Shown here in pieces: positions 1 through 64,000 of a DNA stretch of 64,000 bases (positions within the stretch are counted from its first letter, which is position 1; every line of letters starts with the position of its first letter). Source of the DNA: Paracoccus saliphilus (GTDB taxonomy: Bacteria; Pseudomonadota; Alphaproteobacteria; Rhodobacterales; Rhodobacteraceae); the NCBI GenBank assembly GCA_003255745.1, contig KZ836061.1, positions 305-64,304 on the forward strand. The letters run 5' to 3'. The notes below the pieces were generated by a model that was not told where the DNA came from, did no database searches, and saw nothing but the letters and a program-made list of their open reading frames with translations. Position numbers and translations under genes: made by a program.

Positions 1-319
1 GAGTCCTGAACCAAGCAGGGACTGAACTTGAAGTCGATCTGCTTCGTTTTCTGCACGGCGCATCAGTCGGGACCGACTATGATTGGAGGAAATGGAGCAG
101 ATGCACCGCGCTCTGTTCGCATGCTGAGCAGTGCCCGCTGCTTTGTCGAACTCAGTGAGGGCTGCGTCCTAGGGGTTCGATTGTGCCCTTCCTGACGCTT
201 TGATGCACATGACCGCAAGCACAGGCACGGCATTGCGCCATTTTTAGCGAGCGTCTGCCAAACTGCTTTTCGATGCGGTGGCAGCACAAAAATCCCGCCT
301 CCTTTAAATACTTTGCGTG
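1..319. other. no gene recognised at left edge
   Basis: I see no convincing gene here. A short open frame from base 3 to a TGA at 156-158 could be the last codons of a gene beginning outside the window, but the Cys-rich peptide resembles nothing I know. The segment ends in an AT-rich stretch just upstream of the stress-type promoter of the esterase gene. Confidence 0.4.
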
Positions 320-344
320 GGAACAATTCGTGTGATGTCAGGTT
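320..344 (+). promoter_or_regulatory. EcfG-type stress promoter candidate for esterase
   Basis: GGAAC (320-324), then exactly 16 bases, then GGTT (341-344), about 40 bases before the chosen start codon. This fits the alphaproteobacterial EcfG pattern GGAAC-N16/17-CGTT with one mismatch. Four more sites with the same N16 geometry occur in the window, each ahead of a stress- or envelope-type gene. Confidence 0.5.
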
Positions 345-382
345 GGGCCGGCAGCTTACGCCATATCAGGAGAATGACGAAG

Positions 383-1465
383 ATGCGCAAATCGACAAAA
401 GCCTGTATCACCCTTGGTGCAGTCGCGGCTTCGGCACTGTTGCCCCTGCAACTGTCGGCTCAGGAAGCGACCGGCGACGATACTGCCCAGATGGCCGCCC
501 CCACGCAGGAGATGCAGGCCGTTCTGGACAAGTTGACCGAACTGGGCGCAAAGCCGATCGGCACCCTGTCGGTCGAGGAAACCCGGGCGCAACCAACACC
601 GGCCGATGCTGTCATGGCTCTTGTGGATGAACAGGGCATAGAGCCTGACCCGGCGCTGGAGACGATCAGGACCACCGACGTGATGGTTCCGGGTGCTGCG
701 GGCGAAGTGAATGCCCGCATCTATACGCCCGAAGGCGAAGGGCCGTTCCCGGTCATCGTTTACTGGCATGGGGGTGGCTGGGTCATCGCCGATATCGACA
801 CCTACGCTGCCTCTGCCCGTCAATTGGCCGCCGGCGCGCAGGCCCTAGTCGTGTCGCTGCATTACCGCCAGGCCCCGGAACATCCGTTCCCCGCCGCGCA
901 TGAAGATGCGGTCGCCAGCTATGAATGGATCGTCGAAAATGCGGGGCAGTGGAATGGCGACGTCGAACGCCTTGCCGTGGCTGGCGAAAGCGCGGGTGGC
1001 AACCTGGCTGCCAATGTCGCCATCGCTGCGCGCGACAACGGCTGGATCCAGCCGGACCACCAGCTTCTGGTCTATCCGGTGGCGGGCGACGACATGACGA
1101 CCGAAAGCTATGTCGAGAACGCCGAGGCGCAGCCCCTGTCCAAGCCTGCGATGGAGTGGTTCGTCGAACAGGTGTTCGAGGATCCGTCGCAGGCTGCCGA
1201 TCCGCGGCTTGACCTGGTTGAGCGCGAAGACCTGGAAGGCCTGCCCCCTGCCACGATCATCAATGCCCAGATCGATCCCCTGCGCACCGAGGGCGAGACT
1301 TATGCCGAGAACCTGGAGGCCGCAGGCGTCACCGTGTCGCAAAGGACCTTCGACGGCGTGACCCACGAATTCTTTGGCATGGGCGCGGTCGTGCCAACCG
1401 CCCAGGAAGCCATGGAATTTGCCACGTCCCAGCTTTCGCAGGCATTCGAAGCCGCCGCGGAATAA
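383..1465 (+). CDS. secreted alpha/beta-hydrolase (HSL-family esterase)
   Basis: Predicted carboxylesterase/lipase of 360 residues in the hormone-sensitive-lipase (acetyl-hydrolase) family. The oxyanion motif HGGGW is at residues 129-133, the nucleophile elbow GESAGGN puts Ser at 203, and Asp298 (QIDPL) and His328 (THEF) complete the triad. The N-terminus is a signal peptide ending near LSAQ (residue 27), so the enzyme probably acts in the periplasm or outside. AGGAGA at 368-373 is 9-10 bases before ATG 383; ATG 374 is too close to it to be the start. A perfect 11-bp hairpin follows the stop. The physiological ester is unknown; family assignment is firm. Confidence 0.9.
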   Translation: MRKSTKACITLGAVAASALLPLQLSAQEATGDDTAQMAAPTQEMQAVLDKLTELGAKPIGTLSVEETRAQPTPADAVMALVDEQGIEPDPALETIRTTDVMVPGAAGEVNARIYTPEGEGPFPVIVYWHGGGWVIADIDTYAASARQLAAGAQALVVSLHYRQAPEHPFPAAHEDAVASYEWIVENAGQWNGDVERLAVAGESAGGNLAANVAIAARDNGWIQPDHQLLVYPVAGDDMTTESYVENAEAQPLSKPAMEWFVEQVFEDPSQAADPRLDLVEREDLEGLPPATIINAQIDPLRTEGETYAENLEAAGVTVSQRTFDGVTHEFFGMGAVVPTAQEAMEFATSQLSQAFEAAAE

Positions 1466-1476
1466 TCGGACAGGCT

Positions 1477-1503
1477 GCTGCGGCACATCACCTGTGCCGC
1501 AGC
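1477..1503 (+). terminator. stem-loop downstream of esterase
   Basis: Perfect 11-bp inverted repeat GCTGCGGCACA / TGTGCCGCAGC with a 5-base loop, 11 bases after the esterase stop. There is no clear T-run after it, so termination may be partial or need Rho. Confidence 0.6.
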
Positions 1504-2019
1504 GCCCTTGACGGCGTCGGAACCCCCACCCCTGTCGCATTGCATGTGAGGCGGCAAATCGCAGAACCTTTGGAGACAGGGGCGGCATCGCCGCGATCCC
1601 TGCCGCCTTCGTCCGTTCCTGCATCACGCCTGGCTTTGCCGCCTGTCATGTGCCCGGCAGATCCACCGTTCCACATCCCCTCCAGGATGCGCCTCGCTCC
1701 ACTTCGCGATTTCGGACTGCCCATGCATCATGCAGGTCATGATGCTGACTTCGCGCCCGTCAAAAAGAAAGCTGAAGTCGCGGCATTCCGGGGCGGGCTT
1801 GGACAACTGGGCCGAAAAGGCGCAGGCGCTGATCAACAACTCGATCATCAACAATCTCCACGAATTACACGATTTCGCCAGTCCGAGGGGCCGACACACC
1901 TGTCGCGGCCGGCATGGTTGGACATCCGGGACAGGTATCGGCAGACTGCACCCATAGGAGATATGTCTGAATACCCCGAAAGGGGGAGACGGCCGTGCAA
2001 GGTGACAGGGGGTCCTGGA
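1504..2019. other. 516-bp gene-free stretch
   Basis: The region between the esterase hairpin and the LuxR-type gene. The LuxR reading frame stays open upstream to about 1540, but that part lacks family similarity, a good ribosome site or LuxR-like composition. It presumably holds the promoter of the regulator. No other gene was recognised. Confidence 0.4.
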
Positions 2020-3114
2020 ATGCAGGCTCGGGATATGTCGCAGCAGACGGATGCGCTGATCGACCTTGTCTATGCCGCGATCTTCGGCGAGGCGTCGTGG
2101 CAGTCCTTCATGGAGCACAGCCGGAGCCTGATCCCGAACGGGCAGACGGTGCTGGTGCTTCACGACAGGGCGTCCGGGACAGGGGCTTTCGCCTTGGCGG
2201 GCGGCCTCGATGAAGGGTTGGTCCGACGGTACAATCGCGAATACTTTGCCATCAATCCCTGGACCGACCATGCGCTGATCCGGCCGTTGAGAAAGGTCAT
2301 GCAGGCCGACGAGATGCTGCCCCGCGAACAGCTTTTGCGGACGCAGTTCTATCACGAATACCTGCGCCCTCAGGATGTGGTGACCGGGCTGGGCGTTACA
2401 CTGAGCCGCGAACAGGACCGCCACTGCTTTTTCAGCATCGTCGGCTGCGATGCCGATGAAGAGCACATGGAAGGCGCCAAGCGCGCCATCGCGAAGCTTG
2501 TGCCGCATCTGTCGCGCGCCTTCGAATCGCGCAAGGTGCCCTTGCCGGTGGCCGATGCCTCATCCGGGACGCTGCGGATCGATGCCCTGTTGAAGGTCAT
2601 CGCGGCCGATCAGAACGCGCTGGCGATGATCGATGAGACAGAGGCGCTGTCGGTGAATTCCTTGGGGCGGCTGTGCTGCCGGGACGCAGACCTGTTGCGC
2701 ATCCTTCAGCAGGTGCTTGCCGGGACAACGGAGGGCCCCGTGGTTCACCACGGCCACCTGAAGCGGCGGGATGGCGCCTTGCCGCTGCGGGCGTGCATCT
2801 TTCGTCCCGGCCGACGCGGCGGCGACATCTTTGGCGGCATGGACTGCGTGATCCGCCTGTCCAACCCGGCACGGTCGCTGCAGGACGCGGCGCGGGCGTT
2901 CTGCCGGATGCACCGCCTGTCAGGTGCCGAGGCGAACATCGTGGAGGCGCTTATCAACGGCCTTTCGCTGGACCAGATCGCCGCGGGACGCGGAACCTCG
3001 ACCGACACGGTCAGAACGCAGTTGAAGAATGTCTATATGAAAAGTGGCTGTCACCGGCAGGCGGACATCGTGCGCCACGTGGCGGTGATGACGGGTCCAA
3101 CCGATCCCATCTGA
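2020..3114 (+). CDS. LuxR-family transcriptional regulator
   Basis: Regulator of 364 residues. The last ~60 residues form a LuxR/GerE helix-turn-helix: LSGAEANIVEALINGLSLD followed by IA, TSTDTVRTQLKNVYMKSG and a basic tail. The ~240-residue N-terminal part has no receiver-domain signature and resembles the sensory part of stand-alone LuxR proteins of Rhodobacteraceae; a ligand cannot be named. ATG 2020 is chosen because conserved-looking sequence begins there; ATG 2035 is an alternative, and both have weak ribosome sites. No autoinducer synthase lies nearby. It could control the esterase upstream or genes elsewhere. Confidence 0.8.
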   Translation: MQARDMSQQTDALIDLVYAAIFGEASWQSFMEHSRSLIPNGQTVLVLHDRASGTGAFALAGGLDEGLVRRYNREYFAINPWTDHALIRPLRKVMQADEMLPREQLLRTQFYHEYLRPQDVVTGLGVTLSREQDRHCFFSIVGCDADEEHMEGAKRAIAKLVPHLSRAFESRKVPLPVADASSGTLRIDALLKVIAADQNALAMIDETEALSVNSLGRLCCRDADLLRILQQVLAGTTEGPVVHHGHLKRRDGALPLRACIFRPGRRGGDIFGGMDCVIRLSNPARSLQDAARAFCRMHRLSGAEANIVEALINGLSLDQIAAGRGTSTDTVRTQLKNVYMKSGCHRQADIVRHVAVMTGPTDPI

Positions 3115-3143
3115 GGAGGCGACAGGGCGGCCGGGGCAGGGGC

Positions 3144-3815
3144 TTAGGCCACGCGCAGGCCGATAAAATAGTCCGGGTTGTGCGCCGTCAGCATCTGGGC
3201 GAACAGGATCGACTGCGACAGGTGCTGGCGGACGGCCTCGGCTGCTGCGGCAGGATCGGCCCTTGCGATAGAATCCGCAATGCGCCTGTGATCGGACAGG
3301 ATCTGGCGCGCCTTTTCCGGCTCCATCAGGTGCAGGGCGCGAAGCCGGTCGATGTGGATGCTTTCCCGCCGGATGACGCGCTGAACCTGATCAAGCTGGG
3401 CATGGCGGTACTGAGCGGCGTGGAAGGCCTGGTCCAGATGCGCGAATCCGCGCAGGTTGCCGCGCTCGGCCTCGGCTGCCTGCATCGCGATCAGCTGTGA
3501 TAGTTCGTCGGCCAGACCTGCGGGCGGGGATTTCGCCAATCGGGCGGCGATCTCGACCTCGACTGCGCTGCGCAGGAAATGCGACTGGCGGGCATGGTCC
3601 AGGTCGATGCGGCTGACCGAGGTGCGGGCCTGGGGATGGACATCGACAAGGCCCTCATCCTGCAGGCGCAGCAGTGCGTCCCGCAGGGGCGTCGAACTGA
3701 TGCCGTAGCGGGACGAAAGCTCGGACCGCGACAGCGGGGCCCCCGGCGGCAGTTCGAGCGAAAGGATGCGGGTCCGCAGATCCTCCAGGATGCCGGTCCC
3801 GACGAGGGCGTTCAT
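3144..3815 (-). CDS. GntR/FCD-family regulator 1
   Basis: DNA-binding regulator of 223 residues. The N-terminal winged helix (LRTRILSLELPPGAPLSR, SSRYGISSTPLRDALLRL) is followed by an all-helical FCD ligand domain with His/Asp metal-site candidates (DHARQSHF, LDQAFHAA). GGAGA five bases before ATG 3815 favours this start over ATG 3845, ten codons upstream. It lies directly downstream of a second GntR gene on the same strand, and the pair is divergent from tctCBA, so both probably sense intermediates of the sugar-acid pathway encoded opposite. Two FCD regulators in tandem suggest two inducers or a hierarchy. Confidence 0.88.
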   Translation of the reverse strand: MNALVGTGILEDLRTRILSLELPPGAPLSRSELSSRYGISSTPLRDALLRLQDEGLVDVHPQARTSVSRIDLDHARQSHFLRSAVEVEIAARLAKSPPAGLADELSQLIAMQAAEAERGNLRGFAHLDQAFHAAQYRHAQLDQVQRVIRRESIHIDRLRALHLMEPEKARQILSDHRRIADSIARADPAAAAEAVRQHLSQSILFAQMLTAHNPDYFIGLRVA

Positions 3816-3845
3816 GTCAGTCTCCGATCTGGTTTTCCCGTTCAT

Positions 3846-4559
3846 CTAGAGAGCCAGGGGTGGCAACTCAAGGTCGCCCTGTCCTTCGCTATCAGTCACG
3901 AAAAGCTCCGGCCGCTCGCGCAGGTGCTTTTCCAGAAAATCCAGCGACCCCTCCAGATGCTCGCGCAGAAGGCGTTCGGTGTCCTTGACGGCGCCCCGGG
4001 CGATGGCGTCCAGCAAAATCTCGTGCTGGGCCAAGGGAACGGTGACGCCGCGCATGCTGCCCTGAAGGAACCGCACGCGGTCCAAGTGGCCCTTCTTGGC
4101 ATGGATCACGTCCCAGATCTCGGGCAGGCCGGCGATGTCGAACAGCGCCCGATGAAATTGGTCGTCCAGCAGGATGAAGCCTGCCTGATCGTTTCGGGCC
4201 GCCATGATCTTCTGCTCCAGCAGGATTTCCCATGCGCGGTCCAGATGCCGGACCGGCTGCGCTGCCAAGCGCCGGATGACGGGCAGCTCCAGGCTTTCCC
4301 GCAGGAAATGGGCCAGGCGCACGGCGCGTGGAGAGATAACAGACACAAAGGTGCCGTGTTGGGGGGCGACCGTCACCAGGCCGTGCTCGGCCAGCCGCAG
4401 GATGGCCTCGCGCAGCGGGGTGCGGCTGACGCCAAAGGTTTCGCACAACTGCTTTTCGACCAACGGTTGTCCCGGCTGCAGTTCCAACGTCACGATCAGG
4501 TGCCGCAGCCTGTCATGGATCAGGTCCGCTCGCGACCGTCGTCGTGTCTGCGTTTGCAC
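3846..4559 (-). CDS. GntR/FCD-family regulator 2
   Basis: Regulator of 237 residues with a GntR winged helix (LIHDRLRHLIVTLELQPGQP, CETFGVSRTPLREAILRL) and an FCD domain (LDDQFHRALFDIAG). The start is the GTG at 4559, preceded by a perfect AGGAGG with 8-base spacing; the frame is open further upstream but without family similarity. Its stop lies 30 bases before the start of the downstream GntR gene, so the two form an operon. It is divergent from tctC with about 150 bp between, the classical position for a repressor of the transport and catabolic genes. Confidence 0.88.
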   Translation of the reverse strand: MQTQTRRRSRADLIHDRLRHLIVTLELQPGQPLVEKQLCETFGVSRTPLREAILRLAEHGLVTVAPQHGTFVSVISPRAVRLAHFLRESLELPVIRRLAAQPVRHLDRAWEILLEQKIMAARNDQAGFILLDDQFHRALFDIAGLPEIWDVIHAKKGHLDRVRFLQGSMRGVTVPLAQHEILLDAIARGAVKDTERLLREHLEGSLDFLEKHLRERPELFVTDSEGQGDLELPPLAL

Positions 4560-4632
4560 AGCCCGTTCCTCCTCAGCCCCGCCGGGGCGGCGCTTCTCAG
4601 CTAGCAGCAGGAACGGCACGCCGTAAAGATCT

Positions 4633-4668
4633 TGTGGGTGACGCACAAATATATTACTGCGTGGATTG
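4633..4668. promoter_or_regulatory. candidate operator region for the tct operon
   Basis: The divergent GntR/tctC spacer is AT-rich and has short inverted repeats: TTGTG/CACAA flanking GGTGACG, and CACAAAT/GATTGTG further on. This is a plausible GntR operator and promoter region, but no perfect palindrome is present. Confidence 0.3.
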
Positions 4669-4707
4669 TGAGATTGATTATCTACTGACTCCAGGGAGGA
4701 GCGATTG

Positions 4708-5664
4708 ATGAAACTCAAGGCAATTCTTGCGACCACCGTTATCGCAACGGGATTCGCGGCAACCGCCGCCTTGGCCGAAACCGATTGGCCGCAGCGCACG
4801 GTCAACGTGATCATCGGCGCCAGCCCCGGTGGTGACACTGACTTCAACGCGCGCACAATGGCGCGTTACTTCGAAGAAATCACAGGCACCAGCATGGTCA
4901 TCACCAACATGCCGGGCGGCGGCGCGACCATTGCCACTTCGGCGGTGCGTCAGGCCGACCCCGACGGGTACACGATGCTGTTCGGCCATACCGGACACCT
5001 GATCGTTGCCGAGGTTTCGGGCCTGGCCGATTACGGGATCGCGGACTTTGAGATTTGCTGCGTTCCCGCCATCGACCAGGGCGCGGTCTTCGTGGCCAGC
5101 AAGTCGTCGGGTCTGACCTCGGTGGAGGATGTCCAGGCGGCCGAGCCGGGCAGCATCACGTTCGGCACCGAATTCGGCGGCTATTCGCATCTGCAGGGCC
5201 TGATCTTCCAGGAAGAAACCGGCGCCGAGATGACCATCGTGGACACCGGCTCCGCGTCCGAGAAGATCGCCTCGTTGCTGGGTGGCCGGATCGACCTGGC
5301 CGGCATCGCCTATGGCGCGGTGCAGGACTATGTCGAAAGCGGCCAGATGGTCGTGCTGGGCCAGCCCAACGAGGAACGGAACCCGCTGCTGGGCGACATC
5401 CCGACCTTCAAGGAGCAGGGCGTCGACTTCGTGATGAACAACCCCTACATCATCGCCTTCCCGGAAGGGACCGATCAGGCGATCGTGGACAAGATGGGCG
5501 AGGTGATGAAGCAGATCACCGAGAATCCGCAATACGCCGAGGATCTGGAGCAGGGCTTCAAGCAGCCCGTCGCCTTCCTGCCGCAAGAAGAGGGCGTCGA
5601 GCGCCTGAACGAGATCCGCGATACCTACATGCCGTATCGCGACGCGCTGCAGGCCGCGCGCTGA
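4708..5664 (+). CDS. tctC: TctC-family periplasmic binding protein
   Basis: Solute receptor of a tripartite tricarboxylate transporter (TTT), 318 residues. The signal peptide ends after AATAALA. The mature protein has the TctC hallmark start (WPQRTVNVIIGASPGGDTD), and PGGGATIATSAV and the GTEFGGYSHL region fit the family. Start ATG 4708 is 7 bases after AGGGAGGA; a TTG three bases earlier is in frame but less likely. Members bind carboxylates; the genes downstream point to a sugar acid. The intergenic region to tctB contains a perfect 13-bp hairpin, fitting higher expression of the receptor than of the permease. Confidence 0.92.
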   Translation: MKLKAILATTVIATGFAATAALAETDWPQRTVNVIIGASPGGDTDFNARTMARYFEEITGTSMVITNMPGGGATIATSAVRQADPDGYTMLFGHTGHLIVAEVSGLADYGIADFEICCVPAIDQGAVFVASKSSGLTSVEDVQAAEPGSITFGTEFGGYSHLQGLIFQEETGAEMTIVDTGSASEKIASLLGGRIDLAGIAYGAVQDYVESGQMVVLGQPNEERNPLLGDIPTFKEQGVDFVMNNPYIIAFPEGTDQAIVDKMGEVMKQITENPQYAEDLEQGFKQPVAFLPQEEGVERLNEIRDTYMPYRDALQAAR

Positions 5665-5669
5665 CCACT

Positions 5670-5700
5670 TGCCGGTGCGGCCCGCGCGGCCGCACCGGCA
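5670..5700 (+). terminator. 13-bp hairpin between receptor and permease genes
   Basis: Perfect inverted repeat TGCCGGTGCGGCC / GGCCGCACCGGCA with a 5-base loop, starting six bases after the tctC stop and with no T-run. It likely protects the tctC mRNA 3' end or causes partial termination, giving more receptor than permease. Confidence 0.65.
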
Positions 5701-5729
5701 CCCAGCCATTCAGCAAGGGAGGCTGCGCG

Positions 5730-6194
5730 ATGCGGCTCAAGGACGTGATCGTCGGTCTTGCCATGACCGGCGCCGGGATCGGCTATCTTGGCATGGCAGC
5801 TGCGCTGCCTGCAAAGGACGGGGTAGATGCGGCGACCGTGCCGTTCGTCCTGGCCTGGATGATGATCGGCCTGGGCCTGATCGAGCTTTTCGGGGCCTCG
5901 CGCCGCCAGGCGGCAGCGGGACAGGCGGCCGAATGGGGCGGTGCGCTGACCGTGGTGCTGACCCTGTTGCTGATCGCGGGCTTTATCGTGGCCCTTCGCC
6001 CGCTTGGCTTTCCCATCGCCACGGCGCTTTATCTTTTCCTGCAGTTCATGGTGCTGGCGCCCCGGGCCGGGCGCCCGCCGGTTGCGCTCTATGCCGGACT
6101 CGCGGCCAGCGTCGCCGCCGTCATCTTCGCCACCTTCCGCTATGGCTTCGACCTGCTGCTGCCCGCCGGGCCGCTGGTCGCCTGGCTGAACTGA
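5730..6194 (+). CDS. tctB: TctB-family small membrane subunit
   Basis: Small membrane subunit of the TTT transporter, 154 residues with about four hydrophobic segments (roughly residues 5-25, 37-55, 75-92 and 108-140). The family is poorly conserved, so the call relies on size, topology and its place between tctC and tctA. AAGGGAGG at 5715-5722 lies 7 bases before ATG 5730. It ends 10 bases before tctA. Confidence 0.85.
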   Translation: MRLKDVIVGLAMTGAGIGYLGMAAALPAKDGVDAATVPFVLAWMMIGLGLIELFGASRRQAAAGQAAEWGGALTVVLTLLLIAGFIVALRPLGFPIATALYLFLQFMVLAPRAGRPPVALYAGLAASVAAVIFATFRYGFDLLLPAGPLVAWLN

Positions 6195-6204
6195 GAGCAG
6201 ATCC

Positions 6205-7734
6205 ATGTTCGACCTTCTGATCCAAGGCTTCGCCGCCGTCCTGTCTCCGCAGATATTCCTGCTCATGGTGGCGGGGGTAGCCGTCGGCATCGTCTTCGGC
6301 GCCGTGCCTGGCCTGACGGCCGTGATGGCCATCGCGCTGTGCCTTCCCATGACCTACAGCCTGGGACCGGCGGCGGGCATTTCCCTGCTGATCGCGCTGT
6401 TCGTCGGTGCGACCTCAGGTGGCTTGATCTCGGCAATCCTGCTGAAGATCCCCGGCACGCCGTCCTCGATTGCGACGACCTTCGACGGCGGCCCGATGAT
6501 GGAAAAGGGCGAGGGCGCAAAGGCGCTTGGCGTGGGCATCGTCTTTTCCTTTCTGGGCACCATCGCGTCGATCGCGGCGCTGGCCTTCATCGCGCCGTCG
6601 CTGGCCAGTGTGGCGCTGTCCTTCGGACCCCATGAATATTTCGCCATTGCGGTCTTTTCGCTGACCCTGATCGCGACGCTGTCCTCGGGGTCGATGGCCA
6701 AGGGGATCTTCGCAGGCGTCTTGGGCTTTGCCGTCTCGACCGTGGGCATCGCGCCCGTCGACGCCATTACCCGCTTTACCTTTGGTCAGGTCGAACTGAA
6801 CGCCGGCTTCTCGATCCTGACGGTCTTGGTCGGCATGTTTGCCGTGGCCGAGATCATCAAGGTGGCCGAAACCGCGCGCAGCCCGATCACCGCGCCCCCT
6901 GCCGCGATGGTCAAGATCAAGGGCTTTGGCTTTTCCATGGCCGAGTTTCTGGGCCAGATCCCCAACGCCACCCGCAGCGCGCTGATCGGCATCGGAATCG
7001 GCATCCTGCCGGGGATCGGCGCGGGCACGTCGAACATCATTGCTTATATTGCCGCCAAGAAACGGTCCAAGACCCCCGAGCAGTTCGGCAAGGGCACGAT
7101 CGAGGGCGTAGTCGCCTCCGAGACCGCGAACAATGCTGGCATCGGCGGCGCCATGATCCCGCTGCTGACCTTGGGCATCCCCGGCGACGCCGTCACGGCG
7201 ATCATGCTGGGCGGCCTGATGATCCACGGCATCCAGCCCGGTCCCATGCTGTTCTTGACGCAGGCGCCGCTGGTCTACACGATCTTTGCCGCGCTGATCG
7301 TCTCGGCTTTTCTCATGCTGGTGCTGGAATTCTGGGGCCTGCGCATCTTCATCCGCCTGCTGGCCATCCCCAAGCACATCCTGCTGCCGGTGATCCTGGT
7401 GCTGTGCGCCGTGGGGGCATTTGGCCTGGCCAGCCGCGTCTTCGACATCTGGACCATCCTTGCCTTTGGCGTGCTGGGCTATGCCTTCGTAAAGGCGGGC
7501 ATTCCGACTGCGCCCTTCATCATCGGCTTTATCCTGGGGCCGATGGCCGAGACCAGCTTCCGCCGCGGCCTGCAGCTGTCGCGCGGCGACTTCACCGGCT
7601 TCCTGACCAACCCGATTTCGGGGACCTTCCTCGCCTTGGCCGTGGTGTCGATCGCCTGGCAACTTTACGGGGAATACCGCGCCACCCGCGGGCCGGTCGG
7701 GGACAATCCTCTCAAGCTTGGCGGCGAAGAGTGA
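6205..7734 (+). CDS. tctA: TctA-family large permease subunit
   Basis: Main transport subunit of the TTT system, 509 residues with about 11-12 membrane segments. Family hallmarks are the N-terminal GAVPGLTAVMAIALCLP, KIPGTPSSIATTFDGGPM and the internal repeat GILPGIGAGTSNI with VASETANNAGIGGAMIPL and LGIPGDAVTA. It forms the carboxylate channel in the inner membrane and uses the ion gradient together with TctB and TctC. It is followed 43 bases later by the dehydratase gene on the same strand, so uptake and catabolism are probably one transcript. Confidence 0.93.
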   Translation: MFDLLIQGFAAVLSPQIFLLMVAGVAVGIVFGAVPGLTAVMAIALCLPMTYSLGPAAGISLLIALFVGATSGGLISAILLKIPGTPSSIATTFDGGPMMEKGEGAKALGVGIVFSFLGTIASIAALAFIAPSLASVALSFGPHEYFAIAVFSLTLIATLSSGSMAKGIFAGVLGFAVSTVGIAPVDAITRFTFGQVELNAGFSILTVLVGMFAVAEIIKVAETARSPITAPPAAMVKIKGFGFSMAEFLGQIPNATRSALIGIGIGILPGIGAGTSNIIAYIAAKKRSKTPEQFGKGTIEGVVASETANNAGIGGAMIPLLTLGIPGDAVTAIMLGGLMIHGIQPGPMLFLTQAPLVYTIFAALIVSAFLMLVLEFWGLRIFIRLLAIPKHILLPVILVLCAVGAFGLASRVFDIWTILAFGVLGYAFVKAGIPTAPFIIGFILGPMAETSFRRGLQLSRGDFTGFLTNPISGTFLALAVVSIAWQLYGEYRATRGPVGDNPLKLGGEE

Positions 7735-7777
7735 CCGCCGCCCCGCCACCTGACACGCAGACCGACCCGAGGTAGAC

Positions 7778-9514
7778 ATGACCACGACCAAGAAACCCGC
7801 CGATCTGCGCAGCGCCCGATGGTTCGCGCCGGACGACCTGCGCAGCTTCGGCCACCGTTCCCGCATGATGCAGCTGGGCTATTCCGAGGCCGACTTCATG
7901 GGCCGCCCGATCATCGGCATCCTGAACACCTGGTCCGACCTGAACAGCTGCCATTCGCACTTTCCCGAACGCGTCAAGGACGTGAAGCGCGGCGTCCTGC
8001 AGGCGGGCGGCTTTCCGGTCGAACTGCCCGCGCTGTCGGTCGACGAAAGCTTCAACAAGCCCACCTCGATGCTTTATCGCAACCTCCTGGCCATCGAGAC
8101 CGAGGAACAGATCCGCAGCCATCCGCTGGACGGTGTCGTGCTGATGGGCGGATGCGACAAGACCACGCCCGGCCTTGTCATGGGCGCGATCACGGCGGGC
8201 GTGCCGATGATCTATCTGCCGGCCGGGCCGATGCTGCGCGGCAACTATGCCGGGCAAAAGCTGGGCTCGGGCTCGGATGCGTGGAAATACTGGGATGAAC
8301 GCCGCGCCGGCAACATCACCGACGAACAGTGGCAGGGGCTGCAGGGCGGCATTGCCCGTTCGGCCGGGGTCTGCATGACCATGGGCACGGCCAGCACGAT
8401 GACCGCAATCACCGACGCGATGGGGCTGACGCTGCCCGGCGCCTCCTCGGTTCCCGCGGTCGATGCGGGTCACCAGCGCATGTCGGCCGATTGCGGCCGC
8501 CGGATCGTCGACATGGTGTGGGAGGATTTGACTCCCGACCGCATCGTGACCGAGGCCGCCGTCCGCAATGCGGCCATCGTTGCAATGGCCACTGGCTGCT
8601 CAACCAATGCGGTTGTCCACCTGATCGCGATCGCCCGCCGCGCCGGCGTCGACCTGACGTTGGACCAGCTGGACGAACTGGGCCGGGTCACGCCGCTGGT
8701 GGCCAACGTCCGTCCCTCGGGCAAGGACTACCTGATGGAGGACTTCTTCTATGCGGGCGGCCTGCGCGCGCTGATGAAGCAGATCGAGGACCGGCTGGAG
8801 CTGTCGGCCCTGACCGTCACCGGCAAGACCGTGGGCGAAAACCTGGAAGGCGCAGTGGTCTTCAACGACGACGTCATCCGGCCCCTGTCGAACCCGGTCT
8901 ATGCCGAAGGATCGCTGGCCGTCCTGCGCGGCAACCTGTGTCCCGATGGGGCGGTGATCAAGCCTGCCGCCTGTGATCCGAAATACCACGTCCACGAAGG
9001 GCCGGCGCTGGTCTTTGACAGCTATCCGGAAATGAAGGCGGCGGTCGATGACGAGAACCTGGAGGTCACGCCCGACACGGTGATGGTGCTGCGCAATGCG
9101 GGGCCGCTTGGTGGGCCGGGTTTTCCGGAATGGGGCATGCTGCCCATCCCCAAGGCGCTGATCAAGCAGGGGCACCGCGACATGCTGCGCATTTCCGATG
9201 CGCGGATGTCCGGCACCTCCTATGGCGCCTGCGTGCTGCATGTCGCGCCCGAAGCCTATATCGGCGGGCCGCTGGCCCTTTTGAAGACCGGCGACATCGT
9301 GCGGCTGGACCTGCCGTCGCGCCGCCTGGACATGCTGGTGGACGAGGCGGAACTGGAGGCGCGCCGCGCCGCCTGGCAGGCACCCGATCCGCGTTTTGAA
9401 CGGGGCTGGGGCTGGATGTTCTCGCGCCATGTTACGCAGGCGGACAAGGGCTGCGACTTCGATTACCTCGAGCGGGGCTTTGGTCGCGCCGCCGGCGAAC
9501 CGGATATCTTCTGA
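7778..9514 (+). CDS. IlvD/Edd-family sugar-acid dehydratase
   Basis: Predicted [2Fe-2S] dehydratase removing water from an aldonic acid to give a 2-keto-3-deoxy acid, 578 residues. Three expected cluster Cys are present: Cys58 (NSCHSHFPE), Cys126 (GGCDKTTPG) and Cys199 (GVCMTMGTAS), almost the same positions as in characterised L-arabonate dehydratase (59/127/200). The C-terminal ARMSGTSYGACVLHVAPEA is also typical of the sugar-acid branch rather than IlvD of valine synthesis. The stop overlaps the next start (TGATG). L-arabonate, D-xylonate or a related C5/C6 acid is the likely substrate; the exact one cannot be read from sequence. Confidence 0.9.
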   Translation: MTTTKKPADLRSARWFAPDDLRSFGHRSRMMQLGYSEADFMGRPIIGILNTWSDLNSCHSHFPERVKDVKRGVLQAGGFPVELPALSVDESFNKPTSMLYRNLLAIETEEQIRSHPLDGVVLMGGCDKTTPGLVMGAITAGVPMIYLPAGPMLRGNYAGQKLGSGSDAWKYWDERRAGNITDEQWQGLQGGIARSAGVCMTMGTASTMTAITDAMGLTLPGASSVPAVDAGHQRMSADCGRRIVDMVWEDLTPDRIVTEAAVRNAAIVAMATGCSTNAVVHLIAIARRAGVDLTLDQLDELGRVTPLVANVRPSGKDYLMEDFFYAGGLRALMKQIEDRLELSALTVTGKTVGENLEGAVVFNDDVIRPLSNPVYAEGSLAVLRGNLCPDGAVIKPAACDPKYHVHEGPALVFDSYPEMKAAVDDENLEVTPDTVMVLRNAGPLGGPGFPEWGMLPIPKALIKQGHRDMLRISDARMSGTSYGACVLHVAPEAYIGGPLALLKTGDIVRLDLPSRRLDMLVDEAELEARRAAWQAPDPRFERGWGWMFSRHVTQADKGCDFDYLERGFGRAAGEPDIF

Positions 9515-10410
9515 TGATGGCACTGGATCAGGCCCTGACGGGCATCTCGGGCATCCTCGTCACCCCTTATGACGACCGGGGCGACGTCGCGCCCACGGGA
9601 CTGGCGCCCATCCTGGACCGGGCGCTGGCGGCCGGGCTGCACATGCCGGTCGTAAACGGCAACACGGGCGAATTCTACGCCCTGACGACCGACGAGGCCT
9701 GCACCATGGTGCAGGAGGTCGCCCAACTGGTGGACAACCGCGCGCCCCTGCTGGCGGGCGTGGGACGCGGGTTGCGCGATGCGCAGCGTCTGGCCCGCGC
9801 ATCGGCGGATGCGGGCGCTGCGGCGCTGATGGTGCATCAGCCGCCCGATCCGTTCGTCGCGCCGCGCGGCGTTGTGGATTACCTGAAGGCCGTGTCGGAT
9901 GCCTCCGGCGGGCTGCCGATGATGATCTATCTGCGCAACGACGCCATCGGCACCAAGGCCATCGCGGATCTCTGCGCGGTGCCGGGCGTGCGGGGCGTCA
10001 AATGGGCCACGCCCAACCCGCAGAAGCTGGCCGAGGCGCGGGCCGCCTGCGATCCCGCCATCGTGTGGGTGGGGGGCTTGGCCGAGGTCTGGGCGCCCAC
10101 CTTCTATGCCGTGGGCGCGCGCGGCTTCACATCGGGACTGATCAACGTCTGGCCGGAGCATTCCGTGGCAATTCATGCCGCGCTGGAGGCCGGTGACTAT
10201 CCCGGCGCCAATGCCCTGATCGACCGGATGCGCGTCTTCGAAGACATCCGCGCGCAAGAAATGAACGGCACGAACGTCACGGGGGTCAAGGCGGCGCTGA
10301 TCGCGCAGGGGCTGGACTGCGGTCCCACGCGCGCGCCGTCGGCCTGGCCGCTGACCGCCGCCCAACAGACCGACCTGGACCGCTTCATGGCGGCAAACGG
10401 CTTAATCTGA
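9514..10410 (+). CDS. DapA/NAL-family aldolase or dehydratase
   Basis: Class I Schiff-base enzyme of the dihydrodipicolinate synthase/N-acetylneuraminate lyase superfamily, 298 residues. The carboxylate loop reads NGNTGEF (residues 48-54), Tyr139 (MIYLRN) is the conserved tyrosine, and Lys163 (GVKWATP) is the Schiff-base lysine. In this context it most likely acts as 2-keto-3-deoxy-acid dehydratase, giving alpha-ketoglutarate semialdehyde for the dehydrogenase encoded downstream. An aldolase splitting the keto-acid to pyruvate is the alternative. The start overlaps the dehydratase stop, implying translational coupling. Confidence 0.88.
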   Translation: MMALDQALTGISGILVTPYDDRGDVAPTGLAPILDRALAAGLHMPVVNGNTGEFYALTTDEACTMVQEVAQLVDNRAPLLAGVGRGLRDAQRLARASADAGAAALMVHQPPDPFVAPRGVVDYLKAVSDASGGLPMMIYLRNDAIGTKAIADLCAVPGVRGVKWATPNPQKLAEARAACDPAIVWVGGLAEVWAPTFYAVGARGFTSGLINVWPEHSVAIHAALEAGDYPGANALIDRMRVFEDIRAQEMNGTNVTGVKAALIAQGLDCGPTRAPSAWPLTAAQQTDLDRFMAANGLI

Positions 10411-10417
10411 GGAATAC

Positions 10418-11146
10418 ATGATGAGCGACTACATCCTCTCTGACGAGACGCGCGAAAAGCTGAAAAAGGTGTCCACGGCGTCGGTCGCGACGGCACTTTA
10501 CAAGCGCGGATTGCGTAACCAGTTCGTCCAGGGGGTCGTGCCGGTGGAAAGGAAGCCCGTGACCATGGTCGGCCAGGCCTTCACGCTGCGCTATATCCCC
10601 GCGCGCGAAGATCGCAACCCGATCACGGTCTTCCGCAACCGCGATCATAAGCAGCGCGTGGCGGTCGAAACCTGCCCCCAGGGCCATGTGCTGGTCATGG
10701 ATGCGCGCAAGGACAGCCGTGCCGCGACCGCGGGGTCGATCCTGATCACCCGGCTGGCGCTGCGCGGCGCGGCGGGCGTGGTGTCGGATGGCGGCATGCG
10801 TGATGCGGCGGGGATTGCCGCGCTGGACATGCCGGCCTATTTCGCGCGACCTTCGGCCCCTACCAACCTGACGCTGCACGAAGCGATCGACATCAACGTT
10901 CCGATTTCCTGCGGCGACGCCCCGGTCTTTCCGGGCGACGTGATGCTGGGGGACGGCGACGGGGTCATGGTCATCCCGGCGCATCTGGCCGACGAGATCG
11001 CCGAGGAGTGCACCGGCATGGAATCTTTCGAGGATTTCGTTCTGGAACAGGTGAATGCCGGCGCGGCGATCATCGGCCTCTATCCGGCCACGGACGAAGA
11101 AAATCTGACGAAATACGCCGAATGGCGTGAACGGACAGGACGATAA
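10418..11146 (+). CDS. RraA-family protein (possible oxo-acid aldolase)
   Basis: Member of the RraA/HMG-aldolase fold family, 242 residues. It contains the conserved glycine-rich Arg-Asp motif SDGGMRDAAG, which provides substrate- and metal-binding residues in the 4-hydroxy-4-methyl-2-oxoglutarate/oxaloacetate decarboxylase-aldolase branch. N- and C-terminal extensions make it longer than the ~160-residue RNase E regulator RraA. It lies inside the sugar-acid operon, one base before the dehydrogenase gene. Its step is unclear: it may cleave a branched or C6 oxo-acid to pyruvate or act as a decarboxylase. ATG 10418 and ATG 10421 are both possible starts. Confidence 0.82.
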   Translation: MMSDYILSDETREKLKKVSTASVATALYKRGLRNQFVQGVVPVERKPVTMVGQAFTLRYIPAREDRNPITVFRNRDHKQRVAVETCPQGHVLVMDARKDSRAATAGSILITRLALRGAAGVVSDGGMRDAAGIAALDMPAYFARPSAPTNLTLHEAIDINVPISCGDAPVFPGDVMLGDGDGVMVIPAHLADEIAEECTGMESFEDFVLEQVNAGAAIIGLYPATDEENLTKYAEWRERTGR

Positions 11147-11147
11147 C

Positions 11148-12665
11148 ATGACCCATATCCCCCATGGCGACCACCTGATCGCGGGCGAGAAGATCCGGAC
11201 CGAAGGGCGTTTTTCCTCGGCCCCCGCGACGGGGCAGGCGCATGAATACTCGGTCGGCACGCCCGAACTGGTTGCGCAGGCCTGCGCCGCCGCCGATGCG
11301 GCCTTTGAGGGTTTCGCGGCCACGACGCGCGAGGAACGCGCGACGCTCTTGGAGGCGATCGCCGAGGAAATCGACGCCCGCGGCGACGCCATCACCGCCA
11401 TCGGCCACGCCGAGACGGGCCTGCCCGAGGCGCGGATGCAGGGCGAACGCGGCCGCACCACCGGCCAGCTGCGCCTGTTCGCCGAACACATCCGCAAGGG
11501 CGACTATCTGGACCGCCGCCACGACAAGGCGCTGCCCGATCGTCAGCCGCTGCCGCGTCCCGACATGCGGATGATCCAGCGGCCGATCGGTCCGGTTGCC
11601 GTTTTTGGTGCCTCGAACTTCCCGCTGGCCTTCTCGGTCGCGGGCGGCGACACCGCCGCCGCGCTGGCCGCCGGCTGCCCGGTCGTGGTCAAGGGCCACA
11701 GCGCGCATCCCGGCACGGGCGAGGTCGTGGCCGACGCGGTCGTGGCAGCGATCAAGCGCCTTGGCATGGACCCGCGCATCTTCAGCCTGGTCCAAGGCGG
11801 CAAGCGCGACGTGGGCGAGGCGCTGGTCACGGACCCGCGCATCAAAGCGGTGGGCTTTACCGGATCCCTTGGCGGGGGCCGCGCGCTCTATAACCTCTGC
11901 GCCAGCCGGCCCGAGCCGATCCCCTTCTTCGGCGAACTGGGCAGTGTTAACCCGATGTTCGTCCTGCCCGGCGCTGCCGCCGCGCGCGGCGCGCAGATCG
12001 GTCAGGGCTGGGCGGCCAGCCTGACCATGGGCGCGGGGCAGTTCTGCACCAACCCGGGCATCGCCGTGGTGGTGGACGGCCCCGAGGCCGATGCCTTCGC
12101 GGCTTCTGCCAAGGAGGCACTGTCGGCCATGGGTCCGCAGGTCATGCTGACCGACGGAATGGCCGAAGCCTATCGCAGCGGGGCGGCCCGTGTGGGCGCC
12201 GGAAAGGGCGTGCGCGCCCTGGTGTCCACGACCTGCGAGGCCCGCAACGGTTCTCCCTATCTTTTCGAGGTGTCGGCCGAGGATTGGCTGGAGAACCACG
12301 AGTTGGCGGAGGAGGTCTTCGGCCCTCTGGGCCTGATCATCCGCGTCCGCGATGCGGCGCAGTTGGAGCAGGTGGCCCGCAGCTTTGGCGGCCAGCTGAC
12401 CACGACACTGCAGATGGACAATGCCGACACTGACCTGGCCCGCCGCCTGCTGCCGGTGCTGGAGCGGATGGCCGGCCGCGTGCTGGCCAACGGCTTCCCC
12501 ACCGGGGTCGAGGTGGCGGACAGCATGGTTCATGGCGGCCCCTATCCGGCCAGCACCAATTTCGGCGCGACCAGCGTGGGCACCCTGTCGATCCGCCGCT
12601 TCCTGCGACCGGTCTGCTTCCAGAACCTGCCCGAGGCGCTGCTGCCCGCCGATCTGCGGTCGTGA
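11148..12665 (+). CDS. alpha-ketoglutarate semialdehyde dehydrogenase
   Basis: NAD(P)-dependent aldehyde dehydrogenase, 505 residues, most like the type oxidising 2,5-dioxopentanoate to alpha-ketoglutarate. Seen in sequence: oxyanion Asn157 (GASNFPLAFS), the nucleotide-binding VGFTGSLGGG, general base Glu263 (FFGELGSVNP) and nucleophile Cys300 (GAGQFCTNPG). ELGSVNP and QFCTNPG are typical of this branch. ATG 11148 follows the RraA-family stop by one base; an in-frame ATG 21 bases earlier lies in that gene and is unlikely. It completes conversion of the sugar acid to a TCA-cycle intermediate. A hairpin follows. Confidence 0.9.
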   Translation: MTHIPHGDHLIAGEKIRTEGRFSSAPATGQAHEYSVGTPELVAQACAAADAAFEGFAATTREERATLLEAIAEEIDARGDAITAIGHAETGLPEARMQGERGRTTGQLRLFAEHIRKGDYLDRRHDKALPDRQPLPRPDMRMIQRPIGPVAVFGASNFPLAFSVAGGDTAAALAAGCPVVVKGHSAHPGTGEVVADAVVAAIKRLGMDPRIFSLVQGGKRDVGEALVTDPRIKAVGFTGSLGGGRALYNLCASRPEPIPFFGELGSVNPMFVLPGAAAARGAQIGQGWAASLTMGAGQFCTNPGIAVVVDGPEADAFAASAKEALSAMGPQVMLTDGMAEAYRSGAARVGAGKGVRALVSTTCEARNGSPYLFEVSAEDWLENHELAEEVFGPLGLIIRVRDAAQLEQVARSFGGQLTTTLQMDNADTDLARRLLPVLERMAGRVLANGFPTGVEVADSMVHGGPYPASTNFGATSVGTLSIRRFLRPVCFQNLPEALLPADLRS

Positions 12666-12714
12666 CGCGCCCGCCGGGGCGGGAGATGCACCCGCACCGG
12701 TTGGCCTGAAGACG

Positions 12715-12739
12715 GGTGCCGCAGCTTGGTTGCGGCACC
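12715..12739 (+). terminator. stem-loop at end of the sugar-acid operon
   Basis: Perfect 9-bp repeat GGTGCCGCA / TGCGGCACC around a 7-base loop, 50 bases after the dehydrogenase stop. It lacks a T-run. Confidence 0.55.
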
Positions 12740-13383
12740 GGGTCCGGATCACGAAGGTCAAAAACAGGACTGATCTTGCGCTAGCGGCCAACTTGTATGT
12801 CAATGAAATTGGGTCGCTTTGCCAAGGGTATACAGCAGAAATGCCTGTCATTCACAGGCCCTGACCCTACGTCATCGTCCTGCCCGGCGGGCCGGCCCTG
12901 TAACTCAAAGACGCCTAACATGGTCTGGCGGCCGGGTGCTGGAGTGTGATGGGCAGGTGCAGCGGAAACTGATCGGTTCGGGCGTGTTTGCCAGACCAGA
13001 CGCGCGGTGCCGCGTCTGGTCTGGGGCGATCGGCCGCGACAGCACGGCGGTCGGGAGGCCTAAGGTCGCAACATACGGGAAAGATGCAGCGAACACAGCA
13101 GCGGCTTTGTTCGGACCTGCCAGCTGTGCCGGTATGCCATTCGCCAGAAGCGGCAGCAGCCTCAGTAACGAAACTGGCAGGACTTCGCTGGCCATCCCCA
13201 AGGTTTCGAAAACCAACGCAGTCAGCACCGCACGGAACCGTCACCCCACCCAAACCGAACCGGGACGCGCGTAGTGCCGGCGGTTTGGGTAAAGCTGGAT
13301 GAAGAGCGGACTAAGCCTTGACACAGTCGATCCAGGCGCGGGTTTGTCGCGCCAAGACTGGAAGGCGCCGTTATCACCTTTGT
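12740..13383. other. gene-poor stretch between operons
   Basis: About 640 bp without a gene I can support. Open frames on both strands give peptides of skewed composition without family similarity. The main feature is the long perfect hairpin at 12991-13024. The segment may be a degraded gene or hold an undetected small RNA. Confidence 0.4.
12991..13024. repeat. perfect 14-bp inverted repeat
   Basis: CCAGACCAGACGCG and its exact reverse complement are separated by the 6-base loop CGGTGC. It stands alone in a gene-poor stretch, more than 320 bases from either neighbouring operon and with no T-run on either side. It could be a Rho-assisted terminator, an sRNA hairpin or a relic of a mobile element. 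Confidence 0.7.
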
Positions 13384-14574
13384 TCAGGCTGCAAGCTGTT
13401 CATCGGCAGGGCCGAAGAATTCATAGTGAATACGGTCAGCGGGGATGCCGGCGCGCAGCATGGCAGGCACGAAATGACGCAGGAACGGCTTGGGACCACA
13501 CAGATAGATGTCAGCCTCGGGCAGCGGCGTGTGGGCCTGCAGCCAGTCGAAGGTGATGCGCCCGGCCGCCGCCGCGCCCGAAGCGCCGCTTTCGTAAAAG
13601 GTGGCTACGGTCGCTTGGCCATGCCGCGCGGCAGCTTGGCGCACCTGCGCATCCAAGGCATGATGGGCGGGGCTGGCGGTGCCGTGGACGTACCAAACGG
13701 GCAGGTCACGGTGCCGCTCAGCCGCGACTTCCAGCATGCTGACCAGCGGGGTCAGGCCGACACCTCCCGACATCAGGACCAGCGGGCGTTGCGGATTTTC
13801 CGGCAGATGGAAGTCACCGGCCGGGGGCGTGGCTTCCAGTATGGTGCCGACGGCGGCGTGGTCGTGCAGGAACTGCGATGCCTCGCCGCCCTGTTCCCGC
13901 TTGATTGTCAGGCGATAGGACCGGGTATTGGGCATGCAGGAGATTGAATAGTTGCGCTTGACCGTCTCCAGCCCTGCCGCGTCAAAACGCAGGGTCAGGT
14001 ACTGGCCCGGTTTGTGCGGCACCAGCGCACCACCATCTTCGGGCTTCAGAATGAAGGACATGATACCCTGAGCCTCGACCGAGCGCTCGGCCACGACGAA
14101 GCGGCGCCAGTCGGTCCAGCCGCCGGGCTGGCTGGTGATCTCGGCCCGGATCTGCGCTTCGCGCGTGATCAGGATATCCGCCAACAGCCAATAGGCATCG
14201 CCCCACGCCTGCAGGATTGCGGGGGTCGCAGCCTCGCCCAGGACTTCCTCGATGGCGCCCAGTAGGGCCGTGGCCACATGCGGATAATGTTCGGGCAGGA
14301 TCGCGTAGCCAATGTGTTTCTGGGCCATTCTCTCAACTGCCGGACCCAAGGCACCCAGGTTGTCAATGTTCTTGGCATAGGCCAGCACGGCCCCGGCCAA
14401 GGCAAGCCGCTGCGCCCCGCTTTTCTGGTTTGCCTGGTTGAACAGCGCGGCGATCTGCGGGTCGCGGAACAGCCGGCGATACATCGTCTCGGTGATGGTC
14501 GGTCCATGCTGTTCCAGAGCGGGAACAGTGGCCTTGATGATATCGATGGTGTCCTGGGACAGGGACCTGGGCAT
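13384..14574 (-). CDS. hmp: flavohemoprotein (nitric oxide dioxygenase)
   Basis: Oxidises nitric oxide with O2 and NAD(P)H to nitrate in the cytoplasm. The 396 residues match the family length. The globin domain (1-140) has the proximal His87 (AQKHIGY) and distal-pocket Tyr32 (TMYRRLF); the FAD domain contains RNYSIS; the NAD domain has GGVGLTPLVSMLE and ends with YEFFGP. ATG 14574 is preceded by AAAGGAAG at 5-base spacing; the frame extends 11 codons upstream without homology. It is divergent from an NsrR-like gene across an 80-bp spacer with palindromic elements, which predicts NO-dependent derepression. Confidence 0.95.
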   Translation of the reverse strand: MPRSLSQDTIDIIKATVPALEQHGPTITETMYRRLFRDPQIAALFNQANQKSGAQRLALAGAVLAYAKNIDNLGALGPAVERMAQKHIGYAILPEHYPHVATALLGAIEEVLGEAATPAILQAWGDAYWLLADILITREAQIRAEITSQPGGWTDWRRFVVAERSVEAQGIMSFILKPEDGGALVPHKPGQYLTLRFDAAGLETVKRNYSISCMPNTRSYRLTIKREQGGEASQFLHDHAAVGTILEATPPAGDFHLPENPQRPLVLMSGGVGLTPLVSMLEVAAERHRDLPVWYVHGTASPAHHALDAQVRQAAARHGQATVATFYESGASGAAAAGRITFDWLQAHTPLPEADIYLCGPKPFLRHFVPAMLRAGIPADRIHYEFFGPADEQLAA

Positions 14575-14590
14575 GACGACTTCCTTTAAG

Positions 14591-14627
14591 ATGCATTCAT
14601 AATGCATGTATTAGCTTGATATACATG
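14591..14627. promoter_or_regulatory. NsrR operator candidates in the hmp-nsrR spacer
   Basis: Two inverted repeats overlap here: ATGCATT-CAT-AATGCAT (14591-14607), close to the NsrR half-site AAGATGCATTT since AAG precedes it, and CATGTAT-N9-ATACATG (14605-14627). They lie 17 bases ahead of hmp and 28 ahead of nsrR. Binding by the adjacent Rrf2 regulator is an inference from motif and position. Confidence 0.65.
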
Positions 14628-14654
14628 CTGTGTAAATACATCTATATTGCTGGT

Positions 14655-15071
14655 ATGAAATTGACCCGCTACACCGATTATGCCTTGCGCGTGCTGATCT
14701 TCCTGGCTGGACAGGACGAAGGCCTGGCCTCGATCCGCCAGATTGCGGATTCCTACGGCATCTCGCAAAATCATCTGATGAAGATCGTTCAGGACCTGGG
14801 CCATGCCGGATTCGTGGAAACCGTGCGTGGACGGCGGGGTGGTCTGCGGCTGCCGCGACCGGCCGGGCTGATCACCATCGGATCGGTCGTGCGCCACACC
14901 GAGGGCAAGGGCGCGCTGGTGGATTGCAGCACCTGCCTGATCGCCCCCGCTTGCGGCCTGCCACCCATCCTGGCCGAGGCAACCGAGGCCTTTCTTGTGA
15001 CGCTGGACCGTTACACGCTGGCAGATGTCGCCAAGCGGCCCGGAGCCTTTCGCGCGCTTTTCGCGGTCTGA
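14655..15071 (+). CDS. nsrR: Rrf2-family NO-sensing repressor
   Basis: Iron-sulfur transcriptional repressor of 138 residues. The N-terminal winged helix (MKLTRYTDYALRVLIFLA, IRQIADSYGISQNHLMKIV) and wing (VRGRRGGLRL) are typical of Rrf2 proteins. Three Cys in a CSTC-x5-C arrangement (VDCSTCLIAPACGL) are the cluster ligands, as in NsrR. Divergence from hmp strongly supports NsrR over IscR. ATG 14655 begins the family-conserved sequence; the frame is open 13 codons upstream but that overlaps the operator. It is expected to lose repression when NO attacks the cluster. Confidence 0.88.
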   Translation: MKLTRYTDYALRVLIFLAGQDEGLASIRQIADSYGISQNHLMKIVQDLGHAGFVETVRGRRGGLRLPRPAGLITIGSVVRHTEGKGALVDCSTCLIAPACGLPPILAEATEAFLVTLDRYTLADVAKRPGAFRALFAV

Positions 15072-15190
15072 TCGTCCTGCCGGTCCTGAGGGGGCATTGC
15101 CGATCGAAATCGAACTGGCCTATCGGCAGAAGCTGGCGCAGGACTTAAGTTCTGGCGCACCGGCGGTGCAATTGCGAAAGGCCATTCCAG

Positions 15191-16474
15191 ATGCAGAACG
15201 ATCCTCTCAGCCATGGTCTTTGGGAACGCTCGGCGCCCGCCGCCCCTGCCACGGCGCCCCTTGCTGACGAGGTGCGGGCCGAGGTTGTGGTGATCGGCGG
15301 CGGCTATACCGGCCTTTCGACTGCCCTGCACCTGGCCGAGCGCGACAGCAAGGTTGTCCTGCTGGAGGCGGTTGAGATCGGCTTTGGCGGGGCGGGGCGG
15401 AATGTGGGCTTGGTCAATGCCGGCATGTGGGTGATGCCCGATGACCTGCTGCGGACCCTTGGGCCAAAGGCAGGCGACCGGCTGATCAGCTTTCTAGGCG
15501 AAGGACCAGCCCATGTCTGGGACCTGATCGCGCGCCACGGGATCGACTGCGAAGCCAATCATGTTGGGACGCTGCATGTCGCCGTCGGTCAATCCGGCCT
15601 GGACGAAGTGGCCGAGCGGTACCGCCAGTGGTCCCGCCGGGGTGCCCCTGTCGAACTGCTGGGCCCTGACGCTACGGCCGCGCGGCTGGCCACGGATCAT
15701 TACAAGGGTGCTTTGCTGGACCGCCGCGCGGGCACCATCCAGCCCCTGGCCTATGCACGAGGGTTGGCGCGGGCCGCGATGGGGCAGGGCGCACAAATAT
15801 TCACGGGGTCACCGGCCACTGGGCTTCAGTCGCAGGGCGGCGGCTGGCGCGTGACGACCCCGCATGGCGAGGTCATTGCGCGGCAGGTGGTTTTTGCCAC
15901 CGATGCCTATACCCGGTATCTGATGCCCCAACTTCGGACCCAGCAGGTGTTCCTTCCCTATTTCAACATGGCGACCGCGCCTCTGTCGGACAACCTTGCC
16001 CGCACGATCCTGCCCGGTCGTGAAGGGGTCTGGGACACGCGCGAGGTGCTCAGCTCCTTCCGCTTTGACCGGCAGAACCGGCTGGTCTTTGGATCGGTCG
16101 GGGCGCTGCGGAACACCGGGGCGGCCGTGCACAGGGCTTGGGCACAGCGCGCCCTGGCAAGAATCTATCCCCAATTGGGCGATGTCAGGTTTGAAAGCGC
16201 CTGGCACGGCACCATCGGGATGACCCGTGACAACCTTCCCCGCTTTCACAAGCTGGCGGAGGGGGTGGTCAGCTTTTGCGGCTATAACGGGCGCGGGATT
16301 GCGCCGGGAACCGCGTTCGGACGGTTCCTTGCCGGGTGGCTGCGAGGTGAAAGTTCTGATGCGGACCTGCCCCTGCAGCCCAGCCAAGCACAGCCGGTGG
16401 CGCTGCGAAGCCTGAAGGCCGCGTTCTATGAAGTTGGCGCACAGGCCGCACATCTGGTGGACGCCCGCCGCTGA
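15191..16474 (+). CDS. FAD-dependent amine oxidoreductase (DAO family)
   Basis: D-amino-acid-oxidase-fold flavoprotein of 427 residues, resembling gamma-glutamylputrescine oxidase (PuuB/OrdL type). The N-terminal Rossmann motif VVIGGGYTGLSTALHLAE binds FAD, GFGGAGRNVGLVNAG covers the flavin region, and the C-terminal FCGYNGRGIAPGTAFGR is the conserved FAD-closing motif. It probably oxidises a secondary or primary amine, with O2 or an electron carrier as acceptor. The gene stands about 120 bp after nsrR with no obvious partner genes, so the substrate remains open; sarcosine-oxidase-like function is an alternative. Confidence 0.85.
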   Translation: MQNDPLSHGLWERSAPAAPATAPLADEVRAEVVVIGGGYTGLSTALHLAERDSKVVLLEAVEIGFGGAGRNVGLVNAGMWVMPDDLLRTLGPKAGDRLISFLGEGPAHVWDLIARHGIDCEANHVGTLHVAVGQSGLDEVAERYRQWSRRGAPVELLGPDATAARLATDHYKGALLDRRAGTIQPLAYARGLARAAMGQGAQIFTGSPATGLQSQGGGWRVTTPHGEVIARQVVFATDAYTRYLMPQLRTQQVFLPYFNMATAPLSDNLARTILPGREGVWDTREVLSSFRFDRQNRLVFGSVGALRNTGAAVHRAWAQRALARIYPQLGDVRFESAWHGTIGMTRDNLPRFHKLAEGVVSFCGYNGRGIAPGTAFGRFLAGWLRGESSDADLPLQPSQAQPVALRSLKAAFYEVGAQAAHLVDARR

Positions 16475-16668
16475 GGCGGACCTGATTCGCAATTCCAAAG
16501 CACCCGCGCCGGCCGCATGGCCGACGCTTCGCGGCCTGCTGCCGAAACGCAATATTCCTTATGTCCGCCTACCTTCGGCAAGGTCGCGACAGGCGACCAC
16601 CATTTATCGTATGGCCAGCCAATACCCTTCCTGTTACCAGCCATATGGATGATAAAGGAGCCGATAAT

Positions 16669-17091
16669 ATGGCAACTCCCTCTCCGGCGCGGACGGCAGA
16701 TACTGAAAAGATTACCATCAACCTAGGTTTCGTTGACCTGGGCCGCATTGATCTGTTGGTGCGCGAAGGGTTCTATGCCAGCCGCAGCGACCTGATCCGG
16801 GCAGCGATCCGGGCGCAGCTGGATCGCCACGATAACGCGGTTGCCCCGACCATCATCCGCGACGATTTCGTGATGGGCCTGCGGGACGTTACCCTGACCG
16901 AGTTGCAGGGTTTAGCCGATGCTAACCATATGCTGGACCTGCGCGTGATTGGACTTGCCCGCTTTGCCAGCGACATTCCGGCCGAGCTTGTCTCGGCCAC
17001 CATCCGATCCATCGAGGTGCTGGGCACCATCCAGGCCAGTGCCGAGGTCCGCAAGGTCCTGGACGCCTGCCGTTACAGCAAAGGACGCTGA
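16669..17091 (+). CDS. CopG-like ribbon-helix-helix protein linked to PHB esterase
   Basis: Protein of 140 residues. Its first half contains a ribbon-helix-helix-like segment (ITINLGFVDLGRIDLLVR, then YASRSDLIRAAIRAQLD), typical of CopG/ParD DNA-binding proteins. The C-terminal half (DFVMGLRDVTLTELQG, DLRVIGLARFASDIP, then helices to the end) is not a toxin-antitoxin partner I recognise. AAGGAG at 16655-16660 sets ATG 16669. It ends 2 bases before the PHB-depolymerase-like gene, so the two are co-transcribed and it may regulate that esterase. No toxin gene is adjacent, arguing against a TA module. Confidence 0.75.
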   Translation: MATPSPARTADTEKITINLGFVDLGRIDLLVREGFYASRSDLIRAAIRAQLDRHDNAVAPTIIRDDFVMGLRDVTLTELQGLADANHMLDLRVIGLARFASDIPAELVSATIRSIEVLGTIQASAEVRKVLDACRYSKGR

Positions 17092-17093
17092 AC

Positions 17094-18164
17094 ATGACCA
17101 AACCGACAGAGCTGAACATGGCCGAGATCACCCGGCTGATGCGGGCGGGCCAGCTGTCCGAAGCCACGCAGATGATTCAGACGAGGCTGGGAGGAGCGCC
17201 GGTGGATCTGGCCTCGGCCGCGCCGCTGCGGGGGATGTCGGGCAAGGGCCTGCCGTCGGGCCTGGGCCTGCCCCTGGGCCTTGGCATGTCTCGCGATGCG
17301 GGCGAGCCGGCCGCTGCCGCTCTGGGCAGCTGGAGCTGGCGAGAGCATCAGGCAGCGGGTCAGTCGCGCCAGTACCGGCTGTACGTACCCGCCTCGCTGG
17401 TCGAGGGAGAGACACCGGCGGGCATCCTTCTGCTGCTGCACGGCTGCACCCAGGACCCCGACGACTTTGCCCGCGGCACCCGCATCCACGACGCAGCCGA
17501 GCGTCACCGCATGGTCATTATCGCGCCCGCCCAGCCCGCCCAGTCCAACATGAACCGCTGCTGGAACTGGTTCGAACCGCGCCATACGGCCGCCGAGGGC
17601 GGAGAGGCGGCCTTTCTGACCGACCTGACCCGTGCGATCGGCCATGAATTCGCCGTGCCGCCCGATCTGCGTTTTGCTGCGGGCCTGTCCGCAGGTGGTG
17701 CAATGGCCGTGATCCTGGGCGCGGTCTTCCCCGACGACTTTGGTGCCGTGGCCTGCCATTCCGGGCTGCCGAACGGCGCGGCGCGGGACATGGGTTCGGC
17801 CTTTGCCGCAATGTCGGGCGGAGGTTCGGACCGGGGCAAGGGGGCCGGCTGCAGGCTGTTCGTCCTGCACGGGGCGGCCGACCGCACGGTGTCCCCGCAA
17901 AACGCGCAGGCGGTCGTGGCGCAGGCGCTGCGTGCGCAGCCGGGGCTGACCCGCAGCGCCGCTGCCGCACGACTGGATGATCACAACGTTCAGGTCGCCC
18001 GTTTTCGGGACAAGAACGAGGTGCTGCGGATCGAAAGCTGGACGGTGGAGGGGCTGGGTCATGCCTGGTCGGGCGGTGCACCCCAAGGCAGCCATACGGC
18101 GGCCGGACCCTCGGCCACGACGGCCATGATGCGTTTTTTCCTGACGCCGGCACGAAAGCGTTAG
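17094..18164 (+). CDS. PHB-depolymerase-family esterase
   Basis: Esterase of 356 residues in the PHB depolymerase (LpqC/PhaZ-like) family. The core has LLLLHGCTQDPDDFARGTR (residues 112-130), nucleophile Ser199 in GLSAGGAMA, Asp in HGAADRTVSPQNA and His in EGLGHAWSGG. The first ~75 residues carry a helix and Gly/Leu-rich linker typical of the intracellular branch, with no clear signal peptide. It may release hydroxyalkanoate or cleave another polyester or feruloyl-type ester. It follows the CopG-like gene by 2 bases in one operon. Confidence 0.88.
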   Translation: MTKPTELNMAEITRLMRAGQLSEATQMIQTRLGGAPVDLASAAPLRGMSGKGLPSGLGLPLGLGMSRDAGEPAAAALGSWSWREHQAAGQSRQYRLYVPASLVEGETPAGILLLLHGCTQDPDDFARGTRIHDAAERHRMVIIAPAQPAQSNMNRCWNWFEPRHTAAEGGEAAFLTDLTRAIGHEFAVPPDLRFAAGLSAGGAMAVILGAVFPDDFGAVACHSGLPNGAARDMGSAFAAMSGGGSDRGKGAGCRLFVLHGAADRTVSPQNAQAVVAQALRAQPGLTRSAAAARLDDHNVQVARFRDKNEVLRIESWTVEGLGHAWSGGAPQGSHTAAGPSATTAMMRFFLTPARKR

Positions 18165-18327
18165 GCGCAAGAGCGTTAGGCGCAAGGGCCTGCAAATCTT
18201 GGCCTGACCGTCCTTCGGCCTTTCGGGCAGCGCCGCCCCGCATTCGCGCTATTGGTACTGTCCTTGGCACAAGAAGGTAAGAAACGCGGGATGCGTTCGC
18301 CGCACCCCGCATCTGCATGATCTTTGT

Positions 18328-18353
18328 CCTTGGGGCGCAAGAACGCCCCAGGG
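18328..18353 (-). terminator. stem-loop after low-complexity secreted protein gene
   Basis: TGGGGCG / CGCCCCA with a 6-base loop, extendable to about 10 pairs including one G-U, immediately after the stop codon of the minus-strand gene. No T-run. Confidence 0.45.
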
Positions 18354-18354
18354 A

Positions 18355-19236
18355 TCACATCGCTTCCAGCTCGTCCACGGCGGCTTGGCAGGCCTCTTCG
18401 TCGCCCGCGGCCAATGCCATGCGCGCCCGCTGGATCACCGCGTCGCGGTTCATGTCACCCGACCCCGTCGCGCTGTCGGCTGCACCTGCATCCGCCATGT
18501 CCACGGCCGGGTCCGTGGTGGCGTCAGCGGAACTTTCGGCAGCCATGCCTGTGGCGGACGGCGCACTATCGGTGGCGGCATCGGCAGACTGGGTCATCGT
18601 GCTGTCCATGCCGGCCTCGGTGCCGGCGGTGGCCATGTCGCTGCCGGTCGCCATGTCCGACGTGGCGCTGTCGGTCATCGTGCTGTCGGTGGAGGATGCT
18701 GCCATCCCGGTGTCAGTCGCCGTCGTATCGGTGCTGGTGTCGGACATGCCGGTGCCAGCGCCCATATCCGCGGTGCCGCCCGACATGGCGGTTCCGGCAG
18801 TTGTGTCGGAACCCGTGGAGGCGTCGGGGGCGCTGCCGGACCCGGTGAGGGCCTGGGCCTCGGCTGCGGCGGTTGGTTCGCCTTCCTGCTGCGCCTGCGC
18901 ATCCTGGGAGGACATTGCCTGCGAACTCTGGTCCTGGCCACCCGGCTCTTCCAGCGGAGCAAGAGAACCGTCCTTGGAGATGCCTTCGGCGTGGTCGCCG
19001 GACGCTTCAGCGCCGCCATGATCCGTGGTTCCGTGCGTCATGGCGGTGGTGTCACTGCCTGCCGTCGGCGCGTCCCCATGTTCGGACCCCTCCATCGCAG
19101 AGTCAGACATGCCGGTGGTGGCCGATCCTTCGGTCTCGCCCGTCAAGCGGGCCAAGTCTGCGGCGCAATCGGCCTGCGCGGAAACGGCCGCGAACGCAAA
19201 GGCACAGCTGGCCATTAATGTGGTGTAGAGCTTCAT
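18355..19236 (-). CDS. secreted acidic low-complexity protein, function unknown
   Basis: Protein of 293 residues with a signal peptide ending at SAQA and a long disordered region made mostly of Ser, Thr, Ala, Asp, Gly and Met in loose GSDTT/ATDSTM repeats. Only the ends look ordered: DCAADLARLTGETEG after the signal and a C-terminal helix with a conserved-looking Cys (AGDEEACQAAVDELEAM). The two Cys might pair in the periplasm. GGAGG lies 5 bases before ATG 19236. A GGAAC-N16-GGTT site sits upstream, suggesting general-stress control. I do not recognise a family; an extracellular or periplasmic entropic spacer is one possibility. Confidence 0.75.
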   Translation of the reverse strand: MKLYTTLMASCAFAFAAVSAQADCAADLARLTGETEGSATTGMSDSAMEGSEHGDAPTAGSDTTAMTHGTTDHGGAEASGDHAEGISKDGSLAPLEEPGGQDQSSQAMSSQDAQAQQEGEPTAAAEAQALTGSGSAPDASTGSDTTAGTAMSGGTADMGAGTGMSDTSTDTTATDTGMAASSTDSTMTDSATSDMATGSDMATAGTEAGMDSTMTQSADAATDSAPSATGMAAESSADATTDPAVDMADAGAADSATGSGDMNRDAVIQRARMALAAGDEEACQAAVDELEAM

Positions 19237-19277
19237 CTTGTCCTCCAAGCCTGCCCCTCCTCTTGGGGCCAGCCAGC

Positions 19278-19302
19278 AACCTTCGCATTATGTGAATGTT
19301 CC
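19278..19302 (-). promoter_or_regulatory. EcfG-type stress promoter candidate (low-complexity protein)
   Basis: On the minus strand GGAAC (19302-19298), 16 bases, GGTT (19281-19278), about 42 bases before the start codon at 19236. It matches the alphaproteobacterial general-stress consensus with one change. Confidence 0.5.
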
Positions 19303-19394
19303 AGCCCGCTTTCAGAATGCGGCAATATCCGCCCATTCCGGCGTCAAAGGGCGCCAAGCCGCCAGGCCCGTTCGCACAGAAGGAGGGATACGCA

Positions 19395-19419
19395 GGAACA
19401 TTCCCGCGATTTACCAGTT
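19395..19419 (+). promoter_or_regulatory. EcfG-type stress promoter candidate (envelope operon)
   Basis: GGAAC (19395-19399), 16 bases, AGTT (19416-19419), about 77 bases before ATG 19496. It diverges in the first base of the -10 element, so it is weaker than the site at 35104-35128. Confidence 0.4.
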
Positions 19420-19495
19420 GTAAAGGCCACCACGGACCGGCTGCACCCTGCCGCCGGCCCTTTATTGGAACGCGACCTTAATTGGGAGGCCTCAT

Positions 19496-20305
19496 ATGAG
19501 TACCGATCACCCCGCCGGGACCAGTTCCTCGACCCTCGGAAACCTGCAAGAGCAGGCAGGCGAGAAAGTCAGCCAGCTGACCGAGGGAGTCAAGGACGGC
19601 GTCATGCGCAGCGAAAAAAGCTTTCGTGGCAACCTGTCGAAGCAGGCCGATGACTTTGCCAAGGCACTGCGTTCGGCCAAGTCCGAAGTCGATCCCGATT
19701 CGTCCGTCGCCAGCGCGTTTGATTATGCGGCCGACAGCGTCGGCGGCATCGCCCAAAGCCTCAAGTCAACGGATGTGACCGAAATGATTGACAGCGTCCG
19801 CACCTTTGCCCGTACCCGCCCTGGCGCCTTCCTGGGCATCGCAGGTCTGGCCGGTTTCGCCTTCACCCGGTTCCTGCTGGCCAGCGAACCCGCCCGCAAC
19901 AGCTATGGCAGCCGTTCGCGCGGAATGTCGGGCAGCAGCGGCAGCTATGGTTCGGGCGGATACTCAGGCGCGCGGACCGGCGGCACCACCGGATCTGCGG
20001 GCGCAGCCTCGGGTTCGATGCGTGGCGGCAGCACCGGGATGGGCGCTGGCAGCGGCGCGACCGGCAGCACCTATGGCGTCGGCGGCACCGGCAGTTCGAC
20101 CTCCTCCGGTTCGGATATCAGCCGTTCCAGCCCGGCAGGATACGGGTCCAGCGGTTCAGGCGCAGGCACCTCTGCCGGTGGTACTTCTTCCTCGCCTGTC
20201 ACCAACCCCGGGTCCACCGGAACAGGCAGCAGCGCCGGCGGCCGCGACACGCTGACGTCGGCTCAAGGAACCCGCAAGCCGGGAGAAGGAGGCCGCAATG
20301 TCTGA
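19496..20305 (+). CDS. Gly/Ser-rich membrane-associated protein
   Basis: Protein of 269 residues. The first ~85 residues are amphipathic helices with repeated Lys/Glu (LQEQAGEKVSQLTEGVKDGV), resembling YtxH/apolipophorin-like stress proteins. A hydrophobic segment near 102-122 (PGAFLGIAGLAGFAFTRFLL) is followed by about 140 residues of GSSGSGG-type low complexity. The 3' end overlaps the next gene by 8 bases. With the holin-X-like and DUF3618 proteins it forms a conserved type of alphaproteobacterial envelope/stress operon. The precise role is unknown. Confidence 0.78.
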   Translation: MSTDHPAGTSSSTLGNLQEQAGEKVSQLTEGVKDGVMRSEKSFRGNLSKQADDFAKALRSAKSEVDPDSSVASAFDYAADSVGGIAQSLKSTDVTEMIDSVRTFARTRPGAFLGIAGLAGFAFTRFLLASEPARNSYGSRSRGMSGSSGSYGSGGYSGARTGGTTGSAGAASGSMRGGSTGMGAGSGATGSTYGVGGTGSSTSSGSDISRSSPAGYGSSGSGAGTSAGGTSSSPVTNPGSTGTGSSAGGRDTLTSAQGTRKPGEGGRNV

Positions 20306-20699
20306 TCCGGTTCGCACGCAGAACCCGGCCTCGCTTGCATCAGAAGCCATCCGGCTGTCCGGCGACCTTGTCCGCAAGGAGATTGCGCTTGCAAAGGCCG
20401 AGGTCAGCCAGAACCTCAGCCATGCGGGCATGGCGATTGGCTTCATCGCCGTCGCAGGCGTCATTGGTCTGGTGACGCTGAACGTCCTGGTCGCCGCACT
20501 GGTGGCCGCGCTTGCCGAGACAGAACTTGGCCCGATCTGGAGCGCAGTGATCGTGGGCGTGGTGCTGGCGATCCTGGCCTATGCCCTGCTGCGCAAGGGA
20601 ATGAACGACCTGAAACTTTCGTCGCTGATGCCGTCGCGCACGGTGCAGAACGTCCAGCGTGACGCGCAGGCCGTCAAGGAGGCTTATCATGACAACTGA
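20298..20699 (+). CDS. holin-X/superfamily III-like membrane protein
   Basis: Membrane protein of 133 residues. An N-terminal amphipathic helix (LASEAIRLSGDLVRKEIALA) precedes two hydrophobic helices (about 47-72 and 80-100), the pattern of the putative Actinobacterial Holin-X family. Despite the name there is no lysis module nearby; it is paired with a DUF3618 gene, as commonly seen. GAAGGAGG precedes ATG 20298, which overlaps the previous gene. It probably helps shape or stabilise the envelope under stress; that is inference. Confidence 0.82.
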   Translation: MSDPVRTQNPASLASEAIRLSGDLVRKEIALAKAEVSQNLSHAGMAIGFIAVAGVIGLVTLNVLVAALVAALAETELGPIWSAVIVGVVLAILAYALLRKGMNDLKLSSLMPSRTVQNVQRDAQAVKEAYHDN

Positions 20700-21816
20700 G
20701 TCGGACAATCCCGAGCAGCTTGAGCGAGAGATCGAGGCGGATCGCGATGCGTTGCGCCAGACGCTGGACAGCCTTCAGGACGAATTTTCGCTTGACGGCC
20801 TGTCGCGGCGTCTGTCCTCGACCATGCGCGAGCATGGATCCGAATGGGTTGGCTCAGCCAGCGATGCGGCGCGGGCCAATCCCGTGGCGCTGGCGCTGAC
20901 AGGTGTGGGCTTGGCGTGGCTTATTTTTGGCCGCGGTTATGATCCCACGCACACCGCCCAGCATTACTATGCCCGGCGCAGTTCGCACGACGACCATCGC
21001 CGTTCCTATCCCGATCACGATGACGATCACGAACCCCATGCAGAGCGCACGACGACGCGCGTCACCACCTATCCGCCGACCCCGGCCACGCGTACGCGGC
21101 CCGCGTCCTGGACCGGGTATGGCGAGACGCGCGATGCAGGCAGCAGCAGCCTGCACTCTGGCAGCCAGAAGGATGAAAGCAGCATGACCGACAATATGAA
21201 GGACCGCGCCCGCCACCTGCGTGAACGCCTGAGCGAAGGCACCGAAGGCTTCAGCGACGAGGCACGCCGCCGCGTTGAGGGGGCCCGCCGCAGGGCACTG
21301 GAGGCCAGCGACTCCGCCAGCCGCCGGTTCGATCAAAGCTCGCGCGCCGTATCCGAGGGCTATGATGCGCAACCGCTGCTGTTCGGTGCTGCCAGCTTCC
21401 TTCTGGGTGCTGGCCTGGCGGCCCTGCTGCCGCGCACCGAGCGCGAGAACGAGATGATGGGCAGCTACAGCGACCAGCTGTTCCACGAGGCCGAGGCCAT
21501 CTTCGAAGAAGAAAAGGCGCGGGTTCAGGCTGCGGTTTCCGCCGGCGTGGACGAGGCGAAGGCTTCGGTGTCGAATGTCACCAATGCGGCCGAAAAAGAA
21601 CTGTCCAAGGACCGTCACGACAGCGGTGCTACCTCGGACAGCAGCAAGGCCAGCAGCACCGGTTCCTCTTCGGGAAGCGGTTCGACCACAGGCGCGACGG
21701 GATCGTCTTCCCGCAGCAGTTCCGTTTCCGGGGGCACCGGCACCAGCTCCGGTACGGGCAGCAGCTCGGGTTCGGGCAGCACCGGGTCCACGTCTGGCAG
21801 CGGCACCCGCGTCTGA
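20689..21816 (+). CDS. DUF3618 family membrane protein
   Basis: Protein of 375 residues. The N-terminal DUF3618 signature (LEREIEADRDALRQTLDSL) is followed by a hydrophobic helix (ALALTGVGLAWLIFG, ~65-80), a His/Asp-rich stretch, a long charged coiled-coil-like region (~175-230), a second hydrophobic helix (LLFGAASFLLGAGLAALL) and a Ser/Gly/Thr-rich tail of about 65 residues. AAGGAGG precedes ATG 20689, within the end of the holin-like gene. The tail composition matches the first gene of the operon, so both may reach the same compartment. Function unknown. Confidence 0.82.
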   Translation: MTTESDNPEQLEREIEADRDALRQTLDSLQDEFSLDGLSRRLSSTMREHGSEWVGSASDAARANPVALALTGVGLAWLIFGRGYDPTHTAQHYYARRSSHDDHRRSYPDHDDDHEPHAERTTTRVTTYPPTPATRTRPASWTGYGETRDAGSSSLHSGSQKDESSMTDNMKDRARHLRERLSEGTEGFSDEARRRVEGARRRALEASDSASRRFDQSSRAVSEGYDAQPLLFGAASFLLGAGLAALLPRTERENEMMGSYSDQLFHEAEAIFEEEKARVQAAVSAGVDEAKASVSNVTNAAEKELSKDRHDSGATSDSSKASSTGSSSGSGSTTGATGSSSRSSSVSGGTGTSSGTGSSSGSGSTGSTSGSGTRV

Positions 21817-21848
21817 TCAGCGCGAAGAAGCAAGGACGCCGCATCGCA

Positions 21849-21903
21849 GCGGCGGCCTTGGGACCATCGGCGGCAGCCTCTTCGGGGCGGGCCGCCGCTT
21901 TTC
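21849..21903 (+). terminator. intrinsic terminator after the DUF3618 gene
   Basis: GCGGCGGCC (21849-21857) pairs with GGCCGCCGC (21890-21898), followed directly by TTTTC. The 32-base loop may fold internally. It lies just before the ribosome site of the yihY-like gene, so that gene may have partly independent expression. Confidence 0.5.
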
Positions 21904-21921
21904 TCACAGGAGACACAAGAC

Positions 21922-23046
21922 GTGCCACAGGGCAATTCCCCGGCTGCCAAGGGCGCCAATGCATCTGCACCTTCCCGCATTTCGGCCAGCGGCTGGAAAG
22001 AGATCCTGTTGCGGGTCAAGACAGAGATCTCGCGCGACCACATCTCGGTGGTGGCCGCTGGGGTGGCCTTTTACGCCTTGCTGTCGATATTTCCCGCAAT
22101 CGCCGCGTTGATCTCGATTGCGGGACTTATCCTCGATCCGGCCGAGATCGCTGCGCAGCTTGAAACCGTCGTGGCGATGTTGCCGGAAAGTGCGGCTGGC
22201 ATCCTTCAGGACCAAGTGACCAAAGTTGCCGGCGATAATGGTTCTGGGACAGGCATCGTGGCGCTCTTCGGGATAGCCATCGCCCTTTACGGAGCGATGA
22301 AAGGTGTGATGACCCTGATGGAGGGGCTGAACATCGCCTATGACGAAGAGGAGGATCGCGGCACGATCAAGTTTTACCTGACCGCGCTGGCGATCACGCT
22401 ATGCATGATCCTGGGTCTGATCGCCGGATTGGCGCTTGTCATCGTGCTGCCGTCGCTGGTGGCCCTGGGACATCTTCCCCCTGCGCTGGAAACTGCGGTC
22501 AACTGGTTGAAATGGCCCGTGATGGCAATTCTGGCGATGCTGGGCCTTGCGGCGATCTATCGCTTTGCCCCGTCGCGCGCCGACCCGAAATGGCGTTGGG
22601 TCAGCGTTGGTGCCGTGGTCGCGACGCTCCTGTGGATATTGGGCACGGTGGCCTTCTCGATCTATGTGCGTAATTTTGGCAGCTATACCGAAACCTATGG
22701 CGCCTTGGGCGGTGTGATCATTCTGCTGACATGGATGTGGCTTTCGGCCTTTGTCATCCTTGGCGGGGCTGAACTGAACGCCGAAACCGAGCAGCAAACT
22801 GCGCGCGACACCACGACGGGCACGCCCGTGCCTATGGGGCAGCGCAACGCGGTCAAGGCGGACACTCCCCCAGACAGATCTTCTCCAGGCCGCGGACGGA
22901 ACGGTCTGCGCGGGGGCAAGAAGGACGAGGGCCCCGAGCCGCAGGTGCAGGTGCAGGAGACGTCGTCCCCCGGAAGCGATCTGTCACTGGCCATGCTGCT
23001 GATGGGCCGCGCGATCTGGAAGCTGGCCAAGCCTCAGCGCCGCTGA
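21922..23046 (+). CDS. YihY/BrkB-family inner-membrane protein
   Basis: Polytopic membrane protein of 374 residues with six main hydrophobic segments. The family motif DHISVVAAGVAFYALLSIFP is at the N-terminus and GVIILLTWMWLSAFVILGGA with ELNAE ends the membrane core. About 85 charged, disordered residues follow, ending in a short hydrophobic stretch. The start is GTG 21922, with AGGAG 9 bases upstream; the next in-frame ATG is too far in. YihY members are often called BrkB-like but are not ribonucleases; lipid or exopolymer transport has been proposed. It lies downstream of the stress/envelope operon. Confidence 0.88.
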   Translation: MPQGNSPAAKGANASAPSRISASGWKEILLRVKTEISRDHISVVAAGVAFYALLSIFPAIAALISIAGLILDPAEIAAQLETVVAMLPESAAGILQDQVTKVAGDNGSGTGIVALFGIAIALYGAMKGVMTLMEGLNIAYDEEEDRGTIKFYLTALAITLCMILGLIAGLALVIVLPSLVALGHLPPALETAVNWLKWPVMAILAMLGLAAIYRFAPSRADPKWRWVSVGAVVATLLWILGTVAFSIYVRNFGSYTETYGALGGVIILLTWMWLSAFVILGGAELNAETEQQTARDTTTGTPVPMGQRNAVKADTPPDRSSPGRGRNGLRGGKKDEGPEPQVQVQETSSPGSDLSLAMLLMGRAIWKLAKPQRR

Positions 23047-23103
23047 GACGATAAGGCCGGCGGCGATCCTTGCGCATTCTCTTGTACCGTGAGGGGGGTC
23101 AAG

Positions 23104-23124
23104 GCAGGGTCCTTTGGGCCCTGC
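23104..23124. terminator. hairpin between convergent genes
   Basis: GCAGGGTCC-TTT-GGGCCCTGC, 9 pairs with one G-U, between the 3' ends of the yihY-like gene and the GH13 gene. It could serve both strands but lacks T-runs. Confidence 0.45.
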
Positions 23125-23129
23125 GCACG

Positions 23130-24797
23130 TCAAATACAGGAAGCGGCCGTGTCGGCGCGCACCCAAAGCGCGCCATAGGCCGGCAGGTCCAGCGCCAGGC
23201 TTCCGTTTTTTTGCAATTCCACCTCGCCCTTACCCAGCAAGTGCCGCAGCCCCTGCCACTGTGCTGTTCCGTCAAATGCACATGATGTCTTAATGGGGCT
23301 GTCGGCCAAGTTGTGCAGCAGCAGCACCACGCGGTCGGCCCAGTCATAGCGCAGACCAAAGATCGACGGCTCGGGGAAGGGGATGAACTGCCAGTTACCG
23401 AAGGCGATTTCGGGGGTTTCACGCCGGCGCCGGATCAAGCGTTCGCTCCAGTTCAGCATCGAATCCGGGTCCTGCTCCTGTTGTGCGACATTCACCGTGG
23501 CCGGTCCCCATTGCTTGCCCTGCACGACCGGCCTGCGCAGGTCATGCGGTGCCGCGGTCGAAAAGCCGCCGTTTTCCTTATCCGACCACTGCATCGGTGC
23601 CCGCACGCTCATGCGGCCGGGGATATCCAGGTTCTCGGCCATTCCGATCTCTTCGCCATAGAACAGCACCGGCGCCCCCGGCAGCGAAAAGACGAGGCTG
23701 TAGAGCATCCGGATGCGGTCCTGGTTTCCCTTCATCATCGTCGGAACCCGCCGGCGCAGGCCGCGGCCGAACAGCTGCATGTCCTTCTTGGGACCAAAGG
23801 CCTTGAAGACCTCCTGACGCTCGGCCTCGGTCAGCTTGTCCAGCGACCATTCATCGTGATTGCGTGCGAAATGCGCCCAGGCATCGTCGGGGTGAAGAGT
23901 GGGCATCGCCCGCAGGGAATGCACCAGCGGACCGGCATCCTCACGTACCACGGACAGGGCAAGTGATTGGTTCAGGTTGAAGTCGAGGCACATGTTCAGC
24001 TCGCCCCCGCCGTCATTGCCGTAAAAGCGGCGGACATCCTCGTATTCCAGATTCACCTCGCCCAGCAGGATTGCATCCCCGCGCCGCCGCCCGATGAAGG
24101 ACCGCAGGTCACGCAGCCAGTTGTGCGGATCCAGAGCCATAGGCGCCGCGATCCCGTCCGTCTCCAGCAGGAAGGGCACCGCATCGACCCGAAAGCCCGA
24201 CAGCCCGATCTCCAGCCAGAAACCCACGATCTTGCGGATTTCGTCGCGGACCAAGGGGTTGCTGATGTTCAGGTCAGGCTGATGCTTGTAGAACCGGTGA
24301 AGGTAAAACTGCCCCGTCGGCTCGTGCCATTCCCAGTTGCTGTTCTCGGCATCGGGAAAGACCAGCCCCTCGGGTCCTTGTTCCGGGATCTGGTCGCGCC
24401 ACACATACCAGTCACGATGGGGGGATTCCCGGCTTTCGCAGGCGGACTTGAACCAGGGGTGCTGGTCCGAAGTGTGGTTGACGACCAGGTCCGCAATCAC
24501 CCGGATGCCACGGTCCCTGGCCGTGCGCACGAATTCAACGAAATCGCCCATGCTGCCAAGCACAGGATCGATGCTGTAGTAATCCATGATGTCATAACCA
24601 TCATCCCGATTGGGCGAAGGATAGAACGGCATCAGCCAGACGCAGGTCACACCCAGGCCGGCCAGATGGTCGATCCGGTGGGCAAGGCCGTCGAAATCCC
24701 CGATGCCGTCACCGTTGCTGTCTTGGAACGTTTCAACATCCAGGCAATAGAAGATCGCGTTCTTCCACCAAACGTCGCTGGTGCGGCTCATGTCCAT
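23130..24797 (-). CDS. GH13 alpha-amylase-family enzyme (trehalose-synthase-like)
   Basis: Alpha-glucan-active enzyme of 555 residues with a (beta/alpha)8 barrel. Region I is DLVVNHTSDQHPWF; the nucleophile is Asp205 (GFRVDAVP), the acid/base Glu247 (LLGEVNLEYEDV) and the third acid Asp315 (FARNHDEWSLDKLT). The NHDEWSLDKLT block and FYGEEIGMAENL resemble trehalose synthase (maltose to trehalose) and related glucosyltransferases, so isomerase or transferase activity is as likely as hydrolysis. No signal peptide is present. ATG 24797 has AGGAG at 7-base spacing; the frame extends 66 codons upstream without homology. Trehalose synthesis would fit the nearby stress genes. Confidence 0.88.
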   Translation of the reverse strand: MDMSRTSDVWWKNAIFYCLDVETFQDSNGDGIGDFDGLAHRIDHLAGLGVTCVWLMPFYPSPNRDDGYDIMDYYSIDPVLGSMGDFVEFVRTARDRGIRVIADLVVNHTSDQHPWFKSACESRESPHRDWYVWRDQIPEQGPEGLVFPDAENSNWEWHEPTGQFYLHRFYKHQPDLNISNPLVRDEIRKIVGFWLEIGLSGFRVDAVPFLLETDGIAAPMALDPHNWLRDLRSFIGRRRGDAILLGEVNLEYEDVRRFYGNDGGGELNMCLDFNLNQSLALSVVREDAGPLVHSLRAMPTLHPDDAWAHFARNHDEWSLDKLTEAERQEVFKAFGPKKDMQLFGRGLRRRVPTMMKGNQDRIRMLYSLVFSLPGAPVLFYGEEIGMAENLDIPGRMSVRAPMQWSDKENGGFSTAAPHDLRRPVVQGKQWGPATVNVAQQEQDPDSMLNWSERLIRRRRETPEIAFGNWQFIPFPEPSIFGLRYDWADRVVLLLHNLADSPIKTSCAFDGTAQWQGLRHLLGKGEVELQKNGSLALDLPAYGALWVRADTAASCI

Positions 24798-25234
24798 CCT
24801 GTCACTCCTGAAGAAAGGGCGGGCAGGGGATGCGCGCCGAAGGGGTCGATGATGTCGCGCGGATCGGAGACCCATGTATTGGTACGCCGATCCATGCATG
24901 AAAGACGTGATATCCGACAGGGCGCGTGGGGTGTGCGTGCTGCCAGATGCAACGCGCAGCGGCGCCGCAGGGTTGCAGCGTGCCGCATCGTCCAAAGAGA
25001 GACATCCCGCGCTGTCAGGATCGTTAAAATGACCTTGGACATGGCCCCGCCGCTGTACCTGACCCGTCGTGAACTCGCGGAAACATGGCGCGCTTTTATG
25101 CTATCAAGGTTGCCTTGCACCTTCTGGGCGGGGCCATTTGCGGCGTCAATGATATGCCGCCCCGTCCGAAGCCGCGGGGGTGCACGGCAAATAGCTGCAC
25201 CGCAAGCGGGTGGCGCGGGAATTACCCGTATGCC
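24798..25234. other. spacer with no recognised gene
   Basis: About 440 bp between the start of the GH13 gene and the 3' end of the ackA-pduL fusion. It should hold the GH13 promoter. I see no family-like peptide and no perfect palindrome of useful length. Confidence 0.4.
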
Positions 25235-25235
25235 T

Positions 25236-25257
25236 GACCGGCGGACCTCAGCCGGTC
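25236..25257 (-). terminator. weak hairpin around the stop of the AckA-PduL gene
   Basis: GACCGGC / GCCGGTC with an 8-base loop that includes the stop codon of the minus-strand gene. No T-run, so this is only a weak terminator candidate. Confidence 0.3.
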
Positions 25258-27026
25258 GGGCGCGCCTCGACATCGCGAAGCAGTTCGCCCTCGGCCGTGC
25301 CGCTGATCCCTGCGGCATTGGCCTCGTCCGTGTCGATATGCATCTCGGTGAAAGCTGCTGGGGAAACCCGTACCAGACAGCGCGCGAAGGTCAGGCCCCG
25401 TCCGTCCCGGCCCAGGACTTCGACATCCACAAGATCGGCGTCTTCCAGCCCCATCCGCGCCGCGTCCTGCGGGTTGGTGTGGATGTGCCGCGCCGCCACG
25501 ATCAGGCCGTCCGTGTCCAGTTGGCCCGCCGGGCCGATCAGGCGCACCCGCGGCGTCCCGTCCAGCTGGCCGCTGTCCCGCACGGGCGCGTCAATCCCCA
25601 AGGCAAAGCTGTCGGTGCGCGACACTTCGATCTGGCTCCGCGGTCGCAGCGGTCCGAGGATGGCCACGTGTTCCAGCCGCCCCTTGGGACCTTCGATGGC
25701 AATGCGCTCTGCCGCGACCCAGTTTCCCGGCTGCCGCAGCGGGGCCGCCTGCGTCAGGTGGTATCCCGGCCCGAACAGCGCCTCCACCGCTTGCGCCGAC
25801 AGGTGGACATGCCGGCCCGACACCGCGACCGGGATATGGATCGGCTTCACCGGCCTGCGTGCCAAGGTCTGCGCAACTTCGCGCGCGATCATCAGCTGTT
25901 CGGCCGTTTCCGTCACGATCACGCGGACGCGGCTGCCATAGGACTGGATCTGAGGTGCCGCACGGCCCTTCAGGTTGATGCCGGCATTGAGGTCGTGGTC
26001 CAGTTCCAGCCCCATGAAGCCCAGCCCGTCGCAGATCCGCCGTCGCATCGACGCCGAATTTTCCCCGATGCCGCCGGTAAAGACCAAGGCGTCCGCCCCG
26101 CCCATGGCCGCCGCATAGGCGCCCACGTATTTGCGCGCCCGGTAGGCATAAAGGTTGATGGCGGCCTGCGCATCGGCGTTGCCGACCGCCGCGCGATCTT
26201 CGACATCCCGCATGTCTGCGCTGCCGGTCAGGGCCTTCAGGCCACTGTCGTTGTACAGGGTATTCTCGATCTGCGGTATCGTCAGGCCAAGTTGCCGATG
26301 CAGGAAGCCGAAGGCCCCCGGATCGACATCTCCGGACCGGGTGCCCATTACCAGCCCCTCCAGCGGCGTCAGCCCCATCGAACTGTCGATGCTGATGCCG
26401 CGCTGAATGGCGCAGGCGCTGGCACCGTTGCCGAGGTGCAGGCTGATGATGCGCAGATCCGCCAGGGGCTGTCCGATTTCCTCGGCCGCGCGGTGGGCGA
26501 CATACTTGTGCGAAGTCCCGTGGAATCCGAACCGGCGTAGCCCCACCTGCCGCCAGCTTGTCGGAACGGCATATGTGGTGGCCCGGCCGGGATTGGTCAG
26601 GTGGAAGGCCGTGTCGAAGACGGCCACTTGCGGCAGATCCGGCCACAGTCCCCGCGCCAGCCGGACCGCCACCAGGTTGGCGGGATTGTGCAGCGGCGCC
26701 AACGGGGTCAGGGCCTCGATCGCGGCGATGGCCGCATCGTCCAAAAGCGCGGGCGCTGCAAAGCCCTGCCCTCCATGTGCGATCCTGTGGCCGACCGCCT
26801 GAAGTCCCGCCAGGCCACGGCGCCGAAGAACACCGGGAACCGCCGCGATGGCGGCCGCCAGGTCGGCATGCGGCGCATGGCCCTTTTCGCTGTCGGTGTC
26901 GTGAAATGCGTAATCACAGCCGCCGTCGCGAAAGCGATCGAAGCTGCCCTTGAACAGCTGCTTGTCGTTTTCGAAGATCCCGAACTTCAGGCTGGAGCTG
27001 CCCGCGTTGAAGACCAGAATTCTCAT
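25248..27026 (-). CDS. acetate kinase - PduL phosphotransacylase fusion
   Basis: Single 592-residue polypeptide joining two enzymes of the acetyl-CoA/acetate route. Residues 1-390 are acetate kinase: NAGSSSLKF at 7-15, GHRIAHGG at 79-86 (Arg81), FDTAFH at 137-142, FGFHGTSHKYV at 166-176, LHLGNGAS, GTRSGDVDPG (Arg230) and TGGIGENS (Glu322). Residues ~397-573 are a PduL-type phosphate acyltransferase with its metal-binding blocks SGRHVHLS (403-410), AARHIHTNPQDA (511-522) and EMHIDTDEANAAG (561-573). It would couple acyl-CoA plus phosphate to ATP plus acetate or propionate. AAGGA lies about 8 bases before ATG 27026. No microcompartment genes are nearby. Confidence 0.93.
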   Translation of the reverse strand: MRILVFNAGSSSLKFGIFENDKQLFKGSFDRFRDGGCDYAFHDTDSEKGHAPHADLAAAIAAVPGVLRRRGLAGLQAVGHRIAHGGQGFAAPALLDDAAIAAIEALTPLAPLHNPANLVAVRLARGLWPDLPQVAVFDTAFHLTNPGRATTYAVPTSWRQVGLRRFGFHGTSHKYVAHRAAEEIGQPLADLRIISLHLGNGASACAIQRGISIDSSMGLTPLEGLVMGTRSGDVDPGAFGFLHRQLGLTIPQIENTLYNDSGLKALTGSADMRDVEDRAAVGNADAQAAINLYAYRARKYVGAYAAAMGGADALVFTGGIGENSASMRRRICDGLGFMGLELDHDLNAGINLKGRAAPQIQSYGSRVRVIVTETAEQLMIAREVAQTLARRPVKPIHIPVAVSGRHVHLSAQAVEALFGPGYHLTQAAPLRQPGNWVAAERIAIEGPKGRLEHVAILGPLRPRSQIEVSRTDSFALGIDAPVRDSGQLDGTPRVRLIGPAGQLDTDGLIVAARHIHTNPQDAARMGLEDADLVDVEVLGRDGRGLTFARCLVRVSPAAFTEMHIDTDEANAAGISGTAEGELLRDVEARPTG

Positions 27027-27338
27027 CTCGTCATCCTTTCCCGCCGTGATGCGCACCTGTCAGGACCATGACGGACCGCACCGATATCGTACAGCCTTCC
27101 GAGCGCCCCGATGGTTCATGGGCAGGGCGGAAGAGGTCCGACGGCATCAGGGACACTGTGACGTTCCCGACAACGCGCCAGGTTCTCTGGCGCACGTCCG
27201 GCCTTGGCGAGACCTGAGGCGCGGGGGCTCCTTTGTTTATGGCGGACTGCCGGACTGCCGGGCCAGACGCGGCAGGATCTTCTGCCCGTGAAGCCGACCA
27301 TCTGACGGTTGCGTCAGCCCGCCAGCATCCTTGGAACC
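27027..27338. other. spacer upstream of the AckA-PduL gene
   Basis: 312 bp between two minus-strand genes. It is long enough for a separate promoter for the fusion gene. I see no coding signal or strong palindrome. Confidence 0.4.
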
Positions 27339-28358
27339 TTACCCGTCGCGCCGCGCGGTGCTGGCGCGGGGGATCAGCCGAAAGCCCAGATCAACCGAAC
27401 TGCCGCGGTCGGGTCCGACCCCGGCCAGCCGGCTGCGGATCAGCCCGACAGCCTGGCGGCCCATCGAAAAACGGTCTGTTGCCACCGAGGTCAGGGGCGG
27501 TTCGGCAGCGGACATCATTTCATGATCGTTGAAGCCGCAGATGCCAAGCTGCACCGGCACACGGATGTTGCGGCGCCGCGCCTCGAACAGCACGCCAAGG
27601 GCCAGGTCGTCGTTGTTGCACAGGACCGCGTCCGTCATCGGCCATCGCGCCAGCAGATCGGCCAGAAGGCGGCATCCCAGGCTGACGGACGAAGGCTCGG
27701 GTGTGGTGACGACCGGATCGTCGTCCAAGCCCGCGTCAGCCAGACAGGCGCGAAATCCGGCCAGGCGTCGCTGGCTGCGCGGGTCCATCTGCGCCCCAAG
27801 AAAGGCCGGCGCCCGATATCCCTGCGCCAGAAGATGCGCCGCCCCGGCACGGGCGCCCTGGAAATGGGACAGGCCCACCGCCAGGTCGATGGGCGCGGGT
27901 CCCACCTCCATGATCTGGACGACCGGGCAGTCGGCCCCCTCCAGCAGGCGGCGCGCGACCGGCGACTGGTCATGCCCGGCCACGATCAGGCCCGCCGGGC
28001 GCTGCGACAGGAAAACCCGGATCAGGTCCTCTTCGGTCGTGGGGGAATAGCGTGTCGTGCCAAGTTGCACCCCCAGTCCGCTGCCCTGCAACCCTTCGTC
28101 GATGCCGCGCATTACATCAGCAAAGACGTTGTTGCTGACCGAGGGGATGATGACCCCGATGATGTCGGTCCGCCCCGATGCCAAGGCCCGCGCCGCAGGG
28201 TTCGGGACATAGCCCAGTTCGTGGATCGCGCGATCGATCCGAGCCCGCGCCTCGACCGACACCTTGTCGGGATTGCGCAGCGCCCGAGACACCGTGATAG
28301 GGCTGACATCGGCGGCAAGGGCGACGTCAGAAAGGGTGATCTTGGGTGTTTTGTTCAT
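27339..28358 (-). CDS. gntR: LacI/GntR-type repressor of gluconate genes
   Basis: LacI-family repressor of 339 residues. The helix-turn-helix and hinge (ITLSDVALAADVSPITVSRA, NPAARALASGRTDIIGVIIP) are at the N-terminus; a periplasmic-binding-like effector domain follows (VVQIMEVGPAPIDLAVGLSH, CNNDDLALGVLFEARRR). IMEVGPAPIDLAVG and SHFQGARAGA are typical of the gluconate repressor GntR subgroup. It is divergent from gluconokinase and a TRAP transporter; the 100-bp spacer contains a perfect 16-bp palindrome over the opposing promoter. Gluconate or gluconate-6-phosphate is the likely inducer. Confidence 0.88.
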   Translation of the reverse strand: MNKTPKITLSDVALAADVSPITVSRALRNPDKVSVEARARIDRAIHELGYVPNPAARALASGRTDIIGVIIPSVSNNVFADVMRGIDEGLQGSGLGVQLGTTRYSPTTEEDLIRVFLSQRPAGLIVAGHDQSPVARRLLEGADCPVVQIMEVGPAPIDLAVGLSHFQGARAGAAHLLAQGYRAPAFLGAQMDPRSQRRLAGFRACLADAGLDDDPVVTTPEPSSVSLGCRLLADLLARWPMTDAVLCNNDDLALGVLFEARRRNIRVPVQLGICGFNDHEMMSAAEPPLTSVATDRFSMGRQAVGLIRSRLAGVGPDRGSSVDLGFRLIPRASTARRDG

Positions 28359-28400
28359 GATTTTGACAAACTACCTGTTCCAGAGCGGAAATAAAGAGGC

Positions 28401-28430
28401 TTGACGCATGACAGCGCTGTCATTCATGAT
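28401..28430 (+). promoter_or_regulatory. gntK promoter with embedded LacI-type operator
   Basis: A perfect palindrome ATGACAGCGCTGTCAT covers 28408-28423. TTGACG (28401-28406) just before it and CATGAT (28425-28430) just after it read as -35 and -10 elements with an 18-base spacer, so the operator fills the spacer. The layout resembles GntR operators of enteric bacteria (ATGTTACCGGTAACAT type). Repressor binding would directly block RNA polymerase. Confidence 0.72.
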
Positions 28431-28458
28431 TGCGCCGTCATCTGAGGGGGGAGACAAT

Positions 28459-28989
28459 ATGCACACGCGGCCGATCCTGGTCATGGGCATCTGCGGCACC
28501 GGCAAGTCGACGGTGGCCCGCGGTATTGCCGACCGCATCGGCGGCTGCTTTATCGAGGCGGACCTGTTTCACGATCAGGCCAGTGTGGCCCGAATGCGTG
28601 CCGGGCAACCCTTGACCGACGACATGCGGTGGGGCTGGCTGGACAGGTTGGGCGCGGCGCTTGCCGCGGCGCCGCGGCGCGGGGTGCTGGCCTGCTCGGC
28701 CCTGGGGGTTGCGCATCGCGATCGCCTGCGTGCGACTGCCGGGCCGTTGGACATCGTGTTCCTGCATGGCGAGCGCAGCCTGATCGAGGCGCGGATGAAC
28801 GCACGCCAGGGCCACTACATGCCGGCAAGCCTGATCGACAGCCAGCTTGAGGCGCTGCAGCCGCCTGACCCCGCGGCCGAGGGTGCCCTGTGGATCAGCG
28901 TCGCGTTGCCCCCCGAACAGATCATCGACCATGCGACCGAGACCTTTGCCTCGTCGCCACGTTTTTCAACCGGAGGAGAGACCCAATGA
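28459..28989 (+). CDS. gntK: gluconokinase
   Basis: Phosphorylates D-gluconate to 6-phosphogluconate for the Entner-Doudoroff or pentose phosphate route. It has 176 residues, the usual GntK size. The P-loop is MGICGTGKSTVA (residues 9-20); FIEADLFHD, the GWLDRL region, LACSALGVAHRDRLR and LHGERSLIEARMNARQGHYM (typical GntK substrate/lid segment) follow. ATG 28459 has a GGGGGAGA ribosome site. Its TGA overlaps the ATG of the TRAP receptor gene, so kinase and transporter are translationally coupled. Repression by the divergent LacI-family protein is expected. Confidence 0.93.
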   Translation: MHTRPILVMGICGTGKSTVARGIADRIGGCFIEADLFHDQASVARMRAGQPLTDDMRWGWLDRLGAALAAAPRRGVLACSALGVAHRDRLRATAGPLDIVFLHGERSLIEARMNARQGHYMPASLIDSQLEALQPPDPAAEGALWISVALPPEQIIDHATETFASSPRFSTGGETQ

Positions 28990-30008
28990 CCAACCTGACC
29001 CGCCGCAGCCTGCTGGCCGCCACGGCCGTTCTTGCACTGGCCGCACCTGGCTTGGCGCAAGAGCACAGCTTCCGCTTCCAGTCCTCGGACCCGTCCGGCA
29101 ACCCGAACTTTGTCCTGCAGCAGGGATGGGCCGCCGACGTGGCCGAAAAGTCGGGCGGTCGCATCGCCATCAACCTTTTGCCGGTGGAATCGATCGTCGC
29201 GCATAATGAAACGCAGGACGCCATCGCCACCGGCATTTTGGACGGGCACGTCACCGACCTTTCCTATTTCTCGGGCAAGGACCCGGCCTTCGGCCTGATG
29301 GGCAACCCGGTTGGCGCTTGGTCGAACCCGGAACAGATGCTGGACTTCGTCGAGAACGGCGGCGGCTCCGAATTGCTGAACGAGATCATGAACCCCTATG
29401 GCCTGCAGTTCATCGGTGCCACGACACCGGGGCTGGAGGCGCTGGTCAGTGCCGTGCCGCTTGACAGCGTGGAGGACCTGCAGGGCGTCAAGATCCGCGC
29501 ACCGGAAGGCCTGGTGCAGTCGGTCTTTGCGGCCGCCGGCGCGTCGCCCGTCAACCTGCCAGGGTCAGAAGTGTTCACGTCGCTTGACAAGAAGGTCATC
29601 GACGCTGCTGACTATACGGTGTTTTCGACCAACCAGGCACAGGGCCTGAACGAGATCGCACCGCATCCCGTCTACCCGGGATTCCATTCGATGCCCTTGG
29701 TCGAGATTTCGATGAACAAGGACAAGTGGGACGCGCTGCCCGAGGACCTTCAGCAGGTGATGACGCAGTCGGTCCGCGACTTTGCCCGCGTCCAGGTTGC
29801 GGCATTGGCCGAGGCCGACGAGGCGGCTGTGGAAAAGGCGCGTGAGAGCGGCACGATCACCATTCACGATTGGTCCGACGAAGAGCGTGCCAAGTTCCGC
29901 AAGATTGCACAGGGCGAATGGGAAAAGGTCGCCAGCCAGTCGCCGGCCGCGCAGCGCGTTTATGATGCGCTGACGGCCTATCTCACCGAAAAAGGCTTGG
30001 TGCAGTAA
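28986..30008 (+). CDS. TRAP transporter solute receptor (DctP family)
   Basis: Periplasmic receptor of 340 residues with a Tat-like signal peptide (NLTRRSLLAATAVLALAAPG) cleaved near LAQE. The mature part has the DctP pattern, including the Arg-containing ligand site (VKIRAPEGLVQSVFAAAGAS) and PGSEVFTSLDKKVIDAAD. ATG 28986 overlaps the gntK stop. Gluconate is the probable ligand, inferred from gntK and the gluconate-type repressor. A 9-bp hairpin lies between this gene and the permease genes. Confidence 0.9.
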   Translation: MTNLTRRSLLAATAVLALAAPGLAQEHSFRFQSSDPSGNPNFVLQQGWAADVAEKSGGRIAINLLPVESIVAHNETQDAIATGILDGHVTDLSYFSGKDPAFGLMGNPVGAWSNPEQMLDFVENGGGSELLNEIMNPYGLQFIGATTPGLEALVSAVPLDSVEDLQGVKIRAPEGLVQSVFAAAGASPVNLPGSEVFTSLDKKVIDAADYTVFSTNQAQGLNEIAPHPVYPGFHSMPLVEISMNKDKWDALPEDLQQVMTQSVRDFARVQVAALAEADEAAVEKARESGTITIHDWSDEERAKFRKIAQGEWEKVASQSPAAQRVYDALTAYLTEKGLVQ

Positions 30009-30018
30009 GCACCGCCAG

Positions 30019-30041
30019 ACCGGGCGCCCGGTGCGCCCGGT
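30019..30041 (+). terminator. hairpin between TRAP receptor and permease genes
   Basis: ACCGGGCGC / GCGCCCGGT with a 5-base loop, 10 bases after the receptor stop and without a T-run. The position matches the hairpin in the tct operon. Confidence 0.6.
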
Positions 30042-30059
30042 TCATCAAGGGGGGGAACC

Positions 30060-30614
30060 ATGGACGCACCTGAAGTCATGCCGCGCGAGGAACATCATGC
30101 CGTGCCGGAGTCGGGAGGCTTGGGCCGCTGGATCGACCGGCTGGCCCTGATCCCGGCCTTTGGGCTGGTCCTGGCCATGCTGATCTTGATCCAGGAGGTC
30201 ATCCTGCGCTATGTCTTCGGCCGTCCGACGAACTGGGCGCACGAGACGACCGTCTTTCTTTGCGCCATTTCGTTCGTCTATGGCGGGTTGCTGTGCACGG
30301 CACGGGACCGCCATATTCGCGTCGTGCTGCTCTATGACATGCTGCCGCCCGGTCCCCGCCGGATGGCCGACATCGTGATCTCGGCCATCTGCGCATTGTC
30401 CTCGGGCGCCTTTGCCTGGGCCGCCTGGCAGATGGTCAAACGCGCAGCGTGGCGTCCCGATGGCAGCTTTCATCTGGAAACGTCGGGCAGCGCATGGAAC
30501 CCTGCCTTTCCCGGCATCCTCAAGATCCTGCTGATGGTGGCCTTGGGGGTCATGGCGCTTCAGTTCCTGATCCTGGCCATCAACTACGCCCGCGGGCCGA
30601 AGGGGGCGAACTGA
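30060..30614 (+). CDS. TRAP transporter small permease (DctQ family)
   Basis: Small membrane subunit of 184 residues with four predicted helices (about 30-50, 65-83, 105-125 and 150-172). EVILRYVFGRPTNWAHE and the FVYGGLLCTARDRHIRV segment are the DctQ signature. A purine-rich AAGGGGGGA precedes ATG 30060. Its stop overlaps the ATG of the large permease (CTGATGG), so the two are coupled. It pairs with DctM in the inner membrane. Confidence 0.9.
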   Translation: MDAPEVMPREEHHAVPESGGLGRWIDRLALIPAFGLVLAMLILIQEVILRYVFGRPTNWAHETTVFLCAISFVYGGLLCTARDRHIRVVLLYDMLPPGPRRMADIVISAICALSSGAFAWAAWQMVKRAAWRPDGSFHLETSGSAWNPAFPGILKILLMVALGVMALQFLILAINYARGPKGAN

Positions 30615-31930
30615 TGGAAGTTTTCGGATCGCTGCAGGCACTGGGGATCGAAACCGGGACCCTGGTCCTGTTCGCCATGCTGCTGGGCCTTCTGGTCACC
30701 GGCATCCCGCTGGCCTTTGTAACGCTGCTGGTCACGCTGATCTTCGCGCTTGGCTGGTTCGGCCCGAACGTGGTGCCGCTGATCACCAGTCGCGTCTATT
30801 CCTTTGTTTCCAGCTTTGTCTTTGTTTCGGTGCCGATGTTCGTGCTGATGGCGGCGATCCTGGACCGCAGCGGCATCGCCCGCGACCTGTTCGAGGCGAT
30901 GCGCCTGATCGGCGGCCGCATCCGGGGGGGCGTGGCCGTCCAGACCATCTTCGTGGCCGTGATCCTGGCTGCCATGTCCGGCATCATCGGCGGAGAGGTC
31001 GTGCTGCTGGGCCTGATCGCCCTGCCGCAGATGCTGGCGCAGGGATACGACCGCAAGCTGGCGATCGGCGTCGTTTGCGCGGGCGGCAGCCTGGGAACGA
31101 TGGTGCCGCCGTCGATCGTGCTGATCATCTATGGGCTTACGGCCAACGTGTCGATCGGCGACCTGTTCACGGCAGCCTTCGTTCCCGGCTTCATGCTGGC
31201 GCTGCTTTATGTGCTCTATGTGCTGCTGCGGGCCTGGCTGACGCCCGATGACGTGCCGCCGGCGGTCACCGCGCACGTTCCCCATGCGGAAAAGCTGCGC
31301 CTGATGAAGGGGCTGTTCCTGCCCATCCTGGTGGTGGTGATGGTCCTGGGTTCGATCTATGGCGGCATTGCCTCGGTCACCGAGGCCAGCGCGGTCGGAG
31401 TGGCGGGGGTCCTGCTGTCGACGGTCATCCGCGGAGAGTTCAGCTGGGATCTGCTGAAGGGAGCTGCGATGCAGACCCTTCAGACCGTCGGCATGATTGT
31501 CTGGATCGGCATCGGAGCCTCGGCCCTGGTCGGCGTCTTCAACCTGATGGGCGGCATCAGCTTTGTTTCGCAACTGATCACGGGGATCAGCGAAAACCCG
31601 ACCGTGATCATCCTGTTCATGATGGCGATCCTGTTTGTCCTGGGGATGTTCCTGGACTGGGTCGGGATCGCGCTGCTGACCATGCCCATCTTCGTGCCGA
31701 TTATCGTCTCTCTTGGCTATGATCCGGTATGGTTCGGCGTGCTGTTCGCCATGAACATGCAGGTCAGCTTCCTATCGCCCCCCTTCGGACCGGCCGCCTT
31801 CTATCTGAAGTCGGTAACGCCCCCCGACATTTCTCTGGGCGAGATCTTTCGCGCGCTGCTGCCGTTCATCGGGTTGCAGATCATCGCGGTGGGGCTGCTG
31901 ATCCTCTTTCCTGCCATTGCGATCTACTGA
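30614..31930 (+). CDS. TRAP transporter large permease (DctM family)
   Basis: Sodium-driven transport subunit of 438 residues with about 12 hydrophobic segments. Typical DctM blocks are present: VSVPMFVLMAAILDRSGIA, AAMSGIIGGEVVLLGLIALP, AGGSLGTMVPPSIVLIIYG, TEASAVGVAG and the C-terminal VSFLSPPFGPAAFYLKSV. It works with the DctQ subunit and the periplasmic receptor encoded just upstream to import the predicted sugar acid. A perfect 14-bp hairpin after the stop closes the gluconate operon. Confidence 0.93.
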   Translation: MEVFGSLQALGIETGTLVLFAMLLGLLVTGIPLAFVTLLVTLIFALGWFGPNVVPLITSRVYSFVSSFVFVSVPMFVLMAAILDRSGIARDLFEAMRLIGGRIRGGVAVQTIFVAVILAAMSGIIGGEVVLLGLIALPQMLAQGYDRKLAIGVVCAGGSLGTMVPPSIVLIIYGLTANVSIGDLFTAAFVPGFMLALLYVLYVLLRAWLTPDDVPPAVTAHVPHAEKLRLMKGLFLPILVVVMVLGSIYGGIASVTEASAVGVAGVLLSTVIRGEFSWDLLKGAAMQTLQTVGMIVWIGIGASALVGVFNLMGGISFVSQLITGISENPTVIILFMMAILFVLGMFLDWVGIALLTMPIFVPIIVSLGYDPVWFGVLFAMNMQVSFLSPPFGPAAFYLKSVTPPDISLGEIFRALLPFIGLQIIAVGLLILFPAIAIY

Positions 31931-31953
31931 CGGTCCGTCTTGGGGATAATCCT

Positions 31954-31986
31954 GCCGCCGCCGCACAACCTGTGTGCGGCGGCGGC
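31954..31986 (+). terminator. 14-bp hairpin after the TRAP operon
   Basis: Perfect GCCGCCGCCGCACA / TGTGCGGCGGCGGC repeat with a 5-base loop, 23 bases after the DctM stop. Very stable although no T-run follows. Confidence 0.65.
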
Positions 31987-32041
31987 TATGCCCATCCGGT
32001 GCGGGACGCGCTAAAATTGGGCAACAAGGAGCCCCAAGTCG

Positions 32042-33196
32042 ATGCGTCGAAACACCCTCGAAAGCTATGGCAGCGTAGCGCGGACCCTGCACTGGTTGAC
32101 GGCGCTGATCATCGTGACGAACATTTCCCTGGGCTTGCTGGCCGTCAGGGTTCCGCTGGACCAGATGCAGACCAAGGTCCAGCTTTTCTCGCTGCACAAG
32201 ACGCTTGGAATCGCTGCCTTCGCGGTGGCGCTGGCGCGCATCCTTTGGGCGCTGACGCAACAGCGTCCCGTGCCCCTGCATCCCGAACGGCGGGCTGAAA
32301 CCTTTTTGGCCGAAAGCGTGCATTGGATCCTGTATGCGGCCATGCTTCTGGTGCCGCTGACCGGCTGGATCGAACATGCCGCGACCGAAGGATACGCCCC
32401 GATCCTGTGGCCCTTGGGGCAGGGGCTTCCGCTGGTTCCCAAGTCACCCGCGCTGGCACTGACAATGGCGCATGTGCACCATATCTTTGCCTGGCTGCTG
32501 ATGGGCGCCATCGCTTTGCATGTTCTGGGGGCGCTGAAGCATGCATTGGTGGACCGCGACGAGGTGCTGGGCCGGATGCTGCGCGGCAAGGCCGCGGGCG
32601 GGGCGGGCGCGTCCCATCATGTGCTGCCGGCGGTGGCGGCGCTGGCCATATTCCTGGCTGGGGGCGGGTATGCGGTCACGACCAAGCCGGTGGCGGAACA
32701 GGCCGCGCCGGCGCTGCAACAGGCCGCATCGGACTGGCAGGTGACCCAGGGCGAGCTTGGCTTCACGGTCGCCCAGATGGGCGCGCAGGTTCAGGGCAGT
32801 TTCGCCGACTGGACTGCGGCCATTGCCTTTGACCCGCAGACAGGTGCCGGCGACGTCGTGGTGACCATCAACATGAACAGCGTCACCATCGGCACCGTCA
32901 CGGAACAGGCCAAGTCAGCCGATTTCTTTGACGTGGGCAACAACCCGACGGCGACCTTCACCGCGCCCATCCGCCCCGAAGGCAACGGCTATGTGGCCGA
33001 AGGCACGCTGTCGCTGAAAGGGCAGCAGATGCCGGTTGTTCTGCCCTTTTCTTTGCGGATCCAGGACAGCATCGCCACCATGACGGGGCAGACGCGGCTG
33101 GACCGCCGTGACTGGAAGGTGGGTGAGAGCTATGCCGACGAAGCGACGGTGGGATTTGACGTCACGTTGTCCGTCTCGCTGACCGCGCAGCGCTGA
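32042..33196 (+). CDS. cytochrome b561 - YceI fusion protein
   Basis: Protein of 384 residues. Residues 1-190 form a di-haem cytochrome b561 with candidate ligands His17 (RTLHWLT), His52 (SLHKTLG), His146/147 and His160 (LHVLGALKH). A further hydrophobic helix at ~197-212 leads to a YceI-like lipocalin domain (about 230-384) in the periplasm: LGFTVAQMGAQVQGSFADW, SADFFDVGNNPTATF, LSLKGQQMPVVLPF. YceI folds bind isoprenoids, so electron transfer between membrane quinone and a bound isoprenoid is plausible. AAGGAG precedes ATG 32042. A stand-alone YceI gene follows. Confidence 0.9.
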   Translation: MRRNTLESYGSVARTLHWLTALIIVTNISLGLLAVRVPLDQMQTKVQLFSLHKTLGIAAFAVALARILWALTQQRPVPLHPERRAETFLAESVHWILYAAMLLVPLTGWIEHAATEGYAPILWPLGQGLPLVPKSPALALTMAHVHHIFAWLLMGAIALHVLGALKHALVDRDEVLGRMLRGKAAGGAGASHHVLPAVAALAIFLAGGGYAVTTKPVAEQAAPALQQAASDWQVTQGELGFTVAQMGAQVQGSFADWTAAIAFDPQTGAGDVVVTINMNSVTIGTVTEQAKSADFFDVGNNPTATFTAPIRPEGNGYVAEGTLSLKGQQMPVVLPFSLRIQDSIATMTGQTRLDRRDWKVGESYADEATVGFDVTLSVSLTAQR

Positions 33197-33298
33197 TCGC
33201 GGCACTGTGCGCATTCCCGCAGGTCATGTTCGCCCATCGCTAGTTGTTCATCCGGGTGTTTTCCTGGATCTTTGCCACACAAAGCACAGGAGTTTTCC

Positions 33299-33877
33299 AT
33301 GTTCAAGACCACTGCCCTGACGGCCGTTTTCGCCCTTTCTGCCGGTGCCGCTCTGGCCGCACCCGAGGCCTATACATTCGACACATCGCACAGCCAGGTC
33401 GTGTTCAACTACAACCACCTGGGCTTCTCGACCACGTCGGGGATGTTCAGCGGTATCGAAGGCACGATTCAGTTCGATGCCGAAAATCCGGCCGAATCTT
33501 CGGTTGAAGCCACCTTTCCTGTGTCGTCGCTGATGACCGGCGACAAGGGCCGTGACGAGCATTTCCTGTCGCCCGACTTCTTCGGCAGCGAAGCAGCGGC
33601 TCCCACCGTCACCTTTGCCTCCAAGTCGATCGAGGTGACGGGCGAAGACACCGCGCTGATCACCGGCGACCTGACGCTGAACGGCGTGACAAAAGAAGTT
33701 GTGCTGGACACCGTGTTGAACCAGCAGGGCAACCACCCGATGGAAAACAAGCCGTGGCTGGGCTTTGATGCCACGACCACGCTGACCCGCAGCGACTTCA
33801 ATCTCGGCATGTTCGCCCCGGCAGTCTCGGACGAGGTCGAGGTCGAGATCTCGGTTGAAGCGATGAAGGCGGAATAA
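33299..33877 (+). CDS. periplasmic YceI-family protein
   Basis: Lipocalin-like YceI protein of 192 residues. The signal peptide ends at AALA; the mature sequence has the family pattern: YTFDTSHSQVVFNYNHLGFS, GTIQFDAENP, DEHFLSPDFFGSEAAPTV-like block and LTLNGVTKEVVLD. AGGAG sits 6 bases before ATG 33299. These proteins bind polyisoprenoid or amphiphilic ligands in the periplasm and are often acid- or osmotic-stress induced. It lies 102 bases after the cytochrome b561-YceI fusion, so the two probably work on the same ligand or redox path. A strong terminator follows. Confidence 0.92.
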   Translation: MFKTTALTAVFALSAGAALAAPEAYTFDTSHSQVVFNYNHLGFSTTSGMFSGIEGTIQFDAENPAESSVEATFPVSSLMTGDKGRDEHFLSPDFFGSEAAAPTVTFASKSIEVTGEDTALITGDLTLNGVTKEVVLDTVLNQQGNHPMENKPWLGFDATTTLTRSDFNLGMFAPAVSDEVEVEISVEAMKAE

Positions 33878-33901
33878 GCGCCTGACGTTGCCGCACTGTA
33901 A

Positions 33902-33936
33902 AAAGGCTCGCAGCATAAGATCGCTGCGGGCCTTTC
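33902..33936. terminator. bidirectional intrinsic terminator
   Basis: A 13-bp stem with one G-U pair runs from AAAGGC at 33902 to GCCTTT ending at 33935, with an 8-base loop. A-tract and T-tract flank the stem, so it can work for yceI (+) and for the DUF892 gene (-). Confidence 0.8.
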
Positions 33937-33978
33937 ATCCTGGACATGCGCACAGCATAAAGCCGTGCCAAGGGCCGA

Positions 33979-34482
33979 TCAGGCCGCTTTGCCCTTCTGA
34001 GCTGCTGCGTTGACCACACTTTCCGCCAAGGCAGTCAGTTTTTCGTCTGTGGCGGACTCTTCCTGAAGGGTCTGGTCCAGAACTGACACCGCGTCGTCCA
34101 TGCCCAGTTGAGCCGCCCAGCTTTTCAGAGTGCCATAACGGCTTATCTCGTAGTGCTCGACAGCCTGCGCCGCAGCCAAAAGACCGGCATCCAGCGCCGG
34201 GCTGCCCTTGAATTCGTCCATGACTTCCTGGGCTTCGGAAATGATGCCTTCAATCGCATCGCAGGTCTTGCCCTGCGGGCGCTTGCCGATCATCTCGAAC
34301 ACCTCGGTCAGACGCTCGTATTGCGCCTGCGTCTCTTGCTCATGGGTCTCGAAGGCCGACTTCAGATCCGGGTTCTGCGCGGCCCGCGCCATCTTGCGCA
34401 GTGCAGTGCCGATCTTGCGTTCGGCATAATAGATGTCCTTCAGCGTTTCGTGAAACAGCGTGTCCAGGGTCTTGTCGGCCAT
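33979..34482 (-). CDS. DUF892 (YciF-like) ferritin-like protein A
   Basis: Four-helix-bundle protein of 167 residues of the DUF892/YciE-YciF family. DIYYAERKI, ETHEQETQAQYERL, and AVEHYEISRYGTL with LQEESATDEKL place the Glu/His residues expected for a di-iron centre. Members are stress-induced and may store or oxidise iron. It follows a second DUF892 gene on the same strand by 61 bases; together they share a strong EcfG-type promoter at 35104-35128. A Lys/Ala tail (AAAQKGKAA) ends the protein. Confidence 0.92.
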   Translation of the reverse strand: MADKTLDTLFHETLKDIYYAERKIGTALRKMARAAQNPDLKSAFETHEQETQAQYERLTEVFEMIGKRPQGKTCDAIEGIISEAQEVMDEFKGSPALDAGLLAAAQAVEHYEISRYGTLKSWAAQLGMDDAVSVLDQTLQEESATDEKLTALAESVVNAAAQKGKAA

Positions 34483-34543
34483 GATCGGCTCCTTGAGGCT
34501 GGACGGACCAACGGCCCGCCAATGAAAATGATGCGGGATAGGG

Positions 34544-35071
34544 TCAGATGTCCGCGCGCTGGCCGCTGGCGCTTAGCATGATGTACTTGCGCGTGATCTC
34601 AGGCAGGCTGTCATGCACGGCCGCCGCCATGTGCAGTTCCTCGTCCAGATTTTGACGAAGCAGCGGGATAGCGTCGATGGCTCCGCAGCTTTCCGCTGCT
34701 GTAATCAACGACGTATAGGCGGCGATCTCGAAGTTCTCGAAGGCGAAGTTGGCCAGCGAGTTCTTGATGATCTCGTCCGACGTCACGGTGTGTCCCATGG
34801 CGGCCATAGTGCCCACCAGTGACTGCGTCATGTCCTTGAGCCCCGACGCCGAACCGCCCTCACCTTCAAGGATCTGATCCAGCCGCTGGATCTGGCCTTC
34901 GGTTTCACGGATGTGACGGTCCAGCATCGCAGCGACTTCGGGGTAGTGCTCCAACCGGTTCAACTGCGGCTGCATGATCGACAGCGCCTGCTTTTCCATT
35001 GCATGGGCGTTGCGCAGCCCATCTGTAAAGAAGTCACGCGCGGCTTGTTGGGGGGTCTGGTCGACGGGCAT
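34544..35071 (-). CDS. DUF892 ferritin-like protein B
   Basis: Divergent DUF892 protein of 175 residues. NAHAMEKQALSIMQPQLNRL, HIRETEGQIQRLDQIL, ENFEIAAYTSLITAAE and DEELHMAAAVH supply the Glu/His positions typical of the ferritin-like di-iron fold. It is the first gene after a consensus general-stress promoter; its start codon lies 32 bases from the -10 element, and GGAGGA precedes ATG 35071. Pairing with protein A suggests a hetero-oligomer or related roles in iron/oxidative stress. Confidence 0.9.
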   Translation of the reverse strand: MPVDQTPQQAARDFFTDGLRNAHAMEKQALSIMQPQLNRLEHYPEVAAMLDRHIRETEGQIQRLDQILEGEGGSASGLKDMTQSLVGTMAAMGHTVTSDEIIKNSLANFAFENFEIAAYTSLITAAESCGAIDAIPLLRQNLDEELHMAAAVHDSLPEITRKYIMLSASGQRADI

Positions 35072-35103
35072 GGAAGAATCCTCCGGTCATCTTGAAAGCA
35101 GCG

Positions 35104-35128
35104 AACGCGGGACGCTACGCTTTGTTCC
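35104..35128 (-). promoter_or_regulatory. EcfG-type stress promoter, exact consensus
   Basis: On the minus strand GGAAC (35128-35124), 16 bases, CGTT (35107-35104). This is an exact match to the alphaproteobacterial general-stress sigma-factor consensus and lies 32 bases before the DUF892 gene start. It is the best promoter prediction in the window. Confidence 0.75.
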
Positions 35129-35164
35129 CGCCCGTACTGCTGGCCGGTCACACGCACTCAAGCA

Positions 35165-35189
35165 GGAACAAGTCAGGGATGTGCTGGTT
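35165..35189 (+). promoter_or_regulatory. divergent EcfG-type promoter candidate
   Basis: GGAAC (35165-35169), 16 bases, GGTT (35186-35189), opposite the exact-consensus site at 35104-35128 and upstream of the stress-protein-like gene at 35288. Confidence 0.5.
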
Positions 35190-35287
35190 AGGAAAACGAT
35201 AGCGAAGAAGGGCAACGGTCTTTTCGGCCAAACGCCTGCACCAGCGTCGCTTTGCAAGTGCAGCCGATGGAGTTGAAGGAGGAGAAC

Positions 35288-35935
35288 ATGACAAACAGCA
35301 CCGACAACCGGATCGGCCAACCCGCCTATAGCCGGGCGGCCGCCTGTCTGTTCGACAACCGCCAGCAGGCCGGACGTGCGGTGGCGAGGCTGCACCAGGC
35401 TGGCATTCTGCCTGCCAATGTTCGAATGATCGACGGTGCGTCAGCCGGCGCGACCCCCGGAACAGGCGACGATCCCGCGTTCCGGCAGCCGGTCGAAGGG
35501 ATGCCCTTTCCGGACGAGGATCGGGCGTGCTACGCAGAGGGCTTGGCACGGGGCTGCACCTTGGTAGCAGCCTTGGACCTGGATGACGCGCAACATGATC
35601 TGGCCTTGGTCATTCTGGATGAGGAAGGGGCGGTGGATCTGACCGCGCGCGAAGCCGAATGGCGCCAGCAGGGTTGGTCGGGTGGCATCGGGGAAGGGGT
35701 TTTGCCAAGCGGTGTCCGCGGCACGACCTTGGACACTACTTATACCAATCCGCGCGACGGCAACATGAACTACGAAGGGACCTCCATGCAGGCCGGGACA
35801 AACCCGCCCTCGGACACGCCTGACAGCCCGGTTCAGGACCGGCAGGGGAGCGGGACAATCACCGGCGTGCGCGATACCAGCCGTGGCCCCGCGCGTTCTC
35901 GGTCCTACCTGGTTGGCGAGCATACGCGGCAGTAA
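35288..35935 (+). CDS. general-stress-protein-like protein
   Basis: Protein of 215 residues. The first ~120 residues contain an alternating alpha/beta segment (AAACLFDNRQQAGRAVARL, GILPANVRMID, YAEGLARGCTLVAALDLDD) resembling the YflT/17M general-stress fold. The C-terminal ~90 residues are polar and disordered (TYTNPRDGNMNYEGTSMQAG). AAGGAGGAG directly before ATG 35288 sets the start. It is divergent from the DUF892 pair and probably shares stress control. The family call is tentative; the gene is clear. Confidence 0.75.
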   Translation: MTNSTDNRIGQPAYSRAAACLFDNRQQAGRAVARLHQAGILPANVRMIDGASAGATPGTGDDPAFRQPVEGMPFPDEDRACYAEGLARGCTLVAALDLDDAQHDLALVILDEEGAVDLTAREAEWRQQGWSGGIGEGVLPSGVRGTTLDTTYTNPRDGNMNYEGTSMQAGTNPPSDTPDSPVQDRQGSGTITGVRDTSRGPARSRSYLVGEHTRQ

Positions 35936-35970
35936 CATGGACAAAGTGACAGAACATCGTAGGAGCCGGC

Positions 35971-36078
35971 ATGAAGCGGTATGAAAAAAAGAATATGGCC
36001 TACATCATCGGCGCTGTGGTGGTGGCAATCCTGGTAGCCGTGATCTACGCGGCCGTGGTGCAGAGCAACGGCGGCTGA
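35971..36078 (+). CDS. 35-residue single-helix membrane peptide
   Basis: ATG 35971 has AGGAG at 5-base spacing and opens a 35-codon frame. Basic N-terminus (MKRYEKKN), then one hydrophobic helix of about 22 residues (YIIGAVVVAILVAVIYAAVV) and a short polar end (QSNGG). It lies 35 bases after the stress-protein-like gene on the same strand, so co-transcription is likely. It resembles many short stress-induced inner-membrane peptides; no function can be assigned. Confidence 0.65.
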   Translation: MKRYEKKNMAYIIGAVVVAILVAVIYAAVVQSNGG

Positions 36079-36188
36079 CGAACCCCCCATACGATTAGCC
36101 AAAAGAGCGGGGGCTTGTTCCGATGAGACAAACCATTAACAGCAGACTTGTACCATAATGGCGATCTGGGCCAAGATGGACACCTGTG

Positions 36189-36800
36189 ATGAGCAAGACC
36201 CTCCACGACCGTTCAAGCACCCGCCCCTTTGGGGCATTCTGTGTGCTGGCGTTGAGCCTTGGCTTGCAACCTTGGCGCGAAGCGGCGGCGTTCGAAACGT
36301 TTGTTCAGAACACCGATTTGTTGGAAGTATCGCTTGGTTCGGCACGTTCGGACCAAGCCAGCGACCTGCGGCGCGGCGGCTATGAATTGGCGGATGGCTC
36401 CCCGATATCATTTGATGACTGGTACCGGCCCCGCGTCAAGGAACTGAACGTCCTCTTCCTGTCCGAGGTGGCGCCGAACTTCGGCCTGATCTGGGGGCTG
36501 AGCAGTGGCGAGCGTGGGGACAAGTACCGCATCAATCCAGGGCTTCGCGTGGGGTTCATCGTGCAGCGCGCGGTGGGTGACAGTGCGACGGTTTCGTTGC
36601 AGGTCGCGACCATGCTAGGGGGACGATTACAAGAAAAACCCTGCCAGGCAGATTTCGGTCCGATCGCAGGCGGAGAGGTGGCGGTCAACTGTCGGCTTGC
36701 CGCCACCACACTGCCGCCGGAAGAAACGCTGAACTATCTGGTCAGAATGAGTGGTGCGGATGAGGCGCGGATCACGCTGCGCTATGATCTCAGCTTCTGA
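36189..36800 (+). CDS. secreted or outer-membrane protein, unknown
   Basis: Protein of 203 residues with a plausible signal peptide (FGAFCVLALSLGLQ, cleavage near AAAF) and a body rich in alternating hydrophobic strands (LNVLFLSEVAPNFGLIWGL, GLRVGFIVQRA, ATVSLQVATMLGG, RITLRYDLSF). The last residue is aromatic, as in outer-membrane barrels. Two Cys (EKPCQADF, VNCRLAA) could pair. The start is ATG 36189, with only a weak ribosome site. It converges on the subtilase gene, with no bases between the two stop codons. No family recognised. Confidence 0.7.
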   Translation: MSKTLHDRSSTRPFGAFCVLALSLGLQPWREAAAFETFVQNTDLLEVSLGSARSDQASDLRRGGYELADGSPISFDDWYRPRVKELNVLFLSEVAPNFGLIWGLSSGERGDKYRINPGLRVGFIVQRAVGDSATVSLQVATMLGGRLQEKPCQADFGPIAGGEVAVNCRLAATTLPPEETLNYLVRMSGADEARITLRYDLSF

Positions 36801-37685
36801 TCAGCGAATGCTGACGGGTGCCAAGGCCCGGGCAATGCTTGCCTCTCCACGACCGTGCATTGCCGCGGCATAGTTGTTGATCGTATCGGTCCGGGCGGTG
36901 GACAACAGCCGCCCAGTCAATTGCGTGGGCGTCGCCAGCGGGAACTTGCTGGACAGCACTGCAGAATAGCCCGACACGATGGGCGCCGCGAAAGAGGTGC
37001 CGTAAAGGCCGGTCTTGTCGCCAGCCACGCCCACCACCAGAAATTGACTTTGAACCGCAGGGTTATTTCCTGCGTAGTTGCTGTAGGAGGCTAGGCTCGC
37101 TTTCTGCTCGGGCCGCCCGTGCGAATCAAGCGCACCAACGAAGATCGCCGAAGGCGCCCCCACCAGGTCTTGCGCAAGATAGTCTACCTGCATCATGCTG
37201 TTCACTGATCCGACGGCCACTGCGTCGTTTCCGGCAGCCTTCACCACGACAACACGACCGCGATGGGCATGCCTGATCACGGACCGCTCGCGCGGGCTCC
37301 ATCTGACGGTCGAATTTTCAACACCCATCATGCCATAGGACAGGTTCAGGGTATTCAGCCCGCGACGAAGCTGGACGGCGCGATCAATGCGAAAATCCTG
37401 CCGCTTCACCCGCGCGGAGGGAGCGATCAGCGAAGCCTGCTTGGCTGTCCACTGTCCGTGCCGCAGACGTTGCGCCCCAAGGTCAAGGTTGCCCCAATAC
37501 CGGTTGCGGCTTCTGAAATCGTCTATGACGGTAACAGTGGAACCCTGCCCCTTGTGACCCTGTGCCCATGCATCTGCAATTTCCGGGCTCATCCAGGGCC
37601 GCAGCTCCTGCGCCAGCACCGGGTTGCCAAAACAAATGACACATGCGACTGCGGCGGCGATTTTGATCAGCCTGTTCTGTGGCAT
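36801..37685 (-). CDS. compact secreted S8 (subtilisin-like) protease
   Basis: Serine protease of 294 residues. A signal peptide ends at VLAQ. The triad is Asp55 or 56 (VTVIDDF), His76 (RLRHGQWTAKQ) and Ser231 (GLYGTSFAAPIVSGYSA), with oxyanion Asn153 (KAAGND). The usual HGTHVAG sequence around the His is replaced, and there is no obvious pro-domain, so this is a short divergent branch. AGGAG before ATG 37685 fixes the start; the frame extends 15 codons further. It is probably periplasmic or secreted and may mature surface proteins. Confidence 0.85.
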   Translation of the reverse strand: MPQNRLIKIAAAVACVICFGNPVLAQELRPWMSPEIADAWAQGHKGQGSTVTVIDDFRSRNRYWGNLDLGAQRLRHGQWTAKQASLIAPSARVKRQDFRIDRAVQLRRGLNTLNLSYGMMGVENSTVRWSPRERSVIRHAHRGRVVVVKAAGNDAVAVGSVNSMMQVDYLAQDLVGAPSAIFVGALDSHGRPEQKASLASYSNYAGNNPAVQSQFLVVGVAGDKTGLYGTSFAAPIVSGYSAVLSSKFPLATPTQLTGRLLSTARTDTINNYAAAMHGRGEASIARALAPVSIR

Positions 37686-38031
37686 CTGCTCTCCTGCAGG
37701 CTGGGGATCTGACCGCATCAGGGGCGCCACCCTTGCGCAAATTGCAGGCTATTTCAACCCGTTCGTTCGGCAGGTTCCACATGACCGATTGGGCGTATGC
37801 GGATGCGCCGCAGAAAAAGGCCCGCAACCTGAATGGCAGAAACAGCCCCGATGCGTCACGAGGGACCGCGGTCGTTTCAAGCATTCCGCCGCTGCAGTGA
37901 CACCGTGATCCGATCAACCTCAGCTGACAGTGCCACGGGCCCATCTGCCTTGCTTCACAAGGCCACAGATATGTAAATGTTGCGCGTTGGGTAAAATGGC
38001 TTGACCTGCTGGCGCGCAAGGATAGTGTCCG
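37686..38031. other. divergent promoter region
   Basis: 346 bp between the subtilase (-) and the MarR-type regulator (+). No gene and no long palindrome were seen; an AT-rich patch near 37965-37995 is the best promoter area for the regulator. Confidence 0.4.
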
Positions 38032-38538
38032 ATGCAAACGCAAAAGGCGGACGGCATGAAAACAGAGTTGGCTTCAGGGGAGCCATCCGAAAAAGCTTCT
38101 CGGGCGGTGGTAAAAAGCGGGGCGGATGTAGCGGAAGTCGTGATCGCGGCGACCCACCTGTCAGCCGCTTTCGCAGATGCACTGAAGTCGGTCGAGCCTG
38201 AACTGTCGTTTACCCACTGGGATCTGCTGAACCTGCTTCGGCGCGACGGGCCGATGCGGCCCTTCCAGGCCGCTGCACGGTTGAGAATTTCCCGTCAGCT
38301 GGTGTTTCAGGCTGCCAAGAAGTTGGGACGCCTCGGCTACATTGACTTCAGTTCCGAACAGGATCGGCGTGCGGTTACAATATCCCTTTCGGAGGCTGGA
38401 AGTCAGGTCCTTGATCGCGTCGAAACGCGGTTTCGCACCGTGGCTGATGTCCTGTCGGAGCGGGTCCCGACCGCCAACCTTCGTCCGCTGCGCACCATCC
38501 TGGGGCTGATGACGAACGGCTTTGATACCAGACGCTGA
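38032..38538 (+). CDS. MarR-family transcriptional regulator
   Basis: Regulator of 168 residues with a MarR winged helix: THWDLLNLLRRDGPMRPFQA, AARLRISRQLVFQAAKKL, LGYIDFSSEQDRRAVTISLS, ending with a dimerisation helix. The ~50-residue N-terminal extension is longer than usual. ATG 38032 is the first Met; ATG 38056 is an alternative. It lies between the protease and the glycan block. The target is unknown; MarR proteins often act on adjacent genes. Confidence 0.85.
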   Translation: MQTQKADGMKTELASGEPSEKASRAVVKSGADVAEVVIAATHLSAAFADALKSVEPELSFTHWDLLNLLRRDGPMRPFQAAARLRISRQLVFQAAKKLGRLGYIDFSSEQDRRAVTISLSEAGSQVLDRVETRFRTVADVLSERVPTANLRPLRTILGLMTNGFDTRR

Positions 38539-38624
38539 CGGGTTGGGGCAGCGTCCCTGAAAGGCAGTGCGGCGGCCAAGGGTCAGTTGCACCAGATGTG
38601 TTCACAAAACAGGTGGCAATTCCT

Positions 38625-39689
38625 ATGGCGGATGACATGCACGGTTCGAAGATACTGATCGTCGGAGGATCGAACTCTCTCCGCCGCGATGGATGGGTCA
38701 GCGAGTTTTCGGCGGCCTATTCCGGGAAGGCGGAAATCCGTAATCTTTCCATCGGAGGTGCCTCGACCGTGATGGGCATCTACCGCTCGTTCTTTTGCGA
38801 CAGCATCAATGCCGGCGACACGGTGGTGTGGGAATACGCGCTGAACGACGCGAACTTCTTCGAGATCGGGGGGTGTCCGGTCGACCTGCTCCTGCGGCAT
38901 GTCGAGCACCTTATCCGTCGCTGCGGCCAGAAAGGCGCACGCTTTGTTCCGATCATCATGTCGACCTTGCGGCAGGAATCCCGCCGCAGCCTGGATCAAT
39001 ACCGCGCGCAGTTGCATTTCCTGTTCGCGCATTACGGCATCGAGTACTTCGATGTGTCCTTTGAAATGCGCCGCAAGCTGGCAATCCCCGCATTGGGTCG
39101 CGAATACTACGACGACGGCAATCACTATACGCTTGGCGGGGATGCCGTTGCCGAGGTCGGGCAGAGGCTGCCCGGCATGATCGAGAATGCCAGGCCCATC
39201 GACATCAAGACGGTGCGACCGCTGTTCGTGAAACCGGGCGTCCAAGTCCGGCTTCTGAACCAGTTCCAGAACGGAGAAGTTCAGCAGTTCGAAAACAGCG
39301 TCTTCAAGGCCGTGGCTCACACACCGGGCCGGCAGCCCCTGGTTGTCACGAACAACGAATACGGTTCGGGCACATTGACCGGGCTGGTCGTCGTCACCAC
39401 CAGCAAGGGCGGCGTCATCGATCTTCAGGTTGGAGATGAGGCTTTCGCGATTTCACTGGTCAGCGACGAACGCAGCTTCCGCAAACCTGTTCTGAAGTTC
39501 ATCACCCTGGCCTCTGCCCTGGGACGTGAAGTCGAACTGGGCAGCGGCAGTGACGTCCGCATCTCCTGGTCGGAGGCTGAACCGCCGTTCCATGCCGATC
39601 TGGGATGCAGCAAAAGCCCCCAGGAAGCTGAAATCCGAAACAGGGAAGCGGCAGTCATCGGGTTGATGTGCGAGTTGTCACGCACATGA
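38625..39689 (+). CDS. SGNH/GDSL-hydrolase-like protein near glycan genes
   Basis: Protein of 354 residues. Residues 1-~200 have an SGNH pattern: nucleophile block ILIVGGSNSLRR (Ser ~17), the NLSIGGAST Gly block, WEYALNDANFF and the C-terminal DGNHYTLGG with Asp-x-x-His. The remaining ~150 residues look like a beta-rich accessory domain. Such proteins often remove or add acyl groups on surface glycans. AGGTGG precedes ATG 38625; a GTG nine codons earlier is possible. It faces the large glycosyltransferase block across a strong hairpin and the small gene at 39737. Confidence 0.75.
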   Translation: MADDMHGSKILIVGGSNSLRRDGWVSEFSAAYSGKAEIRNLSIGGASTVMGIYRSFFCDSINAGDTVVWEYALNDANFFEIGGCPVDLLLRHVEHLIRRCGQKGARFVPIIMSTLRQESRRSLDQYRAQLHFLFAHYGIEYFDVSFEMRRKLAIPALGREYYDDGNHYTLGGDAVAEVGQRLPGMIENARPIDIKTVRPLFVKPGVQVRLLNQFQNGEVQQFENSVFKAVAHTPGRQPLVVTNNEYGSGTLTGLVVVTTSKGGVIDLQVGDEAFAISLVSDERSFRKPVLKFITLASALGREVELGSGSDVRISWSEAEPPFHADLGCSKSPQEAEIRNREAAVIGLMCELSRT

Positions 39690-39696
39690 GGGGGAT

Positions 39697-39728
39697 GGCC
39701 TGCGGACCTTGATTGGGGTCCGCAGGCC
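39697..39728. terminator. hairpin between SGNH gene and small minus-strand gene
   Basis: 12-bp stem GGCCTGCGGACC / GGTCCGCAGGCC with an 8-base loop, extendable by four pairs past a one-base bulge. It follows the SGNH stop by 7 bases and lies just after the convergent small gene, so it may act on both strands. Confidence 0.65.
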
Positions 39729-39736
39729 CATCTTGA

Positions 39737-39967
39737 TCACTTTTGAACGAGTTCCAGACCCTTGGCCTCCAAGCGGCGCAAGGTCATGTTCGCGATGCGA
39801 ACCATGTCCTTTTTGGCTTCTTCCCAGCTTGCACGCATTTCGTCGCTGCCTGGTTCAGCTTGGTTGCCGCCTGCCTTCTGGGTGGACAGCCAGATAGCAC
39901 GCGCCAGGGTCCGAGCCATCTGGCGGTCTTCTTCTGTTTCGGCGGGTTGAGTGGTTGCTTCTGCCAT
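39737..39967 (-). CDS. small conserved-type protein, unknown function
   Basis: Protein of 76 residues with helical, charged composition: QMARTLARAIWLSTQKAG and a C-terminal helix WEEAKKDMVRIANMTLRRLE. GGAG about 8 bases before ATG 39967 sets the start; an ATG eight codons upstream is less favourable. No signal peptide or membrane segment. I do not recognise a family; the gene-like codon use, ribosome site and terminator support it as real. Confidence 0.65.
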   Translation of the reverse strand: MAEATTQPAETEEDRQMARTLARAIWLSTQKAGGNQAEPGSDEMRASWEEAKKDMVRIANMTLRRLEAKGLELVQK

Positions 39968-40115
39968 TTTCAGTCTCCGCTTGAAATCCATCTAAGGCAT
40001 TGCCCTATATGACGCATAAGTAGCGTAGATTTACTCTCGCACTCTTGGTGCGTTTGTGCAAGAAAAATGCGGGCGCCGCTTCTTTCGCTGATCGGGACAA
40101 GCGGCGCAGGAAACG

Positions 40116-41345
40116 TCAGGCGGAAATCCCGCAAGCCACCCGCCATTCGCGATCGAACCCCTCCAGGTTCAGGGGCTCCTTGATGAGGGCGCTGTGCTGG
40201 GCCAGTATGTCCGGCCGGTCGTGAACGCGCTGCATGGCGTCGGCCAAGGCGTCGGGATCACCAGCGCGGAACTGGATGCCCCAGTCTGCCGTCTTCTCGG
40301 CCATGCCGCCGATGTCCGAGGCAATCATCGGGGTGCCGGCGGCGCGGGCTTCCTGGATCACCACAGGCGAGTTTTCCCACCAGACCGAGGGAATGATGAT
40401 CCAGCCAAAGCCCTGCATGATCGACACGCAGTCCTGCGGCCGATAGCGGCCGCGGAACCGCATCCAGTCTGGTGCCTTCAGCTGCGGCCACAGGGCAGCG
40501 AAACCCTCGGCGGTGACGCCATAGACATCCAGCGCGATGGGCGCGGACAGGTCGCCCATCCGCTTGTCGATCAGCATGGCGGCCCGCACCAGCACATCCA
40601 GGCCCTTGGTTGGCGTCGCCTGCCCGAAGAAGGCAAAGCGCCGGCTGCGGGTGACCAGTGTATCATTATCCAGCAGTGCCGGCGGCGCCTGATGGTCCAA
40701 GCCGTTTTCGATGACGGCGATGCGGCCTTCGGAAACACCCCAGGCTTCGAACCGGTTTGCCAGGAACCGGCTTGGCGACAGCAGCACGTCGAACAGGTCC
40801 AGCATCTCGGACATGCGGGCGCGGCGCAGGGCGAAATCGACCGGAGCACGGTTCATGCAGGCCGCGCATGCCACGTCCGATGCGGCATGGCACAGCTCAC
40901 CCGAAGTTTTCACCATCTGGCCGTGATTGGCGCAGATCGCGGTCAACTCGTGCAGGGTGCAGATCATCCGCGCATCGGGCAGCAGCCCGCGCAACCGGCG
41001 GATCGTCCCGGCGCCGATGTTCCAGAAATGGTGGAAGTGATAAACGTCGCCTCGCAGCGCGGTCAGGAAATCCAAGGTCCAGTCCTCGTCCTCAAGGCGC
41101 GGATGCTCCATCGAGAAGCTGTCCATGCCCATCCCGCGCATGCAGAAATCGCGGTCGGAAAAGCCGAGGATGCGCTGGCCTGGACCGAAAAAGCGCGCGC
41201 CATCTTCCGGTCCGATGGTCGAGCCGACGAAATAGACGTCGTGCCCCTGCGCCAGCAGGTGCTGGAACTGACGATAGGCCGCAACCTCGCCGCCGCCATA
41301 GCGCAATGCCGGGTGGGAATGCGAAACGATCACGATGCGGGTCAT
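40116..41345 (-). CDS. GT4-type glycosyltransferase
   Basis: GT-B glycosyltransferase of 409 residues. N-terminal sugar-acceptor domain (IVSHSHPALRYGGGEVAAYR) and C-terminal nucleotide-sugar domain with FFGQATPTKGLDVLVRA, YRPQDCVSIMQGFGWIIIPS and the catalytic EARAAGTPMIASDIGGMAE. HFHHFWN and MICTLHELTAICANHGQMV are typical of the family. Its ATG overlaps the upstream stop by 4 bases, so it is translationally coupled to the 524-residue unknown. It probably adds a sugar to a surface glycan. Four or five Cys cluster in the acceptor domain (CHAASDVACAACMN). Confidence 0.88.
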   Translation of the reverse strand: MTRIVIVSHSHPALRYGGGEVAAYRQFQHLLAQGHDVYFVGSTIGPEDGARFFGPGQRILGFSDRDFCMRGMGMDSFSMEHPRLEDEDWTLDFLTALRGDVYHFHHFWNIGAGTIRRLRGLLPDARMICTLHELTAICANHGQMVKTSGELCHAASDVACAACMNRAPVDFALRRARMSEMLDLFDVLLSPSRFLANRFEAWGVSEGRIAVIENGLDHQAPPALLDNDTLVTRSRRFAFFGQATPTKGLDVLVRAAMLIDKRMGDLSAPIALDVYGVTAEGFAALWPQLKAPDWMRFRGRYRPQDCVSIMQGFGWIIIPSVWWENSPVVIQEARAAGTPMIASDIGGMAEKTADWGIQFRAGDPDALADAMQRVHDRPDILAQHSALIKEPLNLEGFDREWRVACGISA

Positions 41346-42916
41346 GCGGCCTCGGATATCAGGCGGGCCGAATGCCCGTCAAAGTCGTGCCAGCTGATCC
41401 CCTCGATCAGGTTCTGGCAGAAGGGGCCCCGGTTGCCGGCCAGAAATCCTTGTGCCGGCGCCGCAAGGATCCGCGCATCGCGGGTCGCCAGCATCGCAGC
41501 AGCCGTCTGGCGCAAGGCGGCCTCGGGGGTCAGAAAGGCAGTGGGATGGGCAAAGGGCGACAAGAGGACCCGCGCCGGGCCCTGAACGGCGAAAGGGGGC
41601 CGGTCGGTCAGGAAGCGGCGAGCCACGGCTGCGGGGTCGGCACCGCCGGGCAGGTTGGCCATCGGGTCCAGCGCCCAGATCGACAGCGTGGGCCCATCTT
41701 CCGTCGCCTCGGTCGCGATGCCGCCCTCCAGGTGGAACAGGACCGAACTGCGGGCAAAGATGGCTTGGCCGTCATGGCCCTGCGGCGTCGGCGGGGTCAG
41801 CGAGCAGCCCGCCAGTTGTATGGGGGACCCGGCCTCGCGGCTGGCGCCGGCCACGGCCTCGTTCAGCGCCTCGGTCAGCTGCGCGCGCAGCAGGTGCAGC
41901 TGCAATGGCCGCTCGACCACGGCCGCGACGCGGCGCAGCACGTCGCGCAGGTCCATGTCCGTCAGGTCATGGTCCAGGATCAGCAGAACCGGACCGTCCT
42001 GGACCTGAGGGGGAACCTGCAGGACGGGCAGCGGATCCTTGGACGGCGGCAGCGTACCACGATGCAGACGGGCGGCCAGCAGGCGATCCTCGACCGCCTG
42101 CGTCGTTTCGACAAGGACCCGCGCCACCTGGTCGGACGAAGCCACGTCCAAGGCCCGGACGACGCCGGAATGGATCAGCTGCCCCGGCAACATCAGCACC
42201 AGCCGCACCGGAGTGGTCGGCGGCGTCGGCAACCTGAAGCTGGCGGCCCAACCATCGCGCCCACTGAACGCATAGCGGTCGGAAAAGGGCTGCAGATCCG
42301 GTCGCGGCATGACACCAGGCATCAGCTGGACCGGGGACAGCTGCCGATCGCTGATCACCAGGGCCGAAAGCCCTTCGGAAGAGGCGATGGAGGGGATGTA
42401 CCAGCCGGTGCAGACCCCTTGGCCCGCGGCGCCAACAACGCCCTGATCCACGCTCAGCACATAGTCAGGGCTTTCCTTGTCCAGCCGCGGCGCAGCGAGG
42501 ATCCGGCTGACCACCCGGTGCGACACGGGCTTTTCAGGCGCCGGCACCGCACCCGAGGCGATCATCCGGACATAGGCGAAAAAGGTTTCGTCCACGCCGA
42601 TCTCGACCATCTTGGCAAAGTCGGCCGCCAGACGGTCGCGGGTCAGAGCCTGATAGTCCCGCCCCATGGCCAGGAAAAGCTCTTCCGAGGGATCGTTGGC
42701 GCCCGGCTCTTGCGACAGGTCAAAGATAGCGATGAACCCTTGGGGAACCATCGTCCGCAGATCCCGGCGGGCAAAGCGCATCATGGTCCGCGGCGGGATT
42801 GATGCGTTGCCCGCATGCAGCACAAGGTCTGTCTGCGGCCGGGGGGTCCAGCCTGCGGTTACCACCAGATCGGCGTTGACAAAGAAACAGAAGTCAAGAT
42901 GCAGTTTCAGGTCCAC
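41342..42916 (-). CDS. 524-residue protein of unknown function in the glycan block
   Basis: I do not recognise this protein. It begins MDLKLHLDFCFFVNADLVVT, has no signal peptide or membrane helix, and contains alternating beta and alpha segments such as GPVLLILDHDLTDMDLRDVL (~315-335), which look like a Rossmann-type half. It lies between a glycosyltransferase and a 184-residue unknown; the first is overlapped by 4 bases, the second is 49 bases away. By context it may be an additional glycosyl-donor-binding or scaffold protein. The LDFCFFVNADLVVT start recalls the way the other unknowns begin with a short beta-rich block. Confidence 0.7.
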   Translation of the reverse strand: MDLKLHLDFCFFVNADLVVTAGWTPRPQTDLVLHAGNASIPPRTMMRFARRDLRTMVPQGFIAIFDLSQEPGANDPSEELFLAMGRDYQALTRDRLAADFAKMVEIGVDETFFAYVRMIASGAVPAPEKPVSHRVVSRILAAPRLDKESPDYVLSVDQGVVGAAGQGVCTGWYIPSIASSEGLSALVISDRQLSPVQLMPGVMPRPDLQPFSDRYAFSGRDGWAASFRLPTPPTTPVRLVLMLPGQLIHSGVVRALDVASSDQVARVLVETTQAVEDRLLAARLHRGTLPPSKDPLPVLQVPPQVQDGPVLLILDHDLTDMDLRDVLRRVAAVVERPLQLHLLRAQLTEALNEAVAGASREAGSPIQLAGCSLTPPTPQGHDGQAIFARSSVLFHLEGGIATEATEDGPTLSIWALDPMANLPGGADPAAVARRFLTDRPPFAVQGPARVLLSPFAHPTAFLTPEAALRQTAAAMLATRDARILAAPAQGFLAGNRGPFCQNLIEGISWHDFDGHSARLISEAA

Positions 42917-42965
42917 AAGGTCGTTCCGTTTCAGATGCCGCCGCCGTTGCGCGCGGGCCGTCGGT

Positions 42966-43520
42966 TCAGATTACGGTCAGTGCAAGCGTCCGGATCACGA
43001 AGCGATGCGGGGGCTGACGCAGGTGGATGATGATGCGGCGCGCGGTGACATCATCGGCTGGACCATCCAGTGCCAGGCTGCATACCGAGGCGCTGTCCAT
43101 GCCCAGGGTCCATTCCTGGTGCAGGCTGTCGACGACGGACCCGTCCCGCTTGAATTCGCGCAGAAAGACATCCGCCACGGCAGGCATCGGAAAAGCGACC
43201 GAGGCATCAAGATAACAGGTCGCAGCCGCCATGTCGCGCGGCAGCTGGCCCTCGATCGTCATCCATTCCAGCCCCGAAGTCCGGAATTCCAGCCCGCCGT
43301 CGCCCTCGGCCCGCGCAAATTCCGCGCGCGTGTCCTGGGGAATGCAGACCCCTACGTCCCGCGCCAGCGAATTGTAACCTTCGTCCAGCAGGACCTTGGG
43401 CCGGCCATCCAGCGCCCGCCCCGCTTCGGCGGCAAGGTTGGTTCGCAGGTTCTGCAGCGACATCAGCACGTCGGCGGCGGCCTCAAAGCTTCGGACTGCG
43501 CTGTTGTAGATAGTCGTCAT
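42966..43520 (-). CDS. 184-residue protein of unknown function in the glycan block
   Basis: No family recognised. The N-terminal half is helical (SAVRSFEAAADVLMSLQNLR); the C-terminal half is beta-rich (LEWMTIEGQLP, ATCYLDASVAFPMPA, RFVIRTLALTVI), like a carbohydrate-binding or accessory fold. Its ATG shares one base with the TAA of the upstream 879-residue glycosyltransferase (TAATG), implying coupled translation and a role with that enzyme. It ends 49 bases before the 524-residue unknown. Confidence 0.68.
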   Translation of the reverse strand: MTTIYNSAVRSFEAAADVLMSLQNLRTNLAAEAGRALDGRPKVLLDEGYNSLARDVGVCIPQDTRAEFARAEGDGGLEFRTSGLEWMTIEGQLPRDMAAATCYLDASVAFPMPAVADVFLREFKRDGSVVDSLHQEWTLGMDSASVCSLALDGPADDVTARRIIIHLRQPPHRFVIRTLALTVI

Positions 43521-46159
43521 TATGAAACCTCGTTCAAAGCCATGTGGAGGTGACGCGGCTGTTTTTCTGCCGCGCTTGTTGGTTCAGGCAGGCGGTGCTG
43601 CAACCAGTCACGCAGTTGTTGCGTCGATTGCCGCCAGGTCCGGACCTGCTCGGCGGCGGCAGTGCTGATGCGGGCCAGCAGCTCCCGGTCCCGGTCCAGC
43701 ATCAGTATGCGCTCGACCATCGTCCGTTCGCATTCGGCCTGCGGTACGACGAAACCCGTCATTCCGTCCTCGACCGCCTCGCGCACCGCGCCGGTTTCCG
43801 TGACAACGACGGCCACGCCGCAGCGCTGCGCCTCAAGGACGGACAGCGGCAGCCCTTCGAAATGGGACGGCAGCACCAGGATGTCCGTCTGCGTCAGCAA
43901 CTGCGTCAGTGCCGCAGGTCCGTGGACCGGTCCCAGGAACCGCGTCTGCGCGGGCCACGCCAGGGCTTCACCCTCTTCCTCGACCACGGCGCGTCCCGCA
44001 ATGGTCAGTTCGGCGCGCGGCAGGTGGTCGGCCAGCGCGCGATAGATCGTGGACAGGCGGCGCATGCCCTTCTGCTTGTCCAAGCGCCCCAGGAAAAGCA
44101 CCCGCAGCGGGGCCTTGCGGCCCTGCGGATTGCCGCGAACAGCGGCCAGACAGCGTTGTTCGGCCGCGCTCATCGGATAGCCGGGCGCGTTGACGACCGG
44201 GATCAGCTTGTTCTGCGGCACGCCATTGGCGTGCATCCAGGTCCGAAGCGCGTCCGAACAGGTCAGGAACAGGTCGTAGGCATGTTCATAAGCCAAGGCC
44301 AGATGCGGCGGACCATATCCCCGCCCATAGGTGCTGGATTCCAGCAGATGCTCGTGATCGATCATCACGACGCCCTTGCGCCGCAGGCTGTCGGCCACCT
44401 TGTGCAGGGCCGCCGAATGGGCGTTGATGACCACGTCCATCGAACCCAGAAGGCCCATCAGGTCGGCGCCCTGCATGCCGCTGCCCCAGTTGGGCTCGGC
44501 CGTGCCCAAGTATTCTTCGCCGCTCCAGTCCAGGGCGTTGGCGTCGGGCAGCCAGTGCACGCTGGCAAAGGGCGCCAAGGCCCAGTCCTCGGCCTGGATC
44601 GGCCGGTCGCTGACCACGAACAGGTGCAGCCGATAGCCGTCCTGCTGCAGGTCGCGCGCCAGGCTTGCGGCCACCTTTTCCACGCCGCCGATGCTGAAGA
44701 TCGGCAGCACAAAGCCGATGTCGTGCTGGCCTGCGCTTTTCAGCAGCGGCAGCGCGATGCCGCCGCCGACGGCCCCGCGCGGGATCTGCACGGTGCGGTC
44801 GCGGCTGACGGCGCCGCCGGGGCTGCGCCACGACCATTCCTGCGTCAGCGCGCTGCGCCAGGGGCTGCGCGCCAGCGACAAAAGGCCCGATCGCATGATC
44901 TCGGCCGCGGTGGCTGCGCCGGCACCCTGGGGCAGCCGCGTGGGCGTCCGCAGGACCCAGCTGTCGGTGTCGCAGGGCAGCGGCAGCCGGTCCAGATCCC
45001 GCATCCAATCCTCGTCACGGTCGCGCAGCAGGCGCTGCAGCCCCGCCAGCGACAGGCAGATCGCATCGGCGGCGCGCAGCGGGTTGCCACATTCGGTCTG
45101 AAGCTCGAAGGCGCCGCTGTCGCTGCGTTCCAGAAAGAACAGCTCCATGTCGTTGGTGCTGCGCTCGACCCGGCGCTCGCAGTTCCACAGGAAGGTGTGC
45201 ATCAGCTTGGCATCGGCCAGATGCGCCGCGATGCCGTCGCGCAGGAACACCAGATAGGCGGGGGCGTGGTTGGCATGCGGATCGGCCATATGCGCCATGA
45301 TCATGCGTTCAAGGCCGCGCCAGTCCGACGGCGCCTGCACCGACGGGTCGACGCACAGCGAGACCTTGCGGCTCTCGCCCTCCACCAGCGCAAAGCGAGG
45401 ATAGCTTTCCGCCTCCAGTGCCACCAGGCGGGGCAGGTTGAAAAGCCAGGCGTGCTTGCGGCGCAGATAGCGGCGCAGGTCGCCGTCCATCTCGTGCGAG
45501 TGGCTGAGCATGCTGACCGGGCGCTTGCGGTACTGCATCAGGGGTCGTCGTGCCGAGCGCCCGGAAAATCCCTGCTGCGCGGCTTGCAACCAGAAGTCCC
45601 AGTCCTCGTAGCCCTGCCGCATCGTCTCGTCAAAGCGGATGCCCGCGTCCAGCACCCGGCGGCGGATCAGGCTGCCCGCGTCGCACTGATTGGCTTCGGC
45701 CTGCAGCAGCAGGTCGAAATGCTCTTCGGTGATGTAATGGCCGTTCTGCCCAAAGAAGTCGAATTCAGGATAGAACCAGTCGGCATCCTGGAACGTCGAC
45801 AGCAGCTGACCCATGGCAGGGCCCGCACCATCGGCCAGCATGTTGTCGGCGTCCAGCAGGAAGATTGCATCCAGATCGGGGTCCACCCGCAGCGCGGTTT
45901 CGATCCCCAGGTTGCGCGCCCGGCTGAGGCCGCCATTCTTCGTGTGCAGCACCATCAGCCGGTCGCCCAGCAGCGCCTGCCACGCGGACAGCGCATGCCG
46001 GGTTTCGGCAAACTGGCAGCCGTCATCAATAACGATCAGGCGACGGATGACGCCCCCCTCCAGCTCGCGCTCGACCGAGCCTATCGCGTCGTCCAGCAGG
46101 ACCGGGTGACCTTTCGCGGGAATGACGACCGTCACATGCTGGAGTGAGGCCTTTGTCAT
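43520..46159 (-). CDS. bifunctional GT2-GT4 glycosyltransferase
   Basis: Protein of 879 residues with two transferase domains. Residues ~1-250 are a GT-A/GT2 domain: VTVVIPAKGHPVLLDDAIGS, LIVIDDGC, NGGLSRARNLG, the DXD motif FLLDADNML and EDWDFWLQAAQQG. A linker of ~220 residues of unknown fold follows. Residues ~490-850 are a GT-B/GT4 domain: FSIGGVEKVAASLARDL, LRVLFLGRLDKQKGM, LVLPSHFEGLPLSVLEAQRC with the EX7E pair. It could add two successive sugars. The ATG overlaps the upstream stop by 4 bases and its own stop overlaps the next start. Confidence 0.9.
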   Translation of the reverse strand: MTKASLQHVTVVIPAKGHPVLLDDAIGSVERELEGGVIRRLIVIDDGCQFAETRHALSAWQALLGDRLMVLHTKNGGLSRARNLGIETALRVDPDLDAIFLLDADNMLADGAGPAMGQLLSTFQDADWFYPEFDFFGQNGHYITEEHFDLLLQAEANQCDAGSLIRRRVLDAGIRFDETMRQGYEDWDFWLQAAQQGFSGRSARRPLMQYRKRPVSMLSHSHEMDGDLRRYLRRKHAWLFNLPRLVALEAESYPRFALVEGESRKVSLCVDPSVQAPSDWRGLERMIMAHMADPHANHAPAYLVFLRDGIAAHLADAKLMHTFLWNCERRVERSTNDMELFFLERSDSGAFELQTECGNPLRAADAICLSLAGLQRLLRDRDEDWMRDLDRLPLPCDTDSWVLRTPTRLPQGAGAATAAEIMRSGLLSLARSPWRSALTQEWSWRSPGGAVSRDRTVQIPRGAVGGGIALPLLKSAGQHDIGFVLPIFSIGGVEKVAASLARDLQQDGYRLHLFVVSDRPIQAEDWALAPFASVHWLPDANALDWSGEEYLGTAEPNWGSGMQGADLMGLLGSMDVVINAHSAALHKVADSLRRKGVVMIDHEHLLESSTYGRGYGPPHLALAYEHAYDLFLTCSDALRTWMHANGVPQNKLIPVVNAPGYPMSAAEQRCLAAVRGNPQGRKAPLRVLFLGRLDKQKGMRRLSTIYRALADHLPRAELTIAGRAVVEEEGEALAWPAQTRFLGPVHGPAALTQLLTQTDILVLPSHFEGLPLSVLEAQRCGVAVVVTETGAVREAVEDGMTGFVVPQAECERTMVERILMLDRDRELLARISTAAAEQVRTWRQSTQQLRDWLQHRLPEPTSAAEKQPRHLHMALNEVS

Positions 46160-47550
46160 GTGTCGGCATCATCCAGGAGGTCTGCGGTCACCACCCTGAA
46201 CCCGCGAAACAGTCCCCAGCTGAGGTCGTTGGGAACATCCTGCGCCAGCGACACCGCCAGAAAAATATCGGCGCGGCCGTTGATGCGCGATGTTGGCACG
46301 CAATGTGCCTGCGCCCAGCCCAGGGCCGGCAGGCCGTGAACCCAGGGACCCATGCAGGTCTGCCACAGGCCGTCCCGCCCAATCGACCCTGCGGGGGCCA
46401 CTCCCACGGCCATGTTCAGGTTCGGCGCCTGCGGATGGCCTACCGTGACGATCGCGCTGATATGGCTCAGGCGCGGCAGCGGCACGTCGCGGATCACCGC
46501 ACAGACGGCGCCGCTGCGCGAGGGATGCACCATCACCACATCCTCGTTTTCCCAGTAATCGGCCGTGACATAGTCGCTGGCCGAGGCAGGCTTGGCGAAC
46601 AGCTGGGGCGCGGGCAGGCTGGCCGGGGACAGGAACCGGGCATGGCTGCCGGTGTTGGAACTGGCCAGAAGCGCCAACGGTTCCTCGGGCAGGGTGGCGC
46701 CGGCGATCGCCTTCCAGACGCGCAGGGCCAGCGCATCATCCTCTTCCATGCCATCGCCGCGGGCGGCGAAGCTGCGGTCGGGCGTGCGCGGCCCCATGCC
46801 GACAGCCAGCGTGCCATTCCCGGTAAAGCGCAGCACCAGCGAACAGTTGCGCGCATCGCCCTTCAGCGGCGCGTCCAGCAGGAACCGTACCCACCCGCCC
46901 CGCGTCTCTTCGCCGGTATAGGCTTCGGTCAGCTCGTGGGCTGTCCCGGCCGCATCGATGATCGACAGGGACAGCCCTAGGTCGCGGTTGCGCGGCATTT
47001 CGGGCAGCCACAGGTCCAGGGCGGTGATGCTGACGGCATTCAGGGGAATGTTCTGAACAATGGTTGCCTCGCCCGACAGGCGGCGGATCGCTCCCGAGGG
47101 TTCCCAGCTGAGGCTGCGCGCGATCTGTGGGTTGCCCAAGCTGTAAAGAAAGCTTTCGATTTCGCGAAAGCGCGTCTTGTCGGAATGGTTCTCACGGCGC
47201 AGGGTGGCCGAGGCCAGGCGCGTTTCGCCCATCTCCTGCTCATAAGTGTCCAGCCGCGTGGTCAACAGGGTCAGCAGCTCCTGGCACATGTGCTCGGGCC
47301 TTGCGGGGTCAACCTCGATCACCGCGACATTGGCCATTCCGCGCTCGTTCAGGCGTGCCCGCCACACGCTGCCCTTGGCGGGTCCAACAAGCGCGGCCAG
47401 CCATGCCCGCCCCGGCGCCGGGGCCGGTTCTACGCTGTTCCCTTCCGATGAGACCGGCACGGCAATCAAAGCTGGGGGCAACAGATGCTGGCACGCACCT
47501 GCAATGTCCGGGTCGACAAAAAGGCCGAATCGACGTGAGTCCATCGTCAT
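46156..47550 (-). CDS. 464-residue protein of unknown function leading the glycan block
   Basis: First gene of the minus-strand glycan run. It is soluble, with no signal peptide; the N-terminal ~130 residues look alpha/beta (RFGLFVDPDIA, ANVAVIEVDPARP), a Glu/Arg-rich helix follows (MGETRLASATLRRENHSDKT), then mainly beta-strand sequence (LDLWLPEM, GLSLSIIDAAG, SLVLRFTGNGTLAVGMG) that suggests a carbohydrate-binding or jelly-roll module. No catalytic motif recognised. GTG 47559, GTG 47556, ATG 47550 and ATG 47544 are all possible starts; ribosome sites are weak. The 4-base overlap with the GT2-GT4 gene implies joint action. Confidence 0.7.
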   Translation of the reverse strand: MTMDSRRFGLFVDPDIAGACQHLLPPALIAVPVSSEGNSVEPAPAPGRAWLAALVGPAKGSVWRARLNERGMANVAVIEVDPARPEHMCQELLTLLTTRLDTYEQEMGETRLASATLRRENHSDKTRFREIESFLYSLGNPQIARSLSWEPSGAIRRLSGEATIVQNIPLNAVSITALDLWLPEMPRNRDLGLSLSIIDAAGTAHELTEAYTGEETRGGWVRFLLDAPLKGDARNCSLVLRFTGNGTLAVGMGPRTPDRSFAARGDGMEEDDALALRVWKAIAGATLPEEPLALLASSNTGSHARFLSPASLPAPQLFAKPASASDYVTADYWENEDVVMVHPSRSGAVCAVIRDVPLPRLSHISAIVTVGHPQAPNLNMAVGVAPAGSIGRDGLWQTCMGPWVHGLPALGWAQAHCVPTSRINGRADIFLAVSLAQDVPNDLSWGLFRGFRVVTADLLDDADT

Positions 47551-47559
47551 GTTCACCAC

Positions 47560-47862
47560 GGCTTTGAGGAGGCGGTCTTGCTGTGAGGCAGTTACGGAAG
47601 GCGCCGATTTACCATATCGTCAATCTGTATTAACAATCACAGGGGTTGTATAGAAACAGTTAAAATTCGCGTCAAGGTTGGTCTGCCTGCTGTCACTCGA
47701 TTAACAAGTAACGGCCGCCAGGCCGAACCGCGCAGCTGACGCCGGAACAGGGGGGCCCGCCTGCTGCACCAGCCGGACCTGGGGCCTGCAGGCGCATGAT
47801 GTCCGGCGCAACTGCCCTGCATACCGGATGAACCGGTTGGCCCGTAGTCGCAGCAGTGGTGA
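47560..47862. other. leader region of the glycan block
   Basis: About 300 bp without a gene. An AT-rich part at 47600-47660 is a likely promoter area for the minus-strand glycan run. No strong palindrome seen except the terminator that follows at 47872. Confidence 0.4.
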
Positions 47863-47901
47863 AAAGGGGCAGGCCCCCAAGGCAGACGCTACCTGGGGGC
47901 C
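47863..47901 (-). terminator. intrinsic terminator of the monooxygenase-dehydrogenase operon
   Basis: Read on the minus strand: GGCCCCCA, 14-base loop, TGGGGGCC, then TGCCCCTTTT. It lies 50 bases after the stop of the alcohol dehydrogenase gene. Confidence 0.65.
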
Positions 47902-47950
47902 AACAGATTTGGACCGACGGAACAGACGCGGCTCTGCCCTGGCAATCGGT

Positions 47951-49024
47951 TCAGCGGGACAGGTCGATCAGGATCTTCAGCTGCGTGCCCGCCGGATCAA
48001 GAAGGCGGTCAAAGCCATGTACGACAGCCTCGGACAACGCGATCCGGTCCGTCACGATGCTTGCAGCCGGAAGCAGGCCGCTGGCGATCATCCGCCCCAC
48101 ACGGTTCCAGTAATGCGTCGGATACGCCCAGCTGCCGCGGATATCCACGTCCTTGAAGGTCACTCCGAACCAGTCCAGCGGGTTGTCATGCGGGTGCAGC
48201 CCTGTCTGGACCACCACCCCCTGTTTGCGCACCGCATCAAGACAGGCTTTCAGCGCATGTTCGTTGCCGACGCATTCGATTGCCACGTCGCAGCCTACGC
48301 TGCCTTCCGTTGCGTCACGAATGGCGGTTCCGACGTCTTGCCGGGTCGGGTTCAGCGTGACGGCGCCGGGCATCAGCTCCCGGACCAGGGCCAGGCGCGT
48401 TTCGTTCGGGTCGGATACGAACAGCTGCACCGCCCCGGCCGCGCGCGCCGCCATCAAGGTCAGGACGCCGATCGGCCCCGCGCCGGTCACCAGGACGCTG
48501 GACCCCGCCGTGACGCCACCCCGGTCGCAGGCATAGACCGCCACGGCCGCGGGTTCGATCAGAGCCACGGCCTCGTCCGGCAGGTCGTCAGGGATCGGCA
48601 CCACGTTGTAATCGTTCAGCAGTGCCATTTGCGCCATCCCGCCGGAGTGCCAGGACAGCCCTGCCAGCGCCAGCCGGTCCGACAGGTGGAACAGCCCGCG
48701 ATCGGCGTAATAGTCGCCCGACCGCGGCATGATCAGCGGTTGGACCGACACCCGGTCGCCGGGCGCAACATGCGTCACCCCCTGGCCCACCGCCTGAACC
48801 ACGCCGCCGAATTCATGGCCAAGCACCTGTGGCCCCGAGGCGCCGGTAAAGGGATGCGGTTCGGTCGGGATAAAAATCGGACCATAGGCATATTCATGAA
48901 GGTCCGTCCCGCAGATCCCGCAAAAGCTGTTGCGGATCAATACTTGGCCGGGGCCGGGATCGGCAGGTTCCGCGATCTCCTCAAGGCGCAGGTCTTTTGC
49001 CGCGTGAAAACGCAGGGCTTTCAT
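47951..49024 (-). CDS. zinc-type alcohol dehydrogenase (butanediol-DH-like)
   Basis: Medium-chain dehydrogenase of 357 residues. Catalytic-zinc ligands are Cys in NSFCGICGTDLHEY, the His-Glu pair in LGHEFGGVV and Glu in LIEPAAVAVYA; the NAD Rossmann motif is VTGAGPIGVLTLMAAR. Overall it resembles (R,R)-butanediol/sorbitol dehydrogenases. The four-Cys structural-zinc loop is absent: the segment reads PLIMPRSGDYYADRGLFHL without Cys. It follows the FMO-type gene by 79 bases and should oxidise the alcohol produced in the same pathway. Confidence 0.88.
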   Translation of the reverse strand: MKALRFHAAKDLRLEEIAEPADPGPGQVLIRNSFCGICGTDLHEYAYGPIFIPTEPHPFTGASGPQVLGHEFGGVVQAVGQGVTHVAPGDRVSVQPLIMPRSGDYYADRGLFHLSDRLALAGLSWHSGGMAQMALLNDYNVVPIPDDLPDEAVALIEPAAVAVYACDRGGVTAGSSVLVTGAGPIGVLTLMAARAAGAVQLFVSDPNETRLALVRELMPGAVTLNPTRQDVGTAIRDATEGSVGCDVAIECVGNEHALKACLDAVRKQGVVVQTGLHPHDNPLDWFGVTFKDVDIRGSWAYPTHYWNRVGRMIASGLLPAASIVTDRIALSEAVVHGFDRLLDPAGTQLKILIDLSR

Positions 49025-49103
49025 CTGATTTCTCCGTTGGATCTAGAGGGGGGCGCCAAGCGCGCCGAAAGGATCCGGCGGCCGCAACCGCCGGGGCAGG
49101 GGT

Positions 49104-50903
49104 TCAGCTGACGTGGTGAACCTGCTGCAGCCCATAGACGGGCGTGTCGATGCCCGCCTGGCGCGCCTTCAGCTGCAGCGCCAGATACAGCGAATAATGG
49201 CGCGATTGGTGCAGGTTGCCCCCGTGGAACCAAAGCGCCTGCTGCTGGGTGGGCTTCCACATGTTGCGCTGCTCGCCCTCCCAGGGACCGGGGTCTTTGG
49301 TCGTGTTCGATCCCAGGCCCCAGCACTTGCCCACGCGGTCGGCCACATCCTGTCCGATCAGGTCGGCCGCCCATCCGTTCATGGACCCATAGCCCGTGGC
49401 ATAGACGATCAGGTCGGCAGGCAGCTCCTGCCCGTTGTCCAGTCGCACGCCGCTTTCGGTGATCTCGTTCACCTGGCCATGCGCCAGCTTGATCTTGCCG
49501 TCGATGATCAGCTGGCTGGCGCCCACGTCGATGTAATAGCCCGAACCACGGCGCAGATACTTCATGAACAGCCCCGAACCGTCATCGCCGAAGTCCAGCT
49601 GGAAGCCTGCCTTTTCCAGACCATCGTAGAAGGTCTTGTCCTTCTCCTTCATCTGCTCATAGAGCGGGATCTGCCACTGGTGCATGATCCGGTAGGGCAG
49701 CGATGCAAAGATCAGGTCGGCCTTTTCCGTCGTCATGCCGTTGGCCACGGCCTCTTCGCTGTAAAGCGCGCCCAAGCCGATCTCCATCAGGCTGTCGGAC
49801 CGCACGATATGGGTCGAGGACCGCTGCACCATGGTCACGTCCGCATCATGTTCCCAAAGCGCCGCCGCAATGTCATGGGCCGAGTTGTTCGAGCCGACGA
49901 TGACCACCTTCTTGCCGGCATAGGCGTCGGGGCCGGGATGGCCCGAGCTGTGATGCTGGTCGCCGCGAAAGCGGTCCATGCCCGGAAACTCCGGGATGCG
50001 CGGCTTGCCCGACATTCCGGTGGCCAGCACCAGGTGCCTGGGGCGCAGCACGACCTGTTCCCCGTCGCGGTCCACGACCACGGTCCATTCCTGGGCTTCC
50101 TCGTCATAGCTCGCGCGCTGGCAGGTGCTTCGCGTCCAGTAGTTCAGCTCCATGACCTTGGTGTACATCTCCAGCCAATCGCCGATCTTGTCCTTGGGCG
50201 CGAAGACGGGCCAATTGTCGGGGAACTTGATATAGGGCAGGTGATCGTACCAGACGGGGTCATGCAGGCACAGCGACTTGTAGCGTTTGCGCCAGCTGTC
50301 GCCGGGGCGGTCGTTCCTCTCGATGATGATGGTCGGCACGCCCAGTTGGCGCAGCCGCGCGCCCAGGGCGATGCCGCCCTGTCCGCCGCCGATGATCACG
50401 GTGTGCGGCTGCCGGGAATATCCCAACTCGGCGGCCTCGGCCTCGCGCTCCTCTCGCCAGCTGGGGCGGTTCTTGCCGGCGCCGTGCCTGGCACCCAAGG
50501 GCCGGTTTAAGCCCTTGGTCTCCTCGTGGCCCTTCAATTCCTGCAAGGCGGTCAGCAATGTCCAGATCCGCCCATCGCGCAGCCGGACCAGACCATAGCC
50601 TCGGCCGACCGCGGTTTCGAACTTGAACCAGGCGGTGATGACGCCGTCCTCCTCACCCGGCACCTCGGTCGGGTCCAGATGCCAGCCGGTGGGCCGGATA
50701 TGGCCCAGTTGCGCGCGCAACATTTCGGCAACCTGGTCGGGCCCCTCCATCGTGCGGATGTTCCAGGTAAAGCTGACCAGGTCGCGCCAATAGCAGTCGG
50801 TCACGAACAGGTCGCAGGCGCGGTCGATGTCGCCTGCGGCAAGCGCTTCGCCCAAGGCGTCAAGAACGGCCTGGGCGCGGGCTGCGGTGGTGGTGTCCAG
50901 CAT
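49104..50903 (-). CDS. flavin monooxygenase with N-terminal SnoaL-like domain
   Basis: Protein of 599 residues. Residues ~1-125 form a SnoaL/NTF2-like domain (VLDALGEALAAGDIDRACDL, DCYWRDLVSFTWNI). Residues ~165-599 are an FMO/Baeyer-Villiger-like monooxygenase: FAD site VIIGGGQGGIALG (169-181), ERNDRPGDSWRKRY, FxGxxxH at Phe312-His318, NADPH site VVIVGSNNSAHDIAA (333-347) and ATGYGSMNG near the C-terminus. The residue four after His318 is His, not the usual Tyr/Phe/Trp. It probably inserts oxygen into a ketone or hydroxylates a substrate. GGGAGG precedes ATG 50903. Confidence 0.88.
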   Translation of the reverse strand: MLDTTTAARAQAVLDALGEALAAGDIDRACDLFVTDCYWRDLVSFTWNIRTMEGPDQVAEMLRAQLGHIRPTGWHLDPTEVPGEEDGVITAWFKFETAVGRGYGLVRLRDGRIWTLLTALQELKGHEETKGLNRPLGARHGAGKNRPSWREEREAEAAELGYSRQPHTVIIGGGQGGIALGARLRQLGVPTIIIERNDRPGDSWRKRYKSLCLHDPVWYDHLPYIKFPDNWPVFAPKDKIGDWLEMYTKVMELNYWTRSTCQRASYDEEAQEWTVVVDRDGEQVVLRPRHLVLATGMSGKPRIPEFPGMDRFRGDQHHSSGHPGPDAYAGKKVVIVGSNNSAHDIAAALWEHDADVTMVQRSSTHIVRSDSLMEIGLGALYSEEAVANGMTTEKADLIFASLPYRIMHQWQIPLYEQMKEKDKTFYDGLEKAGFQLDFGDDGSGLFMKYLRRGSGYYIDVGASQLIIDGKIKLAHGQVNEITESGVRLDNGQELPADLIVYATGYGSMNGWAADLIGQDVADRVGKCWGLGSNTTKDPGPWEGEQRNMWKPTQQQALWFHGGNLHQSRHYSLYLALQLKARQAGIDTPVYGLQQVHHVS

Positions 50904-51017
50904 GTTATCCTCCCATTGGATTGAAGTCCTCCGGGCAACAGGCTGCGGGCGATCGTGAAACGGATACAGGAAAATTTCACGTCCCGGCGCGGCGGCCGCC
51001 TGCTTTCGTACCATCGG

Positions 51018-51052
51018 GTTGCAGCTGCAACGCGACGCAACGCGGGTGCAAC
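51018..51052. promoter_or_regulatory. GTTGCA palindrome upstream of the FMO operon
   Basis: GTTGCAGCTGCAAC (51018-51031) is a perfect 14-bp palindrome; a further copy of the half-site (GTGCAAC, minus-strand GTTGCAC) lies at 51046-51052. GTTGCAC also occurs at 52844-52850, ahead of the regulator gene. Together they are good candidates for the binding site of the adjacent AcoR-like activator. Confidence 0.65.
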
Positions 51053-51053
51053 G

Positions 51054-52793
51054 TCAGCGCGGGTTCAAGCCAAGCCGCTGCATCCGCCGCAGGATGGTTG
51101 AACGGTTCACCCCCATCCGCCGCGCCGCCTGCGCCATGTTGCCGCCACAGGCCGCCAGCACGGCCTGAAGGTCCTCGGCCGCGTCGGGCAGGGGCAGCGG
51201 GTCCAGCAGCGGCGGCGGCAGGTGGTCCAGGTCGATGGTCTGCCCTTCGGCCATCAGCGCCGCAGTCTGAAGCGTGGCGGCCAGTTCGCGCAGGTTCCCC
51301 GGCCAGCGCCGGGCGCGCAGTTCAGCCTTGGCTGCGGACGTGATCCTCAGCCGGTCGCCCCCCTGCGCGCCCAGCAGCCGCGACAACAGCCAGTCGAAAT
51401 CCCGGCGCCGCCGAACAGGGGGCAGCTCCAGCGCCGCGCCCGCGATGCGAAAGAACAGGTCGGGTCGGAACAGGCCCTGCCGCACACGCGCACTCAGGTC
51501 GCTGCGGGTGGTGGCGATCACCCGCATCTTGCTGTCGGCCAGCCGCCGCAGCAACATGGCCTGCGCGGCGGCATCCAGATCCTCAACCCCCCGGACAAAA
51601 AGCGTGCCGCGTGCCTGTGGCGCCCAGTCCTGGGCGGCTAGCGCCGGGGTATCAAGGCCCGCACAATCCAACAGCCGAAAGGGCGGCGCATCGGGTTGGC
51701 ACATATGGATCGCGCGCGCCAGACGTTCCTTGCCGGTGCCTGTCTCTCCGCAGATCAGCAGCGGTACCGTGCTGCGCGCCAGCCGCGCAGCACGGTCCAG
51801 CAGCGCATGCATGACCGGATCGGCGCCTGCCAGACTGGACAGCCCGCCGGGCCGCAGCGCGGGCCCGCGCGGCAGACGCACGGTCTGGGGCGCGATCGCA
51901 TGGCCGAACAGTGCGCGCCCATCCCGCAGGCGGATCACCCGATCCTCGGTCGGGCGGCCGCGCATCAGGTCGGGCAGGTCATCCACCGACAGTTCGGCCA
52001 CCTGGTCCAGTCGCTGTCCGATCAGCGGAGTGCCTTGCCCCAGGGCGGCCTCGGCGCTGTGGGTCATGCCGATGATGCGCCCGGTCCCGTCCAGGGCGAT
52101 GGCGGCCTCCGGGTCGACCTCCAGAAATTCGGGATTGGCTGACAGCCGCAGCACCCAGTCCCGCCGCGTCAGCCCCATCAGGTTCGCCATCTCGACCCGC
52201 CGGGCCGACGCCCGCACCAGGTTCATCGCAAGGTTCTGGCTGGCCTTGGGCTGTGGCGATCGCAGCAGCGACAGGTCCAGCACCGCCGCCAGTTGCCCTG
52301 TGCTGTCAAAGATCGGTGCCGCAGTACATGACAGCGGCGTGTGGCTGAGGTCGAAATGGTCCGTCTGGTGGATGGTGATCGCTTCGCCCGTCACGATGCA
52401 GGACCCGACACCGCAGGTCCCGGCCAGCTGTTCGGACCAGTCGGCACCAAGATACAGTCCGGCCCCCCGCAGGTCATCCTCGAACCGCCGGTCGCCGAAG
52501 AAGTCGACCGTGACGCCCTTGGCATCGGCCAGCAGCAGCACGTAATTCTGCCCCGCCACCTGCCGGAACAGCGCGTCCAGCCCGGACCGCGCGATGGCGA
52601 TCAGCCGCTCGGACTGTTCGCGATGGCTGCGCAGTTCGGCCTCGGTGACGATATGGGCGGGCGAGGGACGCGACGGATCAAGGCCATAGGTTTCCACGCA
52701 GCGCCGCCAACTGTCGGACACGACGCCATCGCGTCCGGTGGCCTGCCCCCGCAGCACCTTGCCGATTTCCCTGACATGCTCGCTGTCGCGCAT
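51054..52793 (-). CDS. AcoR-like activator without GAFTGA motif
   Basis: Transcriptional activator of 579 residues. An N-terminal GAF-type sensory region (~75-180) holds GTCGVGSCIVTGEA; a PAS-like part follows; then an AAA+ domain (~320-500) with Walker A GETGTGKERLARAIH (349-363) and FRPDLFFRIAGAALELPPVR; finally a Fis helix-turn-helix (AQAARRMGVNRSTILRRM). Between Walker A and B only ~40 residues remain instead of ~70: the GAFTGA sigma-54 loop is missing and Walker B reads GTLFVRGVEDL without the Asp-Glu pair. It therefore probably works with sigma-70, as NtrC of Rhodobacter does. It precedes the FMO operon. GGGGGAGG precedes ATG 52793. Confidence 0.88.
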   Translation of the reverse strand: MRDSEHVREIGKVLRGQATGRDGVVSDSWRRCVETYGLDPSRPSPAHIVTEAELRSHREQSERLIAIARSGLDALFRQVAGQNYVLLLADAKGVTVDFFGDRRFEDDLRGAGLYLGADWSEQLAGTCGVGSCIVTGEAITIHQTDHFDLSHTPLSCTAAPIFDSTGQLAAVLDLSLLRSPQPKASQNLAMNLVRASARRVEMANLMGLTRRDWVLRLSANPEFLEVDPEAAIALDGTGRIIGMTHSAEAALGQGTPLIGQRLDQVAELSVDDLPDLMRGRPTEDRVIRLRDGRALFGHAIAPQTVRLPRGPALRPGGLSSLAGADPVMHALLDRAARLARSTVPLLICGETGTGKERLARAIHMCQPDAPPFRLLDCAGLDTPALAAQDWAPQARGTLFVRGVEDLDAAAQAMLLRRLADSKMRVIATTRSDLSARVRQGLFRPDLFFRIAGAALELPPVRRRRDFDWLLSRLLGAQGGDRLRITSAAKAELRARRWPGNLRELAATLQTAALMAEGQTIDLDHLPPPLLDPLPLPDAAEDLQAVLAACGGNMAQAARRMGVNRSTILRRMQRLGLNPR

Positions 52794-52889
52794 CCGCGTG
52801 CCTCCCCCTCGCGAATGGCACCATCATGCCATATCCGTTGTAGGTTGCACGCCCTGCCTTAGGTCGCAGGAAAGCGCACGCCTGTCCGG

Positions 52890-53648
52890 TCAGCGGGACA
52901 GACGACGTTCCAGTTCACGCAGTTGGGCAGGACCCGGCTCCGCCGCACGTGTCCAGGAGACGTTTTCGCGCAGGACCCTGGCCGGCACCCCGACCACCAG
53001 CGTGGTCGGGGGGACCGTGCCGGTGACAAGTGCCCGCGATGCCACGACGGCCCCGGTGCCCACCCGCGCGCCCTTCAGCACCGAGGCACCTTCCCCAAGC
53101 CAGACATGCGCCCCCAGCAAGATGCTTTCCGGGACATTCGCCACGCTCATGTCAGACAGGTCGATGATGGCGTGCGAATCTGCCGCACGCAGCACGACGT
53201 CGAAGGACAACATGCAGTCGATGCCCAGGATGATCGAACGACCCTGGCCCTGCAGGACGATATTGGCCTGATTGCAGGTGGTGCCCAGCCCGGAAAAGAA
53301 AAGGTTCCCGTGTCCTGACAGGGCAATGCGGGCTGCGAACTTCTTGGTCGGGCCAATGATGACGCGATGGCCGCTGCCCGACAGCACGATCGGCTGTCGC
53401 GATGGCTGACGTGTGCCGCAGACCACGATGTTGCCGCTGCTGCCCGGCTCGAAGGTGATGGTTCCCGGCCGCGCCTCTGGGTGGCGCAGAACCCGGTTCC
53501 CATCACCATGGTCCGTTGCCTCGTAATCCGAAAGATCGCCCAACGTGGTCTGCAGGTCGTAATCGGCATGCGACAGCAGCTGCCGGTTCGGATCATCAGG
53601 ACGCTCCGACAGGCCCCGAACCCAGTCATCCGCCGTGTCCAGGCTCAT
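52890..53648 (-). CDS. left-handed beta-helix (hexapeptide) transferase-like protein
   Basis: Protein of 252 residues. The C-terminal half contains hexapeptide repeats typical of O-acetyl/acyltransferases: ESILLGAHVWLGEGASVLKG, ARVGTGAVVASRALVTG, VPPTTLVVGVPARVLREN. The N-terminal half is strand-rich with short repeats (SGNIVVCG, HRVIIGPTK, GRSIILGID), which may be an irregular extension of the same helix. It probably acetylates a surface sugar. Its ATG overlaps the stop of the sulfotransferase-like gene by 4 bases. Confidence 0.85.
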   Translation of the reverse strand: MSLDTADDWVRGLSERPDDPNRQLLSHADYDLQTTLGDLSDYEATDHGDGNRVLRHPEARPGTITFEPGSSGNIVVCGTRQPSRQPIVLSGSGHRVIIGPTKKFAARIALSGHGNLFFSGLGTTCNQANIVLQGQGRSIILGIDCMLSFDVVLRAADSHAIIDLSDMSVANVPESILLGAHVWLGEGASVLKGARVGTGAVVASRALVTGTVPPTTLVVGVPARVLRENVSWTRAAEPGPAQLRELERRLSR

Positions 53649-54430
53649 GCCGTGATGCCCTGGAGCACCTCGGCCTTCAGGCGGCGGTGGATGGCGCTGA
53701 CGCGGTTGAACAGGGCGTCATCCAGGTCGTTCATCGCCTGAATCCGCGCGATCTGTTCCGGCGAGGGCTTTTCCGAGTTTTCCGCCACGGCTTCGGTGCT
53801 GCGGCGATGTTCGACCTGGGCATCGTCCATCCCGAGCAGGCGGGATAGGATCGTATGGGACAGCGCCATCTCTTCGAGCAGGCCGATATAGTCGAAGCGC
53901 TGAAGGATCCAGGGGATGATCTCGGCCGGGTCCCCTTCGCGCACGCCCGCCAGGAAGAAGGTCGTCTTGTTGCGGACAGCGGGGCTGCCTTCGATATAGG
54001 CGTCCAGGTTCGGAAAATCCGCTAGTTGCTTTTCCCACTGCGCATGGGCTGGCGTCCGGGAATACCGAAAGTCCGAGATGACCCTGCGGACCGGCTCGCG
54101 CACAAAGGTGAACAGCCGCGCATCGGGCATCCGCGACAGCAGGACATCGACATCTGCCTTCCACAGATGGCCCGATACCGACCGCATCGGAACATCCCGC
54201 CTTTCAAGCGGCACGTTGCCTGCCAGTTCGCGATACTGGCGTCGGATGGGAACGTCGGACTGACGATCCGCTGCAATATTGGTATAGGGCGCCGCATGTG
54301 CCGAAAGCGCAGCGGTGATCGAGCTGCCGGCGGTTTTCGGAACATGCTGAAAGATCCACATCCCGTCAAAGCCGCGATGCGAGGAAAGATACGCGTCCCA
54401 GGTTTGCGGTCGCAGCTTCTGGAACTTCAT
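53645..54430 (-). CDS. sulfotransferase-like protein A
   Basis: Protein of 261 residues. The 5'-phosphosulfate loop HVPKTAGSS (~residues 29-37) and the 3'-phosphate site FTFVREPVRRVISDFRYSR are typical of PAPS-dependent sulfotransferases of the glycan (sulfotransfer-2/heparan) type. GGAG 6 bases before ATG 54430 sets the start. It is followed, with 4-base overlap, by the hexapeptide gene and faces a paralogous protein across a 300-bp spacer. It could sulfate a surface sugar; PAPS synthesis genes are not in view, so a different activated group cannot be excluded. Confidence 0.85.
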   Translation of the reverse strand: MKFQKLRPQTWDAYLSSHRGFDGMWIFQHVPKTAGSSITAALSAHAAPYTNIAADRQSDVPIRRQYRELAGNVPLERRDVPMRSVSGHLWKADVDVLLSRMPDARLFTFVREPVRRVISDFRYSRTPAHAQWEKQLADFPNLDAYIEGSPAVRNKTTFFLAGVREGDPAEIIPWILQRFDYIGLLEEMALSHTILSRLLGMDDAQVEHRRSTEAVAENSEKPSPEQIARIQAMNDLDDALFNRVSAIHRRLKAEVLQGITA

Positions 54431-54734
54431 GGCTTTCTCCATTTTTCGGCCTGGCTCTGCAGTCCGATCCGGCCGGATGCCGTGATCATACATATCGATA
54501 TGTCGCCAACAACATCCAATTGGCTGTTTGGCACATCCTTGGGTGGATTTGTTGATGCTACTACAGCCTTGACGCGATCAGCATGAACGAGATGGAACCA
54601 GCGCCGACACTGCCTTGGGTTGACCCCATTCATGCAAGCTTTTAGGTTTGAATTCTGCGTTCTGCGCAATTCAGGAGCTGGGCTTTAGGGCGTGATCCCT
54701 GCGCAGACGGCTCGAAAACAGGGACAAAACAGCG
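54431..54734. other. divergent promoter region between sulfotransferase-like genes
   Basis: 304 bp without a gene. It contains the perfect palindrome at 54490-54503 and AT-rich stretches at about 54515-54545 and 54635-54665, and should carry promoters for both paralogues. Confidence 0.45.
54490..54503. promoter_or_regulatory. perfect ACATATCGATATGT palindrome
   Basis: 14-bp perfect palindrome in the spacer between the two sulfotransferase-like genes, 60 bases before the start of the minus-strand one. Possible operator; no candidate regulator is adjacent. Confidence 0.5.
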
Positions 54735-55538
54735 ATGCCGCTTCGTGATCTTGCCAGCATGTCACTTGCCGATTTCATCGAAAAGCATCAAGGTCATCCG
54801 GATACCCTGTGGTTTTTCCAGCATATCCCCAAGACGGCCGGTTCGTCGTTTTCGACGGAGATCCGCAAGCGGTGCCGACCCTACCACAACATCTGTGTCG
54901 ATTACACCGACAGGCACACACCGCATGATCAGAAGCTTTCCCGCGCGGTCGACGGTTTCCTTGAGATGTCGAAGGACTTTCCCTTCCATTCGGCGTCCGG
55001 ACACTTGCCCATGGAAGAAACATCGCGCCTGCTTGACGCCTATGACGACTGCCGCGTGATTTCGTTCCTGCGACAGCCCGAAGCGCGGGTCGTTTCCGAC
55101 TACCGTTATCAGCGGACACCGATGCACCCGCCCTATCAGGATTTCATCGAGGAGTTTCCGACCCTTGAAAGTTATGTGGAGTCCGGCGAATCCCACAACA
55201 AGATGGCCGTGTTCCTTTTGGGCGAGGATGGGGCGAAGACGCCCGAGGACGCAGTCACGCAGATCGGTGACAGCCATGTCTTCATCGGACTGCTGGAGAT
55301 GTATCCCATGTCCTTCAACATCATGTTCGAGTTGATGGGGCACCGAGGTTTGTGGCCCACGGAACATGTGCGGAAAACACCCGATGATGCGTCCACCAAG
55401 GTCGATATCACGCCCCGCATCCGCGAGATGATCCGTCGCTCCAACGCGCTGGACCAGGCGATCTACGACTATGTTCATGGCCTGCTGATCCGGCACCGCG
55501 AAGAGTTCCGCCAGCTTACGGATGCCAAGACCGCCTGA
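54735..55538 (+). CDS. sulfotransferase-like protein B
   Basis: Protein of 267 residues, paralogous to the divergent neighbour. The 5'-phosphosulfate loop is WFFQHIPKTAGSSFS (~26-40), the 3'-phosphate site VISFLRQPEARVVSDYRYQR, and conserved segments include FHSASGHLPMEE and KMAVFLLGEDGAKTPEDAV. The pair share the order WIFQH/WFFQH-PKTAGSS, SGHL, RE/RQP-SDYRY and FIGLLE, so they arose by duplication. No signal peptide. The start ATG 54735 has a weak ribosome site. It probably modifies the same glycan type as protein A, at another position. Confidence 0.85.
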   Translation: MPLRDLASMSLADFIEKHQGHPDTLWFFQHIPKTAGSSFSTEIRKRCRPYHNICVDYTDRHTPHDQKLSRAVDGFLEMSKDFPFHSASGHLPMEETSRLLDAYDDCRVISFLRQPEARVVSDYRYQRTPMHPPYQDFIEEFPTLESYVESGESHNKMAVFLLGEDGAKTPEDAVTQIGDSHVFIGLLEMYPMSFNIMFELMGHRGLWPTEHVRKTPDDASTKVDITPRIREMIRRSNALDQAIYDYVHGLLIRHREEFRQLTDAKTA

Positions 55539-55617
55539 CTGGGTGACAGTCAAACGAAAGCCCGCCTTGTCGTAAAAGCGCTGTTGCAGGTGCCGACAGG
55601 ACCGGTTCAAAAGTCAC

Positions 55618-55995
55618 ATGGATAAAGACATTACCTTTTCGCTGGCGGATCATCTGGGCGGCTTTGCGGTCTGGCTGGAATGGCTTGTGGTCGGGATCGA
55701 AATCTTTGCGCTTGCCGTTCTGCTGCTTGGGACGCTGCGCTTTGCGGGCCGCTTCGCGTCGGGCGAGGCGCTGCGGCGGGACGCGCACGAGCGTTCGCAT
55801 CAGCTGAACCAGGGCCGCTTGGTGCTGGGGCGGCATATCCTGGCGGGGCTTGAGGTCCTGATCGTGGCCGACCTGATCCGCACCGTTTTGCACTTCAGCT
55901 TTGCCAACATCCTGCTTCTGGGCGGGCTGGTCCTGATCCGCTCGTTCATCTCGTTCTTTCTGGAACGTGAACTGCGGGCGCTTGAGGAGCAGTGA
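55618..55995 (+). CDS. DUF1622 membrane protein
   Basis: Membrane protein of 125 residues with three hydrophobic helices (about 16-42, 76-94 and 95-115) and the family-typical ALRRDAHERSHQLNQGRLVLG loop and LEVLIVADLIRTVL. The end, FISFFLERELRALE, is also typical of DUF1622. Function unknown. It lies 79 bases downstream of the sulfotransferase-like gene and converges on the EamA transporter gene, with only 3 bases between the stop codons. Confidence 0.85.
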   Translation: MDKDITFSLADHLGGFAVWLEWLVVGIEIFALAVLLLGTLRFAGRFASGEALRRDAHERSHQLNQGRLVLGRHILAGLEVLIVADLIRTVLHFSFANILLLGGLVLIRSFISFFLERELRALEEQ

Positions 55996-55998
55996 TTG

Positions 55999-56937
55999 TC
56001 ACCCTTGCGGCGTGATCGCCCGGCGCTGGCGGCTGCGTTCCAGTCCCAGCCTGTGTTCGCGCCAGATGATCAGGATGCCCGCCAGGATGACCATCGTGGA
56101 CCCTATCATGACCGGCATGGTCAGCCCTTCGTCGAAGATGAACCATCCGATCGCGACCGCAAGCAGCATCGAGACATAGTCGAACGGTGCGATGACAGAT
56201 GCATCGGCATAACGGTAGGATGCCGTCAGCAGAATTTGTCCCAGCCCCCCCAGAAAGCCCGTCAGGACCAGAAGCATCACGGTGCCCGCACCCGGCATGA
56301 CCCATCCAAAGGGCAGCGTGGCCAGCCCCAGCACCGAGGCGGTGATCGAGAACCAGAAGACGATGGCGGTCACCCGCTCTTCCTGGACAAGACGACGAAC
56401 GAAGATCTGCGCCATCGCCGCGCAGAAGGCGCCACCCAGGGCCAATGCCGCGCCCAGGTTGCGTGCGGGCAGGGCACTGGCCTGTCCCGACAGTTGCGGC
56501 GACAGCACGACCAGCACGCCGGCCAGTCCAAGCCCCACCATGCTCATCCGGAACAGGCGCACGTTCTCGCCCAGAAACAGGCCCGCAAGGACAACAACCA
56601 GCAATGGCGAGGCAAAGCCGATGGCCGTCACCTCGGGGAGTGGCAGCAGCGACAGCGCCGAGAAACTCAGCCCCATCGCCATGCTGCCCAGCAGGCCGCG
56701 CCACAGATGTCCCAAAGGGCGGCGGCTGCGCAGGCCCAGGGCCAACTCGTTCCGCCAGATCAGCCAGACCAGGATCACCGGAAGTGCAAAGAAGGACCGG
56801 AAAAAGATTTGCTGTCCGGCAGGAACCGCATGCGGGCCCGCGGATGTGGCCTTGATGATGGCCGCCATCACCGTGAAGACTGTCACGCTGGCGCATTTCA
56901 TCAAGATCCCCCTCAGCGGGGACAATGGAGGGGGCAT
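55999..56937 (-). CDS. EamA/DMT-family transporter
   Basis: Drug/metabolite-type exporter of 312 residues with about ten helices in two EamA repeats. FFRSFFALPVILVWLIWR and LPLPEVTAIGFASPLLVVVL mark the first repeat; FDYVSMLLAVAIGWFIFDE with GSTMVILAGILIIWREH the second. Members export amino acids, nucleosides or other small metabolites; the substrate is not predictable. ATG 56937 is chosen; a TTG seven codons upstream is in frame. The ribosome site is weak. It is divergent from the CrtX-like gene. Confidence 0.88.
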   Translation of the reverse strand: MPPPLSPLRGILMKCASVTVFTVMAAIIKATSAGPHAVPAGQQIFFRSFFALPVILVWLIWRNELALGLRSRRPLGHLWRGLLGSMAMGLSFSALSLLPLPEVTAIGFASPLLVVVLAGLFLGENVRLFRMSMVGLGLAGVLVVLSPQLSGQASALPARNLGAALALGGAFCAAMAQIFVRRLVQEERVTAIVFWFSITASVLGLATLPFGWVMPGAGTVMLLVLTGFLGGLGQILLTASYRYADASVIAPFDYVSMLLAVAIGWFIFDEGLTMPVMIGSTMVILAGILIIWREHRLGLERSRQRRAITPQG

Positions 56938-57044
56938 GTGATGTTCCAAGTTTGTCAACGACTGCTAGCCCCCTCTTGCACATCATGCAACACGGGTCCT
57001 TCACAGCCGGGGAACATTCGCCCCACGCACCGGTTGAAGTTCTA

Positions 57045-58349
57045 ATGACACAGGCATCCAAAGCTGTTCTGCCCTTCCAGCACCCGCGCCATCCCGTGGA
57101 ATGGGCAGGGTCGGCAGAAAGGACCCGACGCCTGAAGGTGCTGCTGATCTGCCCGCCGCTGCACAGTCACCTGCGGGCCTTCGAGGCGCTGGCGTTGGCA
57201 TTGCAGGCGCGCGGGCACGGGGCGCTGTTCCTGACCGAGCCCGGAACGCAGCTGTCGGCCCAGGTTCGTGTCCTGCACCTGCCGGGCAACGCCGCCACCG
57301 CGACGAGTGGCGGCCTTTGGTCCGACATCCGGCAGGGTGCGCGGCGGACAGATCGACTTTGCCGGTTTGGCCCGGCGATCCTGGCAGAGGCGGCCCCGGA
57401 CCTGATCCTTGGCGACCAGACGGAACCCGCGGCCGGGCTTCTGGCCGCCGCCTTGGGGCTGCCGATGCTGTCGGTCGCCTGCGCCCTGCCGTTCGACCCC
57501 GAGCCCGGCGTGCCGCTGCCATTCCTGCCCTGGCCCCATGACCCCTCAGAGCAGGGGCTGCGGCGGAACCAGGCGGGGGTGCGCGTGGCGCGTTTGCTGA
57601 TGACTCCGCATCGTCGCGTGATCCGCCGCTGGAGCGCGCGTTGGGATCTGGGCCTGCGCGAAGATTTCGCCGACTGCCTTTCGCCGATCTTTACCTTGTC
57701 GCAGACGGTGCCGGGCTTTGACTTCCCACGACCGCAAAGCGGCAACAGGATCGCGCATCTGGGTCCTTTCCGGGACCGGACGGCCGAAGTTTTCCCGTCC
57801 GATATCAGGCCGGATCCGGACCGGCCGCTGATATACGTATCGCTTGGTACGCTGCAGGGGCACCGTGCAGGGCTGTTGGCCCGGATCGCACGCGCCTGCC
57901 GCGATCTGGGGGCACAGGTGCTGGTATCGCATGGCAACGGTCTGGACGACCGGCAGGCGGCGCGCATCCCTGCAGACTGGGTGCGCGGCTTTGTTCCCCA
58001 ATCTGCAATCTTGGGTCGCGCCACCCTTTGCGTCACCCATGCCGGGCTGAACACGACGCTGGAATGTCTGGCGCAGGGTGTGCCGATGCTGGCTGTCCCG
58101 CTGACCCATGACCAGCCGGGCGTGGCGGCCCGGATCGAAGGGTGCGGCGCCGGACTGCGGCTTGGCCGGGCTGGCCGCAGCCGCCGCGGGATCGAAGCCG
58201 CGCTGACCCGGATGCTGACCGAGCCGCAATTTCGAGCCTCGGCTCAGGCATTCGCCCGCGAAAGCGGCGGATGGCAAGGCGCGGCAGGCGCGGTGGACCG
58301 GATCGAGGCCGTCATGGAAGGGCCAGCACAGCGCGCAGCGTCGCGATGA
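57045..58349 (+). CDS. CrtX-like GT1 glycosyltransferase
   Basis: UDP-glycosyltransferase of 434 residues resembling zeaxanthin glucosyltransferase CrtX. The N-terminal acceptor domain has LLICPPLHSHLRAFEALALA; the C-terminal donor domain has RPLIYVSLGTLQG, VRGFVPQSAILGRATLCVTH and the AGLNTTLECLAQGVPMLAVP plus THDQPGVAARI PSPG-like block. Paracoccus relatives make glycosylated carotenoids, but no other crt gene is adjacent, so glycosylation of another hydrophobic acceptor is possible. ATG 57045 is preferred; ATG 56985 is also in frame. The 3' end overlaps the convergent DUF2585 gene by 38 bases. Confidence 0.8.
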   Translation: MTQASKAVLPFQHPRHPVEWAGSAERTRRLKVLLICPPLHSHLRAFEALALALQARGHGALFLTEPGTQLSAQVRVLHLPGNAATATSGGLWSDIRQGARRTDRLCRFGPAILAEAAPDLILGDQTEPAAGLLAAALGLPMLSVACALPFDPEPGVPLPFLPWPHDPSEQGLRRNQAGVRVARLLMTPHRRVIRRWSARWDLGLREDFADCLSPIFTLSQTVPGFDFPRPQSGNRIAHLGPFRDRTAEVFPSDIRPDPDRPLIYVSLGTLQGHRAGLLARIARACRDLGAQVLVSHGNGLDDRQAARIPADWVRGFVPQSAILGRATLCVTHAGLNTTLECLAQGVPMLAVPLTHDQPGVAARIEGCGAGLRLGRAGRSRRGIEAALTRMLTEPQFRASAQAFARESGGWQGAAGAVDRIEAVMEGPAQRAASR

Positions 58350-58914
58350 TGAAGCCGTCGCCAATCCACAGCGACAGCCCCAGCTCGATCACGGCCACCG
58401 CCAGCAGAACAAGCCACAGCGGCATGGGCCGGGCCAGCACCGCCCCAAGTGCCGCCGCCGCGGTATCGGCCAGCGCGTTCAGCCGACTGTCGCCACGATA
58501 GGCCAGCGGGTCGCCCGGGTCATAGTTGAACAGCTGGATGCTGGCAGGCAGGTTTTCGACCAGTTCCCAAACGGTGCTGCTGATGACAACCGTTGCGACC
58601 AGCGCCCAAAGGTTCCACCGGGGCCGCAGGCGCACCAGCAGCAGGACCAAAAGGGCCCCCGTGACCAGGTGCATCAGCGTGTAAGGGTCCAGCATGACGC
58701 GCGAGTTCAGGGACGGGTTGTCGGGCAGCGCCCAGATCTGTCCGCAGCCGCATCCCCACGGCCGATCCAGGACGGCAAAGAAGGCCAGCTTCAGCAGCGT
58801 GGCGGCGACGATCACAATCACCGCCACCCGGCGCGACATGCCTTGCCGTCTATGAGGAGGAAGGGATGCCGAAGCGGCGTCCCCGCGGCGCGGCGCGGCA
58901 AGATCGTCTTTCAT
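58312..58914 (-). CDS. DUF2585 (UPF0314) membrane protein
   Basis: Membrane protein of 200 residues with four or five hydrophobic segments. Family hallmarks are RPWGCGCGQIWALP near the first helix, DPYTLMHLVTGALL, TVWELVENLP and FNYDPGDPLAYRGDSRLNALAD before the last helix. Function is unknown; it is widespread in alphaproteobacteria. ATG 58914 and the internal ATG 58839 are both possible starts, the second leaving 175 residues. It overlaps the 3' end of the CrtX-like gene. Confidence 0.82.
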   Translation of the reverse strand: MKDDLAAPRRGDAASASLPPHRRQGMSRRVAVIVIVAATLLKLAFFAVLDRPWGCGCGQIWALPDNPSLNSRVMLDPYTLMHLVTGALLVLLLVRLRPRWNLWALVATVVISSTVWELVENLPASIQLFNYDPGDPLAYRGDSRLNALADTAAAALGAVLARPMPLWLVLLAVAVIELGLSLWIGDGFIIATLRAVLALP

Positions 58915-58982
58915 GTTGTGCAATCTAGAGGCGGCGCAAGAAGGTGCAAGGGGCCCTGCCGCGGCCCCGGCCGGGCCACCGA

Positions 58983-59651
58983 TCAGCCCATCCGCGCCGG
59001 GGGAAAGCTGTCCAGCAGCGCCACCAGGTCGCGAAAGCGGTCACCTTGGACCAGAACATGGTCGCTCATGGCCTGGGCGGCGGCGGCCTCGTCGCCGGCC
59101 CGGATGGCCTCGGCAATGCGGTGATGTTCCTGCAGCGACCGGCGCACGCGTCCCTGGGCCTGCAATTGCCGCCGCCGATAGGGTTGCAGGATTGCCTGCA
59201 GGCGCAGCGTCTCGGTCTCAAGGAAGCCGTTATGCGCGGCGCGGTAGATGGCCCGGTGGAACAGCGTGTTCTGGACATAATACCCGTCGCTGTTGTCCGC
59301 CTCGGCCGCAGCCTCGCAGGCGGACAGGCTAACCGCGATTCGGTCCAGGTCGGCGCGGTCAGCCCGCCGGCAGGCCAGGCGCGCACAAAAGGACTCCATT
59401 TCGGCCATCAGCTCGAACCGCTCCATCAGCTGCGGGATGCCCAGCTTGGCCACAAAGGTCCCGCGCTTGGGCTGAACGATCAGCAGGCCCGACGCCTCAA
59501 GCGCCTGCAGCGCCTCGCGCACGGGCGTACGCGAGCAGCCATAGTCATGTGCGATTCGGTCGGGGTCGATCCGGTCGCCGGGCTGAAGTTCTCCATCCAC
59601 GATAGCGTTTTCCAGCGCCAATCGGATGCGTTGCGTGGTCGGCATGCCCAT
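58983..59651 (-). CDS. matR: GntR/FCD regulator of malonate genes
   Basis: Regulator of 222 residues. GntR winged helix: IRLALENAIVDGELQPGDRI, HDYGCSRTPVREALQALEAS, VQPKRGTFVAKLG; FCD domain with NTLFHRAIYRAAHNGFLE. It is divergent from the malonate genes matA-matB-madLM, with a near-palindromic site CTGTTATATACAACAG in the spacer. This matches the MatR arrangement known from rhizobia, where malonate relieves repression. GAGGA about 6 bases before ATG 59651 sets the start; the frame is open 19 codons further. Confidence 0.85.
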   Translation of the reverse strand: MGMPTTQRIRLALENAIVDGELQPGDRIDPDRIAHDYGCSRTPVREALQALEASGLLIVQPKRGTFVAKLGIPQLMERFELMAEMESFCARLACRRADRADLDRIAVSLSACEAAAEADNSDGYYVQNTLFHRAIYRAAHNGFLETETLRLQAILQPYRRRQLQAQGRVRRSLQEHHRIAEAIRAGDEAAAAQAMSDHVLVQGDRFRDLVALLDSFPPARMG

Positions 59652-59711
59652 CTGTGTCCTCAATCTGAGGGATACTTCATCCCGAGACCGAGCAAATGTC
59701 CATGGCATCCT

Positions 59712-59727
59712 CTGTTATATACAACAG
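59712..59727. promoter_or_regulatory. MatR operator candidate
   Basis: CTGTTATATACAACAG: 7 of 8 base pairs symmetrical, with a TTGTATACAA-like core as reported for MatR/GntR sites. It lies 60 bases before the regulator start and 40 bases before matA. Confidence 0.65.
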
Positions 59728-59766
59728 CGCATTTTTGGTGTATCTCAGTTGAAGGAGGATCGGACC

Positions 59767-61086
59767 ATGGGCAGGCAAAGACTGACGTTTCTTGCGGATT
59801 TCGTGCAGGCCCTCACGCGCCGCACCCGCGCGGGCGAAGCCGAAACGCTGACGGCGCTGGCGCGCCCGGCGCTGGAACGGGCAACAGTCGCCTGCGCCGT
59901 CCTGATGGGGCGGATCGGCGATGCATCGCGGGTGGCCGTCGCAGAACAGGCGCTGTCGGCTTATGGCGAGCTGAACCCCGACGAAAAGCTGAGGTTTTTC
60001 CACGAACTGCGCGACACCTATGGCGTGGACCCCGAACGCATCCGTGCCGCATATGCGGCATGGGACGCGACGCCCGATGCGGCCGCTGTCGCTGACCTGT
60101 TCCTGGCGGTTGAACCGGCACGGCAGACCTTGCTGCGGCGGCTGAACCTGTCTCCGGGGGCGACGCTGCAACTGGTCCAGATGCGCCAGGACCTGTTGGA
60201 GGCAATGCGGCAGGACCCCAGCCTGGCGCCCATCGACCAGGATTTCGCGCATCTTCTGGCATCATGGTTCAACCGGGGATTCCTGCGGATGCGGCGCATC
60301 GACTGGAACACGCCCGCCGCGATCCTGGAAAAGATCATGGCCTATGAAAGCGTCCACCGGATGCAGGGCTGGCAGGATCTCAAGCGGCGCCTGTCCGAGG
60401 CGGATCGCCGCCTGTTCGCCTTCTTTCACCCCGCCACCGGCGACGAGCCGCTGATTTTCGTCGAGGTGGCGCTGACTCACGGTATCCCCGAGGCTATCGG
60501 CCCGATCCTGACCGCGCCCGAAAGCCGCGATCCTGCACCGGCGGACACAGCGGTCTTCTATTCGATCAACAACAGCCTTGCGGGCCTGAAAGGCGTCAGC
60601 TTCGGCAACTTTCTGATCAAGCAGGTCGTGGCCGAACTGTCGGCCGAGCTGCCCGATCTCAGCTGCTTTGTCACCCTGTCCCCGGTTCCCGGCTTCGCCC
60701 GGTGGCTGGCATCGCAGGATGACAACCGCGCCCGTGCGCTGTCCCAGACCCTGATCGCCGGTGACTGGCAGGCAGATGCGGCCACGGTCGACCGTCTGCG
60801 CCCCGAGGTCCTGGCGCTGGCCGCCCGATACATCGTTGCGGAAAAAGGCAGGGGCGGCCTGCCCGCCGACCCGGTTGCACGCTTTCACCTGGGCAACGGC
60901 GCCAGCGCCCATCGCCTGAACTGGCCCGCCGATTTCGCGCCTTCCGCCCTCAAGGCGGCACATGGGCTGATGATCAACTATCTTTACGAACTCGACCGGA
61001 TCGAGACCCGGCACGAAGCTTTCGTCCGCGACGGTACGGTCGCGCATGGCCCGCAACTGGCCGATGCGCTGGCCAGCCAAGGGTAA
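59767..61086 (+). CDS. matA: malonyl-CoA decarboxylase
   Basis: Decarboxylates malonyl-CoA to acetyl-CoA; 439 residues. The helical N-terminal domain (LTFLADFVQALTRRT to LLEAMRQDPSL) precedes a GNAT-like catalytic domain with VALTHGIPEAIGPIL, YSINNSLAGLKGVSFGNFL, FVTLSPVPGFARWL and RFHLGNGASAHRLNW; the His and Ser of the HxxGxSxxxS-like C-terminal part are near SAHRL. AAGGAGG precedes ATG 59767. It is the first gene of the malonate operon, 14 bases before matB. Confidence 0.92.
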   Translation: MGRQRLTFLADFVQALTRRTRAGEAETLTALARPALERATVACAVLMGRIGDASRVAVAEQALSAYGELNPDEKLRFFHELRDTYGVDPERIRAAYAAWDATPDAAAVADLFLAVEPARQTLLRRLNLSPGATLQLVQMRQDLLEAMRQDPSLAPIDQDFAHLLASWFNRGFLRMRRIDWNTPAAILEKIMAYESVHRMQGWQDLKRRLSEADRRLFAFFHPATGDEPLIFVEVALTHGIPEAIGPILTAPESRDPAPADTAVFYSINNSLAGLKGVSFGNFLIKQVVAELSAELPDLSCFVTLSPVPGFARWLASQDDNRARALSQTLIAGDWQADAATVDRLRPEVLALAARYIVAEKGRGGLPADPVARFHLGNGASAHRLNWPADFAPSALKAAHGLMINYLYELDRIETRHEAFVRDGTVAHGPQLADALASQG

Positions 61087-61099
61087 GGGAGGACACCAG

Positions 61100-62617
61100 A
61101 TGCAGACCATCCACGAACAATTCGTCCAGACGGCCGAGGTCATGCAGGGCAAGACCCTGTTCGAGCGTCCGGACCAGGCCGATATCAGCTTTGCCCGGAT
61201 GCGCGACATGGTCGAACGCCTGGCCGGTGCCCTGACGGCACTTGGTGTTGCGCCCGGTGACCGCGTGGCCGTGCAGGTCGAGAAGTCGCCCGAGGCGATC
61301 GCGCTTTATCTGGCGGTGTTGCAGGTCGGCGCGATATTCCTGCCGCTGAATACCGCTTATACCGGGGCCGAGATCGACTATTTCATCGGCGACGCCGCGC
61401 CGCGTCTGTTCGTCTGCGATCCGGCGCAGGCGCAGGCCCATGCCCATCGCGCCAGCGCCACCCTGGCGGTGGAAACACTTGGCGCTTTCGCGGACGGGTC
61501 GCTGATGGAACGCGCGGCGCAGGCCGAGCCGCGCGCCGACCGGCACCCCTGCGCCCCGCAGGACCGGGCGGCGATCCTTTATACCTCCGGCACGACGGGC
61601 CGGTCCAAGGGCGCCGTTCTGACCCACGGCAATCTGGCCTCGAATACCGAGGCGCTGCTGGACTGCTGGCGCTTCACCGCCGATGATCGCCTGATCCACG
61701 CGCTGCCGATCTTTCACACGCACGGCCTGTTTGTCGCGGCCAACATGGCCTTGGTGGCCGGCGCCACGATGATCTTTCTGACAAGGTTCGATGCCGAGGA
61801 AGCAATCGGCCTGATGGAGCGCGCGACCGTGCTGATGGGCGTGCCGACCTTCTACACCCGCCTGCTGAAATCCAGCAGCCTGAACCGCGAGACGACCGGC
61901 GGGATGCGGCTGTTCGTGTCGGGATCAGCACCGCTTTTGGCGGAGGATCACCGCGCCTTTACCGAGCGCACCGGACACAAGATCCTCGAGCGTTATGGCA
62001 TGACTGAAACCTGCATGATCGCCTCGAACCCTTATGAGGGGGATCGCATCCCCGGTGCCGTCGGCATGGCGCTGCCTGGCATCAGCATCCGCATTGCCGA
62101 CCGCGACACCGGGGCCGAACTGCCGCAAGGCGAAATCGGCCTGATCGAGGTCAAGGGTCCGAACGTCTTCGAGGGCTACTGGAACATGCCGGAGAAAACC
62201 GCCTCGGAATTTCGGGACGACGGGTTTTTCATCACCGGCGACCTGGGGATGATCGGGCCGGACGGTTACTTGCGCATCGTCGGCCGCGACAAGGACTTGG
62301 TGATTTCGGGCGGATACAACGTTTATCCCAAGGAGGTCGAACAGGCGATCGACGGCCTTCCCGGCGTGATGGAAAGCGCCGTGATCGGTCTGCCCCATCC
62401 CGACCTGGGCGAGGCGGTGACCGCCATCGTGGTTCCCCGGTCGGACGATCTTGACCCCGACAGCATCCGTGCGGCCTTGGCCGACAGCCTTGCCCGCTTC
62501 AAGCAACCCAAGCGCGTGATCCTGGCCGAGGCGCTGCCGCGCAACGTCATGGGCAAGGTCCAGAAGGCCGAACTGCGCAAGACACATGCCGGGCTTTATC
62601 TGGGAACAGGCGCCTGA
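61100..62617 (+). CDS. matB: malonyl-CoA synthetase
   Basis: Acyl-adenylate-forming ligase of 505 residues that makes malonyl-CoA from malonate, ATP and CoA. Core motifs: YTSGTTGRSKGAVLTHGN (161-178), ALPIFHTHGLFVAANMAL, ERYGMTETCMIASNPYEGDR with RIPGAVGMALPG, GDLGMIGPDGYLRIVGRDKD, SGGYNVYPKEVE and the catalytic Lys near NVMGKVQK. The TETCMIASNP and EGDRIPG segments are typical of MatB rather than acetyl-CoA synthetase. AAGGGAGG precedes ATG 61100. A hairpin separates it from madL. Confidence 0.93.
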   Translation: MQTIHEQFVQTAEVMQGKTLFERPDQADISFARMRDMVERLAGALTALGVAPGDRVAVQVEKSPEAIALYLAVLQVGAIFLPLNTAYTGAEIDYFIGDAAPRLFVCDPAQAQAHAHRASATLAVETLGAFADGSLMERAAQAEPRADRHPCAPQDRAAILYTSGTTGRSKGAVLTHGNLASNTEALLDCWRFTADDRLIHALPIFHTHGLFVAANMALVAGATMIFLTRFDAEEAIGLMERATVLMGVPTFYTRLLKSSSLNRETTGGMRLFVSGSAPLLAEDHRAFTERTGHKILERYGMTETCMIASNPYEGDRIPGAVGMALPGISIRIADRDTGAELPQGEIGLIEVKGPNVFEGYWNMPEKTASEFRDDGFFITGDLGMIGPDGYLRIVGRDKDLVISGGYNVYPKEVEQAIDGLPGVMESAVIGLPHPDLGEAVTAIVVPRSDDLDPDSIRAALADSLARFKQPKRVILAEALPRNVMGKVQKAELRKTHAGLYLGTGA

Positions 62618-62631
62618 CATCCGAGCGCCAG

Positions 62632-62654
62632 GCCGCGACGGAGGAGGTCGCGGC
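62632..62654 (+). terminator. hairpin between matB and madL
   Basis: GCCGCGAC / GTCGCGGC with a 7-base loop, 14 bases after the matB stop, followed by GGGCTTTC. It could reduce expression of the carrier genes relative to matAB. Confidence 0.5.
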
Positions 62655-62687
62655 GGGCTTTCGGTAAACCATAACGGGAGGAATACC

Positions 62688-63080
62688 ATGATCATCTACG
62701 GAGTCGCGGCCTTGGCCGCCTGCCATCTGGCGGGCGTGATCCTGGGCGACATGCTGGGCGTCCTGCTGGGGGTTCAATCGAATGTCGGCGGCGTGGGCTT
62801 TGCCATGCTGCTGCTGATCGTCGTCACCGACTGGATGCGCCGCACCGACCGTATGCCGGCGCTTTCCGAACAGGGCATCCTGTTCTGGAGCGCGATGTAC
62901 ATTCCCATCGTGGTCGCCATGGCGGCGCAGCAGAACGTGGTCGCCGCACTGGCCGGCGGGCCGGTGGCGATCCTTGTGGGTCTTGCGGCGACGGCAGCCT
63001 GCTGGGCGCTGGTCCCGGTTGTGGCGCGGATCGGGGGCCAGGACGCCCCGCTGCCGCCCCTGCTGCCGCAGGAGGCTTGA
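62688..63080 (+). CDS. madL: malonate transporter small subunit MadL
   Basis: Membrane protein of 130 residues with about four helices. The N-terminus (IYGVAALAACHLAGVILGD, LGVLLGVQSNVGGVGFAMLL) is the MadL signature. With MadM it forms a sodium-dependent malonate carrier. GGGAGGAA precedes ATG 62688. It ends 3 bases before madM, so the two are coupled. Confidence 0.92.
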   Translation: MIIYGVAALAACHLAGVILGDMLGVLLGVQSNVGGVGFAMLLLIVVTDWMRRTDRMPALSEQGILFWSAMYIPIVVAMAAQQNVVAALAGGPVAILVGLAATAACWALVPVVARIGGQDAPLPPLLPQEA

Positions 63081-63083
63081 AGC

Positions 63084-63848
63084 ATGCAGATGATCGTCGA
63101 GCTTCTGGCAAAGAACGGCCTTGTCTTCGCCTTCGTGATGGTTGGCCTCGTCATGTGGCTGTCCTACCAGTTGTCGGACCGGCTGACCGCAGGGCGGCTT
63201 CACGGCTCGGCCGTGGCCATCATCCTTGGCCTGGTCCTGGCCTGGATCGGGGGCACCATGACGGGGGGCAGCAAGGGCATCGCCGACGTGCCGCTGTTCG
63301 CGGGCATCGGGCTGATGGGCGGGGCCATGCTGCGCGACCTTGCAATCGTGTCGACGGCCTATGGCGTGGACATGCGGGTGATGCGCAAGGCGGGCGCGGC
63401 GGGGGCCACGGCGCTTGCCCTGGGAATCGTCGTATCCTTTGCGGTCGGAGCGGCCATTGCTGCGGCGTTCGGTTATGACGATGCGGTCAGCATGGCGACC
63501 ATCGGCGGCGGTGCGGCGACCTATATCGTCGGCCCCGTCACCGGCACCGCCCTTGGCGCCAGTTCCGACGTGATTGCCTTGTCGGTCGCGGCCGGCCTGC
63601 TGAAGGCAGTGCTGGTGATGATCGGGACGCCCTTCGTGGCGCCGCTGATCGGGCTGAACAACGCCAAGTCGGCCATGGCCTATGGCGGGTTGATGGGCAC
63701 GACCAGCGGCGTGGCCGGGGGCTTGGCCGCCACCGACAAGCGGCTGGTGCCCTATGGCGCGATGACGGCCACATTTTATACCGGGCTTGGCTGTCTGCTG
63801 GGGCCTTCGGTCATCTATCTGGCCTTGCTGGCGGTGACGGGAAGGTAA
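63084..63848 (+). CDS. madM: malonate transporter large subunit MadM
   Basis: Membrane protein of 254 residues with about eight helices, of normal MadM length. Hallmarks are GGTMTGGSKGIADVPLFAGI, GLMGGAMLRDLAIVSTAYG, GGGAATYIVGPVTGTALGAS and YGGLMGTTSGVAGGLAATD. GGAGG at the end of madL serves as ribosome site. It completes the malonate operon: uptake by MadLM, activation by MatB and decarboxylation to acetyl-CoA by MatA. Confidence 0.93.
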   Translation: MQMIVELLAKNGLVFAFVMVGLVMWLSYQLSDRLTAGRLHGSAVAIILGLVLAWIGGTMTGGSKGIADVPLFAGIGLMGGAMLRDLAIVSTAYGVDMRVMRKAGAAGATALALGIVVSFAVGAAIAAAFGYDDAVSMATIGGGAATYIVGPVTGTALGASSDVIALSVAAGLLKAVLVMIGTPFVAPLIGLNNAKSAMAYGGLMGTTSGVAGGLAATDKRLVPYGAMTATFYTGLGCLLGPSVIYLALLAVTGR

Positions 63849-64000
63849 GGGCGCGGCGGGCGATTGGCTGTCATGAAGGGGCCGAGCAACTGTTCGGCAC
63901 GATCCAGCAGCCCGAAGGCCAGCCAAAATCGGACTGTCTGCTGATCGAGGAAGCACAACAGCTGCCGGTTATCGGTCACCGCCAAAGACAGCCGGATAGG
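63815..64000 (-). CDS. possible 3' end of a gene continuing past the window
   Basis: On the minus strand an open frame enters from the right edge and ends at a TAG at 63815-63817 after 61 codons, overlapping the end of madM. The peptide (LAVTDNRQLLCFLDQQ, RFWLAFGLLDRAEQLLGPF) has protein-like composition but no family I recognise. A convergent neighbour of madM is plausible; a chance frame is equally possible. Confidence 0.35.
   Translation of the reverse strand, partial: PIRLSLAVTDNRQLLCFLDQQTVRFWLAFGLLDRAEQLLGPFMTANRPPRPYLPVTASKAR

Follow-up and report, generated by a model that had tools for sequence, protein, structure and literature searches.

A fused acetate kinase and PduL-type phosphotransacylase encoded in Paracoccus saliphilus

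Introduction

Phosphotransacylases of the PduL type have no sequence relation to Pta, according to passages of Erbilgin et al., 2016 (PMC4784909), in which six zinc ligands and a phosphate arginine, Arg103, are also described for rPduL. The same passages place PduL in multidomain proteins that have no encapsulation peptides and in most cases are annotated as acetate kinases (Acks), and they propose that joining PduL to Ack may assist channelling. An earlier note on the DNA studied here, made from its letters and open reading frames, had guessed that such fusions may already be known; the guess was right, these passages having been in print since 2016. The relevant passages of two other papers (PMC4207490; PMC10823632) do not mention an Ack-PduL fusion, and no assay of an AckA-PduL fusion was found in the literature searched, the scope of which left out most subscription journals.

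The window analysed here is a stretch of 64,000 nucleotides from Paracoccus saliphilus (GCA_003255745.1, contig KZ836061.1), and it encodes one such fusion. All positions are those of the window.

Gene and domain architecture

The earlier note placed the gene at the correct coordinates; the strand, unstated there, is minus (Table 1). The ATG start is preceded by AAGGA. An alternative in-frame GTG at 27056 would give a product of 602 aa, the minus-strand open frame from 27056 to 25248 being free of internal stops, and the plus-strand frame across 25248-27026 is a shadow frame that contains a stop. Pfam and NCBIfam matches to both enzymes fall within this one chain, so that AckA and PduL are joined in frame as had been claimed. 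The Acetate_kinase model scores 416.9 bits (PF00871, Pfam cut-off 22) and TIGR00016 400.5 bits (NCBIfam cut-off 293.4); the PTAC model scores 220.2 bits (PF06130, Pfam cut-off 25) and the phosphate propanoyltransferase model NF011652 226.2 bits (NCBIfam cut-off 209). The Pfam limits agree to within a few residues with the domain limits first proposed (1-390 and 397-573).

Table 1. Features of the AckA-PduL fusion gene in the window
Feature	Position	Strand	Basis or remark
AckA-PduL fusion gene	25248..27026	minus	592 aa, ATG at 27026
Acetate/propionate kinase domain, residues 3-382	25881..27020	minus	PF00871, TIGR00016
PduL-type phosphotransacylase domain, residues 399-574	25305..25832	minus	PF06130, NF011652, structure 5cuo
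Linker, residues 387-396	25839..25868	minus	Sequence variable, length nearly fixed
Ala83, acyl-pocket position	26778..26780	minus	Ala88 in TdcD, Val93 in AckA
His406-Val-His408, zinc-1 ligands (rPduL His48/His50)	25803..25811	minus	5cuo alignment; passages of PMC4784909; 72/72
Glu467, zinc-1 ligand (rPduL Glu109)	25626..25628	minus	5cuo alignment; passages of PMC4784909; 72/72
His514-Ile-His516, zinc-2 ligands (rPduL His157/His159)	25479..25487	minus	5cuo alignment; passages of PMC4784909; 72/72
His563, zinc-2 ligand (rPduL His204)	25338..25340	minus	5cuo alignment; passages of PMC4784909; 72/72

An AlphaFold2 model built from a 72-row alignment has a mean pLDDT of 89.1 and a pTM of 0.83. Its AckA half matches AckA, TdcD and PduW structures with target TM values of 0.86-0.92 (rows 1-26 of the matches; 39-44% identity), and its PduL half matches 5cuo at 0.95-0.96. 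The two are connected by about ten variable residues. The mean share of the majority residue over positions 387-396 is 0.29, the lowest among the tabulated stretches, against 0.69-0.73 in the domain cores, and the spacing from A381 to P399 stays within 17-22 residues in all 72 fusions. This near-constant length hints at a fixed geometry, without proving one.

Conserved catalytic residues

The window protein was aligned with the 71 complete fusions among the best 80 relatives (eight truncated or broken fusions and a Bacillus PduL having been dropped), to which it is 42-78% identical. In the AckA half, N7, R81, H113, D138, H169, R230 and E376 are invariant in 72 of 72 fusions. All but H113 align with N7, R91, D148, H180, R241 and E384, catalytic residues of the Methanosarcina thermophila acetate kinase. 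Passages of PMC4390882 and PMC3475010 support part of these role assignments, the former naming Asn7 of the M. thermophila enzyme. In the PduL half, H406, H408, R461, E467, H514, H516 and H563 are likewise invariant (72/72), R461 being the equivalent of rPduL Arg103 in the 5cuo alignment. The key residues of both enzymes are thus intact, as the earlier note had maintained. Variation is found around them, in the PduL lid (P433 in 59/72 and G434 in 67/72 fusions) and in the AckA pocket (L112 in 70/72, P221 in 65/72).

The acyl pocket

The position at which the window protein carries Ala83 is Ala88 in Escherichia coli TdcD and Val93 in E. coli AckA; it is also Ala in KpAckA (PduW; 7fj7). Of the 72 fusions, 30 have Ala here and 42 have Val; of the 13 other fusions of the genus, ten have Ala and three have Val. 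The motif is readable in five of eight standalone Rhodobacteraceae AckAs, and all five have Val. As a residue shared with TdcD but ambiguous among relatives, Ala83 may be taken as a lead toward C3 use, not as proof of it.

Distribution among relatives

Five fusions supplied their C-terminal ends (PduL and, in most, the last AckA residues) for a pattern scan of genome contigs, which gave at least 586 matching stretches, at least 567 of them relatives; the best 80 were kept. AckA and PduL share one open frame in 79 of these best 80 of at least 567 relatives, a figure that is not a prevalence, since the query was derived from fusions and its top-scoring relatives were kept. A Bacillus PduL that stands alone (L095) is the one exception; among the 79, seven lack an AckA start near a contig end and one (L085) is broken inside AckA. 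By record titles, the best-80 fusions span Rhodobacteraceae, Mesorhizobium, Rhizobium, Devosia, Gammaproteobacteria, Saprospiraceae and other Bacteroidota, Planctomycetota, Myxococcales and Thermoanaerobaculia. The objection that a sequencing error had removed a stop between the domains is ruled out by this recurrence. That an assembly error fused two neighbouring genes is likewise vanishingly improbable: no point in its favour was found, and the same one-frame architecture is present in all 13 other regions fetched from the genus.

Sampling by taxon gives a different picture of frequency. The PTAC domain was found in 14 of 125 genomes of the genus, always in frames of 603 aa or longer. Some match was found in 103 of 149 genomes of the family, nearly all of them to the AckA half, and a match across both halves in three of the 149, including that of the window. 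In the class sample, PTAC was found in three of 385 genomes (one below cut-off), and in the phylum sample in seven of 398, four with frames no shorter than 603 aa and three with frames of 211-216 aa. The lineage count that the earlier note had proposed therefore places the fusion in several phyla, rare and patchy where sampled. Given this patchiness within genus and family, the fusion is dispensable.

Among 72,556 plasmid records, 402 had a match and four covered at least 80% of the query. Of three of these four, those in Paracoccus and Polaromonas are intact, and the one on a Sinorhizobium plasmid (L013:9001-10798) has lost its frame in the PduL part. Another broken fusion, on an Ensifer plasmid (L015:5941-6756), has lost most of AckA and is disrupted at its end. 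One Myxococcales contig carries a pair of AckA-PduL fusions (L084 and L101) separated by about 20 kb.

Genome context

In the window genome (173 contigs; listed completeness 100) the fusion is the only match to PF00871 and the only match to PF06130. Two PTA_PTB domains were found, both within proteins of the NADP-malic-enzyme type, whose only listed NCBIfam match, NF009501, lies below cut-off in both. The fusion is the sole candidate found for a Pta-Ack route in this organism. No match to the microcompartment shell domain PF00936 was found in the genome, in agreement with the absence of microcompartments asserted earlier. AcsA was found once above cut-off, with another AcsA-like frame (650 aa) scoring below it. 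Neither the phosphoketolase domain XFP_N nor Xsc above cut-off was found in the genome, the absence of Xsc being the weaker of the two since control genomes also gave no above-cut-off match; a supply of acetyl phosphate from phosphoketolase or sulfoacetaldehyde is accordingly unsupported in this organism.

The fusion gene lies 0.3 kb past a LacI-type regulator gene and 0.45 kb ahead of a TreS-like GH13 gene, all on the same strand, and is probably its own transcription unit. The downstream gene (23130-24797, minus strand) encodes a trehalose-synthase-like GH13 enzyme that scores 523 bits against TIGR02456, below the cut-off of 678.35. On the other side, 27339-31930 holds the LacI-type regulator and then, running divergently, genes for a gluconokinase and a TRAP transporter; together they probably form a cluster for the uptake of gluconate. 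Farther away, a flavin-monooxygenase-like protein is encoded at 49104-50903 (minus strand), residues 1-167 of which have no NCBIfam match, and its gene adjoins that of a DhaR-like regulator (51054-52793; below the model cut-off).

Neighbourhoods of the fusion in relatives do not form one conserved operon, a possibility rejected because the commonest non-shadow neighbour within 8 kb occurs in just 17 of 85 loci. That neighbour is a P-type ATPase (17/85; Pfam-checked in L013, L014 and L029), and the link is weak since the ATPases belong to different classes. An ABC-transporter ATPase family is present in 11 of 85 loci (Pfam-checked in L034), likely by chance given the size of that family, and several other neighbour clusters (at most eight loci) are common to close relatives only. 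By BLAST cluster, a phosphoketolase lies within 8 kb of the fusion in seven of 85 loci. In L036, L056 and L060 the two genes share a strand and are some 80-100 bp apart; in L028, L038 and L134 the phosphoketolase is on the opposite strand, and it is matched only in part in L013 and in L030, where it sits at a contig end. Pfam confirmation was confined to L036 and L134. L134, which is outside the 85, has both a P-type ATPase and a phosphoketolase near its fusion. In such loci acetyl phosphate could enter the enzyme without passing through acetyl-CoA.

Upstream regions of 77 loci were scanned for TTGAT-N4-ATCAA, the consensus of the FNR/Anr-type box. No perfect box was found; four sites had one mismatch (1.2 expected) and 16 had two (11.0 expected), the expectation being drawn from whole-locus frequency. 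Since such words may be commoner between genes than across whole loci, the case for FNR/Anr-type boxes is unconvincing, and upstream of the fusion in the window no box with two or fewer mismatches was found. In five Rhodobacteraceae loci (L039, L040, L045, L047 and L053) a sequence resembling the FNR box, differing from it at one or two letters, lies at -66 to -71 relative to the start of the fusion.

Evolution of the two halves

Tree distances of the AckA and PduL halves are strongly correlated over 93 fusions (r = 0.889, against at most 0.14 in 500 shuffles), a set that holds six genomes twice; without the six duplicate copies, r = 0.882 over 87 fusions (at most 0.106 in 500 shuffles). The correlation, to which the shared ancestry of the organisms contributes, says no more than that the two halves have for the most part stayed together. 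In the AckA-half tree, which has few outgroups, the eight standalone Rhodobacteraceae AckAs form a separate split (support 0.996), and no split parts all ten standalone AckAs from all fusions. A split with support 0.896 groups the ten with one unusual fusion (L104/L135), apart from the other fusions. The PduL split, with four standalone sequences, L019 not among them, and few outgroups, has support of 0.378. L019 itself (genome G030) is a PduL without AckA in frame whose nearest tree relatives are the PduL halves of Gemmobacter fusions; it may derive from a fusion by loss of the AckA half.

The unusual fusion (L135:145-2481, plus strand; genome G434) is a 778-aa protein with a cNMP_binding domain (58 bits, cut-off 27.5) ahead of AckA and PduL, an architecture seen in this one genome only, and its pocket residue is Thr. 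Because it groups with standalone AckAs at 0.896, it may represent a separate fusion event, and its domain composition would suggest cyclic-nucleotide control of the enzyme. PTAC was found in two of 120 sampled genomes of its order; the other (L142) is a plain AckA-PduL protein with 46 open-frame residues ahead of AckA.

Discussion

With its joined domains, intact catalytic residues, single copy and conserved architecture, the fusion is best read as a soluble bifunctional enzyme working outside microcompartments and catalysing acyl-CoA + Pi + ADP <-> acid + CoA + ATP, a reading to which we give a probability of roughly 0.8 and under which activities, direction and solubility are all predicted. 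The C-terminal PduL domain would exchange the CoA of a short acyl-CoA, acetyl- or propionyl-CoA, for phosphate, and the kinase domain at the N-terminus would transfer the phosphoryl group of the acyl phosphate to ADP, yielding ATP and the free acid; fusing the halves may help to hand over or contain the acyl phosphate. Counting against this reading are the patchy occurrence of the fusion, the variation in the lid over the PduL active site and in the AckA pocket, and the lack of an evident operon with an acyl-CoA pathway at the window locus. Overflow with ATP formation would be the likelier net direction because AcsA exists for activation of the acid. The same enzyme run in reverse, converting one ATP to ADP in order to take up acetate or propionate, is unlikely, although PTAC and Ack can run toward activation of acetate to its CoA thioester (passages of PMC4784909), since the genome has both the AcsA and the AcsA-like frame. 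Somewhat less unlikely is that the enzyme acts mainly on C3 substrates, as a valve from propionyl-CoA to propionate and ATP. Ala83, as in TdcD and KpAckA, points this way, as do the TdcD variants A88V and A88G, made and solved with propionate according to their PDB titles, the description of M. thermophila Val93 as an acetate-binding determinant (passages of PMC4390882) and the family name of PduL, phosphate propanoyltransferase. However, the residue varies even among close relatives, StAckA accepts propionate despite its Val93, with a roughly tenfold preference for acetate (passages of PMC3475010), and no propionyl-CoA gene is evident beside the fusion.

Whether the bifunctional enzyme would also channel its intermediate, as the earlier note expected for acetyl or propionyl phosphate, is a matter on which opinion can be evenly divided. 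Fusion may fix only a 1:1 dosage and co-location, with acyl phosphate equilibrating with the bulk; the variable linker sequence, and the fact that nothing was observed bridging the two sites, are consistent with this, while the nearly fixed linker length argues against it. A far more elaborate possibility, and a quite doubtful one, is a true channelling machine whose geometry is set by linker length and which retains acyl phosphate, uncoupling ATP formation from acyl-phosphate signalling; the Ala/Val choice at position 83 would then have retuned the enzyme in different lineages between disposal of propionyl-CoA and use of acetyl phosphate supplied by phosphoketolase, with one lineage, that of the cNMP fusion, brought under cyclic-nucleotide control. 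As one natural protein chain that would carry out acyl-CoA + Pi + ADP -> acid + ATP, the bifunctional enzyme would offer a compact test of channelling by enzyme fusion and a convenient ATP-forming module for engineering, and is more a bench target than a discovery.

Comparison with known systems

An equal net reaction is carried out in one enzyme system by the ADP-forming acyl-CoA synthetases, which belong to unrelated families and use a phospho-enzyme route. The ackA-pta system of E. coli, where the net reaction is established, is alike in that reaction but uses two separate proteins. The window protein shares with AckA, TdcD and PduW the whole AckA fold and the catalytic residues, and differs from them in its added C-terminal phosphotransacylase; its pocket Ala is that of TdcD and PduW. 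Fold, zinc ligands and phosphate arginine are likewise those of microcompartment PduL (R. palustris, 5cuo), whereas the PduL of the window is fused behind AckA, has no encapsulation peptide (only about ten variable residues separate it from AckA) and comes from a genome without a shell domain match, so that it lacks both features by which a microcompartment PduL is recognised.

Closest of all are the Ack-PduL proteins of PMC4784909, passages of which describe the same two enzymes in one chain, with a PduL that has no encapsulation peptide; the architecture and the channelling idea were thus already known. Those passages give no list of fusion members, distribution or assay. Added here are the distribution, the genome context of the window member, the invariant sites, the near-fixed linker length, the Ala/Val split in the pocket, the phosphoketolase neighbours of some relatives and one cNMP-AckA-PduL protein.
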